Shown one piece after another: positions 1-50,563 of a stretch of DNA of 50,563 nucleotides (positions within the stretch are counted from its first letter, which is position 1; every line of letters starts with the position of its first letter). Source of the DNA: Deltaproteobacteria bacterium (lineage in GTDB: Bacteria; Desulfobacterota; DSM-4660; Desulfatiglandales; HGW-15); the NCBI GenBank assembly GCA_016930835.1, contig JAFGGA010000066.1:1-50563 (forward strand), written 5' to 3'. The translations under genes were made by a program, and so were the position numbers. The notes beneath the pieces were generated by a model. That model worked only from the letters and a program-made list of their open reading frames with translations, did no database searches and was not told the origin of the DNA.

Positions 1-362
1 ATAATTTAGAATCATTTTGCCTAATTTAAGAGAATTTAATTGACTAATATAAATAAATATGTATAATACCTTATACTTATATATAACATTTTGAAAAAGA
101 AATTTTTTTGATTTCTCCCTCCACCCAATTTAAAGACTCTTATATTTAAAAATAATGGATAGAGAAACCGCTTATTGACTAGGTGGTTGTTTTTATTTGT
201 TTTTTTTGCAACGATTGTTCTTTCGGCCCGAGAAACAAAAGTCCGGTTGAATGATCAGCATCTCCCGGTTGAGTGCCCATCGGGCATGAAGATATTGATT
301 TTTTCCAAGGTTGTGCCCTGTGGAAAAGATAAATGTTTCGGATCTGATATTAGGAAAAAGGA
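1..362. other. AT-rich leader region without a convincing gene
   Basis: Very AT-rich DNA with runs of A and T lies before the first clear gene. A TTG-initiated open frame begins at 175 and encodes a hydrophobic start, but it has only a weak ribosome binding site and runs out of frame into the PilZ gene, so I do not call it. The promoter of the PilZ gene probably lies here; I cannot single out a -35/-10 pair with confidence. Confidence 0.4.
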
Positions 363-2468
363 ATGGAAGAGTATCAAGCAAAGATCAACACCGGAATGGA
401 AACATCATCGAATAATAAGTTATCTCTTAGACCTTTGTCCGAAAAAGGACATCAACCCCCTTCATGGCTATCTAGTCAAGAAAACCTTAGGCCCACGCCT
501 AATAAAGCCGATGCCATTAATCAGAAATTTCTTGTCAATACATTGAATCGAATCCATTTTTTGGATGGATATGTCCTTTTCCAGTTCAGTCATATAAAAT
601 ATAAAGAAGCCCTCCTTCTCAAAGCCTATCCAAAACCTTGCCGTGATGAAGTCGGTTATTTCCGTTTGTCAAGGTCTGATGCAGGGGACCTGGATATTCG
701 AGAATACGAGTTCAGTCATTTCATCATAGACGATGGCCGTTCCATGATTGTCGTTCCCGCGACATTTAAAGGAATTGACAAGAATGAGATCCGCGTTCAA
801 TTGCCTGCCAGCGGCTATATGACGGGCCAACGTAATGCTAAGCGTTTTACATGTAAGGATATCAACGTTCAAATGATTCAGAATGGCTTCCGGGCTAACG
901 GAAATTTGTTGGACTATAACCCATCCGGATTCCGCGTGAAGGTTAAATCCGAAAATTCCTCTTCTTTTCTCTGGTTTAATTCAGAAGTACCTGCCATCAT
1001 CCATTTACAAAATGAAGAGGATATGTTTTTTTCAGGTCTCTGCCTTTGTATTCGACAAGTCGGAAATTCAAAAAACAGAGAAGTTGTCCTGGCGCCTATC
1101 AACAAGAGATGGGTTCCCCCCAATAAAAGGCAATTTCGCCATGTACGTCAAAAATTGGTTCCTCCCCCAACAGTTATATTTCGGCATCCCATTCTTAGAA
1201 AAAAGGTTCAATTGGAAATATACGATATCACATCTTTAGGATTCTCCGTCATAGAAATGAATGAAGAAAGGACCCTTATGCCCGGGATGCACATGCCGGA
1301 ACTTATTATCCGTTTCTCCGGGGGCATGGAAATAACATGCAATGCACAGGTTATTTATAGCGTCAAAAACGAGAATCATACGCGATCCGGTCTATCCATA
1401 TTGGATATGGGCGTGAACGATTATAGCGCCTTAACACAGATTCTAGCCAATGCGAAAGAGACATCTGTTTATGTCTCCAATTCGACGGATATGGACGCAC
1501 TGTGGGAATTTTTCTTTGATACAGGTTTTCTTTATCCTAAAAAATATCGTCTTCTCCAGGCCAATAAGGAGATCTTGAAAGAAACGTACCAGAAACTTTA
1601 TCAGAACAATCCTGAGATCGCGAAGCAATTTGTCTATCAAAAAAATGGGAAGATTTATGGTTACATCTCAGCGATCAGGGCCTATGAACGATCATGGATG
1701 ATACATCATTTTGCCGCCAGGAGTGTTAATAGTCGACGGAACGGCTTTACCGTTTTATACCAGATCATCCATTATCTTTATGACCTGGCCCGCCTGCCTT
1801 CCGCCAAGATGGACTATGCCATGTTTTATTTTAGACCGGAGAATAAATTTCCGGATAGGGTTTTCGGCGGTTTTGCCAGAAAGTTGGGGAATCCCAACGT
1901 TTGTTCATTAGATCTTTTTGCATACTTATCCTACCCAGCGATTTCTTTGGGTATTCGGCTACCGGATGGGTGGTCTTTAAAGGAATGCACCTCCTCTGAT
2001 CTAGGGAAATTGGATCGATACTATAGGCACAGTTCAGGAGGATTGCTTGTGGACGCTTTATGCCTTGAAAAAGATTATTCTGACGAAGAACCTCTGGGAG
2101 AGATCTACTCGCGATTGGGACTTATTCGAGAATGGAAAATCTATGCCCTTAAGTTCGAAGATGTATTGAATGCCGTATTGGTGGTCAATCAGTCTGAATT
2201 TGGTATTAATTTTTCAGAGCTTTTGAGGGGAATAAAGGTCATTGTAACCAATCCCGAAAACCTTCCCTGGAACATCTTATCCATTGGCATTTCTCAATTA
2301 ATAGGCGTGTATGGTTCGAATCGAGTTCCGCTCTTGGTTTATCCATTTGAATATGTAAAGGATAAAAATGTTCCTTATGAAAAGCAATATCAACTCTGGA
2401 TTATGAATACCCGGTTTGGAAACGAATATATGCAATTTGCCGAAAACAAGTTCAAAGATGTTCATTAG
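363..2468 (+). CDS. Tandem PilZ-domain protein with GNAT-like C-terminal region
   Basis: A cytoplasmic protein of about 701 residues with no signal peptide or membrane segment. Two PilZ-like signatures are visible: RNAKR followed by DYNPSG around residues 157-190, and RQFRH followed by DITSLG around residues 255-295. These match the RxxxR and D/NxSxxG elements that bind cyclic di-GMP in the family. The middle and C-terminal parts (roughly 375-560) resemble a GNAT-type acyltransferase fold, which is inference from pattern only. ATG 363 is chosen because AGGA at 352-355 is well spaced; the first 40 or so residues are low in pattern, so a later start is possible. The gene precedes an adenylate cyclase, suggesting a second-messenger locus. 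The stop is TAG and the same frame stays open for 36 more codons. Confidence 0.7.
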   Translation: MEEYQAKINTGMETSSNNKLSLRPLSEKGHQPPSWLSSQENLRPTPNKADAINQKFLVNTLNRIHFLDGYVLFQFSHIKYKEALLLKAYPKPCRDEVGYFRLSRSDAGDLDIREYEFSHFIIDDGRSMIVVPATFKGIDKNEIRVQLPASGYMTGQRNAKRFTCKDINVQMIQNGFRANGNLLDYNPSGFRVKVKSENSSSFLWFNSEVPAIIHLQNEEDMFFSGLCLCIRQVGNSKNREVVLAPINKRWVPPNKRQFRHVRQKLVPPPTVIFRHPILRKKVQLEIYDITSLGFSVIEMNEERTLMPGMHMPELIIRFSGGMEITCNAQVIYSVKNENHTRSGLSILDMGVNDYSALTQILANAKETSVYVSNSTDMDALWEFFFDTGFLYPKKYRLLQANKEILKETYQKLYQNNPEIAKQFVYQKNGKIYGYISAIRAYERSWMIHHFAARSVNSRRNGFTVLYQIIHYLYDLARLPSAKMDYAMFYFRPENKFPDRVFGGFARKLGNPNVCSLDLFAYLSYPAISLGIRLPDGWSLKECTSSDLGKLDRYYRHSSGGLLVDALCLEKDYSDEEPLGEIYSRLGLIREWKIYALKFEDVLNAVLVVNQSEFGINFSELLRGIKVIVTNPENLPWNILSIGISQLIGVYGSNRVPLLVYPFEYVKDKNVPYEKQYQLWIMNTRFGNEYMQFAENKFKDVH

Positions 2469-2579
2469 CTGGTAGAAAAAATCGAAAACAACTTGGGAGT
2501 CAAATCATTAAAAGTCGAAGAATGTATTACAATATTGATCGAAGATGGACACTCTGACCACTATATGAAACAAGACTAA
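2469..2579 (+). other. In-frame open extension after the PilZ gene stop
   Basis: After the TAG at 2466-2468 the same frame continues for 36 sense codons to TAA at 2577-2579. The virtual translation is helical and charged (starts LVEKIENNLG, ends SDHYMKQD) and looks like a natural protein C-terminus. It may be the original end of the PilZ protein, cut off by a nonsense change, or it may be read through. A 111-base open stretch can also occur by chance in this composition. Confidence 0.35.
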
Positions 2580-2601
2580 TCTTCTGAAAAAGGAAATGCG
2601 C

Positions 2602-4698
2602 ATGAGTTCTTCGAGCAGCACGGATGACAAGACAAATGAGCCGCTTTATAGTAGTCGGTTAATCAAAAATTACGTGGAGTATATCAGGCATCATTATCCA
2701 AAGATAGATATGGCGTCCTTTTTAAATGATGCATGGATGACCGTCTATGAATTGGAGGATGAGGGTCATTGGTTCACACAATGGCAGGTTGACCGGTTTC
2801 ACAAGGTCCTGGAAGAGAAAACAGGACGAACGGATATCGCTCGCGAAGTCGGTCGTTTTATGGCTACGTCAAATGCTCCCGGTCAAGCCTTAAGACAATA
2901 TGTCGTGGGATTTCTATCTCCATCAGCAGCTTTTTGGTTATTAGAGAAGTTCGCTGTCCATATCAGCAAAGCCACGACCATCAAGACGAATAGACTCAGT
3001 TCCAATAAGATGGAAGTGATATCCATCCCAAAACCCGGGGTCCATGAAAAACCTTATCAATGCGAAAATCGAATGGGCATACTTGAGGCGATCGCTAAAT
3101 TATTCACCAATAAATATGCAGAAATTGAACATACCACCTGCATCCATAAAGGACATGACCTTTGTCGATATGTCGTCACATGGGAAAAGGCTCCCTTGCA
3201 CATGTGGCGTCGCGTTCGATATTACTTGATTTCTTTCGGACTCATGGCGTGTGCGGCCCTGTATTTCTTTCTTCCTTCCCTAGTATCAGCAGCCGCTGTC
3301 TTTTTCTTCACAGCGCTTATCGTCGGGATCGTGTTTTACTCAGAGAGCCTTGAAAACAATGAGCTTATCAAGACCATCCAAAATCAGAAGGATACGGCCG
3401 AGCACATATTGAATCAGATTGATATCCGTTATAATGATTCATTATTAATCAAAGAAGTCGGGCAGGTCACATCGAGTCTGCTGGATATTGACAGACTACT
3501 GAAAAAGATCGTTGACATCATGGAAAAAAGACTCGATTTCGACCGTGGCGGCATTTGGCTGGTCAACCAAGAACGAACGCGTTTGATCTATAGCATAGGG
3601 TATGGATATGATGAAAAGATAGAGGATATTCTGCAAAGCTCTCATTTTCATCTCGATAACCCCTTTTCAATGGGTGTGGCTGTTCAGGCATTTAAAAAAC
3701 AAAAGCCATATTTAATCAATGATGTCTCGGAGATATCGAATTCGTTGTCGCAACGAAGTCAACAGTTTGTCAAACAGATGGGAACAAAGTCATTTATTTG
3801 TCTGCCCATTGTCTATGAAGGGGAGTCCATCGGAATGCTGTTTGTGGATAATCTGAAATCTAAAAGACCTTTACGACAGAGTGATATCTCCTTATTAACG
3901 GGTATTACCAGCCAGATTGCCATCAGTATCAGCAACGCCATGTCATATAAAAAATTAGTGGAAAGCAAAGAAAGAGAAAAAAATTTACGGAAATTGTTTG
4001 AAAAGTATGTTCCCGCCCCAGTCATTAAAAGATATGTCAATTCAGGTGATGTAGACCTCTTTAAAGGTGAAATGGCCGCCATAACGGCCTTCTTTCTGGA
4101 TATTCGTGGATTCACCGCCAGCCTGGAAAGATTGGCCCCTGAAAAAGCACTTACCTTTTTAAATAGTTATTTTGACGAGTGTTCTGTGATTATCAGCAAG
4201 GAAGGCGGACATATCAATAAATATACGGGCGATGGATTTTTGGCCATATTTGGCGCTCCTGAACTCCTGGAAAAGCATGTGAGTCTCGCATTCAATTCGG
4301 CATGTAAAATCTTCCAGATGTCGAGGCATTTTATTTTAGGGGATAGGCCCATGGCCATTGGAATCGGTCTGCATACAGGCAATGCGATTTTGGGCAATCT
4401 CGGTTCAAAGACCAAGATGGAATATACCGCTATCGGTGACACGGTGAATATCGCCGCCAGATTACAGGAATTAACCAAGGATTTTCATGAATGCCCCATT
4501 ATCATGAGCAGGGATGTCTGGATTGGTTTGTCCAATCATCCCCTTCGTAAAGGTATAAAAAATTTGGGAGTACGCAAGATCAGAGGAAAAACTGGACGTT
4601 TTGAAGCCTTTGGTTTCCATCCTATGAAAGGGCATGTCACATCTTTGGCAGATCACGATTCAGGTTTTGTGCCCCTGGATAAGGTTAAAGGTGTGTAA
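2602..4698 (+). CDS. Membrane adenylate cyclase: V4R-like sensor, 2 TM, GAF, class III catalytic domain
   Basis: Predicted to make cAMP. Layout: an N-terminal V4R/HNOB-like sensory domain (about 20-195, ending with the pattern TTCIHKGHDLC), two membrane helices (about 208-250), a short coiled coil, a GAF domain (about 280-450) and a class III cyclase domain (about 485-670). The catalytic part shows FFLDIRGFT (first metal Asp), NKYTGDGF (substrate Lys and second metal Asp), and YTAIGDTVNIAARL, where Thr sits at the adenine-selecting position and Asn and Arg are the transition-state residues. Lys plus Thr favours ATP over GTP. ATG 2602 is preferred to ATG 2596 because AAGGA at 2590-2594 is too close to the latter. 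A cyclic-nucleotide-binding protein at 12.8-13.3 kb is a candidate receiver. The 3' end overlaps the convergent methyltransferase gene by 46 bases. Confidence 0.88.
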   Translation: MSSSSSTDDKTNEPLYSSRLIKNYVEYIRHHYPKIDMASFLNDAWMTVYELEDEGHWFTQWQVDRFHKVLEEKTGRTDIAREVGRFMATSNAPGQALRQYVVGFLSPSAAFWLLEKFAVHISKATTIKTNRLSSNKMEVISIPKPGVHEKPYQCENRMGILEAIAKLFTNKYAEIEHTTCIHKGHDLCRYVVTWEKAPLHMWRRVRYYLISFGLMACAALYFFLPSLVSAAAVFFFTALIVGIVFYSESLENNELIKTIQNQKDTAEHILNQIDIRYNDSLLIKEVGQVTSSLLDIDRLLKKIVDIMEKRLDFDRGGIWLVNQERTRLIYSIGYGYDEKIEDILQSSHFHLDNPFSMGVAVQAFKKQKPYLINDVSEISNSLSQRSQQFVKQMGTKSFICLPIVYEGESIGMLFVDNLKSKRPLRQSDISLLTGITSQIAISISNAMSYKKLVESKEREKNLRKLFEKYVPAPVIKRYVNSGDVDLFKGEMAAITAFFLDIRGFTASLERLAPEKALTFLNSYFDECSVIISKEGGHINKYTGDGFLAIFGAPELLEKHVSLAFNSACKIFQMSRHFILGDRPMAIGIGLHTGNAILGNLGSKTKMEYTAIGDTVNIAARLQELTKDFHECPIIMSRDVWIGLSNHPLRKGIKNLGVRKIRGKTGRFEAFGFHPMKGHVTSLADHDSGFVPLDKVKGV

Positions 4699-5471
4699 GT
4701 AAAACGTCTTGGATGAGAGAAAAACGCGTTAAAATCCCTGAAAAAACCATGAGATCCACCGGGGTAATTCTGAAAAAGATCTTCCACCCTCATTGAGATC
4801 ACTTCCACTTTTTTTAGCCAGTTGTAAAGATCCTCATCCTTTATGTCTCCATATATGAGATGATGTGCGATGACTTCCACCCTGATATCCATATATCCGG
4901 AGTCATATAGGTAGGAATAAAGCTTTCGTCCTGAATAGGGATCGAAGTTAAATTCGTTTTGTAATCTATCAACCAGTTTATACAGGATTGTTTCCATTTC
5001 ACCTGGCAGTTCATAATGATTAAGCCCATTATGATCCAGATCTAACAGGCATAATTTTCCTCCAGGTTTGATATATTTTGTTAGATTTTTAACAATCTCG
5101 AGGCCTTCCTTTCGATTATACTCCAAGACAAAGCGGACCCATATAAGATCAAATAGGCCTAAATGGTCCATGGCATGTCGGACGTCCTGGATCTTAAAAT
5201 ATATTCCTTTTCCCTGCCCATATTTCTTTCGAGCATAATCGATACGGTCTTTTGAATAGTCAACCCCTATTATTTCGCCGTTTGGTTGAATCATCTTGTG
5301 CAGGATAGATGTCGTCACACCCGGACCGCATCCTGCATCTAAGATCCGCATCCCGGGTTCTATTCCACACCAAGTTGCCTGCTGTTTAACGGCCACAGGA
5401 TCGGTTTTCACCTCAAGTCGAATGGATTCTTCCATGTTTTCCATCATGTAGATATCTGCACTGCTCATCAT
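4653..5471 (-). CDS. Class I SAM-dependent methyltransferase
   Basis: A soluble protein of 272 residues with a Rossmann-type methyltransferase core. Motif I is RILDAGCGPG near residue 40, followed by an acidic strand end GVDYS that binds the SAM ribose, and IWVRFVLEYN as a motif II/III region. It resembles UbiE/Methyltransf_25-type enzymes; the substrate cannot be read from the sequence. The start at 5471 follows a GGGAGA ribosome binding site and a second Met is adjacent. It converges on the adenylate cyclase gene and overlaps its last 46 bases, so the two transcripts would be complementary at their 3' ends. Confidence 0.8.
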   Translation of the reverse strand: MMSSADIYMMENMEESIRLEVKTDPVAVKQQATWCGIEPGMRILDAGCGPGVTTSILHKMIQPNGEIIGVDYSKDRIDYARKKYGQGKGIYFKIQDVRHAMDHLGLFDLIWVRFVLEYNRKEGLEIVKNLTKYIKPGGKLCLLDLDHNGLNHYELPGEMETILYKLVDRLQNEFNFDPYSGRKLYSYLYDSGYMDIRVEVIAHHLIYGDIKDEDLYNWLKKVEVISMRVEDLFQNYPGGSHGFFRDFNAFFSHPRRFTYTPLTLSRGTKPES

Positions 5472-5629
5472 TCATCTCCCTACCTTGTTGATACTCGAAC
5501 TCGAACCATCACATCAATTCATTTCGACATGAACACGATTGTGAGAATTTGTGTTTGACGATTTCTTATTCCGACTCTATATCCAGAATATCAGCTTAAT
5601 AGTCAATGGTTTATTTATCATTCGAAGTG

Positions 5630-5796
5630 CTAGATGGTCATGTTTAAAGTCGGAAACACCTGTTTTTATTATTCCTGCCAGCCTGTGCGTGTTCGAACGC
5701 GGACAGGTGAAGGCCGGAACCCGGCCTTTTCAAACAGTTCCATGACTTCTGGACATCAGCCTTCACTGAGGTGGCAACGTTTTACGAGATTGTCAA
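5630..5796. repeat. Diverged copy of a short inverted-repeat element (copy 1)
   Basis: The gap from 5472 to 5912 holds no gene I can support. Its right part ends in ACGTTTTACGAGATTGTCAA, matching the right end of the cleaner copies at 7265 and 14924. The left end (AGATGGTCATGTTTAAAGTC near 5632) is a degraded version of the opposite end. The interior keeps the GCC/GGC-rich hairpin and the CTGGA word seen in the other copies. The extent is approximate. Confidence 0.5.
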
Positions 5797-5912
5797 AAGA
5801 TTCAAGGTGAAAACATAACCCATCCAACTTATTCCTTCTTTTACCGGGTCATCAGGTGGGGTATAATTATCTTGAATATACATAATAATGTATAGTAAGG
5901 ATTGGTCTCATT

Positions 5913-7070
5913 ATGACGAAACAACTTCAATTTGAACAAGGCCCGATCAGGCCGCCCAATGAATCCAGGAGTCTTCTTTTAAGATTTACTCGAAATTGTC
6001 CTTGGAATCAATGCCGATTTTGTCCGGTCTATAAAGGTAGAAAATTTTCTTTAAGGTCGACTGATGAGATAAAGCAGGATATTCGAACGGCCCGAGAAAT
6101 GGCCGATGAAATTAAGGCCTTATCCTGGCAGATGGGGTATCAAGGAAAGATGGTCCAACCGGTTATCAGCCGTATTCTTCAAGGAGCAAATTATAGCGAG
6201 AGCTTCAAAAGTCTAGCTGTTTGGCTCCATTATGGTACCTGGGCCTGCTTTTTACAGGATGCGGATAATCTTATCATGAAGACCCGAGACTTGGTGGAGG
6301 TGCTTGATTTTTTAAAAAAGAGCTTTCCTGAGATGAAACGGGTGACCACCTATTCTCGATCGAGAACCATTGTCCGTAAATCTGTTGAATCATTAAAGGC
6401 AATTCGGGAAGCTGGGCTTGATAGGATTCATGTCGGACTTGAAACCGGATATGATCCACTTTTGAAATTCATGAAGAAAGGGGTTACAAGCGCCCAGCAT
6501 ATCGACGCCGGACAAAAAGTACTCCAGGCTGGGATGGAATTATCCGAATATGTCATGCCAGGATTGGGAGGCCAGGCGATGTGGAGAGAACATGCTGTTG
6601 AAACCGCGAATGTTTTAAACCAAATCAACCCGCATTTTATCCGTATCAGAAGCTTAAGGATCCCGGACCGAATACCACTCGCCCAGGATCGTAGGGATGG
6701 CTCTTTTTTGATGCAAACAGATGATATGGTGGCCGAAGAATTGAGGGTGTTTATCGAAAATTTAGACGGCATCACAAGCGTGATCACCAGTGACCATATC
6801 ATGAATTTGCTTGAAGAGTTGAGCGGACGATTTCCGAAAGATAAAGAAAAGATGTTGACGGTTATAAAAAAATATCAGAAATTGAGTGATTATGAACGTA
6901 TTATTTATCGAATCGGGCGTAGAGGAGGGGTCTATCACTCTACCGACGATCTTGATAAGGATGTAATGACTCGTCAAAAGATTGAAAAATTGATTCAAAA
7001 CATCATCGCGGAAAAAGGTACAGAGGGCCTTGATCCGTTCATCAGTGAATTGGTGGATCAGTATGTGTAA
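5913..7070 (+). CDS. Radical SAM protein of unknown function, CX4CX2C type
   Basis: 385 residues, soluble. The iron-sulfur site is NCPWNQCRFC near residues 29-38, which is CX4CX2C rather than the common CX3CX2C; the CPWNxCxFC form does occur in some HemN/Elp3-like radical SAM proteins. Further radical SAM features are RIHVGLETG (strand 4 region, about residue 175) and GLGGQ (about 215). The C-terminal third is helical with no extra cluster motif. It lies upstream of siroheme and heme biosynthesis genes, so a tetrapyrrole role is tempting but unproven. ATG 5913 is the first good start. Confidence 0.8.
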   Translation: MTKQLQFEQGPIRPPNESRSLLLRFTRNCPWNQCRFCPVYKGRKFSLRSTDEIKQDIRTAREMADEIKALSWQMGYQGKMVQPVISRILQGANYSESFKSLAVWLHYGTWACFLQDADNLIMKTRDLVEVLDFLKKSFPEMKRVTTYSRSRTIVRKSVESLKAIREAGLDRIHVGLETGYDPLLKFMKKGVTSAQHIDAGQKVLQAGMELSEYVMPGLGGQAMWREHAVETANVLNQINPHFIRIRSLRIPDRIPLAQDRRDGSFLMQTDDMVAEELRVFIENLDGITSVITSDHIMNLLEELSGRFPKDKEKMLTVIKKYQKLSDYERIIYRIGRRGGVYHSTDDLDKDVMTRQKIEKLIQNIIAEKGTEGLDPFISELVDQYV

Positions 7071-7140
7071 AGGAGAGACGCAGGGTATAAGTCTCCACAT
7101 AGAACAGCTTTTTACGGGAAAAAAGCAATGGATGAGGTAA
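7063..7140 (+). other. Possible tiny ORF or remnant after the radical SAM gene
   Basis: ATG 7063 overlaps the end of the radical SAM gene and opens a 25-codon frame beginning MCKGETQGISL. A second frame, open from 7071 to about 7205 and containing ATG 7129, has a coding-like end (IGEILKDHYADDPSIK). Together they could be one small gene broken by a frameshift near 7125, or chance. No family is recognised. Confidence 0.2.
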
Positions 7141-7264
7141 TGGGATGTTCGAATATTGGGGAAATCTTGAAAGACCATTACGCCGATGATCCATCAATCA
7201 AATAAAAGAATAAACTAAAGCTTATCCACATTTATAGATATTTTGCCTGGGTAATTAAACAATA

Positions 7265-7401
7265 TTGACGATCTCGTAAAAAGTCGTCACTCCGGCGAAA
7301 GCCGGGGTCCAGAGTCCCTGTACTTATTTGAAAAGACTGGATTCCGGTCTTCACGGGGATGACAAAAATAAGTGTTTTTCGACTTTTTACGAGACCATCA
7401 A
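7265..7401. repeat. Short inverted-repeat element (copy 2, best preserved)
   Basis: Terminal inverted repeats of 22 bases at 7265-7286 and 7380-7401 match at 20 positions when one is reverse-complemented; the shared core is CTCGTAAAAAGTCG. Inside them lies a second imperfect inverted repeat of the type CCGGCGAAAGCCGG with GGTCCAG opposite CTGGATTCC. No coding capacity. It ends just before the siroheme gene, and an upstream in-frame ATG inside the element (7328) should not be used as the gene start. Confidence 0.75.
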
Positions 7402-7423
7402 CATTAATAGAATTGGATTTTTT

Positions 7424-8092
7424 ATGTCATACTATCCTATCCTCGTGGATCTTGAAGACCGAAAAGTTGTCATAGTTGGCGGCGGCAATGTGGCTCAGCG
7501 AAAAATTGACACATTACTGGAGTACCATGCGGATATCTACATAATAGCCAAGGACTTGACACCCGCACTTCAGAGCTATGCAAAAGCGAATCGTATACAA
7601 TTTTTGGGACCGGATTTGAATGAGAGCCACTTGGACGGGGCATTTCTTGTCATTGCAGCGACGGATGATATGCATCTAAATCACAAGGTCGGTGAAATGG
7701 CAAAGCAGCGGGGCTTACTGATCAATGCGGTCGATCAGCCAAAGGATTGTAGTTTTATTGTCCCTTCTGTTGTAAAGCGCGGTGAGCTCGTAATTGCTGT
7801 CTCCACGAGTGGAAAGAGCCCGGCCCTTGCGAAGAAGATCAGGCAAAGCTTATCCGATCAATTCGGCGATGAGTATGCGGAATTTTTAGATCTCATGGGA
7901 AGGATCCGAAAAGACATCTTGGCGCAGGGATTTTCTCAGGAGGAGAATTCACGAGTGTTTCACGCACTGGTGGATTCAAAGGCCTTGGACGCGATCGCTG
8001 AAAAGGATTGGAGCTTATTGACGTCAATCCTTGAAAAGGTTCTTAAAAATAGGTTTTCACGGGAAGCTGTATCAAACTATATAAAAGGATGA
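7424..8092 (+). CDS. Precorrin-2 dehydrogenase / sirohydrochlorin ferrochelatase (CysG N-terminal type)
   Basis: 222 residues, cytoplasmic. It would oxidise precorrin-2 to sirohydrochlorin with NAD+ and possibly insert iron, giving siroheme for dissimilatory or assimilatory sulfite reductase. The NAD fold is clear: VVIVGGGNVAQRK near residues 14-26. The family blocks FLVIAATDD, NAVDQPKDCSFIVPS and VSTSGKSPALAKKIR follow in order. The chosen start MSYYPILVDLE is the usual family beginning; longer readings from 7328 start inside a repeat element. The stop is followed after 4 bases by the next start, so it is operonic with the CcsA/HemX-like and hemA genes. Confidence 0.9.
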   Translation: MSYYPILVDLEDRKVVIVGGGNVAQRKIDTLLEYHADIYIIAKDLTPALQSYAKANRIQFLGPDLNESHLDGAFLVIAATDDMHLNHKVGEMAKQRGLLINAVDQPKDCSFIVPSVVKRGELVIAVSTSGKSPALAKKIRQSLSDQFGDEYAEFLDLMGRIRKDILAQGFSQEENSRVFHALVDSKALDAIAEKDWSLLTSILEKVLKNRFSREAVSNYIKG

Positions 8093-8096
8093 ATGA

Positions 8097-8939
8097 ATGA
8101 TGGTCGGTCTTTTTCCAAATATTGCCTTTTTTTTGATACTGGTGGCTACCGGTGGGTTTGTTGTTTTTCTAATCAAACAGCAGCAAAAAATCTTTCAATG
8201 GTCATATATCATATTGTTGATTGCTTTCGTATTTCACACCTTGGCGCTCGTGCATCAATATTTATTGTGGGGTGCGGCTCCTGCCATAAGTTTGAAATCA
8301 ACCTTATCGTTTTTCGCATGGTGTATCATTGGTGCCTATCTGGTTTTTCAATATAAATTTAAATTAATGGTGTTGGGTTCTTTCATTGCACCCTTGGCGG
8401 CCGTTCTGATGATTATCTCATCCGCGATCCCCAAAATGGATTTGGCGGTTCGTACTGTACTGAAAAGTACATGGTTGACGGTTCATATTGGAACGATATT
8501 CATCGGTGACGCCATGTTTGCCATTGCATTTGCGGCTGCGATTATGTACCTCATCCAGGAGCGTCAAATAAAACGGAAGACACATGGGTCATTTTATAAA
8601 CGTCTCCCTTCATTGGAAACATTGGATTCGATTAATCATTATTCCCTTATTTATGGGTTTCCGTTTTTAACCGTGGGAATGATTACCGGGGCCATATATG
8701 CACAGTATATCCTTGGCAGTTATTGGCGATGGGATCCAAAGGAGATCTGGTCCCTCATTACCTGGCTATCTTATGCTGTGTTGTTGCATGAAAGATTAGC
8801 GGTTGGCTGGAGAGGTCGAAGAGCGGCGGTGATTTCCATAGCATGCTTTGTGATCCTTATCTTCACTTTTATTGGTGGAAGTATGTGGTTAAGCGATTAT
8901 CATAGCTTTAAGGCCTTGGGAGGTCACGCGGGGCTATGA
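8097..8939 (+). CDS. CcsA/HemX-like cytochrome c assembly membrane protein
   Basis: 280 residues with about eight predicted membrane helices. The haem-handling tryptophan-rich element reads YWRWDPKEIW near residue 211, a WWD-domain variant, followed by ITWLSY. Membrane histidines (for example in FVFHTLALVHQY) could be haem ligands. Location directly upstream of hemA is typical of the HemX subgroup, which affects glutamyl-tRNA reductase levels in some bacteria; the WWD-type motif also fits cytochrome c maturation. It starts 4 bases after the siroheme gene and its TGA overlaps the hemA ATG. Confidence 0.8.
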   Translation: MMVGLFPNIAFFLILVATGGFVVFLIKQQQKIFQWSYIILLIAFVFHTLALVHQYLLWGAAPAISLKSTLSFFAWCIIGAYLVFQYKFKLMVLGSFIAPLAAVLMIISSAIPKMDLAVRTVLKSTWLTVHIGTIFIGDAMFAIAFAAAIMYLIQERQIKRKTHGSFYKRLPSLETLDSINHYSLIYGFPFLTVGMITGAIYAQYILGSYWRWDPKEIWSLITWLSYAVLLHERLAVGWRGRRAAVISIACFVILIFTFIGGSMWLSDYHSFKALGGHAGL

Positions 8940-10237
8940 TGAAAATCGTGAATATTGGGATGAATCATGAGTCCGCACCCATCGAGTTGAGAGAATGTTT
9001 GGCTCGGGATAAAGATAATATAGACCGGGCACTAGCGAGCATGCGGGAATCACAATGGATACATGAAGGATTATTTCTTTCAACCTGTAATCGAATCGAG
9101 GCTATTTATACAACGGAAAGCGCGGTTGAGGCTGAAAAATGGGCAATCGGATTGTTCTCCCGATTAAGTCATCTCCCGGAAGAGCAATTTACACCAAACC
9201 TTTATATCCATGAGGACATCGAGGCGATTCGGCATGTTTTTAGGGTGGCATCCAGTTTGGATTCCATGATTGTTGGTGAACCTCAGATTCTGGGTCAGAT
9301 AAAAGAGGCTTATCATAAAGCAGTGGCTAAAGAAAAGACGTCAGGTGTAATCATAAATCGTCTCATGCACCGGGCTTTTCATGTAGCCAAGAGGATAAGA
9401 ACGGAGACTCGTATCGCTGAGGCAGCCGTGTCTATCAGTTATGCTGCAGTGGAACTTGCGAAAAAGATCTTTTATGAGTTGAATGATAAGAAGGTATTAC
9501 TGATTGGTGCGGGTGAAATGGCTGAATTGGCGGCGAGACATCTCCTGAATCATGGTATTGAATCCTTTGTAGTGGCGAATCGGAGCTTTGAAAAAGCCGT
9601 TCAAATCGCGGAAACATTTCACGGCAAGGCTGTATTTTTAGAGGAAATCGAAGCGCTGCTCCTTGAGGTGGATATTATTATTTCATCCACTGCGTCAACT
9701 GAATATGTGATTCATTATGAGCAAGTTAAACAATGTCTTAGAAAACGACGAAATCGTCCCTTGTTTTTTATTGATATCGCGGTGCCAAGGGACGTAGATC
9801 CTAGAGTCAATGAGCTCGGGAATGTTTATCTGTATGACATTGACGATTTGAAAGGGATCATTGAGGTTAATACGACCTTGAGAAAACAGGAATCCATCAA
9901 GGCTGAACGAATCATAACCGAGGAAGTTATCCGATTTAAGAGGTGGCTTGAAACTCTTGACATTGTTCCCACCATCATTTCATTAAAAGATAAGGTAGAG
10001 GCTATACGAAAGGCTGAAGTAAAAAAAAGCCTTTCAGGTTTGCGGGGTTTGACCCCTTCCCAGGAAAAGGCTATGGAATCCCTTACCGTATCTTTGGCCG
10101 AAAAGATTATTCATGACCCAATCCTTGTTTTAAAAGAGAGGGCCGGGAGGTCCTCGAAAGATGCGTATTTAGATATCGTAAAGAAATTATTCAAACTGGA
10201 CGACGTAGTCGATGAAAGGATTTCAAATGGATCTTGA
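8936..10237 (+). CDS. hemA: Glutamyl-tRNA reductase
   Basis: 433 residues, the normal length. It reduces Glu-tRNA(Glu) to glutamate-1-semialdehyde, the first step of C5 tetrapyrrole synthesis. The active-site cysteine is in LSTCNRIEA near residue 50. The block SLDSMIVGEPQILGQ, the NADPH fold VLLIGAGEMAELAARHL (about 184-200) and the C-terminal dimerisation helices are all present. ATG 8936 overlaps the TGA of the upstream gene (ATGA), and ATG 8939 is an equally possible start. The 3' end overlaps the moaE-like gene by 11 bases. Confidence 0.95.
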   Translation: MMKIVNIGMNHESAPIELRECLARDKDNIDRALASMRESQWIHEGLFLSTCNRIEAIYTTESAVEAEKWAIGLFSRLSHLPEEQFTPNLYIHEDIEAIRHVFRVASSLDSMIVGEPQILGQIKEAYHKAVAKEKTSGVIINRLMHRAFHVAKRIRTETRIAEAAVSISYAAVELAKKIFYELNDKKVLLIGAGEMAELAARHLLNHGIESFVVANRSFEKAVQIAETFHGKAVFLEEIEALLLEVDIIISSTASTEYVIHYEQVKQCLRKRRNRPLFFIDIAVPRDVDPRVNELGNVYLYDIDDLKGIIEVNTTLRKQESIKAERIITEEVIRFKRWLETLDIVPTIISLKDKVEAIRKAEVKKSLSGLRGLTPSQEKAMESLTVSLAEKIIHDPILVLKERAGRSSKDAYLDIVKKLFKLDDVVDERISNGS

Positions 10238-10583
10238 GAAAATGATCGAAAAAATAAAGAATCATCCAGATTCTTCGAAAATGGGCATGATCGCCAGTCA
10301 TCTTGGTATTGTGCGAGCAACCAGCCGTGATGGTCAAAGGGTAAAGCATATACAGGTTTCATATGACTTGCGTATTTTAAATATAATTATTAATAATATC
10401 AAAAAATTACCTGGAATTATTGAAGTTATAGCTGAAGTTAATGAAGGCCAACTTCAAGTGGGAGATGAGATCCTGTTTGTGGCCATTGGAGGAGATATTC
10501 GAGAGAATGTTTTTCAGGCCTTAATTCAGGCGGTCGACCTTATTAAAAAAGATGCATGCAAAAAAAGAGAGTTTTTAGCCTAA
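10227..10583 (+). CDS. Molybdopterin synthase catalytic subunit (MoaE-like)
   Basis: 118 residues. MoaE adds two sulfurs to cyclic pyranopterin to make molybdopterin. Visible family features are the GIVRATSRDGQRV turn with VSYD (about 30-55), GDEILFVAIGGDIRENVFQAL (about 80-100) and a terminal lysine pair in ACKKRE that replaces the usual PIWKKE. The HR pair normally found near GxLxVGE is NEGQLQVGDE here, so this is a divergent member. ATG 10227 is preferred to ATG 10212 because AAAGGA at 10215-10220 lies 6 bases upstream of it. It is followed 17 bases later by moaC. Confidence 0.8.
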   Translation: MDLEKMIEKIKNHPDSSKMGMIASHLGIVRATSRDGQRVKHIQVSYDLRILNIIINNIKKLPGIIEVIAEVNEGQLQVGDEILFVAIGGDIRENVFQALIQAVDLIKKDACKKREFLA

Positions 10584-10600
10584 TTGAAAGGAAAATGATT

Positions 10601-11035
10601 ATGGGAATGATAGATGTGACCTTAAAACCGGTCATTCGCCGTCTTGCTGTGGCCTCCGGTACGATTTATTTATCGAGCGATACCATATCCGCTATCCAAG
10701 CCGGGAAGATCAAAAAAGGTGATCCTCTCATAGTAGCAGAAATCGCCGGTATGAACGCAGCCAAGCAAACCCATCTTCTTATTCCCCATTGTCATCAAAT
10801 CAGCCTGGACGTAGCGCGAGTGGATTTTGCCATATCAAAGAATAAGATTGAAGCCACTTGCACAATCGGCGCACAAGCACGAACCGGCGTTGAGATGGAG
10901 GCATTGTTGGGGGTGAGCGTTGCCCTGAATACAATATGGGATGTGGTCAAATATCTTGAAAAAGATCAGGATGGTCAATATCCCATGACGAGAATATCCG
11001 ATATTAGGGTTCTGAAAAAAATAAAGAAGGTTTGA
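10601..11035 (+). CDS. moaC: Cyclic pyranopterin monophosphate synthase
   Basis: 145 residues. It converts the MoaA product to cyclic pyranopterin monophosphate. Diagnostic blocks: AGMNAAKQTHLLIPHCHQ (about 48-65) and TGVEMEALLGVSVALNTIWD (about 95-114). The family's catalytic GGKSG-type tail is reduced to KKIKKV, a common truncation. ATG 10601 has GAAAGGA 8 bases upstream; a longer frame starting inside moaE at 10556 is unlikely. No moaA or moaD is in the window. Confidence 0.92.
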   Translation: MGMIDVTLKPVIRRLAVASGTIYLSSDTISAIQAGKIKKGDPLIVAEIAGMNAAKQTHLLIPHCHQISLDVARVDFAISKNKIEATCTIGAQARTGVEMEALLGVSVALNTIWDVVKYLEKDQDGQYPMTRISDIRVLKKIKKV

Positions 11036-11036
11036 T

Positions 11037-11189
11037 ATGTCTAGGGGAGTTATCATCGACTCACCTGAAAATGCTAATACCATCCCAAAAACCAAATTAT
11101 TTAGGATTTGGATCCTTTGCTCTCGAAAAGAAGGCATTCACTACCCGAACTCTTATAGACCACCATGGAAGGAGATTCGCAACTCTTGA
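11037..11189 (+). CDS. Small hypothetical protein after moaC
   Basis: 50 codons, starting one base after the moaC stop with GAAGG at 11026-11030 as ribosome binding site. The product (start MSRGVIIDSPEN, tail YRPPWKEIRNS) matches nothing I recognise and has one cysteine and no membrane segment. An overlapping TTG-initiated frame (11032-11265) is the alternative reading. It could be a genuine tail gene of the hem/moa operon or the start of a decayed gene. Confidence 0.3.
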   Translation: MSRGVIIDSPENANTIPKTKLFRIWILCSRKEGIHYPNSYRPPWKEIRNS

Positions 11190-11752
11190 AGCCCATGGCA
11201 CGGCATCCATAAGGAAAATTCGGATCCCATGTAATATAAAAGTGCTTACAATTGAAACAGGATAGTTTCGTAGTCATACTTTGTGATTTTACCCTTTTTT
11301 CACCTCTCTAAATATCTTCGTTTTTTTCAACCACGCCAAAATATCAAGATTTGCAATCATGGCAACTAAACACAGATAAAAGAAGAATTATTTAAAGATA
11401 TGCACAATATTTGATGCAACTTCATACATGCTTTTATGCAGATATTTTGATTTATATTCCATATTGAATCAATAAAAATCAAATAAAAAACTGTTTTCGA
11501 TTTATAAATACGTTTTAAATATCATATATAATTATTATTTATGGACTTATTAAAATTGAAATATAATAAAAGACATAAAAATATTTTTTTTGGCATATAT
11601 ATTGTACTGTATATGCAATCTTAACTGGATATATTTCTACTTTAGCTTCACTTAAATGATCGTTTTATCCCTGGGAAATTTATAAAAATTATTTAAATAT
11701 GGTGATATATCCAGGATAATTTAATTATTTAACATAAAAAGGAGATCAAAAA
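11190..11752. other. AT-rich intergenic region
   Basis: Strongly AT-rich spacer between the moa genes and the ComEA-like gene. I see no coding pattern, RNA gene or clear terminator. A TGGCATATATATTGTA string at about 11590 resembles a sigma-54 site but carries GT where GC is required, so I do not call it. The AT-rich 150 bases before the next gene probably contain its promoter. Confidence 0.4.
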
Positions 11753-12037
11753 ATGCAAATTGAAAAAAAAATTCTTTCATTGTTCATTGTAGCGTTGGTA
11801 TTTCTCTCCATGATATCGTTGGCTGCGGCTGAGGAAGACAGCAAGATTAATTTAAATACCGCTTCCGTGGAAGATCTCATGCAGTTAAAGGGGATCGGCA
11901 AAAGTTATGCTGAGCGCATTGTAGAATACAGGGAAAAAAACGGTCCTTTTAAAAACATCGAAGATATCATGAAGATTAAAGGCATCGGATCTAAGACATT
12001 TGAAAACATTCAGGCCAAGTTGAAAGTAAATGAGTGA
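11753..12037 (+). CDS. Exported helix-hairpin-helix protein (ComEA-like)
   Basis: 94 residues: a signal peptide of about 26 residues ending AAAEE, then a single ComEA-type domain with [18 protein letters not shown] and [15 protein letters not shown], the paired helix-hairpin-helix motifs that hold DNA backbone. The family binds incoming DNA in the periplasm during transformation; single-domain exported forms are common in Desulfobacterota and their role there is not settled. AAAAGGAG precedes the start. A strong terminator follows at 12116. Confidence 0.88.
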
Positions 12038-12115
12038 GATTCGAAGTTGGATTGTAATATCTTTTCCCAGGTGATTGTATCTTTTTAGTGAGCTTATTTC
12101 GGTCATTGAAGGATT

Positions 12116-12142
12116 TAAAAAGCCGCTCAAGAGCGGCTTTTT
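12116..12142. terminator. Rho-independent terminator, probably bidirectional
   Basis: A perfect stem AGCCGCTC/GAGCGGCT with a 2-base loop is flanked by A and T runs on both sides. It lies between the ComEA-like gene (+) and the cytochrome c3 gene (-) and can serve both. Confidence 0.92.
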
Positions 12143-12162
12143 AAATTTGAAGAAAAAAGCCA

Positions 12163-12576
12163 TTATTCCTTTGCATGACAGTCATTACATTTGGTTGTCG
12201 GCCCATTTTTCTTTCCAGCTTTATTGGGCTCTTTGTGGCAATCTTTACAGTTACTATGAAATGCAAGTTGTAATTTTTTGATATTGCCTTCTGATTTTTC
12301 CGGATTATGGCAATCAACACATTTTTTTACAGGATCGCCTTCTTTCCAGATATTTTTCCCATCTTTATATTCATGATGACAGTCGGTGCAAGCCACATTA
12401 TATTCCGTACTGTGTTTTTTATGGGATAAATGCACGGAACCTTTTTGATTTTTTTTATAGCCTTGATTTTCAACCGTGACATCATCTGGAATGTCCGCTG
12501 CTGATAGGACCCCCATTGTAAAAAAAATGAGACCTGAGAAAATGATTAAATAAATGCCTAATGCGCTTTTTTTCAT
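12163..12576 (-). CDS. Periplasmic tetraheme cytochrome c3
   Basis: 137 residues with an N-terminal signal peptide of about 28 residues ending LSAAD. Four CXXCH haem sites occur in order: CTDCH, CVDCH, CKDCH and CNDCH, with extra histidines (for example HLSHKKH) as distal ligands, the class III cytochrome c pattern. This family shuttles electrons between periplasmic hydrogenases or formate dehydrogenases and membrane complexes in sulfate reducers. Start 12576 is chosen over an upstream ATG (12630) because GGAGG at 12588-12592 and a signal peptide fit it. It has its own sigma-70-type promoter. Confidence 0.92.
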   Translation of the reverse strand: MKKSALGIYLIIFSGLIFFTMGVLSAADIPDDVTVENQGYKKNQKGSVHLSHKKHSTEYNVACTDCHHEYKDGKNIWKEGDPVKKCVDCHNPEKSEGNIKKLQLAFHSNCKDCHKEPNKAGKKNGPTTKCNDCHAKE

Positions 12577-12661
12577 AAGATTGACGACCTCCTTTTTGAG
12601 CATACTGTGATTTTTCGTTTTTGAGTACAACGCGGTTTTGATACGCCTTCTAGATCGCAGA

Positions 12662-12691
12662 AATATAGTTAAACATCGAGAAAGTTGTCAA
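12662..12691 (-). promoter_or_regulatory. Sigma-70-type promoter of cytochrome c3
   Basis: Read on the minus strand: TTGACA (12691-12686), 18-base spacer, TATATT (12667-12662). It lies about 86 bases upstream of the cytochrome start. Confidence 0.7.
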
Positions 12692-12760
12692 GCGCCAAAA
12701 GGAATTTCTTTTAATATTTGAAAAAGTTCATGATCGGTTTAGGAATATACATCCATAGCG

Positions 12761-13258
12761 TTAGCTCAACGGCAGCATATAATCCGCCAATTGACTGGAT
12801 GTTTTACGCAGATTCATGCTAAGCAATCTGGAAATGCCTTTTAAGATTTTTACGCCGACGTTCGGATGGTTGGTTATTATTAAATCAAGTCCTTTCCGGG
12901 TTAATATAACCAGAGTTGTATCATTTCGGGCTTTAACCGTGGCGGAACGAGGGAAATCATCTATCACGGCCATCTCACCTATTGATCGCCCCTTATTCAA
13001 TGTCGCAATGGTTACCTGCTTTCCTGTCTCATTCTTTTTCAAGACATTCAGTGAACCGGCGGCTACGAAACAGACATAGTCTCCCTTATCTCCTTCTTGA
13101 AAGACAGTTTCACGGGGTTTGAAATCCATAAAATTCATATACTTTGCTACAATCCGCAGCTCATCGGATGAAAGAGAATCAAATATAGGGATGTCGATAA
13201 GAAAATTGATAATCGTATTGAACATTCGACTATCGAATAACACTTGCCTTGTTTCCAT
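12761..13258 (-). CDS. Cyclic-nucleotide-binding domain protein
   Basis: 165 residues made almost entirely of one CAP/PKA-type cNMP-binding domain with no DNA-binding helix-turn-helix. The phosphate-binding cassette reads GEMAVIDDFPRSATVKA near residues 93-109, with the Glu and Arg that contact the ribose and cyclic phosphate. N-terminal helices resemble the usual cap. It may be a regulatory subunit or partner that senses cAMP made by the cyclase at 2.6-4.7 kb; that link is inference. A good minus-strand promoter lies at 13349-13378. Confidence 0.88.
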   Translation of the reverse strand: METRQVLFDSRMFNTIINFLIDIPIFDSLSSDELRIVAKYMNFMDFKPRETVFQEGDKGDYVCFVAAGSLNVLKKNETGKQVTIATLNKGRSIGEMAVIDDFPRSATVKARNDTTLVILTRKGLDLIITNHPNVGVKILKGISRLLSMNLRKTSSQLADYMLPLS

Positions 13259-13348
13259 AAATACCTCTAAAAAATCGAAACCTTATTCGTCCTATAATGA
13301 AATTAGCCCAAATACGCATAAAGATGTATTTTCAGCTCTATTTATATT

Positions 13349-13378
13349 ATTTTAACATTATTTTGTGTATAAAGTCAA
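13349..13378 (-). promoter_or_regulatory. Sigma-70-type promoter of the cNMP-binding gene
   Basis: Minus strand: TTGACT (13378-13373), 18-base spacer, TAAAAT (13354-13349), about 90 bases upstream of the start at 13258. Confidence 0.6.
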
Positions 13379-13554
13379 TGAAAGGAAGGATATCTTATCG
13401 GTTCATATTGTTTTAAAATAATCATGCAATTCAAAAGGAATATATGGCCTAACTGATTAATAAATTTGCAATTTTTGGTAAAATTTTATAAAATATCTGA
13501 TCTTTCGAACCCTTAAACATCCTCGTTAAAGGATGCTTGTTTATTGGTTTTATT

Positions 13555-14835
13555 ATGGGAATAATTTCATTTAATTGGCTCACGCTTACCTATTTATTGG
13601 TATTTACTATCACCTTAGCGGCGGATTTATTTATTGATTATCTGAATGTAAAGCATCTTAAATTAAAGGGGGATCACATCCCTGAAGGTCTACATGCAAT
13701 AATTGATGCCGATAAGCTTAAGAATATCAATCACTACACGATTGATAATGCAAAATTATCTATCATCCGAACCATTATCGAAAAAATGATCTTCCTGGGA
13801 ATGATTCTTTTTGGTCTTTTCCCAATCGTGGCAGATTATTTGGATGGTTTTCATTTTATTCCTGCGGGCCTATGTTTTTTTGCGGTTTTAGGCTTTATTA
13901 CAGCTGTGATTAATCTGCCTTTTGAATTGTTCCAAATTTTCAATATAGAAGAAAGATACGGTTTTAATACCCGAACATTTGGAACATGGATTATTGATCT
14001 TCTTAAATCCTTAATGGTAGGGATTTTTTTAGGCGGCATATTGCTTACATCACTTCTGTTGATTATCCAGTACGCCCCGGAAACCTGGTGGATCTTGGCG
14101 TGGTTATTTTTCTTTTTATTTCAGATCCTAATGATGGCCATATATCCGACTATGATTGCCCCCTTATTTAATCGTTTCGTTCCCATTGAGGATAATGAGT
14201 TAGCTGAAAAGATCAGAAGCCTGGCGGAACAGGAAGGGCTGAATATTAAAGATATTTATCAGATGGATGCGGCGCGTAGAAGCCGCCATACCAATGCTTA
14301 TTTCACGGGGTTGGGGAAAACCAAAAGAATTGTCTTGTTTGACACGTTGCTTCGATCCCATAATCATGAAGAGATATTAGCCATCCTTTCCCACGAAATA
14401 GGCCACCTCAAAGGCAAACATATACTAAAGCAAACGATTATTATGGGCGTTGTAACTTTCTTCCTTTTTTTTATCGCGTCCTTAATGCTAGATTGGAAGA
14501 CGCTTTATGATGCTTTCCAATTTCCAAAGGTTCATCCATATATAGGCGTTTTTCTCATCGCAACCGTTTGGGAGCCTGCTGAATTTTTTTTATCACCCAT
14601 CGTAATGGCCATCTCCAGAAAGTTCGAAAGGGAAGCGGATCAATATATTTTCAGAACACCTAACAGGAAAGGACCTTTTATACATGCGCTAAAAAATATG
14701 GCCCGAGATAACCTGGCCAATTTGTATCCCCATCCATTGTACGTCCTATTCAACTATTCACACCCCCCCATACTGAAAAGGATCCATGACTTGACAGCAG
14801 AGACGGCTCCGGTCAATTCAATCATGGATCACTAG
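13555..14835 (+). CDS. CAAX prenyl protease 1 / Ste24-type M48 metallopeptidase
   Basis: About 426 residues, integral membrane with roughly seven hydrophobic helices. Zinc site SHEIGHLKGKH (HEXXH) around residue 282 and the third ligand in FEREADQY around 362. The N-terminal extension and the block DAARRSRHTNAYFTGLGKTKRIVLFD are characteristic of the Ste24 subgroup of M48. Bacterial members act in membrane protein quality control. The start is uncertain: ATG 13555 is used, but TTG 13537 with AAAGGA at 13528 is also possible. Confidence 0.9.
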   Translation: MGIISFNWLTLTYLLVFTITLAADLFIDYLNVKHLKLKGDHIPEGLHAIIDADKLKNINHYTIDNAKLSIIRTIIEKMIFLGMILFGLFPIVADYLDGFHFIPAGLCFFAVLGFITAVINLPFELFQIFNIEERYGFNTRTFGTWIIDLLKSLMVGIFLGGILLTSLLLIIQYAPETWWILAWLFFFLFQILMMAIYPTMIAPLFNRFVPIEDNELAEKIRSLAEQEGLNIKDIYQMDAARRSRHTNAYFTGLGKTKRIVLFDTLLRSHNHEEILAILSHEIGHLKGKHILKQTIIMGVVTFFLFFIASLMLDWKTLYDAFQFPKVHPYIGVFLIATVWEPAEFFLSPIVMAISRKFEREADQYIFRTPNRKGPFIHALKNMARDNLANLYPHPLYVLFNYSHPPILKRIHDLTAETAPVNSIMDH

Positions 14836-14923
14836 AAAACATCATTGGTGTCCAAAATAGATTCGACCTTCTTGCTTTTCGTTATCGTTTTTCGATAACC
14901 GCCATAACAGGATAAAGCTAAGG

Positions 14924-15054
14924 TTAATGGTCTCGTAAAACGTCGAAAAACACATATTTTGGTCATTCCGTTGGAGAATGGAATCCCGTCTTTTCAAGTA
15001 GTTACATGATCTCTAAGCCACGGCCTGGGTGACGGCTTTTTTCGAGATCGTCAA
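14924..15054. repeat. Short inverted-repeat element (copy 3) in gene-free gap
   Basis: In the gap 14836-15258. The left end TTAATGGTCTCGTAAAACGTCG and the right end GGCTTTTTTCGAGATCGTCAA are diverged versions of the ends of the copy at 7265, enclosing GGTCATTCCG and GGAATCCCGTCTTTTCAAG words also shared. A small hairpin GTTATCG/CGATAAC with a T5 loop at 14881-14898 just upstream may be a terminator for the protease gene. The rest of the gap holds only a 34-codon frame (15099-15203) with no ribosome binding site. Confidence 0.6.
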
Positions 15055-15258
15055 GGTATGGGCATATGCGACTTGAATTATTTAATTATCTGATTATAAT
15101 GATGCCCGTTTTACCAGATGACGGAATAGTATCCACGATTTTTAAAATTTCTCTAAGAACCGTGCGGGCCTATGTCGATCAACTGTTTTGGGTGTTTGAA
15201 TAGGCCTCACGAAAACATGCCTTTGTTGCGAGAAGGATGTTGTTTTTGAGGATCCATT

Positions 15259-16191
15259 ATGGCAGGCGCCTATCTCAGACTAGCCCAAGACAATACTCTT
15301 ATGAAACGTGTTCGGACGGCTATTTCTTTGATGGGTTCTTGCAGACTATGTCCTCGTGAATGTGGAGTTGACCGTCTTAATGGGGAATTGGGATTCTGCC
15401 AAACTGGGCGAAATGCGATTGTGGCCAGTTTCAATGCCCATTTTGGTGAAGAACCTCCACTGGTGGGGCGATATGGTTCAGGGACAATCTTCATCAGCTC
15501 ATGCAATCTTTTATGCGGTTTTTGCCAAAATTTTGAGATTAGCCACCTAAAAGAAGGTATGGAGGTATATCCTGAACAGATGGCCACCATGATGATTCAA
15601 TTGCAGGAGAGGGGCTGTCACAATATCAATTTCGTGACGCCGACCCATGTTGTTCCGCAAATACTGGAGGCCCTGGTCATTGCGATTGATAATGGGTTAC
15701 ATATACCCCTTGTTTATAATTCGGGCGGCTATGATAAAAAAGAGACATTGGAAATCCTAGACGGCATCTTTGATATCTACATGCCGGATTTCAAATTTTG
15801 GGATAAATATTGGTCGCAGAAATATTGTCAAGCTCCTGACTATAGAGAAATCGCTATTCAGGCCATAAAAGAAATGCATCGGCAGGTAGGTGATCTTGCT
15901 TTAAATGATCAAGGCCTTGCTGTAAGAGGGGTTCTTATTCGGCACCTGGTGATGCCCAATAATATAGCGGGAACGGGAGATATCCTTTCTTTTTTATCCA
16001 AAGAGATATCCTCCAATAGCTATGTGAATATTATGGATCAATATCGTCCATGTGGAAATGTTCTTGAGGATAAAATGATTAATCGTCGTCTTCAAGCGCA
16101 TGAGTACCGTGAGGCTTTGGCAACGGCTGGGAGTGCAGGCCTTCAGAGACTCGATAAACGAGATCGCGTTCGGTTTATTTTCGAGAAATGA
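15259..16191 (+). CDS. PflX-like radical SAM protein (PFL-activase family homolog)
   Basis: 310 residues, cytoplasmic. The N-terminal cysteine cluster CRLCPRECGVDR with GFCQTG (about 31-60) precedes the radical SAM site CNLLCGFC (CX3CX2C, about 84-91). The blocks NFVTPTHVVPQILEAL, PLVYNSGGYDKKETLE, DIYMPDFKFWD and IRHLVMPN are typical of the COG1313 group. The substrate is unknown; family members are presumed glycyl-radical or related activases. It overlaps the next gene by 4 bases and appears to form an operon with a phosphoesterase and an HgdB-like protein. Confidence 0.88.
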   Translation: MAGAYLRLAQDNTLMKRVRTAISLMGSCRLCPRECGVDRLNGELGFCQTGRNAIVASFNAHFGEEPPLVGRYGSGTIFISSCNLLCGFCQNFEISHLKEGMEVYPEQMATMMIQLQERGCHNINFVTPTHVVPQILEALVIAIDNGLHIPLVYNSGGYDKKETLEILDGIFDIYMPDFKFWDKYWSQKYCQAPDYREIAIQAIKEMHRQVGDLALNDQGLAVRGVLIRHLVMPNNIAGTGDILSFLSKEISSNSYVNIMDQYRPCGNVLEDKMINRRLQAHEYREALATAGSAGLQRLDKRDRVRFIFEK

Positions 16192-16832
16192 TAATGACAA
16201 AAAATAAGACTTTTATCATTGGCGATATCCATGGATGCTTAAGTGCTTTATTGAATTTGATTGAGAAGATTAAATGGCGTCCTGATAAAGATCGGCTCAT
16301 TTTTTTAGGTGATTATATTGATCGAGGAGAGGATTCAAAAGGAGTTGTGGACTATATCCTATCACTTATCAATCAATCCTCAAATATCCAATGTCTGAAG
16401 GGAAATCATGAGGATATGCTCCTAAATTATCTAAATGATGGTGATATTAGGACTTTCTTATATAATGGCGGAAAGACAACTTTAGCCAGTTATACCAGAA
16501 ATAATGGGGATGTTTATTTCCCATCTTCCCATATCGCTTTTTACCAATCTTTACTTACCATGATCGAACTGGATGAATACTATGTGGTTCATGCAGGCTT
16601 TCAACCCGGTATTGAAATTCAGGATCAAGATGAACGAGATCTGTTGTGGATCAGAGATTCCTTTATATTCTCGGATTATGATTTCGGTAAAAAGGTCATC
16701 TTCGGTCATACCCCTTTTTCCGATCCCTTGATTATGGACACGAAAATAGGGCTTGATACGGGAGCGGTATATGGAAATCGGCTCACCTGCCTTGAGCTGC
16801 CGAGTTTTCGATTTCATTCCGTGGAGGCCTGA
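16188..16832 (+). CDS. Calcineurin-like metallophosphatase (PPP family)
   Basis: 214 residues, soluble. The PPP-type metal and catalytic signatures are all present: GDIHGC (about 10-15), GDYIDRGEDS (about 41-50) and GNHED (about 72-76), with later histidines in VVHAG and FGHTP. Known members are Ser/Thr protein phosphatases or Ap4A hydrolases; the sequence alone does not decide. The start overlaps the upstream TGA; ATG 16194 is an alternative. Confidence 0.9.
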   Translation: MIMTKNKTFIIGDIHGCLSALLNLIEKIKWRPDKDRLIFLGDYIDRGEDSKGVVDYILSLINQSSNIQCLKGNHEDMLLNYLNDGDIRTFLYNGGKTTLASYTRNNGDVYFPSSHIAFYQSLLTMIELDEYYVVHAGFQPGIEIQDQDERDLLWIRDSFIFSDYDFGKKVIFGHTPFSDPLIMDTKIGLDTGAVYGNRLTCLELPSFRFHSVEA

Positions 16833-16837
16833 TTTTT

Positions 16838-17854
16838 TTGGCTGGATCTGAATTCACCTCATCAAGTATCGGTTTAACATCCACCATACCTGTTGAAATT
16901 TTATTTGCAGCCGGACTTGAACCCGTTGATCTCAATAACTTGTTTATCCGTTCCGTAAGACCGGAGCAACTTTTGATCCAGGCTGAATCCGCGGGTTTTC
17001 CGCATAATATATGTGCATGGATCAAAGGCATTTATTCCGTTGTCATGAATCATGGCATTACAAAGGTCATTGCCGTTACAGGTGGGGATTGCAGTAACAC
17101 AATCGCACTCGCTGAGATTCTTTCGCGAAAAGGTGTTCAGGTTATTCGGTTTGATTTCCCATCAAACCGCGGTCGCTATGAATTGACAACACAGATGCAA
17201 AGACTTTGTCGTACTTTTTCCGTCAGATGGAAAGACGTTGAAATGTCAAAAAAAAGATTGGATCGTATCAGAAAAAAACTTGGCAAATTAGACACGCTGA
17301 CATTTCAGGATAATGTGGTGACCGGGGAGGAGAATCATCGCTTTTTAGTCGGAAGCTCGGACTTTGGATCGGATCCGGATAAGTATGAAATGGAATTGGA
17401 TGTATTTTTCGATGAATTGAAAAAACGCCAACCGAGAAAGAATGAAATCCGGCTAGGATTTCTCGGTGTACCTCCCATCTTTGGTAACTTGTATGGATAC
17501 ATCGAAGCATTTGGCGGAAGGGTTGTCTATAATGAAGTACAAAGACAATTCAGTATGCCTTTTGAGACCACCGATATTGTTGAGCAATATCTGAGATACA
17601 CATATCCTTATGGTATTGAAGGAAGAATAGCGGATATATCACAGGCCATTCAAGAAAGATCGCTGGATGGCCTGATCCACTATACCCAAACCTTCTGTTT
17701 TCGGCAGCTTTATGACATCATCTTGCGCGATGTCTTGCCTATACCTATCTTGACCCTTGAAGGGGATAGACCCGGAAGCCTTGATAACCGAACCGCTATT
17801 CGGCTTGAGACCTTTTTGGAAATGCTTAAACAAAAAAAGGGTGATTTTTTTTAA
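16838..17854 (+). CDS. 2-hydroxyacyl-CoA dehydratase D-component-like protein (HgdB/BcrC family)
   Basis: 338 residues. The opening LTSTIPVEILFAAGLEPVDLNNL and later GGDCSNT and LGFLGVPPIFG match the HGD-D superfamily, whose members carry a [4Fe-4S] cluster on cysteines and reduce or dehydrate CoA thioesters with electrons from an ATP-driven activator. Candidate cluster cysteines lie in NICAW, GGDCSN and TFCFRQ. No second dehydratase subunit or activator ATPase is nearby, so this is a lone subunit of uncertain role. A TTG start is used because GGAGG at 16823-16827 is correctly spaced and no ATG fits. Confidence 0.78.
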   Translation: MAGSEFTSSSIGLTSTIPVEILFAAGLEPVDLNNLFIRSVRPEQLLIQAESAGFPHNICAWIKGIYSVVMNHGITKVIAVTGGDCSNTIALAEILSRKGVQVIRFDFPSNRGRYELTTQMQRLCRTFSVRWKDVEMSKKRLDRIRKKLGKLDTLTFQDNVVTGEENHRFLVGSSDFGSDPDKYEMELDVFFDELKKRQPRKNEIRLGFLGVPPIFGNLYGYIEAFGGRVVYNEVQRQFSMPFETTDIVEQYLRYTYPYGIEGRIADISQAIQERSLDGLIHYTQTFCFRQLYDIILRDVLPIPILTLEGDRPGSLDNRTAIRLETFLEMLKQKKGDFF

Positions 17855-18954
17855 AGAGGTCCGAGCCTTTCTTGAATTTCTTTTCGCTTTGAGGAAACGG
17901 TATCGCTGTATTCAAGCCGATAGATCTCAGCCAAGGTGATAAAAATCGTAATGATTAAGGGACCGTAAATAATACCCAAGATTCCAAAAAGCTTTAATCC
18001 CCCAAGGATGCCGATAAAGACGAGGATTGGATTCATTCGCATGCCTTTTCCGATGAATCGTGGCTTGAAGAAATATTCTATAATTGAGCTGTATGCCATA
18101 TTATAAAGAAGGTACCCGACCGCAATTCCAATATTTTTTTTTATCAGCAAGATTATAATGGTGGTAGGTATAAAAACAACTGAGGCACCGATAATCGGCA
18201 GGAATGCCAAAAAGCCGATAATTGTACCCCAAAGAAGGGGGGATCCCAAATCGAATAAAAAGAAACCGAATCCGCCCAAAATACCTTGAATCGTTCCGGA
18301 AAGGACGTTCCCAAAGATAACGGCACGTCCCATTTCACGGAATTTGTTCACCACCAATTCCTGTTGCTTGGCAGGGAAGGGGAGGAGATCCATGATATAG
18401 TTCTTGAGTCGTTCGCCGTCTCTAAAAATATAGTAGACAATCAACATCATTAGGAAAAAATTAACCAAAAATCCCAAAAGATTGGACGCAACGGCACTCA
18501 GTTGATTGGCCAGAAAAAGACCGACGTTTTTACCAATAGCAGTGGTTAATTCTTGGATATTTTGAGGGTTGAGTTCAATGTTGGCCAATTCAGTGATATT
18601 CCTTACCCGTTGCGCCCATACAGAATCACCTAAAATCCCTTGCTGAATTTCTTGTAGGGTAACGGAATTTTTTGTTCGATTATAAAAATCAAAGGCTTCA
18701 TTGGACAAGGCCCCAATAAACCAGCTCACAGGAACAATCAATATCATCATTATGAGAAGGGTCATTAAAAGGCTGGCTGCTATTTCGTTGTCTTTGAGGC
18801 CTTTTTTAACCCTGGAAAATATGGGATAAAATGCACTGGAAATGAGAAAAGCCAGTACAATGGCTGATAAATACGTCCAGGCGAGCATAAACAACAAAAT
18901 ATTAAAGCCCAATAATACAGCCAGGAATAGCTTTGAAATAAATGGTTTTTCCAT
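17851..18954 (-). CDS. AI-2E family (PerM/YdiK-type) membrane transporter
   Basis: 367 residues with about seven to eight membrane helices. The C-terminal blocks FGFFLFDLGSPLLWG, FLAFLPIIGA, KPRFIGKGMRMNPILVFIGILGGLKLFGILGIIYGPL are characteristic of the AI-2E/UPF0118 family. Family roles include Na+/H+ antiport and small-molecule export. It converges on the HgdB-like gene with a 4-base overlap. Confidence 0.88.
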   Translation of the reverse strand: MEKPFISKLFLAVLLGFNILLFMLAWTYLSAIVLAFLISSAFYPIFSRVKKGLKDNEIAASLLMTLLIMMILIVPVSWFIGALSNEAFDFYNRTKNSVTLQEIQQGILGDSVWAQRVRNITELANIELNPQNIQELTTAIGKNVGLFLANQLSAVASNLLGFLVNFFLMMLIVYYIFRDGERLKNYIMDLLPFPAKQQELVVNKFREMGRAVIFGNVLSGTIQGILGGFGFFLFDLGSPLLWGTIIGFLAFLPIIGASVVFIPTTIIILLIKKNIGIAVGYLLYNMAYSSIIEYFFKPRFIGKGMRMNPILVFIGILGGLKLFGILGIIYGPLIITIFITLAEIYRLEYSDTVSSKRKEIQERLGPL

Positions 18955-19205
18955 ATCTTATCTGTATATCTGGAATGAGATATTTTAGATATTTTAATTA
19001 CCATAATGGATGGTGGATCGCTAGTCAAAAAGATTTGCTACAAGGCAGGTCTGGAGATCAGCAAAGCGCACGAGAGCGGAAAGGGCAATTCCTTGATTGA
19101 TGGTCAACCTGAACTAACGCGATCATCCAAATTCGACGAATGAGGCATTAGTCAGGTTCGGATGTATACTTTAAAGCCTTAATATGTTTCAAACCTTAAT
19201 CATTT

Positions 19206-19286
19206 TTAGCTGGTCAGGCTTGCGACTATTCTGTAAACAAGGAAGACCATCAGCGAGGCATAAAATGTTATAAATAGTTTGTTCAT
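19206..19286 (-). CDS. 26-residue single-span membrane peptide
   Basis: Product MNKLFITFYASLMVFLVYRI followed by VASLTS: a short charged start, about 17 hydrophobic residues and a polar tail, so one membrane span. An excellent ribosome binding site (GGAGGGAG, within 19291-19299 on the minus strand) and a consensus sigma-54 promoter 45-60 bases upstream make it much more than a chance frame. Function unknown. The downstream minus-strand gene (18954) could be co-transcribed after about 250 bases. Those bases also contain a plus-strand open stretch (about 19024-19143) that looks like a gene remnant but has no start. Confidence 0.6.
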   Translation of the reverse strand: MNKLFITFYASLMVFLVYRIVASLTS

Positions 19287-19331
19287 TCTTTCTCCCTCCT
19301 ATTAGTCAATACATCTTTGATTTATTGGAAC

Positions 19332-19347
19332 AGCAAGGGATGTGCCA
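19332..19347 (-). promoter_or_regulatory. Sigma-54 (-24/-12) promoter
   Basis: On the minus strand TGGCACATCCCTTGCT matches TGGCAC-N5-TTGCW, with exactly 10 bases between the invariant GG and GC. It points at the 26-residue peptide gene; the predicted transcript start is near 19320. I did not identify enhancer sites. Confidence 0.8.
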
Positions 19348-19762
19348 TTTGGACTTTCCGATAAATTGTCTTTAAATTTAAGTTAGTTATACCGAGTGCG
19401 GAGAAAGAAGGTCTTGATTTTATGCAAAGAAATCTTAAAAAATAGGAATCTGAAGTTAATCATTGGGAAAAAGTTTACATATTTTTATTGAAATCTCAGA
19501 TTTTTTCCCATAGTATTACGATTCCCTAAGAGAAGAAAATTCTCTTTTCAACCCTTTTTTTACAAAAATGATGCCGGCTTCTCATTGAATAAGAATACAC
19601 ACTTGGATGCTTCATCATTTTCTAACCGGTCGAACCTATAGATGATTCATAAGATTTTTTCACCCTTTCGAATGACACTGTATTTCATTTTTCATAAGAT
19701 GATTTGGGATTTTCCAAATAACTAGAGAATAATACTTTAATTTTTTTCACGGGAGGAGACCG
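19348..19762. other. Intergenic region with hairpins upstream of the solute-binding protein
   Basis: No gene seen. TGGGAAAAA at about 19464 faces TTTTTCCCA at about 19502 as a long-loop inverted repeat, and AAGAGAA/TTCTCTT at about 19528-19546 forms a weak hairpin followed by a T-rich run. Any activator sites for the divergent sigma-54 promoter would be expected here. GGGAGGAG just before 19763 is the ribosome binding site of the next gene. Confidence 0.4.
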
Positions 19763-21295
19763 ATGAGAAGTATGTCGAGAGTAATGAGGAGGGGTTTAAG
19801 TTTAATATTGGCCATATCCTTGTTGTGGATTGTCCATCCTTTTAAGGCTAATGCCCAATCAAGCCCTAAATATGGCGGCGTACTGCGTATTATCCGGTTT
19901 TCGGGTCCGGGAACCCCCTTTGGGTGGCCTATCAAAACCCGTGGTTTGGATTCATTGGCCGCAAGTCCATGTCTCGAGCCATTAATGCGACAAGAGTGGG
20001 AGGGTCATTATGTACCGATACTGGCCACGGACATGTCCATCGCACCGGATAAAGGTTCCATTACATTCAAGTTGAGGAAGGGAGTCAAGTTTCATGATGG
20101 AACCGATTGGAATGCCGAGGCGGCAAAATTCAATCTGCAGGCATATATCGATAATAAAAAACCTGAAGCTAAGGATTGGAAATCCATCGATGTGATCGAT
20201 AATTATACCATTTGTATCCATCTCACAAAATTTGAGAATACCGGACTGCTCGATTTAGTCGGTCGCAAGATGGTATCTCCAGCAGCATATAAGACAAAAG
20301 GCGAGGAGTGGCTAGGCTGGCACCCGGTTGGAACAGGCCCTTTCGAGTTCGAAAGCTTTCAGCGGGATGTGAACTGTACCTATAAAAAATTTGAAGGATA
20401 CTGGCAAAAAGGTAAGCCTTACCTTGATGGCGTGGAATGGTTATATATCAAAGATCCTATGACCCAGACCGCGGCAATGAAGGCCGGTGAAGCGGACGTA
20501 CAAAGTGTAACACTCGGGAAAAACACGAGAGATATGGAGGCCGTGGGGCTTAATGTGGTTTATAAGATTAACGCGAGTTTAAACCTTATTCCCGACAGCG
20601 GCAACACCGATTCTCCTTACGCGGACCAACGCGTTCGAAATGCCGTTTCACACGCCCTGGATCGGGAGGCCTTTGTGAAGGCGTTGGGTTATGGCTTCTG
20701 GAAGGTTCAGTATCAGATGCCTATTGATGATAATCCGGCGTACATAAAAGGTTTCAAAGGCCGTGCATACGATCCTGAACGAGCAAAAAAATTTCTTGAG
20801 GAAGCGGGGTATCCCAAGGGGTTTGAAACAATGCTTATGCCCATGCCAGGTACGCCGCCGGATGTTTTTGCGGTTATTCAGAGCTATTTGGGTGCTGTCG
20901 GGATTAAGGTCAAAATCGAGCAGGTTCCCATGGGCAAGTTTATGTCCACCCGCACCGAAGGCTGGAATAATGGTTTGTTATTGCAGCCTTTCGCTGTATG
21001 GCAAAATTTCGGGAAGACCATGCAGTATTATATATCGTCTAAAAGTTCCGACTTTCCGGTCCTGAAAAGATTCCCGGAGATCGACACTCTAATAGACGAG
21101 GCTGTAGCGACCGTACAACCCGACGTCAATCTTTTACAGAGGGCGGTGAGGATGATGGATGAAAGGACGGTCACTATTCCAGTTTATTCCAGCGGTGGCG
21201 CCTACGCTCTGCAAAAGTATGTTAAAGATGCCGCTTTCTTGAAACTTGCCAATTGGAATGACTGGGTACCCGAGGATGCATGGATGGATAAATAA
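19763..21295 (+). CDS. ABC transporter substrate-binding protein, family 5 (peptide/nickel type)
   Basis: 510 residues with a signal peptide of about 31 residues ending KANAQ. The mature part starts with PKYGGVLRI and contains ILATDMSIAPDKGSITFKLRKGVKFHDGT, TGPFEFESF and DQRVRNAVSHALDREAFVKAL, the standard SBP_bac_5 blocks. It binds an oligopeptide-like or metal-chelate ligand in the periplasm. No permease or ATPase genes are adjacent, so it is an orphan. It ends with a good terminator at 21351. Confidence 0.92.
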   Translation: MRSMSRVMRRGLSLILAISLLWIVHPFKANAQSSPKYGGVLRIIRFSGPGTPFGWPIKTRGLDSLAASPCLEPLMRQEWEGHYVPILATDMSIAPDKGSITFKLRKGVKFHDGTDWNAEAAKFNLQAYIDNKKPEAKDWKSIDVIDNYTICIHLTKFENTGLLDLVGRKMVSPAAYKTKGEEWLGWHPVGTGPFEFESFQRDVNCTYKKFEGYWQKGKPYLDGVEWLYIKDPMTQTAAMKAGEADVQSVTLGKNTRDMEAVGLNVVYKINASLNLIPDSGNTDSPYADQRVRNAVSHALDREAFVKALGYGFWKVQYQMPIDDNPAYIKGFKGRAYDPERAKKFLEEAGYPKGFETMLMPMPGTPPDVFAVIQSYLGAVGIKVKIEQVPMGKFMSTRTEGWNNGLLLQPFAVWQNFGKTMQYYISSKSSDFPVLKRFPEIDTLIDEAVATVQPDVNLLQRAVRMMDERTVTIPVYSSGGAYALQKYVKDAAFLKLANWNDWVPEDAWMDK

Positions 21296-21350
21296 CACTA
21301 ACTGGTGTTCATCCATATACGAAGGTTTATGGATCCACGCTATCAGCAAT

Positions 21351-21380
21351 AAAAAACCCCGTCTTTTTGGCGGGGTTTTT
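21351..21380 (+). terminator. Rho-independent terminator after the solute-binding protein
   Basis: Stem AAAAACCCCG/CGGGGTTTTT with an 8-9 base loop and T-tract, 55 bases after the stop codon. Confidence 0.92.
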
Positions 21381-21493
21381 CATTAAAAAATAGAAATTCC
21401 TAAAAAATTCCTTCATAGGAGTGGATCAGCGAGATGGAGTTTCGATTGTTTAGGGATAGACACTTTTTAACAAATTGAAAAAAGGCGGCTAAA

Positions 21494-21829
21494 ATGAATA
21501 AAAGATCGTTGATTGGTTTGTTGTCCGGAGTGGTTCTCGGTGTTTTTTGTGTTTTGGGTGCCCATTTGAGGATGGGAGACCAAGCGACGGGTGTTTTTCT
21601 GTTCGCGACCTGGTTAAACAGAGTGATCATGGGGTTGATGATAGGTTTCTACTCACCTGTTTCAAATAAACTTATATCATCCGGGCTACGAGGAGCGGTG
21701 CTGGGTTTTATGGTAAGCCTTTCATTGTTCGTTGGGACGGATTTCCTTGATTTAACAGGGTTTATTGCGGGAATAATCTATGGCGTCATTATTGATATCG
21801 TATGCACGAAATACGGGATCCAAAAATAA
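21494..21829 (+). CDS. Small integral membrane protein, unknown function
   Basis: 111 residues with about four hydrophobic helices and glycine-rich turns (LIGLLSGVVLGVFCVLGAHL near the start, GFIAGIIYGVIIDIV near the end). It has no signal peptide beyond the first helix and only two cysteines. I do not recognise a named family. It stands alone, after a terminator and before the tRNA-Sec remnant. Confidence 0.65.
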   Translation: MNKRSLIGLLSGVVLGVFCVLGAHLRMGDQATGVFLFATWLNRVIMGLMIGFYSPVSNKLISSGLRGAVLGFMVSLSLFVGTDFLDLTGFIAGIIYGVIIDIVCTKYGIQK

Positions 21830-21872
21830 AATAGGGGATTAAGAAAATACCTTAACTCCTTGATTTTTATAG

Positions 21873-21945
21873 TGGCGGAAGTGCATGGGAATCGAACCTG
21901 TCTATGAGGGTATCAGATCTTTAAACCGGATTTGAAGTCATGCGA
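21873..21945 (-). pseudogene. Remnant of the 3' half of tRNA-Sec (selC)
   Basis: On the minus strand GACTTCAAATCCGG (anticodon loop with TCA) is followed, after a variable region of about 27 bases, by GGTTCGATTCC and ATGCACTTCCGCCA. These are the T-loop, acceptor strand and encoded CCA of a bacterial selenocysteine tRNA, at the right spacing. The expected 5' acceptor strand GGAAGTGC is missing, and the T-stem and anticodon stem are mismatched, so this is not functional. It sits close to the composition change in the window. The rest of the gap (21946-22319) shows no gene. Confidence 0.6.
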
Positions 21946-22319
21946 TTTTACATGTAATTTCAAATAATTAATATAGGATGCCCTAGAATTATCCGAAATC
22001 TTACCAGTATTTTTTCTTCTGGGACAAGGGCATTGGATTACCATTAACCTTTTCTCTCGCCTCTTTCGGATACTCCGGAAAACATTAATGTAAATTCTCA
22101 TCGAGGCCATTTTAATGTACCATTTTTCAAGCGCATGAGGTCAAAGCTGTATTTGATGAATAGATCAATTTATGCGAGTTGATCTTGAGATGGAACGATT
22201 GTGGTATAAAATGAAATACGTAGTTTAGGGAAAGCATATACTGGATTTACCTGATTCACGCAATGTTTCTCTTGTGCTAGGTTTTTCATTATCATTTGTA
22301 AGGAAAGGGGGGCTGAAAA

Positions 22320-23078
22320 ATGCTTCGAAGCATAAAAGAGCTTTTTAACTATACACTGGAAGCGGAAGACGGCTTGATCGGGAGATGCAAGGATTTCCTG
22401 TTTGATGATGAGACCTGGACGATCCGTTATATGGTGGCGGATACAAGCAGGTGGCTGGTCGGTCGAAAAGTCTTGATTTCTCCCATTTCATTGGGAGAGC
22501 CCGACTGGGGTTCCAGGCTTTTTCCGGTGCGGCTCACCAAAAAACAGATCGAAGACGCACCCCATCTAGATGAACATGCGCCGGTCAGCCGGCAACATGA
22601 AATCAAGTGGTCACGATACTATGGCTGGCCTTATTACTGGGAAGGTGCCGGGATATGGGGTGCGGCATCATACCCTAGCGCCCTGTTCATCCAAAAACAA
22701 ATGGAAGCAGCCGAACAAACTGAAAAGGCTGAGAAAAGTGAGCAGGATAAGCATTTGCGTTCAGCTCACGAGGTAACCGGCTATCATATTCATGCGAAAG
22801 ATGGATCCATTGGACATGTGGATGATTTTATCCTGGATGATAAGACTTGGAGCATACGGTACATGATTGTGGATACCCGAAACTGGATACCGGGTAAGAA
22901 GATCCTGGCATCACCTGGTTGGATCGAGTCAGTGGATTGGCATGAAAAAGAGGTGCAGGTCAATTTGACGAAAGAGATGATCAAAAACGGCCCGGAATAT
23001 AATCCTTCCGCCCCGATCAATCGGGAGTATGAAGTTAGATTGTATGATTTTTACGGCCGGCCCAAATATTGGGAATAA
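22320..23078 (+). CDS. Duplicated PRC-barrel protein
   Basis: 252 residues composed of two PRC-barrel repeats, about 1-90 and 150-240, each with the pattern G.I..V/C.DF.FDD.TW.IRYM.VDT..W..GRK.L.SP followed by a V.LTK..I...P acidic tail with PV/PI.R..E. A charged linker with lysine and glutamate joins them. Each unit ends near a YG.P.YWE motif. PRC barrels mediate RNA processing or photosystem and envelope assembly in different proteins; the role here is unknown. It has no signal peptide. Confidence 0.88.
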   Translation: MLRSIKELFNYTLEAEDGLIGRCKDFLFDDETWTIRYMVADTSRWLVGRKVLISPISLGEPDWGSRLFPVRLTKKQIEDAPHLDEHAPVSRQHEIKWSRYYGWPYYWEGAGIWGAASYPSALFIQKQMEAAEQTEKAEKSEQDKHLRSAHEVTGYHIHAKDGSIGHVDDFILDDKTWSIRYMIVDTRNWIPGKKILASPGWIESVDWHEKEVQVNLTKEMIKNGPEYNPSAPINREYEVRLYDFYGRPKYWE

Positions 23079-23110
23079 TCGAGCGAACAATGTTTTATGG
23101 AGGGTGTGAT

Positions 23111-23285
23111 ATGGATAATGTTGATCGTATCTTGGTTGTATCCAGAAGCACCTAACATCGCCTTAAAACCGTTTATCATAAAATTTCTCTAGCAAAAAAA
23201 TATTAAGCGAAATTGCTCGTTTTGCACATTCTCCATAATCCTTTTGGGCTCAATGGATGAAGCCTGCCCATCAAAGCACTAGCCA
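23111..23285 (+). pseudogene. Decayed universal stress protein (UspA family)
   Basis: A good ribosome binding site (GGAGGG) precedes ATG 23111. The frame reads MDNVDRILVVSRST, then TAA, then HRLKTVYHKISLAKKY. In a shifted frame AKLLVLHILHNPFGLNG follows, then TGA and SLPIKALA. These are consecutive UspA blocks (IL.VSRST...ISLA..Y.A.L.VLH). There are at least two nonsense codons and one frameshift, and the C-terminal part is missing. Confidence 0.7.
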
Positions 23286-23327
23286 TATGGAATCTTCCAT
23301 AACTAATATCCTTCGAGTTTCGATCCT

Positions 23328-23520
23328 CTAATTTCCCTTTCCCGCGCCGCAGACCGTGCATTTATGCGGTGCACCGCTTTCCAAGGGTATAGCCGCATAC
23401 CTCACAAACCTGTACATGGATATATTCCGCGTGTTGAATGGCCGAAAAGAGGCAAGAGACATTGGAATAATCTTCTTTTTCCGCCTGAACACCGAAATGG
23501 CGATACCGCATATTGGCCAT
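23328..23520 (-). pseudogene. Internally deleted and frameshifted rubrerythrin
   Basis: From ATG 23520 (after AAGGGGGTGAG) the frame reads MANMRYRHFGVQAEKEDYSN with VSCLFSAIQHAEYIH, the N-terminal helix of rubrerythrin. It jumps directly to VCEVCGYTL, the start of the rubredoxin-like domain, and after one extra G continues in another frame as ESGAPHKCTVCGAGKGN. The central four-helix-bundle region is absent and a +1 shift breaks the tail, so the gene is dead. The intact protein would have reduced peroxide. Confidence 0.8.
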
Positions 23521-23820
23521 GCTCTCACCCCCTTATCAGGAATAGGGCAGGCTCTGCCTTCTACCTCAATTCCGAGGAAGAGGGTAGGGCTGAGGCAGTG
23601 AAGCATGTCAAGAATATTTTGAGACTTTTAATGGCATGCCGGTCTAGAGAAAAATGAAACCATACGAATTACCGTCAATGAAGCCGGCAAATACATGTGT
23701 TCCCGTATTGAAACGATCCGGTAAAAAGATGGATCATTTTTGGATGGGAATTTCAGGACTATAACGATACCGTTATAAAAGGAGAAGAGGGACCTTAGAT
23801 ATAGGCCCCTGGGAAAATTT

Positions 23821-24003
23821 ATGAAGCTCAAAGGCAAAGCAGCAATCATCACGGGTGCCGGAAGGGGGTTAGGACGGTCTGTTGCCTTGGCCATGGCAAG
23901 ATAAGGAGCACGGGCAGCCTTGATAAGCCGTTCCTCGGATGAGCTCAAAGTCGTTAGGGATCAGATAGAGGCCTTGGGTGCAGAGGTTCTTATTTATAAA
24001 GGA
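23821..24003 (+). pseudogene. Truncated short-chain dehydrogenase (SDR) with nonsense codon
   Basis: Translation MKLKGKAAIITGAGRGLGRS VALAMAR carries the SDR nucleotide-binding motif TGxxxGxG. It then meets TAA where a Glu codon is expected (AREGA), and continues GARAALISRSSDELKVVRDQ and IEALGAEVLIYKGD. Homology stops there and the YHS-LDH gene begins. Only the first third of an SDR remains. An upstream TTG (23920) that would fuse the remnant to the next gene should not be used as that gene's start. Confidence 0.8.
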
Positions 24004-24012
24004 GATAAAGAC

Positions 24013-25116
24013 ATGACTACAGCGATAGACCCGGTTTGCGGCATGGAGGTGGAGCGAGATCAAGCATCTTACTCGATTACGTACCAGGGGAAGCCCTATT
24101 ATTTTTGCAGCGAAATCTGCAGGACAGCCTTTGAGAAGGACCCTCAAAAATATCTAAAGACCTTGGAAAAAGATAGGCTGGAAACCCGGAAGGTGGTGGT
24201 GGTCGGCGCAGGGCAAGTAGGGGCGACTTTTTCATTCGCGCTCATGTCAAGCGGTCTGGCATCCCATATTATTCTGGTGGACATTCATCCGGAGTTGGCC
24301 GAGGGCCATTCCATGGACCTCAATCATGGTTTATCTTTTGTGCAACCGACCATCATTCAATCCGGCGACTACTCGGAATGTAAAGGCGCTGATGTCGTCG
24401 TGGTAACCGCCGGTGCCGCTCAGAAGGAGGGAGAATCCAGACTGGATCTGGTTCGTAAAAATGCGGGAATCTTTAAAGAAATCATTCCTCAAATCACGGC
24501 CCATGATCCGGGTATATTGCTCATCGTCTCAAATCCCGTGGATGTGCTGACATATGTGGCCCTGAAAGTTTCGGGATATGCCATGAACCGGGTGATCGGC
24601 TCCGGCACATCCCTGGATACGGCGAGATTCCGGTTTCTCTTAAGCAGGCACTGTAAAGTGGACCCGAGAAATGTCCATGCCTATATTATCGGTGAACATG
24701 GGGACAGCGAGGTGCCTTTGTGGAGCCTGGTCAATATCGCGGGTGTCCCTTTTTTGGATTATTGCCCCGTATGTGGCAAGAATTGTTCGCCCCATGAAAG
24801 GGAAGATATCTTCAAGCAGGTCAAGAACGCGGCCTATGAGATTATCACTAAAAAGGGATACACCAATTTTGCCATTGCCCTGGCCCTGGTGCGGATAGTG
24901 GGCAGCATTATCCGGAACGAGAACAGTGTTCTCACGGTATCCACCTTGCTCGATCATTACCATGGTATCAAAGATGTTTGTTTAAGTATCCCCGTGATCC
25001 TGAATAGAAACGGTGTGTTTAAGCAGGTGCCCGTTGTGATGAATGAGACGGAAACAAAGGCATTACAGTCATCCGCGAAGACTTTGAAGGAAGTAATCGA
25101 TGAACTAGAGATATAA
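24013..25116 (+). CDS. YHS domain fused to L-lactate/malate dehydrogenase
   Basis: 367 residues. Residues about 5-48 are a YHS metal-binding domain (DPVCGMEV, then YYFCSEICRTAFEKDP). From about 60 onward is a full NAD-dependent lactate/malate dehydrogenase: VVVVGAGQVGATFSF, TAGAAQKEGESRLDLV, IVSNPVDVLTYVA and the catalytic IIGEHGDSE. Gln in AAQKEGESR is the lactate-type specificity residue (malate enzymes have Arg). A C-P-V-C-G-K-N-C cluster lies near residue 255. ATG 24013 has AAAGGAG upstream. It sits 3 bases before a copper ATPase, whose relatives often carry YHS domains, so copper or redox-sensitive control of lactate oxidation is possible but unproven. Confidence 0.88.
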   Translation: MTTAIDPVCGMEVERDQASYSITYQGKPYYFCSEICRTAFEKDPQKYLKTLEKDRLETRKVVVVGAGQVGATFSFALMSSGLASHIILVDIHPELAEGHSMDLNHGLSFVQPTIIQSGDYSECKGADVVVVTAGAAQKEGESRLDLVRKNAGIFKEIIPQITAHDPGILLIVSNPVDVLTYVALKVSGYAMNRVIGSGTSLDTARFRFLLSRHCKVDPRNVHAYIIGEHGDSEVPLWSLVNIAGVPFLDYCPVCGKNCSPHEREDIFKQVKNAAYEIITKKGYTNFAIALALVRIVGSIIRNENSVLTVSTLLDHYHGIKDVCLSIPVILNRNGVFKQVPVVMNETETKALQSSAKTLKEVIDELEI

Positions 25117-25119
25117 GAA

Positions 25120-27237
25120 GTGAATACATATATGGCGAAACATACGATGCATGAACAAGGCAAGCAGGATTTATCCGTCGATCACGGGCAGCAAGATGGT
25201 CGTGCCATGTCCGGTGATCATCGTACCATGAGCCATGGGGAACATGGGTCAGGCAAAGGTCATGCTGACCATAAAGACCACAAAGGCGGTGGCCATCACG
25301 CACACATGGCGGCTGATTTCAAAAGACGGTTTTGGATTTCGTTGATCTCCACTGTTCCCATTTTAATCCTTTCGCCTATGATTCAGTCCTTCCTGGGCTT
25401 TAAACAGGCATTCACATTTCCGGGGGATGCTTATGTGCTCTGGCTGTTATCTTCTTTTGTTTTCCTTTACGGCGGTTGGCCTTTCCTTAAAGGTCTGTTC
25501 GATGAACTGGGGAAAAAACAGCCCGGCATGATGACCCTGATCGCCATCGCCATTACCACCGCCTATGCATACAGCAGCGTGGTGGTGTTCGGTTTGAGCG
25601 GTAAGGTGTTTTTTTGGGAACTGGCAACCCTGATCGACATCATGCTCCTGGGTCACTGGATTGAGATGAAATCCGTAATGGGTGCATCCCGCGCCCTGGA
25701 AGAGTTGGCCGAACTCATGCCGTCAACGGCTCACTTGATCAAGTCCGATGGAAATATGCAGGAGGTTCCGGTGGAAAAATTGGGAGCCGGTGAACGGGTG
25801 TTGGTGAAGCCGGGAGAAAAGGTTCCCATGGACGGTGAGGTGGTGGAGGGAGAGAGTTCCGTTAACGAGGCCATGTTGACGGGTGAATCCAAACCCGTTG
25901 AAAAGACAGTCGGTTCCAAGGTCATCGGGGGTGCCGTCAACGGGGAAGGTTCCATAACCGTCGAAGTTCAAAAAACCGGTCAGGAATCATTCTTGTCGCA
26001 GACCATCGCGCTTGTGGAAGAGGCCCAGCAGAGCAAATCCCGAAGCCAGGATCTGGCCAACCGGGCCGCACTGTGGCTGACCATTATCGCCCTTTCTTGC
26101 GGAGCTATTACGTTGATTGTATGGTTTGCCTTTATGAGCAGGGATTTTGCCTTCTCATTGGAACGAGCGGTGACGGTGATGGTTATCACGTGCCCTCATG
26201 CCCTGGGGCTTGCCGTCCCCCTGGTGGTAGCCGTATCCACGGCATTGTCCGCTAAGAACGGCCTGTTGATCAGGGACAGGGCGTCGTTTGAAAGGGGCAG
26301 AAACATACAGGCGATCATCTTTGATAAGACCGGCACACTCACCAAAGGGGAATTCGGTGTGACGGATACGGTTGTTTTTCAAGACGACATGGATGAAAAC
26401 CAATTGCTCCAATATGCCGCTTCCGTAGAAACTCACTCGGAACATCCCATTGCAAAGGGGATCGCCGCCGCGGTGGAAAACCCATCGCAGGTAGAGGACT
26501 TTAAGTCTATCCCGGGGAAAGGGGCCCGGGGCCGGGTAGACGGAAAAGACGTACAGGTCGTCAGTCCAGGCTTCCTGAAGGAGAATGACATCGTCATGGA
26601 TGACGAGCGGATTGAAAAATTCAATTCTCAAGGAAAAACGGTTGTCTTTATCATTATGGATGGAGACCTCAAGGGGGCCATAGCCCTGGCGGATATCATT
26701 CGAGATGAGTCAAAAAAAGCCATCGCCGAACTCAAAGAAATGGGCCTGCGTTGTATGATGCTCACCGGAGACAACGAGCTGGTCGCCCAGTGGGTTTCCG
26801 AAGAAATCGGCCTGGACGAATATTTCGCGGAGGTCCTGCCAAAGGATAAGGCGGACAAGGTCAAAGAAGTGCAGGCAAGAGGCTTGGTCGTAGCCATGAC
26901 GGGTGACGGGGTCAATGACGCCCCGGCCCTTGCCCAGGCGGATATAGGGATCGCCATTGGTGCCGGTACGGATGTGGCCATCCAGACAGCGGACATCATT
27001 CTGGTCAGGAGTAATCCCATGGATGCAGTATCGATCCTGGGTCTCGCCCGAGCCACATACCGCAAAATGGTCCAGAATCTAGTGTGGGCCACGGGCTATA
27101 ACGCCTTTGCCATTCCCCTGGCGGCCGGTGTCTTCTATGGATACGGTGTGATTCTGTCACCGGCCATGGGCGCGGTTTTGATGTCGCTTAGCACAGTGAT
27201 CGTGGCCGTTAACGCCAGATTCTTGAAAATAGCTTAA
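25120..27237 (+). CDS. copB: CopB-type P1B copper-transporting ATPase
   Basis: 705 residues from GTG 25120 (701 from ATG 25132; both starts have weak ribosome binding sites). A His/Met/Gly-rich cytosolic N-terminus (about 5-65) precedes the membrane domain. Signatures: LTGES actuator loop, membrane CPH in [11 protein letters not shown], phosphorylation site [20 protein letters not shown], and the last helix [15 protein letters not shown] with a His-rich N-terminus defines the P1B-3/CopB group, which exports copper (or silver) ions from the cytoplasm. It follows the YHS-LDH gene directly. Confidence 0.93.
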
Positions 27238-27354
27238 TGTCATATATTGAGATATATTTAAAGTATATGTAGATGAACCATGCAGCGGACACGGTAAATT
27301 TCAAAGTTAAGGACTCTGAGAAAAATCAACCAAGGAAGATAATTATACTATCTA

Positions 27355-28377
27355 ATGGCCCTTAAAAGTAATCATTCAAGAATCGTTATTCTCTGTGTTC
27401 TGCTTCTTGTGATTTTATTCCTGCACTATTTCACGCTCCATGATTTGGAGTTTCATCATGCAATTTACCGGACGTTGTTTTATTTGCCGCTTGTATTGGG
27501 AAGTTTTTGGTTCGGTTTAAAAGGAGCCGCTGGTGTCTCAATCTCCGTTATCCTTTTTTATCTTCCCTATGCAACCCTTCAATGGCAGGGCCTGCAGAGT
27601 GATTTTGAAGTGATACTGGAGGGAGGGCTGTATGTATTTATCGCCTTGATCCTTGGATACCTCGCCGAAAAAGAGAGAAAAGAACAGGCGGCGATGCGCC
27701 GTGTTGAAAAGTTGGCTGCGATTGGAAAAGCGGTATCCGAAATCGCCCATGACATGAAAACGCCTTTGATGACCATCGGTGGGTTTTCAAGGCAGGTGGA
27801 AAGGAACTTGAATGCGAAAAGTCTTGATCAAAAAAAGCTTAAAATCATCGTCAGTGAAACATCCAGACTGGAGTCCATGGTCAGGGAGATGCTGGATTTC
27901 GGCAAGCCGCTGGTGCTTAATCGTACGGAGATACAACTCAATGACATCGCTCAGGATTGTGTGACGATTGCGGAACCGGAGGCGAGAGAGGCCGGGATTA
28001 GATTAGAATTGCAGACGGATCCGTCATTGCCGCCTATAACTTTGGATAGATCCAGGGTCAAACAGGTTTTATTGAATCTTATTGTTAACGCCATACAGGC
28101 TTCTCCCCCCGGGGAAGAGGTTATTATCAGGACCAACATGCGAAAAGATTCGATGCGTGTAGAGGTCTCGGACCGTGGCCACGGGATCAGTGAAGATGGG
28201 GAGGAACGTGTTTTCGAGCCCTTTTTCACGACAAAAAGAAACGGAACCGGATTGGGACTATCCATTGTGAAACAGATAGTAGAGGCCCATGGGGGCGAGA
28301 TTTCTTTTTCCCGGAATTCCACGAAGGGGGTTACCTTCCGGGTATCATTGCCTTTCAATCAGCAGTCAGCCCGCTGA
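27355..28377 (+). CDS. Orphan membrane sensor histidine kinase
   Basis: 340 residues. Three to four N-terminal membrane helices (about 8-100) with almost no periplasmic domain, then a HisKA domain with phosphoacceptor in SEIAHDMKTPL (about residue 131) and a HATPase domain: NLIVNAIQASP (N box), DRGHGISEDGEERVFEPFFTTK and GTGLGLSIVKQIVEAHGG. The layout resembles ZraS/AtoS-type kinases that pair with sigma-54 response regulators. No response regulator is within the window. It stands just before the electron-conduit genes in the same direction and could control them. Confidence 0.9.
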   Translation: MALKSNHSRIVILCVLLLVILFLHYFTLHDLEFHHAIYRTLFYLPLVLGSFWFGLKGAAGVSISVILFYLPYATLQWQGLQSDFEVILEGGLYVFIALILGYLAEKERKEQAAMRRVEKLAAIGKAVSEIAHDMKTPLMTIGGFSRQVERNLNAKSLDQKKLKIIVSETSRLESMVREMLDFGKPLVLNRTEIQLNDIAQDCVTIAEPEAREAGIRLELQTDPSLPPITLDRSRVKQVLLNLIVNAIQASPPGEEVIIRTNMRKDSMRVEVSDRGHGISEDGEERVFEPFFTTKRNGTGLGLSIVKQIVEAHGGEISFSRNSTKGVTFRVSLPFNQQSAR

Positions 28378-28429
28378 TCTTGGGTCGGTTTTCATGTAAC
28401 GTTAAAAACCTGGACAAGAGGAGGATTCC

Positions 28430-28921
28430 TTGAATCGAAATCAATGGGTATTCCGATCGACGTTTTTCGCTCTCGCGGCTTTTTTGGTTCCTGGACTCCA
28501 TATGCTTTCTGCACAGGACAAAGGCGGTTATCACTGTATATTAACCGACGACGGGCAAAGGATATCGGCTGAGGCCGCGTTTCGGCCTGATGAAGATGAA
28601 CTTAATCTGCATTATGTGGTTGACGTCCGAAACGTAGCGGATATCACCATGGCACATCTTCATCTCGGAGACATGTACAAAGTCAATACCGCCGTCTTGT
28701 GGCTCTATCCGTCAGGACCTCCGCCGAAATTGATTCCGGGAGTATTCAACGGTATCCTCGCCGAAGGAACCGTTACCGCTAAAGACCTGTTGGGACCCCT
28801 TCGCGGACAATCACTTTCAGCGTTGATGAGGGAAATGCGGGCCGGTCGCATTTATGTGAATCTTCATACCATGGAGCACCCGGAAGGGAGTATTTGCGGT
28901 GTAGTTAGTTTGGTTGAGTGA
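28430..28921 (+). CDS. Exported CHRD-domain protein
   Basis: 163 residues: a signal peptide (about 1-27, ending LSAQD), then a CHRD domain. Typical elements are ISAEAAFRPDEDELNLHYVVDV, MAHLHLGDM, GVFNGILAEGTVTAKDLLGPL and IYVNLHTMEHPEGSICGVV. CHRD domains occur in envelope and surface proteins. TTG start with AGAGGAGG 5 bases upstream. It is the first gene of the apparent conduit operon, and its placement suggests a periplasmic or surface accessory role. Confidence 0.85.
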   Translation: MNRNQWVFRSTFFALAAFLVPGLHMLSAQDKGGYHCILTDDGQRISAEAAFRPDEDELNLHYVVDVRNVADITMAHLHLGDMYKVNTAVLWLYPSGPPPKLIPGVFNGILAEGTVTAKDLLGPLRGQSLSALMREMRAGRIYVNLHTMEHPEGSICGVVSLVE

Positions 28922-28972
28922 TAACACTGATTGTCAATCAGCAATTCGGAACAGCTATCCAAAAGGCAACCG

Positions 28973-29752
28973 GTGAAAAAAATTCAGAAAAAAATGGTGC
29001 TGATCCTTACCCTTGTTTTTTCCTTGGTGATCATTGCGTGTGCCACCGAGTTATATAGGAAATCCGGAATCCCTATAGTTGGTATTCAAGGGGCAGATTA
29101 TATGGGTTGGGAGAGTTGTGACTTGTGTCACGAACAGAAGGTGAAAGATTTCGTCTACATGGTACATGGTCGTCTCTGGATTGCCGGAAATCAAGATCAA
29201 CCCGGGATTCCGGTTTGTGAAGCCTGTCACGGACCAGCCAGCCTCCATGTGGAAGCCGGAGGAGGGCGAGGAGTCTATATCCTCAATCCCGGCAAAAAGC
29301 CCGAAGTCTGCTTTCAATGTCATACGTCTATACAAGCGCGATTGCGTCTGCAATACCATCATCCGGTCAAGGAGGCTGTCATATTCTGTACGGACTGTCA
29401 TAACCTCCATGGTGAAAATATTTACAGCGTCAAAGAGATGCCCATTAGCCGTGGAAATACCGTTTGTATGCAATGCCATAGGGAACAGACAAGGCCCCGG
29501 GTTTTCGAGCATGAAGCGCTCCGGGACGGCTGTACGATATGTCATCATGCACACGGTTCCATCAATGACAAGATGCTCATTGAAAGGGATAATAATCTTT
29601 GTCTCAAATGTCATGCTCAACTAGGAACGCCCGGTACCGTAACAATCGGGGATTTTCCACATACAACACGTCTGATGGAGGGCACTTGTTGGAGTGTGGG
29701 GTGTCATACCGCGGTTCATGGGTCCAATATCAATTCACATCTTCGATATTAG
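28973..29752 (+). CDS. Octaheme c-type cytochrome, probable lipoprotein (DmsE/cytochrome c3 superfamily)
   Basis: 259 residues from GTG 28973 (AAAGG 6 bases upstream; a TTG at 28931 gives 14 more). A lysine-rich start and hydrophobic stretch end in VIIAC, a plausible lipobox. Haem sites in order: CDLCH, CEACH, CFQCH, CTDCH, CMQCH, CTICH, CLKCH, and a final CWSVGCH, which is CX4CH. The abundance of spare histidines supports bis-His haems. The GxxSCxxCHxxxxxxF opening resembles DmsE/MtrA-type cytochromes that sit inside outer-membrane porins. The next gene is such a porin, supporting a cytochrome-porin conduit. Confidence 0.88.
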   Translation: MKKIQKKMVLILTLVFSLVIIACATELYRKSGIPIVGIQGADYMGWESCDLCHEQKVKDFVYMVHGRLWIAGNQDQPGIPVCEACHGPASLHVEAGGGRGVYILNPGKKPEVCFQCHTSIQARLRLQYHHPVKEAVIFCTDCHNLHGENIYSVKEMPISRGNTVCMQCHREQTRPRVFEHEALRDGCTICHHAHGSINDKMLIERDNNLCLKCHAQLGTPGTVTIGDFPHTTRLMEGTCWSVGCHTAVHGSNINSHLRY

Positions 29753-29762
29753 AGGGTGGCAA

Positions 29763-31769
29763 ATGGCCACTTCGAGATTACAATTTTCACTCTTGCTGTT
29801 CTTCGGGGCGTTACTGACTTCCACAACAGGGTCGTCTCAAGGGGGTGACGGGCCATCAACCGTTGATTCTGTTACCCCCGCTCTTTATGGTTCTGTGATC
29901 AACGGTGACGAGGGGAAATATCAGGAGGATTGGTGGACTTCGGATGGTTGGTCAGGTGGGCTGGAAAAACTTTCTTTCTCGGATACTTATGAGGATGATG
30001 TTTTCATGTCATTGGAAGGCCGGGTGATCGTTCCGGATAAGGACTATCTCATCAAGATGGATGTTAAACGACCGGAGACGGTTTTCTTTCGTGTAGGGTA
30101 CTCAGAACGTCGGAAGTATTATGACGGCACCGGCGGTGGTTTTATACCTTTTCATATGCACCCTTTTGAGTTACGGAAAGACTTACATCTGGACATCGGT
30201 CATTTTTATTTGGAGGCGGGACTGGATATCCCCGATAAGCCCAGCATAACGGCTGCTTATGAACATCGATTTAAAGATGGAGATAAATCTTCCACGGAGT
30301 GGGGAGCTGTTACACTGAACGGTACGACGAGGAATATCTTTCCGTCTTTTAAATCCATCGATGAAGAGGTGGATATTTTACGGATCAAAGTCGATCATGC
30401 GATCGGCGGGATTTACGTGATCGATACGCTCCAATATGAACGCTATAACGCTGATATAACAAAGTTTGAAGAAGAACGGAACCTGGATACCCAAAGCGTT
30501 GAGACCATCAAGGTTAATGAAAGTAATGATCATGACGCTTTTTTCAATACATTTTATCTAGAGAAACAATTCAATAAACGATTCTTTTGGTCGATGGGCT
30601 ATCTTTTCACTCACCTTGATGGAAGCAGCGGCTTCCATATGCAGACCCTTCCATTCGGGCCCGATCCCTTTGATAAGGCGTGGACGGCACAGCGGATTTC
30701 CGTTGACCGGGAGGCGCATGTCATTAACAGTAGTATCCGGATCGGACCTTATGCGAATGTCCACTTTTACGGCGGTATCCAGGCTGAAACCAATGAAACA
30801 AACGGGGATACGGACGCCGTATTGACCGAGACCGATTTCGGCGGAACCGCGGTTTCGCCTGAGGCGGTCATTTCCACTCAATCGAAGAAGGACGGCTTAG
30901 AGGAGACGGCCGGGATTCGCTATACGGGTTTGGTGTATACGACTGCCTATGTGGAGGGGAAATGGGTTCAGTCCGGAACTGATTTGTCGGAAACCGAGGT
31001 TGAAGATGGTGTGTTGGGTTTTAGGCGCCAAACGGATGCGGAAGTGAATCGGGAACAATACAGCTTTGGAATCAACACCTCGCCTTTCAGAAATTCAACG
31101 TTCTCCGTACGTTACCGTGAAGGCCGGCGTAATAACGATTATAACCACGTCGCCGACACAGAGCCCGGGTACTCGGCGTTTATTACGGATCAGACGATCA
31201 ATAAGGATGATGTCAGCGTCCGTTGGACGCTTCGACCGGCCTCCATGCTGCAATGGTCGTTATCCTATCGATTTTTGACCGTAGAGATGGAAACCCGGTC
31301 GGATACGGGGGCATCCGGGTCGATCCTTTCAGGGGCTTATGAGGCAAACGTTTATAGTACGGGATTCACTTTAACACCCCATTCAAAAATATACTTCACG
31401 GGACGATTCTCTTATCATGACGCTGAAACAACTTCTTTTCAGAATAATATCCCCTCCGTTCTCACCTTCAAAGGGGATGTGTTTGAAATGTTACTCACCT
31501 CCGGATTTGCAGTCAATCGACACACAAACTTGAATGTTGAATACCTTTTTTCCCGCTCGGAGAATTTCGAAAACTATTCATCCGATGGGCTTCCCTTTGG
31601 GCTGAACAACAAAAGAAACGGAGTTCTCGCCTCTCTTTCGCGTAGTATCGGAGAAAAAATTGTCATAGGCCTTCGCTATGCTTACTATCGCTATGATGAG
31701 GAAAATATCCGGGAGGTCGATAACTATGAAGCTCACCTATTTGGGGCGGAACTGGAATTCAAATTTTAG
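29763..31769 (+). CDS. Large outer-membrane beta-barrel porin (MtrB/PioB-like conduit)
   Basis: About 669 residues with a signal peptide (about 1-25, LLLFFGALLTSTTGSSQ). The rest is dominated by alternating polar/hydrophobic strands and short turns, ending in AELEFKF with terminal Phe, the Bam-recognition type ending. I see no cysteine, so the N-terminal CXXC of Shewanella MtrB is missing. Size and position next to a periplasmic multiheme cytochrome fit the MtrB/PioB-type sheath, but sequence identity to that family cannot be judged by eye. ATG 29763 follows GAGGGTGG; an earlier in-frame ATG (29694) lies inside the cytochrome gene. Confidence 0.78.
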   Translation: MATSRLQFSLLLFFGALLTSTTGSSQGGDGPSTVDSVTPALYGSVINGDEGKYQEDWWTSDGWSGGLEKLSFSDTYEDDVFMSLEGRVIVPDKDYLIKMDVKRPETVFFRVGYSERRKYYDGTGGGFIPFHMHPFELRKDLHLDIGHFYLEAGLDIPDKPSITAAYEHRFKDGDKSSTEWGAVTLNGTTRNIFPSFKSIDEEVDILRIKVDHAIGGIYVIDTLQYERYNADITKFEEERNLDTQSVETIKVNESNDHDAFFNTFYLEKQFNKRFFWSMGYLFTHLDGSSGFHMQTLPFGPDPFDKAWTAQRISVDREAHVINSSIRIGPYANVHFYGGIQAETNETNGDTDAVLTETDFGGTAVSPEAVISTQSKKDGLEETAGIRYTGLVYTTAYVEGKWVQSGTDLSETEVEDGVLGFRRQTDAEVNREQYSFGINTSPFRNSTFSVRYREGRRNNDYNHVADTEPGYSAFITDQTINKDDVSVRWTLRPASMLQWSLSYRFLTVEMETRSDTGASGSILSGAYEANVYSTGFTLTPHSKIYFTGRFSYHDAETTSFQNNIPSVLTFKGDVFEMLLTSGFAVNRHTNLNVEYLFSRSENFENYSSDGLPFGLNNKRNGVLASLSRSIGEKIVIGLRYAYYRYDEENIREVDNYEAHLFGAELEFKF

Positions 31770-31872
31770 AAATATTCATTCGTCTCTATGCGGATCAGGG
31801 GGAGGCATTGGACGACGTAAAACCGTTTACGGTGTTGTGAATAGCCTTTCCATACTATAAGGGGAGGATTTT

Positions 31873-32238
31873 ATGATGATCAGGACCATCTTGCTTTTAT
31901 CCGTGCTTTTACATTCAAGTCTCATGTTTGGAAATGTCGTAAGCGATGGAATCCGGGAAATGGACGGTAACGTGTTTAAATTGCAAAGGGAATCAGCGAC
32001 GGAACAAAACGGCGATAAAGATGTGACATGGTTCAAGGATCAACTAAAGATTTCATCCAAATATCAGGAAAGGGAAAGAGGTATATTCGGACTTTCATGG
32101 CCCCACTTCATAACCATGATTTTTTTGATTTGCTCAATGATCATAGCCCTGGTAGCGATGGTTGTACGTCACAGAAGGACCAAAGAGCTTTTGAACTTAT
32201 TATTAAAGGAGGAAAAAGAAGATGGAATAAAGAGTTGA
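31873..32238 (+). CDS. Small exported/membrane protein of the conduit cluster
   Basis: 121 residues: a signal peptide (about 1-22), a hydrophilic periplasmic stretch (about 25-75), one membrane helix (HFITMIFLICSMIIALVAMVV, about 78-98) and a basic, charged cytosolic tail. GGGGAGG precedes ATG 31873. Its last 17 bases overlap the original start of the ferredoxin gene. No family recognised; topology suggests an inner-membrane anchored accessory subunit. Confidence 0.7.
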   Translation: MMIRTILLLSVLLHSSLMFGNVVSDGIREMDGNVFKLQRESATEQNGDKDVTWFKDQLKISSKYQERERGIFGLSWPHFITMIFLICSMIIALVAMVVRHRRTKELLNLLLKEEKEDGIKS

Positions 32239-32488
32239 ATTCAGAGGGTCGAATCAAATATTGGAATGGGACGACCGGTTTGAGAGCCTTCTGGAACTGG
32301 CAGAAAAAAATGGTGTCGAAATTGAAAGCATCCGCCGACAGGGGGTTTGTGGATCATGTCAAACAAGACTCATTTCAGGTAGAGTTGAGATGGAGATGAA
32401 AGACGGCCTGCATGGACCCGATCGCGAACGAAATATGATCCCCCCGTGTGTCTCTATTCCGAAAATGGATATTAGTCTGGAGGTGTGA
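32222..32488 (+). pseudogene. [2Fe-2S] plant-type ferredoxin, apparently damaged
   Basis: The natural start appears to be ATG 32222, 9 bases after GGAGG. That frame reads Met-Glu-stop (TAA at 32228), then continues RVEFRGSNQILEWDDRFESL with LELAEKNGVEIES, an uninterrupted ferredoxin beginning. The cluster motif normally C-x4-C-x2-C reads R-R-Q-G-V-C-G-S-C: the first ligand is Arg (CGC, one base from TGC). The last ligand is kept in PPCVSIPK. Two independent lesions argue for decay. If TTG 32261 is used, a 75-residue three-cysteine protein could still be made. Intact, it would pass electrons between soluble donors and the cytochrome b module. Confidence 0.7.
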
Positions 32489-32492
32489 GCCC

Positions 32493-33218
32493 ATGTTCAG
32501 AGGCAAAAACGTGTATATCTTCCTTGCTGTTTTTTTAATGGTCTTGGTTCTTAGAAGCTTTATTCAGGAAGGCCCCGATTTTGCCGGAACCATGACGGGA
32601 CATTTGATTGGGATCGCGGGAACCCTGCTGATTTTTTCAGTTTTACAGTATCCCTTTAAAAAGCGGATCATGAAACGTAAGGGGAAGTCGAATCCTCTCA
32701 ACAAGCATATCTCCTATGGTTTGATCGGTCCTTCTCTTGTGGTCATCCATTCGGCCCATACACATGGAAGTCCGATAGGCATATTATGTTTTTTCGCCAT
32801 GGTTTTTTTGGTCCTAAGCGGGATTGTGGGTATGTTTCTTTTTCAGAGGATCAGCCGGACGGTCAAGGAGCAGACTAAGGATTTGAATGCGCTTAGAAGA
32901 TTTTTTAAAAGTCATCGGAATGATATGGTTTTTTGTCGTAATTACTTCGATATGGAACCAAATGGTTCAAGCCGTCAAACTGTGAATGAAGAGACAGGAG
33001 AAACCATTACTGAACAGATTGTAAAAGACCGGTGTGACGAAATGGTGAATCTGGCTCACTCTATTGCGGAGACGGAATATTCTCTTTTGGTTTTTGACAA
33101 GACCAAAACCATTTTTTCGAAGTGGATCTACGCGCATTATATATTGGCCGCATTTCTTTTTTCCATGATTATTATCCATGTTTTAAACGCGTTATATTAC
33201 GGCGTGAGATGGCTATAA
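32493..33218 (+). CDS. Membrane b-type cytochrome-like subunit
   Basis: 241 residues, four predicted membrane helices (about 8-27, 38-57, 72-110 region, 210-232). Histidines sit in helices: GHLIGIAG, VVIHSAHTHG, and the last helix has YAHYILA and IIIHV 14 residues apart, suitable for bis-His b-haem ligation. A large hydrophilic loop (about 120-205) separates helices 3 and 4. GGAGG at 32479-32483 supports ATG 32493. Between a ferredoxin and a heptaheme cytochrome it is likely the quinone- or ferredoxin-coupled membrane module of the chain. The family assignment is by topology, not by a named motif. Confidence 0.68.
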   Translation: MFRGKNVYIFLAVFLMVLVLRSFIQEGPDFAGTMTGHLIGIAGTLLIFSVLQYPFKKRIMKRKGKSNPLNKHISYGLIGPSLVVIHSAHTHGSPIGILCFFAMVFLVLSGIVGMFLFQRISRTVKEQTKDLNALRRFFKSHRNDMVFCRNYFDMEPNGSSRQTVNEETGETITEQIVKDRCDEMVNLAHSIAETEYSLLVFDKTKTIFSKWIYAHYILAAFLFSMIIIHVLNALYYGVRWL

Positions 33219-33823
33219 CCCGAAAAATAATACCATTGATCATCATCGCGGGTTTTCTTGTGTTCTCAGGGTGGCTTTTTCAACATGATAAAGCCGCAGA
33301 GCCTGGAACGTTGAGTCCTTTTCATCGTGAATTAGATGATTGCACATACTGCCACGAACCATGGAAAGGTGTTTCCGAAGAGAGGTGTCTGGATTGCCAT
33401 TATTTCGATGATACTGAGGACCTTAGGAGAGAGATCCGTTTTCACGAAGTAGGCCGGGGATGCATGTCTTGCCACAAAGAACATGGACGTTTAGAGGGCG
33501 GCATCACAAAGATGGACCATACACTGCTCAATGAGGAGTTGCTTTGTTCGCGATGTCACTTTGATCCCCATGAAAAACTTTTCGGAGAAAATTGCAGAGA
33601 TTGTCATGGTATTCGAACCTGGGCCATAAAGGGGTATGAACATCCTGCGCCGGATCGAACAAACTGCAGTCGGTGTCACAAAGGTCCTGCTTCTCACTAT
33701 GACGAGCGATTTTGGAAAATTATTTTGGAGGACGTGGGGGACGGACCCGCATCTCCGAATGATTGTTGGCGATGTCACACCATATTCCATTGGCCTCATT
33801 TACGACAAATAAATCGTTCATAG
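33209..33823 (+). CDS. Membrane-anchored heptaheme c-type cytochrome
   Basis: 204 residues. An N-terminal hydrophobic helix (about 6-23) serves as signal or anchor, then seven CXXCH sites: CTYCH, CLDCH, CMSCH, CSRCH, CRDCH, CSRCH and CWRCH. Additional histidines (HKEHG, MDHTL, FHWPH) can be distal ligands. ATG 33209 overlaps the end of the cytochrome b gene, indicating translational coupling. In the proposed chain it would accept electrons from the b-type subunit at the inner membrane and hand them to the octaheme lipoprotein. Confidence 0.9.
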   Translation: MAITRKIIPLIIIAGFLVFSGWLFQHDKAAEPGTLSPFHRELDDCTYCHEPWKGVSEERCLDCHYFDDTEDLRREIRFHEVGRGCMSCHKEHGRLEGGITKMDHTLLNEELLCSRCHFDPHEKLFGENCRDCHGIRTWAIKGYEHPAPDRTNCSRCHKGPASHYDERFWKIILEDVGDGPASPNDCWRCHTIFHWPHLRQINRS

Positions 33824-33900
33824 GGCGGGTAAGCCACACGCCGCAGCCGGATCGGCTGGAACACGTTGTTGATGATTACAGGGATAAGGGGGACAAATTC

Positions 33901-34819
33901 ATGAACCGGACAAATTATGATGTGATTATTTTGGGCTCCGGACCGGCAGGGCTACAAGCCGCCATACATGCGACACGCAGGCAGGTGAAGATCCTGGTGA
34001 TGGGCAGGGTACAAAAAAGCAGTGCATTTAAAGCGCATATTGAAAATTATTGTTGTATCAGCGGCGATACCGGTAACGAGTTACTGGAGCAGGCACAATA
34101 CCGGGCCAGGGAATCCGGTGCGGCTTTTCTGAATGAGGATGCAACGAACGTGTCCCGAAATAATGACATTTTCACCATTGAATCGGAGGGAGGCCAAAAA
34201 TTAACATGTGGTGCCCTTATTCTGGCAATGGGGATATCCAGAAATAAATTGAGCATAAGGGGCGAAAATGCATTTATCGGGCGCGGTATAAGTTATTGTG
34301 TGGACTGTGACGCGGGCTTTTACAAGAACGAGCCTGTAGCGATGATCGGCGGAGAGAGTGCCGCAAGTCACCGGCGCATTGACGCTTCTTTCTTACACAA
34401 AGGATGTGCATCTTATTTGTGAAAGGTTGAAGGTGGCTGATTATCTGGCCGAGAAAATACGAAAAAGCGCAATTCATATCCATGAAAACCGCAAGGTCAC
34501 CGAAATTCTGGGGGAAGAATCCGTGAATGGGTTGATCCTGGATAACGGTTTGCGATTGGATGTGAAGGGTATTTTTATCGAGTTAGGGGCCAAGGGGGCT
34601 GTAGCTCTGGGAAGCGGTTTGGGAGGGGCCCTCGACCCGGAGACCATGAAATTCATCTCAACCAATAAAAAACAGGAGACCAATGTTCCGGGCGTATATG
34701 CCGCGGGTGATATTTGCGGACCACCCTGGCAGGTGGCCAAAGCGGTCGGGGAAGGATGCGTGGCCGGTCTGGAAGCGTCTGGTTATGCCGGAAGAATAAA
34801 AGTAAGTCCTTCATTATAA
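33901..34819 (+). pseudogene. Thioredoxin-reductase-like flavoprotein with a single-base frameshift
   Basis: The first part (33901-34422) has the FAD fold ILGSGPAGLQAA, the redox pair CVDC, and enters the NADPH fold VAMIGGESAA. There the frame is lost at GCAAGTC near 34367. Removing one A restores VTGALTLLSYTKDVHLICER in the second part, which runs to 34819 and has the FAD-contact motif GVYAAGDICG. Joined, the product would be about 305 residues, normal for the TrxB family. GGGGGA precedes the start. Either a recent mutation or a sequence error; translation of the tail could start at GTG 34358. Confidence 0.82.
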
Positions 34820-34936
34820 ATGGATGTTCTTTAGAAAATAGGGGATTGAATGTATTTTTTATCCCGGATAAAGGTTTAAAATGGGATTAGTCAGACTATC
34901 AAAAACCATTTGAAAAAAAATAAGGGGGTATAGATC

Positions 34937-35407
34937 ATGAAAAAAACATTATGGTTATCGATAATCTTTATCGTCGTTGGAGGACTTGGCCTAATGGCCC
35001 TTTACGCGCATCCGACAGGTTCCAGCATGATGGGACCGGGGTATGGTTCCCAACAACAAGGTGACTGGAACTATTGCCCGTATTGTGGGAGTCATTTGAG
35101 CGGCGGATACGGCATGATGGGACCCGGTATGATGGGTCGAGGCTATTATGGTATGATGGGGCCCGGCATGATGGGACCGGGTTACGGATACAGACAGCCG
35201 TATCAGCCTCAGGAACCCATGAGTGAAATGGACGCAAAACAGATCCTGCAAAACTACCTTCAATTCACGAGAAATCCAAACCTGAAACTCGGTAAAATTG
35301 AAGATAAAGAACAATATTTTGAGGCGGAGATCGTGACCAAAGAAGGTTCCCTCGTGGATAAGGTCACCGTTGATAAAATGACGGGCTTTGTACGAAGCAT
35401 ATATTGA
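34937..35407 (+). CDS. Exported Met/Gly-rich protein with CPYC motif
   Basis: 156 residues: a signal peptide (about 1-25), a YCPYCGSHL knuckle (about 46-54), then tandem GPGMMG/GMMGPG repeats (about 57-85), then a globular tail (about 95-156) with a PepSY-like pattern (EDKEQYFEAEIVTKEGSLVDKVTVDKMTG). Methionine-rich periplasmic segments commonly bind copper(I), and a CopB ATPase lies 8 kb upstream, so metal handling is plausible. The repeat is visible at DNA level as recurring GGCATGATGGGACC-type units at about 35110-35180. AAGGGGG precedes the start. Confidence 0.75.
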   Translation: MKKTLWLSIIFIVVGGLGLMALYAHPTGSSMMGPGYGSQQQGDWNYCPYCGSHLSGGYGMMGPGMMGRGYYGMMGPGMMGPGYGYRQPYQPQEPMSEMDAKQILQNYLQFTRNPNLKLGKIEDKEQYFEAEIVTKEGSLVDKVTVDKMTGFVRSIY

Positions 35408-35512
35408 TGGATTATCTTTCAATTATTTGAGAGATAATCAGGGTTCAAGGATCTCAGGATTTAACTGAAATATGGACATCCCTGGGATACCGATATTGTA
35501 AGGGGGCAAACC

Positions 35513-35875
35513 ATGAAGTTTAAAAATGATGTTTCATCCGAGCTAGTAATATGCCTGCTCATCTTTCTATTGTCCTTGGGGGATCCGGCCTTGGCTGATT
35601 GGGGACAGGGATATGATCGCTGGCATATGGGACCAGGTATGATGGGTGATTGGGGCATGGGATGGTTTGGAGGGATTTTTATAATCATTTTTTGGGTGTT
35701 GATTATTATCGGGTTGATTTTTCTAATCAAGTGGTTGATTCAGAGTGCGAGAGGGGAATCTGACTTTTGGCATAAGCGTCCATCTAATCCCATGGATATC
35801 TTGAAAGAACGTTACGCAAGGGGCGAGATCAATAAACAGGAATTTGAAGAAAAAAAGAAAGACCTCCTTCAGTGA
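35513..35875 (+). CDS. SHOCT-domain membrane protein
   Basis: 120 residues: a signal peptide (about 1-28), a short MGPGMMGDWGMG segment echoing the preceding protein, one membrane helix (about 53-76) and a C-terminal SHOCT motif (ILKERYARGEINKQEFEEKK, about 97-116). The arrangement is common in small envelope proteins of unknown role. TAAGGGGG gives a good ribosome binding site. Confidence 0.82.
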   Translation: MKFKNDVSSELVICLLIFLLSLGDPALADWGQGYDRWHMGPGMMGDWGMGWFGGIFIIIFWVLIIIGLIFLIKWLIQSARGESDFWHKRPSNPMDILKERYARGEINKQEFEEKKKDLLQ

Positions 35876-35979
35876 GATCGGTCTTATGACCTTCTATCAA
35901 CCTTTTAAAGTTGATTGCATTACCGGGATTACGAGACACGGGTGTATCGCTATATTTCATTTTTAAGGAGAAAGAATTC

Positions 35980-36180
35980 ATGAAGGAGAAAAAAGCAACA
36001 CAATCAAAAGAAGAAAACCGGAAGAAGCAAAAGCAGGAAGAATGGTCGTTGTCCAACTGCAGGAGAGCAGCTGACCCGGCGCATCACAGGGGTTTCAACG
36101 AGGAAGATGAGCCCTGCGATGATAGCCGCGACACGATCATTCAGGAACAAGGGAAGAATGAAAAAGAAGAAAAAGACTAA
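35980..36180 (+). CDS. Small highly charged hypothetical protein
   Basis: 66 residues, rich in Lys and Glu, beginning MKEKKATQSKEENRKKQKQE and ending NEKEEKD, with two cysteines in the middle. TAAGGAG 9 bases upstream supports ATG 35980. Low-complexity composition means the frame could be a shadow, but a hydrophobic frame on the other strand has no ribosome binding site. No function suggested. Confidence 0.4.
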   Translation: MKEKKATQSKEENRKKQKQEEWSLSNCRRAADPAHHRGFNEEDEPCDDSRDTIIQEQGKNEKEEKD

Positions 36181-36209
36181 CCAGGGAGCTTGAGAAGGGA
36201 GGTTATGAA

Positions 36210-36524
36210 ATGCCGATGCCGAAGCATTCACGTTATTTGGATCTCCAGGAGAGCATTGTTCAAAACTGGAGAAATTTTATGGACAATATGGAGACATCGC
36301 TCAATATGCTGGACAAAGAGATCGATGAGGCCGCTCAAATGCAAAGCATATGTACGTCGGAGTGGTGTGAGGCCACGGAGCATGTGATCGATGAGCTCGG
36401 CAACAGTCTTTTTTCCATCAGTGAACCGAGATGGGGACCGGAAGAAGATAGCCTAAGGATCAAAGAACTCAGGAAAAGACTCCATGATCTTTATGCGAGA
36501 TATAAGGCGGCCTCCGGGAGGTGA
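36210..36524 (+). CDS. Small helical hypothetical protein
   Basis: 104 residues, predicted largely alpha-helical, with a distinctive middle AAQMQSICTSEWCEATEHVID containing two cysteines six apart and a basic C-terminus. No signal peptide. GGGAGG upstream supports ATG 36210; ATG 36216 is also possible. Not recognised. Confidence 0.6.
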   Translation: MPMPKHSRYLDLQESIVQNWRNFMDNMETSLNMLDKEIDEAAQMQSICTSEWCEATEHVIDELGNSLFSISEPRWGPEEDSLRIKELRKRLHDLYARYKAASGR

Positions 36525-36591
36525 TGTAAAAGAGGCGAGTAAACGGAGCACAGGCACTTGCGATGTATGCCCCGGTGAGCGGACGGACATG

Positions 36592-36612
36592 CGATGTGCG
36601 ATATGGGATGTG
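36592..36612 (+). repeat. Heptanucleotide tract (NGATNTG)3
   Basis: Three consecutive 7-base units, CGATGTG, CGATATG and GGATGTG, in the spacer before the DJ-1/PfpI gene. Part of a family of such tracts at 38667, 41831, 42924 and 43526. Confidence 0.6.
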
Positions 36613-36635
36613 GGTTGAGAGGGGGTGCATTTAAG

Positions 36636-37142
36636 ATGAAAACAATCGCGGTCATTATCTCTGATTTTTTTGAGGATTCCGAATACACCGAACCGGCCGA
36701 GGCCTTTCGTAAGGCCGGTCATAAACTGGTACATATCGGATTAAAAGAAAACCAGACCGTCAAAGGCAAAAACAAGGCCACGCCCGTCAGGGTCGAGCTT
36801 GCCGTGAAAGATGTATCCGCGGATGATTATGACGCCCTTTTGATTCCAGGGGGGTATTCCCCGGATAAATTACGCGCGGATGAGGATGCCGTTCGGTTTG
36901 TAAAGGCCTTTTTTGAAAGCGGTAAACCGGTTTTTGCCATTTGTCACGCACCCCAACTCCTGATCACGGCCGATATCCTTCGAGGCCGTAAAGTCACAGG
37001 ATGGAAGTCCATTATTCAAGATATCAAGAACGCGGGTGCGACATTCGTGGATGCGGCGGTGGTCGAAGACGGAAATCTGGTCAGCAGCCGTTATCCAGGT
37101 GATCTTCCGGAGTTTATACGGGTATCGCTGAACAAACTGTAA
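36636..37142 (+). CDS. DJ-1/PfpI family protein
   Basis: 168 residues. The nucleophile elbow is FAICHAPQLLI (Cys near residue 101), with the partner Glu in FFEDSEYTEP and LLIPGGYSPDKLR as the oxyanion and substrate region. Members act as glyoxalases, deglycases or intracellular peptidases. ATG 36636 follows GAGAGGGGG; an upstream in-frame ATG (36594) lies in a repeat tract and is not used. A strong terminator follows. Confidence 0.92.
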   Translation: MKTIAVIISDFFEDSEYTEPAEAFRKAGHKLVHIGLKENQTVKGKNKATPVRVELAVKDVSADDYDALLIPGGYSPDKLRADEDAVRFVKAFFESGKPVFAICHAPQLLITADILRGRKVTGWKSIIQDIKNAGATFVDAAVVEDGNLVSSRYPGDLPEFIRVSLNKL

Positions 37143-37187
37143 GATAAACAAATCGAATACCTAAAAGGCCCTATCAGACTTTTCGTT

Positions 37188-37226
37188 AAAAAAACGGCGG
37201 GGTCATATTCCCCTCGCCGTTTTTTA
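37188..37226. terminator. Rho-independent terminator after the DJ-1/PfpI gene
   Basis: Stem AAAAACGGCGgGG/CCcCtCGCCGTTTTT with a short loop and flanking A/T tracts, so it may work in both directions. Confidence 0.92.
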
Positions 37227-37404
37227 TGCGTTTCCCGGGATACCGTTCTTGTTTAGGGCGCCAATCAGTCGAATATTATGAAGACGCCTAATAAACAGAT
37301 GCACGTATATCCAAGAGAAACCGTGTAACATATTAGCAATCACCTTGAAAAAAACCATGGGGTGGATTCAGTATTTCGAGTCAGATGGGCCGGTATTGTG
37401 AAAT

Positions 37405-37539
37405 CTACTGCTCCTCACCCCTTTTTTTCTCGGCCTCCACAATGGCCTTGCGTTCATCCTTGGCCTTGGCGTGTTCTTCATCCCCGATGAAATAAAAAGG
37501 ATCATGGCGCGCTCTCGGTTTATCGTACTTCGGGCGTTT
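37405..37539 (-). pseudogene. Open coding-like stretch lacking a start, downstream of pfkB
   Basis: 44 codons encoding a hydrophilic peptide (KRPKYDKPRARHDPFYFIGD, then a Lys/Glu/Ala helix ending KKRGEEQ). It overlaps the last 20 bases of pfkB in another frame and has no ATG, GTG or TTG at its head. If one A were missing from ATGAAAACG at about 37540, it would begin Met-Lys-Arg. It could be a small gene with a frameshifted start. No family recognised. Confidence 0.35.
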
Positions 37540-38463
37540 TCATTTTATTAAAAAGCCTGGTCGTATCTTCTTCCCGGCACAACTCCGTTCCCGGTGTCAT
37601 GACCGCGGCCGTCCCGGCCGCCAGCCCCAACTTAATAGCATCCAGGATAGTATATTCCCTGGCAAGACCCAGAACAATGCCGGCGACCATGCTGTCACCC
37701 GCACCTACCTTGCTTTTGATGGGGACGGAAGGCACATGAATCCGCTCGCACCCGTGATCCCAAACAAGAAGACCTCCAGCGGCCCCCAGCGAAACAACCA
37801 GAACATCACATTTTTTGTTCTGAATAAAATTTTCGGCCGAATCCAGCAACTCCGCATCTAACACATGATCATCAGCATGATGCATAAGGGCCTTAAACTC
37901 AGCCCAATTCGGCTTGATCAGAAATATACCTTCTTCAACGACTGATGCTAATGCTTCACCATGGGTATCCACCATGAGCTTGATTCCGCGTTCATTGGCG
38001 ATTCGAGCAAGACGGGCATAAAAATCCTTGGGCACGCCCCGGGGAAGCCCACCGCTGGCTACAAGGTAGTGGGGACTGGGCATATCGGATATATATTGAA
38101 GCACATTTTGCCATTCCTCCGGACCCAGATCGGGCCCTGGAGTCCCAAAACGGTACTGCTGGTCACTGTTGATTTCATAGACAATAAAACTTTCCCTTGT
38201 CCAGTCATTAATGGGAATGGAGTGTATTTGAATATTTTCATCCGCCAGGAGACCTTCCAAGAGTTTGCCAAAGGGACCGCCGAGCGTAGTCACGGCGGTG
38301 GATTTGCCGCCCAATTTTTGTATGGCACGGGATACATTGATCCCGCCGCCTCCAGGTTCGTGTGTGGGGGATTCGCATCGAAGTTTTTTTCCGGCATAAC
38401 CTGATCAATTCGGACATTGGTATCCACGCTCGGATTCATAGTTAATGTAAGGATGGTTTGCAT
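37520..38463 (-). pseudogene. pfkB: PfkB-family sugar-phosphate kinase with a homopolymer frameshift
   Basis: From ATG 38463 (AGGAG upstream) the frame reads MQTILTLTMNPSVDTNVRID then QVMPEK, a standard PfkB start. At a run of seven A (38384-38390) the frame breaks; an eighth A would continue LRCESPTHEPGGGGINVSRA with IQKLGGKST and join the intact remainder (37520-38314). The remainder has the anion-hole/catalytic KSKVGAGDSMVAGIVLG. Full product about 314 residues, phosphorylating fructose-6-phosphate or a related sugar phosphate. The lesion may be polymerase slippage, a real mutation or an assembly error. Confidence 0.85.
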
Positions 38464-38810
38464 AAGATTTCTCCTGTTAATGTTTATTCATATGTTCTAT
38501 TTTAAGTCTATGTTCATGCCATTCCCAATAATGTCAATCATGTATCTTTAAAATATTTTAAGCCTAGGAAGAAATGATTACCCAACCCCAATATCTAAAA
38601 AAGGATCAGTGATCAGGATCAAGGTTTCAGGTGTCAGGATAATAATACCCGACACCAATATCCATTCCACATCACAAATCGCACATCACAGATCGCCTAT
38701 CTCATCTTATACTCCGTAATTACAATTAAAATAAAGGTTTGACTCTATTTACACTTATATTGGGACAGGTCATAATCTATTGAGAAGGTTACTCGCTAAA
38801 ATAGCATCAG
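38464..38810. other. Intergenic region with heptanucleotide tract
   Basis: No gene seen. On the minus strand CGATCTG, TGATGTG, CGATTTG and TGATGTG are consecutive 7-base units at about 38667-38695, with looser periodic words before them (from about 38612). Confidence 0.5.
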
Positions 38811-38885
38811 TGTCCAAAATAATTGCAACTCGGCTTTCAGCGGCGGACTTGAAAAGAGATCCCCGTACCCCTCCGATTTTGGACA
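38811..38885. repeat. Short inverted repeat, possible insertion-sequence remnant
   Basis: TGTCCAAAAT at 38811-38820 is exactly inverted at 38876-38885 (ATTTTGGACA), 75 bases overall. The same 10-base word occurs once more near 14851 without a partner. It may be what is left of a small mobile element or a long-loop hairpin. Confidence 0.4.
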
Positions 38886-38915
38886 AGTGTGGTAAAAATT
38901 GGGGGAATGATTTCC

Positions 38916-39279
38916 ATGTTTATCCATAGAACCATACACGGAAAAATAAACCATATTTTCATGGTGGCGGCTCTGTTATTTTTTCTGATTTTTTTATCCT
39001 GTTTCCCGGCCCTGCCGTCATGGAACGACCAATTAAGCGACATAAAGATGCCAGAGGGTTTTACAATCGAAGTGTTTACGGACCAAGTTCCCGGAGCAAG
39101 ATCCATGGCCTTAAGTCCAAACGGGACCTTGCTATGAAGTATTCGCCGAAGGGTGGCTGCGAGGCGTGACTGCGTGGGGACGCCCGGTGGATGTCATTGT
39201 CGCGCACGACGGGGCTTTGTTGGTTTCCGATGACCGGGCCGGAACGATTTATCGTATCCGTTATACAAGAAAGGAGTGA
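38916..39279 (+). pseudogene. Internally deleted PQQ-dependent sugar (sorbosone-type) dehydrogenase
   Basis: The first part encodes a signal-like start, then DIKMPEGFTIEVFTDQVPGA with RSMALSPNGTL, the N-terminal blade of soluble sugar dehydrogenases. It is followed at once, in another frame and without the central propeller, by YEVFAEGWLRGVTAWGRPVD and VIVAHDGALLVSDDRAGTIY RIRY, the C-terminal blade. Most of the protein is missing, so it cannot be active. The join lies near 39133. Confidence 0.78.
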
Positions 39280-39283
39280 TCAA

Positions 39284-39493
39284 ATGGAAAAGAATATGGG
39301 GAACATTGATCGTTTTATCCGGATTGCGACGGCCTTGCTGATAGCCTTTTTTTATTTGACAGGACCCGTCTATGGTGTAGCCGCCGTTGTTTCGGCGATT
39401 ATAGCCATTGTATTTTTTGCTACCGGTTTGGTGGGTTTTTGTCCCGTTTACGCCCTCTTTGGTATTTTTGCAGGGTCTAAAAATGGAACCTAA
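39284..39493 (+). CDS. DUF2892-type small inner-membrane protein
   Basis: 69 residues with the family start NMGNIDRFIRIATALLIAFFYLTG and two hydrophobic helices, ending GFCPVYALFGI. DUF2892 units occur alone or attached to rhodanese (YgaP). The ribosome binding site AAGGAG at 39271-39276 overlaps the end of the decayed dehydrogenase gene, showing that this gene once followed it closely. Confidence 0.85.
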   Translation: MEKNMGNIDRFIRIATALLIAFFYLTGPVYGVAAVVSAIIAIVFFATGLVGFCPVYALFGIFAGSKNGT

Positions 39494-39530
39494 TGTTATT
39501 TTATTCATAACAACAGGGAACGGATGAAGA

Positions 39531-39809
39531 ATGTATCTATCATTATCTATTATTTTTTTATTATTACTTGGGATCATCGTTACCGGCGTTCAGAACAGTC
39601 TGACCCTCGACATCAAATTCCTTACGTGGGACTTGCGTATAACCTTGCTGGCATTGATCTTTTACGCCGGAGTAACAGGTGCGGCCATTATTTCACTTCT
39701 CACACTACCCAAACTTGTCAGCAAAACGATTAAAGTCCGCAAGATGTATAAGGAGATGGACGAACTAAGAAGAAAGAACAGTGATATGAAAATGCATGCA
39801 GGCAATTAA
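39531..39809 (+). CDS. LapA-domain (DUF1049) membrane protein
   Basis: 92 residues: two hydrophobic helices (about 3-20 and 38-60) and a basic coiled-coil C-terminus (KVRKMYKEMDELRRKNSDMK). This is the LapA pattern; E. coli LapA, with LapB, tunes lipopolysaccharide synthesis. Whether that role applies here is unknown; no lapB is nearby. Confidence 0.75.
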   Translation: MYLSLSIIFLLLLGIIVTGVQNSLTLDIKFLTWDLRITLLALIFYAGVTGAAIISLLTLPKLVSKTIKVRKMYKEMDELRRKNSDMKMHAGN

Positions 39810-39836
39810 AATCATAAGCAATTTGGACTCGGAATA

Positions 39837-40382
39837 TCATCGAAGCCATCTGGAACGAACGTAGCTGACGATTTCTTCCGCGGATTCGACTGGAGATAAT
39901 ACGTCCGAATGGATCACAACCTCGGGATTTTCAGATTCTTCATAAGCAGCCGTTATCCCGGGAACACCGCCTTTTAGTCGCCCTTCACGGGCCTTTTGAT
40001 AAAGATTCCCTTCAACAAGGCCATCAACGCGGGATGCCTCCCGCTCTTGACACACCTCAAGGGGGCATTGGATATAGACTTCCGCGAATTCGAGGATCAA
40101 TGCCCTGGCCGTATCCCGGTATGTGCGGCGGTTACCGGTGGCATCGATTATCACATCTTTGCAGTCGGTCGAGACTAATAGCTTCGCCATATAGCCTAGG
40201 GAACGATACACGACATCTCTTTCCTCATCCGTATAACGAGGTTCGGGGGTAATATATTTTCGAATCTCATCAAGTTGAAGGATGAGGATCTCCCGACCCA
40301 TGTCAGCCAGGGATTTTTTCACATTTCTTGCGATGGTGCTTTTCCCGGAGCCGGGAAGCCCGGTGATCCATATACAAAACAT
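39837..40382 (-). CDS. Adenylylsulfate-kinase-like P-loop kinase
   Basis: 181 residues. The P-loop is GLPGSGKSTIARNV (about 8-21), followed by LILQLDEIRKYI and the block VIIDATGNRRTYRDTAR, then IYIQCPLEVCQERE-type residues, as in APS kinase (CysC). The exact APS-binding residues cannot be confirmed, so nucleotide or sugar substrates remain possible. Start 40382 has GGAGGG 8 bases upstream. It directly follows an aminoglycoside-phosphotransferase-like gene (2-base gap), a pairing seen elsewhere as fused AAA/APH proteins. Confidence 0.8.
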   Translation of the reverse strand: MFCIWITGLPGSGKSTIARNVKKSLADMGREILILQLDEIRKYITPEPRYTDEERDVVYRSLGYMAKLLVSTDCKDVIIDATGNRRTYRDTARALILEFAEVYIQCPLEVCQEREASRVDGLVEGNLYQKAREGRLKGGVPGITAAYEESENPEVVIHSDVLSPVESAEEIVSYVRSRWLR

Positions 40383-40384
40383 TA

Positions 40385-41479
40385 TTATCCCTCCAAATAG
40401 TCGGGGATGCAATCGATCTGGAATCTTGGTTCTCTCAAGACGGCATGGCCGAAATTGAGCATCTTTCTGCGTGTTATATAGGTATCATCTGCATAGAATC
40501 TTGGATTGGTGATGACTAAAATCCTGAAGGCGAAAAAGGGCTGCACCACATCAAATATCTCCGTATCCCCTGTTTTTTCGAGATAACGATCCCAGAATAA
40601 CCTGAACAGTTCCGCAAAAGGTCCATCAAACTTTCCGCAATGTTTGATTGCATAGTGGAGATAATTCACACTTAAACAAGAAACATCATCCGCCGGTTCT
40701 CCCCAGCTTCCCCTGGACCTGTCCAATAATGTAAAATCATCTTTTTCCAAACGAATATTCCCGGGGTGAAAATCACCGTGAACGCTGCATAATCTTTCGT
40801 TTTTTTGACGGATCTTTCCCCACCAGGGAAGACATTCGGATACATAGGTCACCAGTTCTTCCGATGAGCTAAAGACGGATATATCAAAGGCATCCGCGAT
40901 GCCCATGATGCATTCACCGTGTCCGATCAGGTCCCGTATCCGCCTTCGATAGAGGATGTCCGCATCATCGCCTTTATATTTGTTTTCATGGATGAAAGCG
41001 ATAAACGAGGCCAGGGTCAAGGCCCGTTCCCTGTCTCCCGAAGTAATATCGCCTCTTTCGAGTATGGTATTCAAATCCTTGAAATAGGGCTCCCCTTTGG
41101 CCTCTTCCATGAATATATAAAACTCCCGGGCATCCCTGATCGAGGTCAACCTGAACTCGGAATCGCCCACGATATCCAAGGCCTTTACGTGTTTGGGCAT
41201 CTCATTGTAATTGGCATTGGCTAACAAGAGGACTTGTGCCCGGTCTGAAAAATGATCATGTCCGAACCTGGAAGGAAATAATGTCTTCATAATCAGATGT
41301 TTTGTTTCGCCTGGAACGGAAAATGTGATACGGTAGGCTGAGCCGTGAACCCCTTCACCTAAAGAATCCACGCCCTCCAGTCGAGCCGCCGGTTCGAAAC
41401 GTTCTTTAAGATAGTTATCGATTTTTTTTCGGAGATCCATCTTTTCTATTAGATCCTTTCCAGATTCATGTTTATCCAT
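40385..41479 (-). CDS. Aminoglycoside-phosphotransferase (APH)-fold kinase
   Basis: 364 residues from ATG 41479 (AGAGGGG upstream; a longer frame from 41530 adds 17). The catalytic loop is VHGDFHPGNIRL (about residue 255) and the metal site LLDRSRGSWGEPADDVS, with an N-lobe GEGVHGSAYRI and Lys in LIMKTLF. The fold phosphorylates small molecules; the substrate is unknown. It is operonic with the downstream P-loop kinase. Confidence 0.82.
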   Translation of the reverse strand: MDKHESGKDLIEKMDLRKKIDNYLKERFEPAARLEGVDSLGEGVHGSAYRITFSVPGETKHLIMKTLFPSRFGHDHFSDRAQVLLLANANYNEMPKHVKALDIVGDSEFRLTSIRDAREFYIFMEEAKGEPYFKDLNTILERGDITSGDRERALTLASFIAFIHENKYKGDDADILYRRRIRDLIGHGECIMGIADAFDISVFSSSEELVTYVSECLPWWGKIRQKNERLCSVHGDFHPGNIRLEKDDFTLLDRSRGSWGEPADDVSCLSVNYLHYAIKHCGKFDGPFAELFRLFWDRYLEKTGDTEIFDVVQPFFAFRILVITNPRFYADDTYITRRKMLNFGHAVLREPRFQIDCIPDYLEG

Positions 41480-42028
41480 TAATCCCCTCTCCACTCGCTC
41501 TCCTTCATTAGAGGTTGCGTCGCAATTCATGAAGACTATACCATGATATTATATTCATCTCCCGGTTTTGAACAATGGGGTCCATCCAGTATATATTAGG
41601 ATGGGATGAATATTTGGTTCTGGTCCTGCTGGGTGGGGAGGTAATTTAACCTACATGATCGCTCTTTTATTCCACGCGCCTTTTCATTCAGCCATATAAA
41701 TCTGGCCCATCGCAACTGGACGGCCGTAGGATTACCGGATCCCCCGCTTTATCCATAGGATATTTGATGGCGCCTTGGTGGGAGGGCGAGCCTCAAGCCA
41801 GATTTTTCTGTAAAGATCATGGATTTTGAATAATCTGCGATATGCTTGATGTGGGATGTGTGATCTGCGATCTATGATTTGTGATGTGGGGTACTGGAAC
41901 CTGACCGGAGGTTCGGCACGGTTGCTGTGTTATTGCGAAACACGAATACCTTTATCCAAAAACATTACCCAATATCCGGTACCTAATACTAAATACCCAA
42001 CACTCAATACACCTACCAAGAAGTGTAC
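41480..42028. other. Intergenic region with two heptanucleotide tracts
   Basis: No supported gene. At 41831-41888 7-base units run TAATCTG, CGATATG, (CT), TGATGTG, GGATGTG, TGATCTG, CGATCTA, TGATTTG, TGATGTG. At 41969-42010 a second period-7 tract reads CCAATAT, CCGGTAC, CTAATAC, TAAATAC, CCAACAC, TCAATAC. A minus-strand stretch at about 41660-41810 is coding-like (TAVQLRWARFIWLNEKARGI) but broken by a stop and lacks a start; possibly a gene remnant. Confidence 0.5.
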
Positions 42029-42685
42029 TCATGAAGAGGTTTCATTCCATCCATACTCACCGATCAAATTCACGAAACGCACAGCCCCGAGGTCATCTTC
42101 AAAGAGATTTCCATCTTTCTTTGTGATCTTGATGAGTTCTTGACCGATCCGGTTTCCCACGGGAATCACAAGCCGGCCGCCTTCAGCCAGTTGTTCGATT
42201 AAGGGATCCGGGATATATGGGGCCCCAGCCGTTACGATAATGGCATCATAAGGTGCGTGCTCTCGCCAACCCAACGTGCCGTTAGATACCTTGAAATGGA
42301 TATTGGTATACCCCAATTTCGTTAATATCTGCTCAGCCCTTTCCAGAAGCTTTTTGATCCTGTCAACCGTATAGACGGACTCGCAGAGCTTCGCCAGGAC
42401 AGCGGCCTGGTAACCACTGCCTGTACCTATTTCGAGCGCCTTGTCCGTATCCTTAAGTGCCAGCGCCTCGGTCATCAAAGCAACGATATAAGGTTGGGAT
42501 ATGGTTTGGCCTTCCCCAATGGCCAGGGCACCGTCGGTATAGGCCATTTTTTTGAGCAGGGCGGGTACGAACCGTTCTCGAGGGATCGCTCGCATGACCT
42601 GTAAGAGTTCCGGATCCCTGATTCCGCGGGGGATCAATTGGGTGCGGATCATGTTTTCTCTTGCTAAGGCATATTGGTCATCCAT
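42029..42685 (-). CDS. pcm: Protein-L-isoaspartate O-methyltransferase
   Basis: 218 residues, normal length. It methylates isoaspartyl residues in aged proteins using SAM. Family blocks: MIRTQLIPRGI, PRERFVP, AYTDGALAIGEGQTISQPYIVALM (substrate site) and motif I ALEIGTGSGYQAAVLA, then DAIIVTAGAPYIPDPLIEQL. GAAGGAG precedes the start. Confidence 0.95.
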   Translation of the reverse strand: MDDQYALARENMIRTQLIPRGIRDPELLQVMRAIPRERFVPALLKKMAYTDGALAIGEGQTISQPYIVALMTEALALKDTDKALEIGTGSGYQAAVLAKLCESVYTVDRIKKLLERAEQILTKLGYTNIHFKVSNGTLGWREHAPYDAIIVTAGAPYIPDPLIEQLAEGGRLVIPVGNRIGQELIKITKKDGNLFEDDLGAVRFVNLIGEYGWNETSS

Positions 42686-43075
42686 ATATTCTCCTTCATG
42701 TGAGATAAAATTTAATAAAGACGATGAAAGCGTGAATGACGATTACAAAAAACACTTCCCAAATTATTTTATAGGAATTCTTAAGAACAATGAATAGGGT
42801 CAATACCGTATCTTGTTTTTTAAATGATATAGCTATTCAAGTGTCTCCGATTAAAAACGGTAATCAATATATAGGTTTCTCCGAGCCTCCAATAGCGTTT
42901 TCGAACAGGTGTGATAAGTGATAAGTGTTCAAATCATAAATCCCATATCGCATATCCAATCTTAAAATAAAGGATAGACCCCATTGCATTAACGATACAG
43001 ATGAAAGAAAATATGACTAAGTATGACATATTTTGTTTCCATAATCGTTATTCTAAAACATTCTTGAGGAATATT
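42686..43075. other. Intergenic region with heptanucleotide tract
   Basis: No gene seen. On the minus strand GGATATG, CGATATG, GGATTTA and TGATTTG are consecutive at about 42933-42960, followed by a repeated ACTTATC word. Confidence 0.5.
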
Positions 43076-43306
43076 ATGAACGAAACACTCTTGCTTAAAA
43101 GAATCGAAAATATCGATAATGAATTGGAAATCCTGCGTGAATACCATCAAAATGACCTTATTGAATTGCGCGGCGAGATCGACCGTCTCAAATTGGAGTT
43201 GGTCGTGTTTCGAAAGTTTCTGGAAAAACAATTTCCCGATTTTCCGCAACGATTTAAAGAAGATTATGTGCAAACCATCCACGAATTTAATCCGGAATTT
43301 GACTGA
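43076..43306 (+). CDS. Small coiled-coil protein
   Basis: 76 residues, predicted helical coiled coil in the first 50 (LLLKRIENIDNELEILREYH), then a basic-acidic tail. GAGGA upstream supports ATG 43076; a longer frame from 43001 has no ribosome binding site. It precedes the ferredoxin by 8 bases, so they are likely co-translated. Function unknown. Confidence 0.6.
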   Translation: MNETLLLKRIENIDNELEILREYHQNDLIELRGEIDRLKLELVVFRKFLEKQFPDFPQRFKEDYVQTIHEFNPEFD

Positions 43307-43314
43307 GGAGAAAA

Positions 43315-43500
43315 ATGAAAGCAAAAGTTGATCTGGATATGTGTATTGGATCAGGCCATTGTGAGCTCAGTTGCCCCACGATCTTTAAAGTCATGAATGG
43401 CAAAGCTCATGTCTTAAAGGATCCCATCCCATTGGACCAGAAAGACTGTGTCAGCGAAGCGGTGACCAGATGCCCAGTGGGTGCCATCAGATTGTCGTAG
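43315..43500 (+). CDS. Single-cluster [3Fe-4S]/[4Fe-4S] ferredoxin
   Basis: 61 residues. Cluster ligands are seen in CIGSGHCELSC (Cys 10, 16, 20) and RCPVGAI near the end (Cys 53), with one more Cys at about 45 in QKDCVSEA. The CX5C opening resembles small [3Fe-4S] or [4Fe-4S] ferredoxins that donate electrons to oxidoreductases. GAGGAG gives a good ribosome binding site. Confidence 0.88.
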   Translation: MKAKVDLDMCIGSGHCELSCPTIFKVMNGKAHVLKDPIPLDQKDCVSEAVTRCPVGAIRLS

Positions 43501-43525
43501 ATAAAATATTCTGGAGGACCATATG

Positions 43526-43546
43526 CGATGTGAGATGTTAGATCTG
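43526..43546 (+). repeat. Heptanucleotide tract (NGATNTN)3
   Basis: Consecutive units CGATGTG, AGATGTT and AGATCTG, with looser period-7 words following, in the spacer after the ferredoxin gene. Confidence 0.5.
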
Positions 43547-43684
43547 GGTATTTGATTTGGGACGCTGGATGGGGATTGTGTATTGGATAAAGGGTTCTGG
43601 ATATTGATCTGACATCTAAACCCTGAACATCATGGGGCAGACACATATACCTACTCTTACTGGTCATTGTTTTTCAGTCGGGTC

Positions 43685-44155
43685 ATGGCGATGAAGGGGA
43701 AACCGCCGGAAGAAAAGTTTCCTTACGCGGAAGGACCGATACCTGCGAAAGTTATGCTGGTTGGACAGAATCCGGGTAAGGAAGAAGCTTTGGTTGGCCG
43801 CCCTTTCGTGGGAAGATCGGGGAAGTTCTTGAATCATATATTTAAGAAAAACGGTCTCGACAGGAGTCGATTCTATATCACCCCACTGGTCAAGGAAACC
43901 ACCCCCCATAACCGGAAACCCAGAGCAAATGAAATCAAACGCTGGCTGCCGGTCCTCGTGAAAGAGATCAAACGGGTCAGGCCGGAAATGATTGTTCTAT
44001 TGGGCCGGATCGCATGGCGGATACCTCGCTATGACGGCATCGAGTATATTGAAACTTACCATCCCGCTGCGGCCATGCGATTTCCGAAGATACGGGAAAA
44101 ATTTGAAAATGATATGAAAAAGCTGAGCCGAAAAATCAGCGATACGAGCCGGTGA
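43685..44155 (+). CDS. Uracil-DNA glycosylase superfamily protein
   Basis: 157 residues. Motif VMLVGQNPGKEEALVGRPFVGRSG (about 23-46) matches the UDG family 4/5 active-site region, and YHPAAAMR near residue 125 is the second motif. I see no cysteine, so the [4Fe-4S] cluster of family 4 and 5 enzymes is absent. Gln in GQNPG replaces the usual Glu. The start is uncertain (ATG 43685 or TTG 43667). Likely a DNA-repair enzyme or a divergent relative. Confidence 0.8.
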   Translation: MAMKGKPPEEKFPYAEGPIPAKVMLVGQNPGKEEALVGRPFVGRSGKFLNHIFKKNGLDRSRFYITPLVKETTPHNRKPRANEIKRWLPVLVKEIKRVRPEMIVLLGRIAWRIPRYDGIEYIETYHPAAAMRFPKIREKFENDMKKLSRKISDTSR

Positions 44156-44374
44156 TATTATCCATCACCTCATATAATTTAATAGGCCGAATGTTGTTCC
44201 ATATGCTGATGAGGACGGGTCTTAAAACATAAATAGATAATTTATCATAATTCGCTAGTGTCCTCCTATATAACTAATCGATTCCAACAGTCTGCATACC
44301 CGTAAAGGCCAAAATACAGGACATACCCCATTCCTTAATTCCGACACTTCAGTATCATAACAATATAAGCCTGC

Positions 44375-44542
44375 ATGAATGAAAAACCTTTCCGGGATAA
44401 AGAGTATGTTTTTGTGGACAATCAGGAGGCCAGCCGAACCCTTGGTCCCCTGATCCGTTCCGATAAACATTGGTATGACCTGGGTCCGGGAGAGGTCATG
44501 ACATTTCTAACCCATTCTAGAAAGGAGTCCAGTCATGTCTGA
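44375..44542 (+). CDS. Small hypothetical protein overlapping the next gene
   Basis: 55 residues, hydrophilic, starting MNEKPFRDKEYVFVDNQEAS and containing LGPLIRSDKHWYDLGPGEVM. It overlaps the ferritin-like gene start by 8 bases, which suggests coupled translation. The ribosome binding site is weak. No family recognised; codon choice looks protein-coding. Confidence 0.4.
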   Translation: MNEKPFRDKEYVFVDNQEASRTLGPLIRSDKHWYDLGPGEVMTFLTHSRKESSHV

Positions 44543-44894
44543 ATACAGCATTTCCCACATGGATAGCGATAATGCATGTCGTAAAAACCGTGAAGAGCTG
44601 ATCCGGACACTCAGATACAGTGTCGCACTTCAGTACGAAGCCATGCAACGATTTTTACAACTTGCCGGATACATTGAAAACCAAAAAGCGAAGCGGCTTC
44701 TCGTGGATGCGGCCGATGATGAAAAGGAAAAAGCGGAAAAAATTCTTAGGTTATTGGAAGGCTTTTCACGGAATGAACCGGGGCATCAAGAAAATTGGGT
44801 CTCAAGAGCGGAAGGGATGTTTAACATGCCATCGATACCGTTCGATAAAGGTCGGAGTTATGACGATTTGAAGGATTGTGAGTTTTCGCGTTGA
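44535..44894 (+). CDS. Ferritin-like helical protein
   Basis: 119 residues. Two long helices with RYSVALQYEAMQRFLQLAGYIEN and LVDAADDEKEKAEKILRLLEGF resemble half-ferritin/encapsulated ferritin-like proteins (E...Y...A and DEE..H patterns). The usual DEExxH histidine is replaced (DDEKEKA), so metal binding is doubtful. AAAGGAG precedes ATG 44535. Confidence 0.55.
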   Translation: MSEYSISHMDSDNACRKNREELIRTLRYSVALQYEAMQRFLQLAGYIENQKAKRLLVDAADDEKEKAEKILRLLEGFSRNEPGHQENWVSRAEGMFNMPSIPFDKGRSYDDLKDCEFSR

Positions 44895-44909
44895 GCTGCC
44901 ATTAGGAGG

Positions 44910-45269
44910 ATGACGGTTTTCATCGGTTCAAATGACCTGAAACAACTTATTCTGGGCGTGGATCAAGATACTTCAAAATTATCCAAACTGTTTGATGAAC
45001 AAAACGATTCCGTTAAAATTAAGATCCGGCACATCATCCGATCAGTCCATCTAAGGGGTTGCAAGGAAGGGATCTGTGGCCAGGCCCCCAGCGATTATCC
45101 GGGGTTCGCTTCCTTTTTGGTCAAAGAGGGGATTGATTCCATCTCCCTGAACCCGGACAGCGTTATCAAGGTGAAGGAACATGTGGCAGCGACTGAGGAT
45201 AAAATGAGGATACAAAGACCCAAAAAGATTCAGGATGGTGTGGAATTATCAGAAGAGGCGTTGCGATAA
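44910..45269 (+). pseudogene. Detached C-terminal fragment of PEP synthase
   Basis: 119 residues matching only the last part of phosphoenolpyruvate synthase: FIGSNDLKQLILGVDQDTSK, LFDEQNDSVK, then GICGQAPSDYPGFASFLVKE GIDSISLNPDSV, which contains the catalytic Cys of the PEP/pyruvate TIM barrel. The swivelling, ATP-binding and most of the barrel domains are absent. ATG directly abuts AGGAGG, an implausibly short spacing. It is a remnant left 6 bases before the N-ATPase operon, or a fragment kept for an unknown reason. Confidence 0.75.
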
Positions 45270-47036
<1,767 letters not shown>

Positions 47037-47044
<8 letters not shown>

Positions 47045-47351
47045 GCAAAAGCTAACGGAAAGGCCGGGAAGGAGAGATCAGCGCTTCAGTGAAGACGTCG
47101 GAGCCAAGGAAGGACGAAAAATTCGAGCCCGGAAGGAAAGAGACCGCGGCGTCTGGTTCGGCCTAGGCATGTTCGGGTTGGTGGGTTGGTCGGTCGCCAT
47201 ACCCACGGTCATTGCCGTGGCATTGGGGGTCTGGATCGACAAGACCTGGCCTGGACCCTACTCATGGACGTTGATGTTGCTCTTCATCGGAGTGGTACTG
47301 GGCTGTTTAAATGCCTGGTATTGGGTCAAGCGGGAAAGCCATCGTGAATGA
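47037..47351 (+). CDS. atpQ: N-ATPase AtpQ (AtpI-like) membrane protein
   Basis: 104 residues from GTG 47037 (GGAGG 9 bases upstream). A basic cytosolic N-terminus (about 1-45) is followed by two membrane helices, GWSVAIPTVIAVALGVWIDK and LMLLFIGVVLGCLNAWYWV. This is the AtpI/AtpQ pattern, thought to help c-ring assembly and Mg2+ handling. Overlaps atpC and the next gene. Confidence 0.85.
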
Positions 47352-47526
47352 ATATGAATTGAATTATCCATATCACATTATCCTGGTGGGCGGTCTGATC
47401 ATGCTGATCATGTTCCTCAGGGCATGGATGTTGCCTAATGACGTAGGTCCTGGGATCGGGGTTCGTGCTTTTGTTGCGGCGCATACCCTTTTAAAACGCT
47501 GGCCCCGGAAAGGAGCAGATACATGA
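47344..47526 (+). CDS. Extra small membrane protein in the N-ATPase operon
   Basis: 60 residues from GTG 47344: one membrane helix (about 9-28, HIILVGGLIMLIMFLRAWML) and a basic tail. It overlaps atpQ by 8 bases and atpR by 4, so it is translationally embedded in the operon. The usual N-ATPase order goes directly from atpQ to atpR, so this looks like an additional subunit or assembly factor. Not recognised. Confidence 0.65.
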   Translation: MNEYELNYPYHIILVGGLIMLIMFLRAWMLPNDVGPGIGVRAFVAAHTLLKRWPRKGADT

Positions 47527-47876
47527 TATTTGATGTCGGTTCATTCATCAAGATATTCGGCTTCGGCCTGGGAGTAGGGGGTATCTATTTCAGCGGTTTA
47601 TGGTGGACGGTCAAACGGCTTCCACGGGTCAGGCGGCAAGGCATCTGGCTGATAAACAGCATGGTGGTTCGTTTATTATTTTTACTTGCTGCGTTTTATT
47701 GGATCATGGATGGAAAATGGCAAAATTTGCTGACCGGTTTGTTCGGATTCATGATGATGCGTTTGATTACGGTAGCTATCCTGAGACCACGGGAAGCTTT
47801 GCCCGTGGATAGGCCTCGTGATCGTTCTGGAAATCCAAAAACTATTCAATCCGGCGCGATAAAATGGACTTCATGA
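47523..47876 (+). CDS. atpR: N-ATPase AtpR membrane protein
   Basis: 117 residues with three membrane helices. SGLWWTVKRLPR after helix 1 and NSMVVRLLFLLAAFYWIMDG are typical AtpR features. The protein is N-ATPase-specific and proposed to assist ring assembly. Arg near NSMVVR in the second helix is conserved in this family as I recall it. Overlaps atpB by 13 bases. Confidence 0.82.
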   Translation: MIFDVGSFIKIFGFGLGVGGIYFSGLWWTVKRLPRVRRQGIWLINSMVVRLLFLLAAFYWIMDGKWQNLLTGLFGFMMMRLITVAILRPREALPVDRPRDRSGNPKTIQSGAIKWTS

Positions 47877-48574
47877 ACCTTAAACAGATCAGTCCTGACC
47901 AGGTGGTATTTCTGGAATGGGGTTTTTTTCAAATCAATGCCACTATTGTCTTTACTTGGGGCGTTATAGCGCTCCTTGTGATCGGTTCATGGCTGATCAC
48001 CCGAAATTTAACCACGGGAACGCGTATTCCCCGATGGCAGAACCTGCTGGAAATCGTGGTGGATTACATGCAAAAGGAGATACGGCAAATCAGTCAGCAA
48101 CAAGCGGGGACGTATCTGTATTTCGTGGGGACCCTGTTTCTGTTCATAATAGTGTCCAACCTTCTGGCCGTTATCCCCGGCTATATCGTGCCGACGGCCT
48201 CACTTTCAACAACCACCGGGTTGGCCATCTGTGTGTTTATCGCCGTTCCGATTTACGGGATCTTGAATCGAGGATTTTTAGGATATCTACACCAGTATAT
48301 AGAACCTACCCCGTTCATGTTGCTTTTCAACATCCTGGGTGAGCTATCCAGGACATTGGCCCTTGCAGTGAGATTGTTCGGAAACATGATGAGCGGGATG
48401 AAGGTGGTCGCCATCCTGCTGGCCCTGGCGCCGTTATTTTTCCCGATCCTCATGCACGCGCTGGGTCTGTTGACGGGAGTTATTCAAGCATACATTTTTG
48501 CGGTGCTCGCCATGGTTTATATTGCATCGGGAACCAGGGTCCGGAGGGAAAAAGAAAGGAAAAGCAGTCCGTAG
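47864..48574 (+). CDS. atpB: N-ATPase F0 subunit a
   Basis: 236 residues, about five to six membrane helices. The essential stator Arg is in ELSRTLALAVRLFGNMMSG (about residue 172) and the last helix QAYIFAVLAMVYIASG is typical. It forms the ion half-channels next to the c-ring. ATG 47864 (MDFMNLKQ) or ATG 47873 could be the start. Confidence 0.93.
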   Translation: MDFMNLKQISPDQVVFLEWGFFQINATIVFTWGVIALLVIGSWLITRNLTTGTRIPRWQNLLEIVVDYMQKEIRQISQQQAGTYLYFVGTLFLFIIVSNLLAVIPGYIVPTASLSTTTGLAICVFIAVPIYGILNRGFLGYLHQYIEPTPFMLLFNILGELSRTLALAVRLFGNMMSGMKVVAILLALAPLFFPILMHALGLLTGVIQAYIFAVLAMVYIASGTRVRREKERKSSP

Positions 48575-48663
48575 GGCTGGATTTTATATCCCGCCAAAAA
48601 CAGATGTCAGTATATCGGTACCCATTACCTAATAGCTAAATATAACAGAAGGGAGACAAAATT

Positions 48664-48942
48664 ATGGATAATATCGGTTTAATCGGCATGGCATCGGTGA
48701 TTACCGCCGGTTTGTGTATGGGCATCGGGGCCATCGGTCCGGCTTTGGGGGAAGGCCGCGCCGTATCGCAAGGGCTTGCATCCATCGCCCAGCAGCCGGA
48801 TGAGACCAACAGGATCACAAGGACCCTATTCGTGGGTTTGGCCATGATCGAGTCCACGGGGATCTATGCGTTTGTGATCTCTATGATCATTCTTTTCGCA
48901 AATCCCTTTTGGGATCATCTGATAAGCAACACCGGGGGATAA
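48664..48942 (+). CDS. atpE: N-ATPase F0 subunit c, predicted Na+-type
   Basis: 92 residues, two-helix hairpin. Ion-site residues: Glu30 in ALGEGRA on helix 1 and Glu63-Ser64-Thr65 with Tyr68 in MIESTGIYAF on helix 2. EST..Y on helix 2 is the Na+-binding signature known from Ilyobacter-type rings, and the second carboxylate on helix 1 is typical of N-ATPases. GGGAG precedes ATG 48664; an 89-base spacer with period-7 words separates it from atpB. Confidence 0.93.
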   Translation: MDNIGLIGMASVITAGLCMGIGAIGPALGEGRAVSQGLASIAQQPDETNRITRTLFVGLAMIESTGIYAFVISMIILFANPFWDHLISNTGG

Positions 48943-48944
48943 TT

Positions 48945-49721
48945 ATGCTGATCGATTGGTTTACCGTCATCGCCCAGATCGTCAATTTTTTGATTCTGGT
49001 ATTCCTCCTTAAGCACTTTCTCTATGACCGAATCATTCAGGTCATGGACCAGCGTGAGCAAAAAATACAATCGCGAATGAAAGACGCGAAGGACAAGGAG
49101 ATAGAAGCGGAAAAAGAAGCGGCGTCTTATCGTGAAAAAAAGGAATCCATCGAACGGGAACGGCAGGATATGTTGACCAAGACCCGCGAAGAAGCTGAAA
49201 CGCAGCGAAAAGAAATGACTCGCAAGGCACGCGATGAAGTGCAGGGTTTGAGAAAACAATGGACGGACTCCATTGAAAGGGAAAAAGATACATTTTTGAG
49301 TGATTTAAGGAGATTGACCATACAACAGGTCTATTCCGTTTCGCGTAAGACCATGAAGGATTTGGCTGATGCGGAACTGGAAGAACGCGTGGCGGAAGTG
49401 TTTTTATCCCGCATCCGGGATCTTCCCGAAGATAGGCGTAAGGCACTGAATGAAGCCATGAACCACAAAAAGACAGCCGTTGTCAAAAGTGCGTTTGAGC
49501 TGCCCACCGCGTTGCGTCAAAAAACCACCAAGACGCTTCATCATGAAATAGGCGACGGTGTTGACGTCTCCTATCAAACCGATCCGGATATGATCATGGG
49601 TATCGAGCTGAAGGCGGGGGGACAAAAAATCGCATGGACGGTTGCGGATTATCTGGAGTCTTTGGAGAATGAGGCAAAAGAGGCCTTGGAAAAGGAAACG
49701 GAAAAGGGAGAAACCGGATAA
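48945..49721 (+). CDS. atpF: N-ATPase F0 subunit b with delta-like C-terminal domain
   Basis: 259 residues, longer than an ordinary b subunit. One N-terminal membrane helix (IAQIVNFLILVFLLKHFLYD), a long charged coiled coil (about 30-130), and a C-terminal domain (about 150-245) with a delta/OSCP-like ending (DPDMIMGIELKAGGQKIAWT). The fusion replaces the separate atpH, which is missing from N-ATPase operons. ATG 48945 starts 3 bases after atpE. Confidence 0.9.
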   Translation: MLIDWFTVIAQIVNFLILVFLLKHFLYDRIIQVMDQREQKIQSRMKDAKDKEIEAEKEAASYREKKESIERERQDMLTKTREEAETQRKEMTRKARDEVQGLRKQWTDSIEREKDTFLSDLRRLTIQQVYSVSRKTMKDLADAELEERVAEVFLSRIRDLPEDRRKALNEAMNHKKTAVVKSAFELPTALRQKTTKTLHHEIGDGVDVSYQTDPDMIMGIELKAGGQKIAWTVADYLESLENEAKEALEKETEKGETG

Positions 49722-49724
49722 AGC

Positions 49725-50563
49725 ATGAGCCGACAGGATCAAACATCACAAATTTTCATACCGCTATTGACGCATACTTTTGATATCCTGGACCAAGCGC
49801 TGGCCGATCATTCGCCCTCACTGGAGATCCGGGACGTGGGAACCATAACATTTGTAGGTTCTGGCATCGTCCATGTTTCCGGATTGCGGGGTGTCCGATC
49901 GGAAGAATTGATTCGCTTCAACAACGACCGGCTGGGAATGGTTTTTAACACCGATCCCAAAGAAATCGGTGTGGTGCTGCTGGATGAAAGCGATGATCTG
50001 AACGCGGGCGATGAAGTCATACGAATGGATCGCGCTTTGCAGACGCCGGTGGGAGAGGCATTGATCGGTCGGGTCATGGATGCCCAGGGACGTCCTTTAG
50101 ATAATAAAGGCCCCATACGAACCGGTCATTCTTATCCCGTGGAAAGACCCGCCCCTTCCATTATGGATCGATCTCCTGTCACGGTACCGCTTCAAACGGG
50201 AATCAAGGTCGTGGATGCCCTCATTCCCATTGGACGGGGACAGCGGGAACTCATCATCGGTGACCGCCAGACTGGAAAAACAGCGATCGCCGTGGATACC
50301 ATCATCAACCAGCAAGAGGGGGATGTCATTTGCATCTACTGCGCCGTAGGCAAACAGGCCAGCGCAGTGGCCAAGGTCATCGCCGATTTGCAAAAAAATC
50401 GATCCATGAGTTATACCATGGTGGTTGTATCCACGGAAGAAGATCCCCCCGGGATGCAGTTCATTACCCCTTATGCGGCCATGAGCATGGGGGAATATTT
50501 TATGGAGCAAGGAAAAGATGTCCTGTTGGTTCTGGATGATCTGACCCGCCACGCACGCGCTTA
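49725..50563 (+). CDS. atpA: N-ATPase F1 alpha subunit, partial at the window edge
   Basis: Starts ATG 49725, 4 bases after atpF, and runs off the window after about 279 codons. Regulatory nucleotide-binding subunit: LIIGDRQTGKTAIAVD (Walker A), VDALIPIGRGQRELI and QFITPYAAMSMGEYFM are visible. The gamma subunit gene (atpG) should follow outside the window. Confidence 0.93.
   Translation, partial: MSRQDQTSQIFIPLLTHTFDILDQALADHSPSLEIRDVGTITFVGSGIVHVSGLRGVRSEELIRFNNDRLGMVFNTDPKEIGVVLLDESDDLNAGDEVIRMDRALQTPVGEALIGRVMDAQGRPLDNKGPIRTGHSYPVERPAPSIMDRSPVTVPLQTGIKVVDALIPIGRGQRELIIGDRQTGKTAIAVDTIINQQEGDVICIYCAVGKQASAVAKVIADLQKNRSMSYTMVVVSTEEDPPGMQFITPYAAMSMGEYFMEQGKDVLLVLDDLTRHARA

Follow-up and report, generated by a model that had tools for sequence, protein, structure and literature searches.

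A predicted octaheme conduit of the MtrAB kind beside a CHRD gene in a Desulfobacterota genome

Gene organization of the locus

The locus was analysed within 50,563 nucleotides of contig JAFGGA010000066.1 from a Deltaproteobacteria bacterium (hereafter the window). Seven plus-strand reading frames were found in the order that an initial annotation had given, encoding an exported CHRD protein, an octaheme putative lipoprotein, a large barrel, a small membrane protein, a [2Fe-2S] ferredoxin, a membrane cytochrome b and a heptaheme cytochrome (Table 1). A histidine kinase gene lies 53 nt upstream of the CHRD gene, and the set reaches further downstream than had been described, to a frameshifted TrxR-like flavoprotein gene. 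Gene sets kept across other genera at 41–59% identity indicate that this arrangement is not due to chance, and a search of viral contigs returned no relatives. As annotated, no large surface cytochrome is encoded within the window, and no surface decaheme MtrC was found there. The rest of the genome was surveyed in part: a CXXCH codon scan returned 403 sites against 120 with the reversed pattern, and among places drawn from the first 100 of the 403 sites listed, two 8-haem proteins were inspected.

Table 1. Features of the locus, with positions in the window
Feature	Position	Strand	Basis
YHS-domain/lactate-malate dehydrogenase fusion	23920..25116	+	Pfam YHS 3.3e-16, Ldh_1
Copper-type P1B ATPase (CPH motif)	25120..27237	+	TIGR01511 630 bits, cutoff 397
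Membrane sensor histidine kinase	27355..28377	+	HisKA/HATPase_c
Exported CHRD protein, predicted SOD-like fold	28430..28921	+	PF07452, alignments, structure model
Predicted octaheme MtrA-family lipoprotein	28931..29752	+	haem motifs, MtrA match
Predicted 26-strand MtrB-like outer-membrane barrel	29763..31769	+	AlphaFold2 model, Foldseek, hhalign
Small single-TM protein with signal and short periplasmic stretch; putative [2Fe-2S] anchor	31873..32238	+	
[2Fe-2S] ferredoxin gene, probably disrupted	32222..32488	+	Fer2 PF00111 8.1e-8, homologue comparison
Five-TM di-haem b-type cytochrome	32493..33218	+	HX13H in TM3 and TM5, SGXXG in TM4
Heptaheme cytochrome c, N-terminal signal/anchor	33209..33823	+	7 CXXCH, Cytochrome_C7/CIII
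TrxR-like FAD/NAD(P)H flavoprotein, frameshifted	33901..34819	+	two-frame identity, TIGR01292-like

The octaheme cytochrome and barrel pair

The octaheme protein carries seven CXXCH motifs and one CX4CH motif, together with a lipobox (..IIAC), and the GTG at 28973 is its likelier start. All eight haem sites are kept in 22 homologues, in which the eighth, the CX4CH site, is invariant. On sequence comparison the protein is assigned to the MtrA homologues (6r2q_A; phmmer E 2.3e-31, profile E 7.7e-45), and it also matches the DmsE model TIGR03508 under the cut-off (E 2.4e-42). Its best NCBIfam match was to the families of the GSU2203-GSU2204 pair (NF041028/NF041027; E 4.2e-46), at 157.6 bits against a cut-off of 325; these families were likewise matched by 7 of 19 barrel relatives (best 4.3e-6), although the GSU2203-GSU2204 cytochrome is a decaheme.

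The adjacent large protein, annotated as an outer-membrane barrel, was modelled by AlphaFold2 with 26 strands (pLDDT 86.8). Foldseek ranked MtrB (6r2q_B) as the top match to this model (E 9.2e-13, TM 0.65), followed by TonB receptors as the next class (E 4.7e-9, TM about 0.45). Alignment of the barrel family profile to MtrB/PioB ran end to end over 627 of 680 columns (hhalign 99.5%, E 3.9e-23), in comparison to 234 columns for TonB-receptor barrels (89.9%, E 1.7e-6) and a score of 6% for reversed MtrB. A sequence search of the PDB gave no match, and the barrel falls under the Pfam and NCBIfam MtrB cut-offs, with no match of the window protein to PF11854/TIGR03509 and weak matches for 3 of the 19 relatives (best 0.0033). 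The profile-profile alignment nonetheless shows distant homology to MtrB despite the missed PF11854 cut-off, and the closest solved structure being MtrB speaks against an unrelated transporter.

The octaheme gene was found directly upstream of the barrel gene in 22 of 23 places, the lone exception being at a contig edge. This co-occurrence, like the MtrB-like fold, answers one of the two refuting conditions of the initial annotation in its favour. These places were in Desulfobacterota, Desulfuromonadales, Verrucomicrobia and Omnitrophota MAGs, and the Verrucomicrobia MAGs carry homologues of both proteins, their barrels sharing 25–34% identity with that of the window. By comparison, 27 of the 29 ordinary MtrB (PF11854) loci with a partner in the phylum have a partner with exactly 10 haems. 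Sequence and model together thus assign the outer-membrane part to the MtrAB superfamily, as a divergent branch with eight haems, and not to an unrelated conduit.

The inner-membrane module

The remaining genes encode a putative separate module in the inner membrane. The small protein has a signal and a single transmembrane segment, in line with its annotation as a membrane protein, and in one genome (G343) it is fused to the [2Fe-2S] subunit. The annotated membrane cytochrome b has five transmembrane segments and two HX13H motifs; these motifs are kept together with SGXXG in 5/5 homologues. The heptaheme cytochrome, with its seven CXXCH motifs, adjoins cytochrome b in every homologous locus; its match to ExtN/ExtO (E 2e-6) was far under the cut-off and was put down to CXXCH bias.

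For the ferredoxin of the initial annotation a Fer2 domain was found, but the gene is probably not intact in this genome. Where intact homologues read ATG-xxx-xxx-xxx-GTT-GAA-TTC the window has ATG GAA TAA AGA GTT GAA TTC, whose third codon is a stop. In addition, homologues have the cluster motif CxxGxCGxC, and its first Cys is Arg (CGC) in the window. Ferredoxin homologues are intact in G029, G031 and G051 and damaged in G033; in G010, for which no cytochrome b turned up, 25 codons are left. Selenocysteine at the TGA that replaces the first Cys in G033 was not favoured, as that copy has lost its start frame too. A programmed +1 frameshift joining the small protein to the ferredoxin was rejected as well, since intact copies show the identical frame overlap, which points to an inherited layout. 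The flavoprotein gene has a 1-nt frameshift near 34366, with 62–64% identity to an intact homologue over the two frames. In G051 a homologue precedes the corresponding module, and in G318 the anchor, an FNR-type flavin domain and the [2Fe-2S] domain form one chain beside cytochrome b and the heptaheme; fusion of this distant copy to a flavin domain points to NAD(P)H as the electron source.

Together, the ferredoxin lesions and the flavoprotein frameshift suggest that the inner module is probably impaired, or that the MAG contains errors. These lesions, along with the damaged G033 and truncated G010 ferredoxins, can be interpreted as a module decaying in this genome and standing outside any working conduit. 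We regard such decay as possible but rather unlikely, as cytochrome b, the heptaheme and the small protein are all intact, three of the homologous ferredoxins are intact, and changes of a single base may reflect errors in the MAG. The claim that the module feeds the conduit is favoured by their co-occurrence, as close homologues of cytochrome b and of the barrel occur in the same 4 of 395 phylum genomes, although all four belong to one order and shared ancestry may account for this; it is weakened by the disruption of ferredoxin and flavoprotein as read here. G029 carries the conduit and the inner module on separate contigs, and in G033 they are convergent, and therefore they need not form one machine.

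The CHRD protein and its copper neighbourhood

The CHRD protein matches PF07452 (E 5.6e-12) and has a signal peptide, in line with its annotation as exported; the surface slot that it had also been given is unsupported, as it has no lipobox. Residues H76, H78, H146, H150 and C36/C156 are invariant in alignments, giving a conserved HxH...H...H pattern. The structure model (pLDDT 79.6) matched Cu/Zn SODs weakly (E 0.005, TM about 0.45), and by sequence the best match to solved chordin reached E 0.4 only. We consider the protein probably an exported SOD-like accessory, predicted to bind metal.

The CHRD gene precedes the octaheme-barrel pair in 5/5 close loci, and in all five it lies beside copper or heavy-metal exporters; this constant pairing is new. 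A copper ATPase adjoins the conduit in the window, G010 and G033. In G029 and G031 the barrel is directly followed by CusA/CusB/TolC genes, whereas the two Desulfuromonadales loci without a CHRD match show no metal exporter in the stretch examined. The YHS/dehydrogenase fusion, whose homologue adjoins the copper ATPase in G033, was counted with this metal-handling neighbourhood, and homologues of the histidine kinase occur near the conduit or the cytochrome b module in G029, G031 and G033. This neighbourhood, together with the match of the CHRD model to Cu/Zn SODs and its HxH and two further invariant His, may suggest a conduit exchanging electrons with surface copper for detoxification, in which CHRD would bind copper and serve as redox partner where MtrCAB has MtrC. 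We think this unlikely, given the weak SOD match, the human CHRD domains that have the SOD fold without a metal site (PMC13382577), and the frequency with which resistance genes share islands without functional coupling. The fullest version appears more doubtful still. In it, sulfate-reducing Desulfobacterota under copper stress would exchange electrons with copper through an octaheme MtrAB branch with a copper-binding SOD-like CHRD in place of the surface cytochrome, and a NOX-like NAD(P)H-flavin-[2Fe-2S]-cytochrome b-heptaheme module would supply the electrons.

Comparison with known conduits

The initial annotation had proposed a distinct conduit type. The divergent octaheme branch bears this out in part, but it still belongs to the MtrAB superfamily and similar conduits have already been described: PioAB, MtoAB and PCC4 all lack a surface cytochrome, and in Verrucomicrobia an octaheme is paired with a porin (PMC5615132). 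With MtrAB/PioAB/MtoAB (Shewanella MtrCAB, PDB 6R2Q) the window shares adjacent genes for an MtrA homologue and a 26-strand MtrB-like barrel, but it has eight haems where they have ten, and in place of the MtrC of MtrCAB it has CHRD and the b/heptaheme module. The Verrucomicrobia system, taken here from its published description (Trout Bog), has a large porin beside a periplasmic cytochrome for which eight haem sites are given, was called non-homologous to Shewanella and Geobacter systems, and in some clusters includes an extracellular MHC (He et al. 2017; PMC5615132); unlike the window, it has no CHRD and no ferredoxin/cytochrome b/heptaheme module.

The Geobacter OmaB-OmbB-OmcB Pcc, reported non-homologous to MtrABC (PMC6344600), also combines a periplasmic octaheme with a porin, but no OmcB-type surface cytochrome gene is present in the window. 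The OetABI/OmcKL system of syntrophic SRB has an OetI barrel and an extracellular OetB cytochrome (PMC10553843). PCC4 has 4-, 5- and 10-haem MHCs, a pfam13247 Fe-S protein and no extracellular MHC (He et al. 2017; PMC5566968). Besides having a porin, it resembles the window in the parts compared here, namely several periplasmic MHCs, an Fe-S protein and a five-TM protein that carries SGXXG and two HX13H motifs, as do 5/5 homologues of the cytochrome b. The window differs in its 8- and 7-haem proteins, its plant-type [2Fe-2S] (Fer2) domain and the absence of the TM3 Trp from its cytochrome b.

Proposed electron path

The locus probably encodes an MtrAB-kind outer-membrane conduit with an NAD(P)H-fed inner-membrane module and a CHRD accessory. 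The trans-envelope conduit of the initial annotation is upheld by homology, fold, haem sites, conserved gene pairing and co-occurrence. Electrons would pass from a cytoplasmic flavoprotein, and ultimately NAD(P)H, through the inner-membrane anchor, [2Fe-2S] domain, di-haem cytochrome b and heptaheme to periplasmic haems, and from there through the octaheme lipoprotein, which would plug the barrel, between periplasm and cell exterior. With the [2Fe-2S] and flavoprotein genes disrupted as read, the feed here would instead have to come from menaquinol by way of cytochrome b, or else from other periplasmic cytochromes, if the inner module is not decaying. We infer the outward direction, the docking of both modules and of the octaheme in the barrel, the final acceptor and the role of CHRD.

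Alternatively, the conduit may work inward and supply the periplasm of a sulfate reducer with electrons from Fe(II), a partner cell or an electrode. Uptake of this kind has been proposed for PioAB, MtoAB and PCC4, which likewise have no surface cytochrome; the PCC4-like cytochrome b and a dsrA gene in the genome, which would provide a sink, are consistent with uptake. Outward flow suits the NAD(P)H-flavin-[2Fe-2S] part of the inner module better, and electrons taken up would need energy to reach NAD(P)H, and so we give uptake little weight. The conduit feeding an extracellular terminal reductase, as DmsEF does for DmsAB, is very improbable, since despite the resemblance of the octaheme to DmsE no gene for an exported reductase, of the molybdopterin type or any other, was seen beside the locus and CHRD has no known reductase activity.

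Significance

This analysis would bring into the MtrAB superfamily the Verrucomicrobia-type octaheme porin system, for which a relation to known conduits had been denied, and the octaheme branch is now seen in sulfur-respiring Desulfobacterota and Omnitrophota MAGs. A recent Desulfobacterota survey excluded genomes without full MtrCAB and proteins of the wrong haem number (PMC12133095), and the branch would therefore have been missed there. If only the homology holds, the finding would usefully extend a known kind of conduit. The constant link of CHRD and copper export offers a directly testable idea, namely that the partner at the outer membrane may be something other than a cytochrome.

Octaheme cytochrome and outer-membrane barrel

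Reading frames in the window confirmed all seven genes and the order proposed for them by the initial annotation, with two changes of gene model: the start of the barrel lies at 29763, and a GTG at 28973, which adds a lipoprotein signal, is the likelier start of the octaheme protein. Its proposed count of eight haems depends on including CWSVGCH (CX4CH), the last motif; C253, C258 and H259 were invariant across 22 homologues and one of these has CXXCH there, so a genuine haem site is very likely. The octaheme protein matched solved MtrA from the Shewanella MtrCAB complex (6r2q_A, whose PDB molecule name was given wrongly in the match table) at E 2.3e-31 as a single sequence and 7.7e-45 as a profile. 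Its NCBIfam matches were the GSU2203 decaheme (4.2e-46) and DmsE (2.4e-42), both under the cut-off.

Sequence searches with the barrel alone gave no match in Pfam, NCBIfam or PDB. Within its family, 3 of 19 members weakly matched MtrB_PioB (PF11854; best 0.0033) and 7 of 19 matched GSU2204 (best 4.3e-6), and among the phylum genomes one (G086) had a single place matched by both PF11854 (1.9e-7) and the window barrel (1e-18), where the barrel partner is an 8-haem protein. Profile-profile comparison of the barrel family with 20 MtrB/PioB proteins gave 99.5% (E 3.9e-23, 627 columns), in comparison to controls of TonB-receptor barrels (E 1.7e-6, 234 columns) and reversed MtrB (6%). The AlphaFold2 barrel model (mean pLDDT 86.8, 19-sequence alignment) had 26 long strands, counted by hand from the DSSP list, and its nearest solved structure was MtrB (6r2q_B; E 9.2e-13, TM 0.65); TonB receptors scored lower (E 4.7e-9, TM about 0.45). 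The outer-membrane pair is MtrAB-like, and we are largely confident that the octaheme protein within the barrel would form a wire across the outer membrane.

Distribution of the octaheme branch

A single scan across 84,980 species genomes identified barrel relatives at 21 loci in Desulfobacterota/Desulfuromonadales, Verrucomicrobia and Omnitrophota MAGs. These encode 23 barrel reading frames, 22 with an octaheme gene directly upstream, while the remaining frame begins at a contig edge. In comparison, 27 of 29 PF11854 loci with a partner in the window's phylum had a 10-CXXCH partner; thus eight haems rather than ten is a stable character of this branch. The Verrucomicrobia loci fit the published description of the Trout Bog system, reported in 2017, in which a porin clusters with a periplasmic cytochrome of eight haems and which was called novel and non-homologous to Shewanella/Geobacter systems (PMC5615132).

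Verrucomicrobia barrels (L013-L018, L021, L023, L024, L028) carry an N-terminal extension resembling planctomycete-type cytochromes with one CXXCH, and may therefore hold a haem themselves. Genes read as Rieske- and cytochrome b-like come after the Omnitrophota barrels, which suggests a putative bc-type feed. In two Desulfuromonadales loci a 6-haem NrfH-like protein stands in place of the b/heptaheme module, and its homologue also lies near the Omnitrophota pair in L025.

Features of the window and of related loci
Feature	Position	Strand	Remark
YHS metal-binding domain fused to lactate/malate dehydrogenase	23920-25116		partial homologue adjoins Cu ATPase in G033
Ferredoxin, window	32222-32488	+	start ATG GAA TAA; first cluster Cys to Arg (CGC), versus intact copies
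Met-rich exported protein	34937-35407		repeated MMGPG motifs; homologue in G033 island
F-type ATPase operon	45276-50563		beta subunit first; order resembles N-type ATPases (read from ORFs only)
Ferredoxin, G033	L030:13443-13192	-	start frame lost; TGA at first cluster Cys
Single-chain anchor/FNR-type flavin/[2Fe-2S] protein	L090:2259-3725	-	beside cytochrome b and heptaheme; NOX-like transmembrane electron module
432-aa protein, genome G000, contig C61	L087:570-1868		rhodanese-like start; 8 CXXCH motifs
Desulfuromonadales locus	L010:7584-9077		6-haem membrane protein upstream, NrfH-like (E 1e-11)
Desulfuromonadales locus	L027:7555-9051		as for L010
Omnitrophota barrel	L019:2399-4470
Omnitrophota barrel	L025:13401-15053

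Inner-membrane module

The small protein, [2Fe-2S] ferredoxin, cytochrome b and heptaheme genes are kept together in the window and genomes G029, G031 and G051, and G033 has the same set with a damaged [2Fe-2S] gene. In distant genomes outside the order, the anchor is fused to [2Fe-2S] (G343) or shares one chain with [2Fe-2S] and an FNR-type flavin domain, assigned by reading the sequence alone (G318). The window and G051 both have a TrxR-like flavoprotein beside the module. Together, these fusions and this neighbour point to a path in which electrons would pass from a donor in the cytoplasm, NAD(P)H or a different one, through flavin, [2Fe-2S] and two b haems to the heptaheme protein.

The window and G033 ferredoxins, from two genera, share damage at the start and first cluster cysteine and are otherwise still open; the G010 ferredoxin is reduced to 25 codons, and the neighbouring window flavoprotein has a frameshift near 34366. 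Damaged ferredoxins have about 55% protein identity to an intact one, similar to intact copies compared with each other, and the damage is therefore either recent or a sequence error.

Of 395 phylum genomes, four had a close cytochrome b and these same four had a close barrel; among 61 relatives, each occurred in five genomes, four of them shared. As all such genomes belong to one order, this co-occurrence is association and not proof. We lean slightly towards the outer pair and inner module joining into one chain, and electron flow is probably outward.

CHRD protein and copper neighbourhood

Each of the five close loci (window, G010, G029, G031, G033) has a CHRD gene ahead of the pair, and a CHRD match was absent from the Desulfuromonadales, Verrucomicrobia and Omnitrophota loci carrying the pair. 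The CHRD protein has a signal peptide, lacks a lipobox and in alignments has invariant H76-x-H78, H146, H150 and C36/C156. The top 50 solved matches of its model (pLDDT 79.6, 3 sequences in the alignment) were all Cu/Zn SODs, albeit weak (best E 0.005, TM about 0.45); an SOD fold without metal is known for human CHRD domains (PMC13382577). Our literature search found no paper combining CHRD with a multiheme cytochrome. This protein may tentatively be read as a metal-binding partner; that it serves the conduit as a copper redox partner is improbable.

Copper or heavy-metal export genes adjoin all five close loci, as a copper P-type ATPase (window, G010, G033) or CusA/CusB/TolC (G029, G031), and a sensor kinase lies close to the conduit or cytochrome b module in four. 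Conduit and copper export are thus genomically linked, and they may be functionally coupled. The Met-rich MMGPG protein of the window looks copper-binding by composition only.

Implications

The MAG to which the window belongs, as contig C116, is 4.70 Mb in size (completeness 95.5%) and has a dsrA scoring above the curated cut-off in a profile search, which makes the host a sulfite/sulfate reducer by gene content. A layout without surface cytochrome is already known in PioAB, MtoAB and PCC4, as are the octaheme-porin pair in Verrucomicrobia and MtrCAB in Desulfobacterota (PMC12133095). New here are the position of this octaheme branch within MtrAB, its spread, and the association of CHRD with copper.
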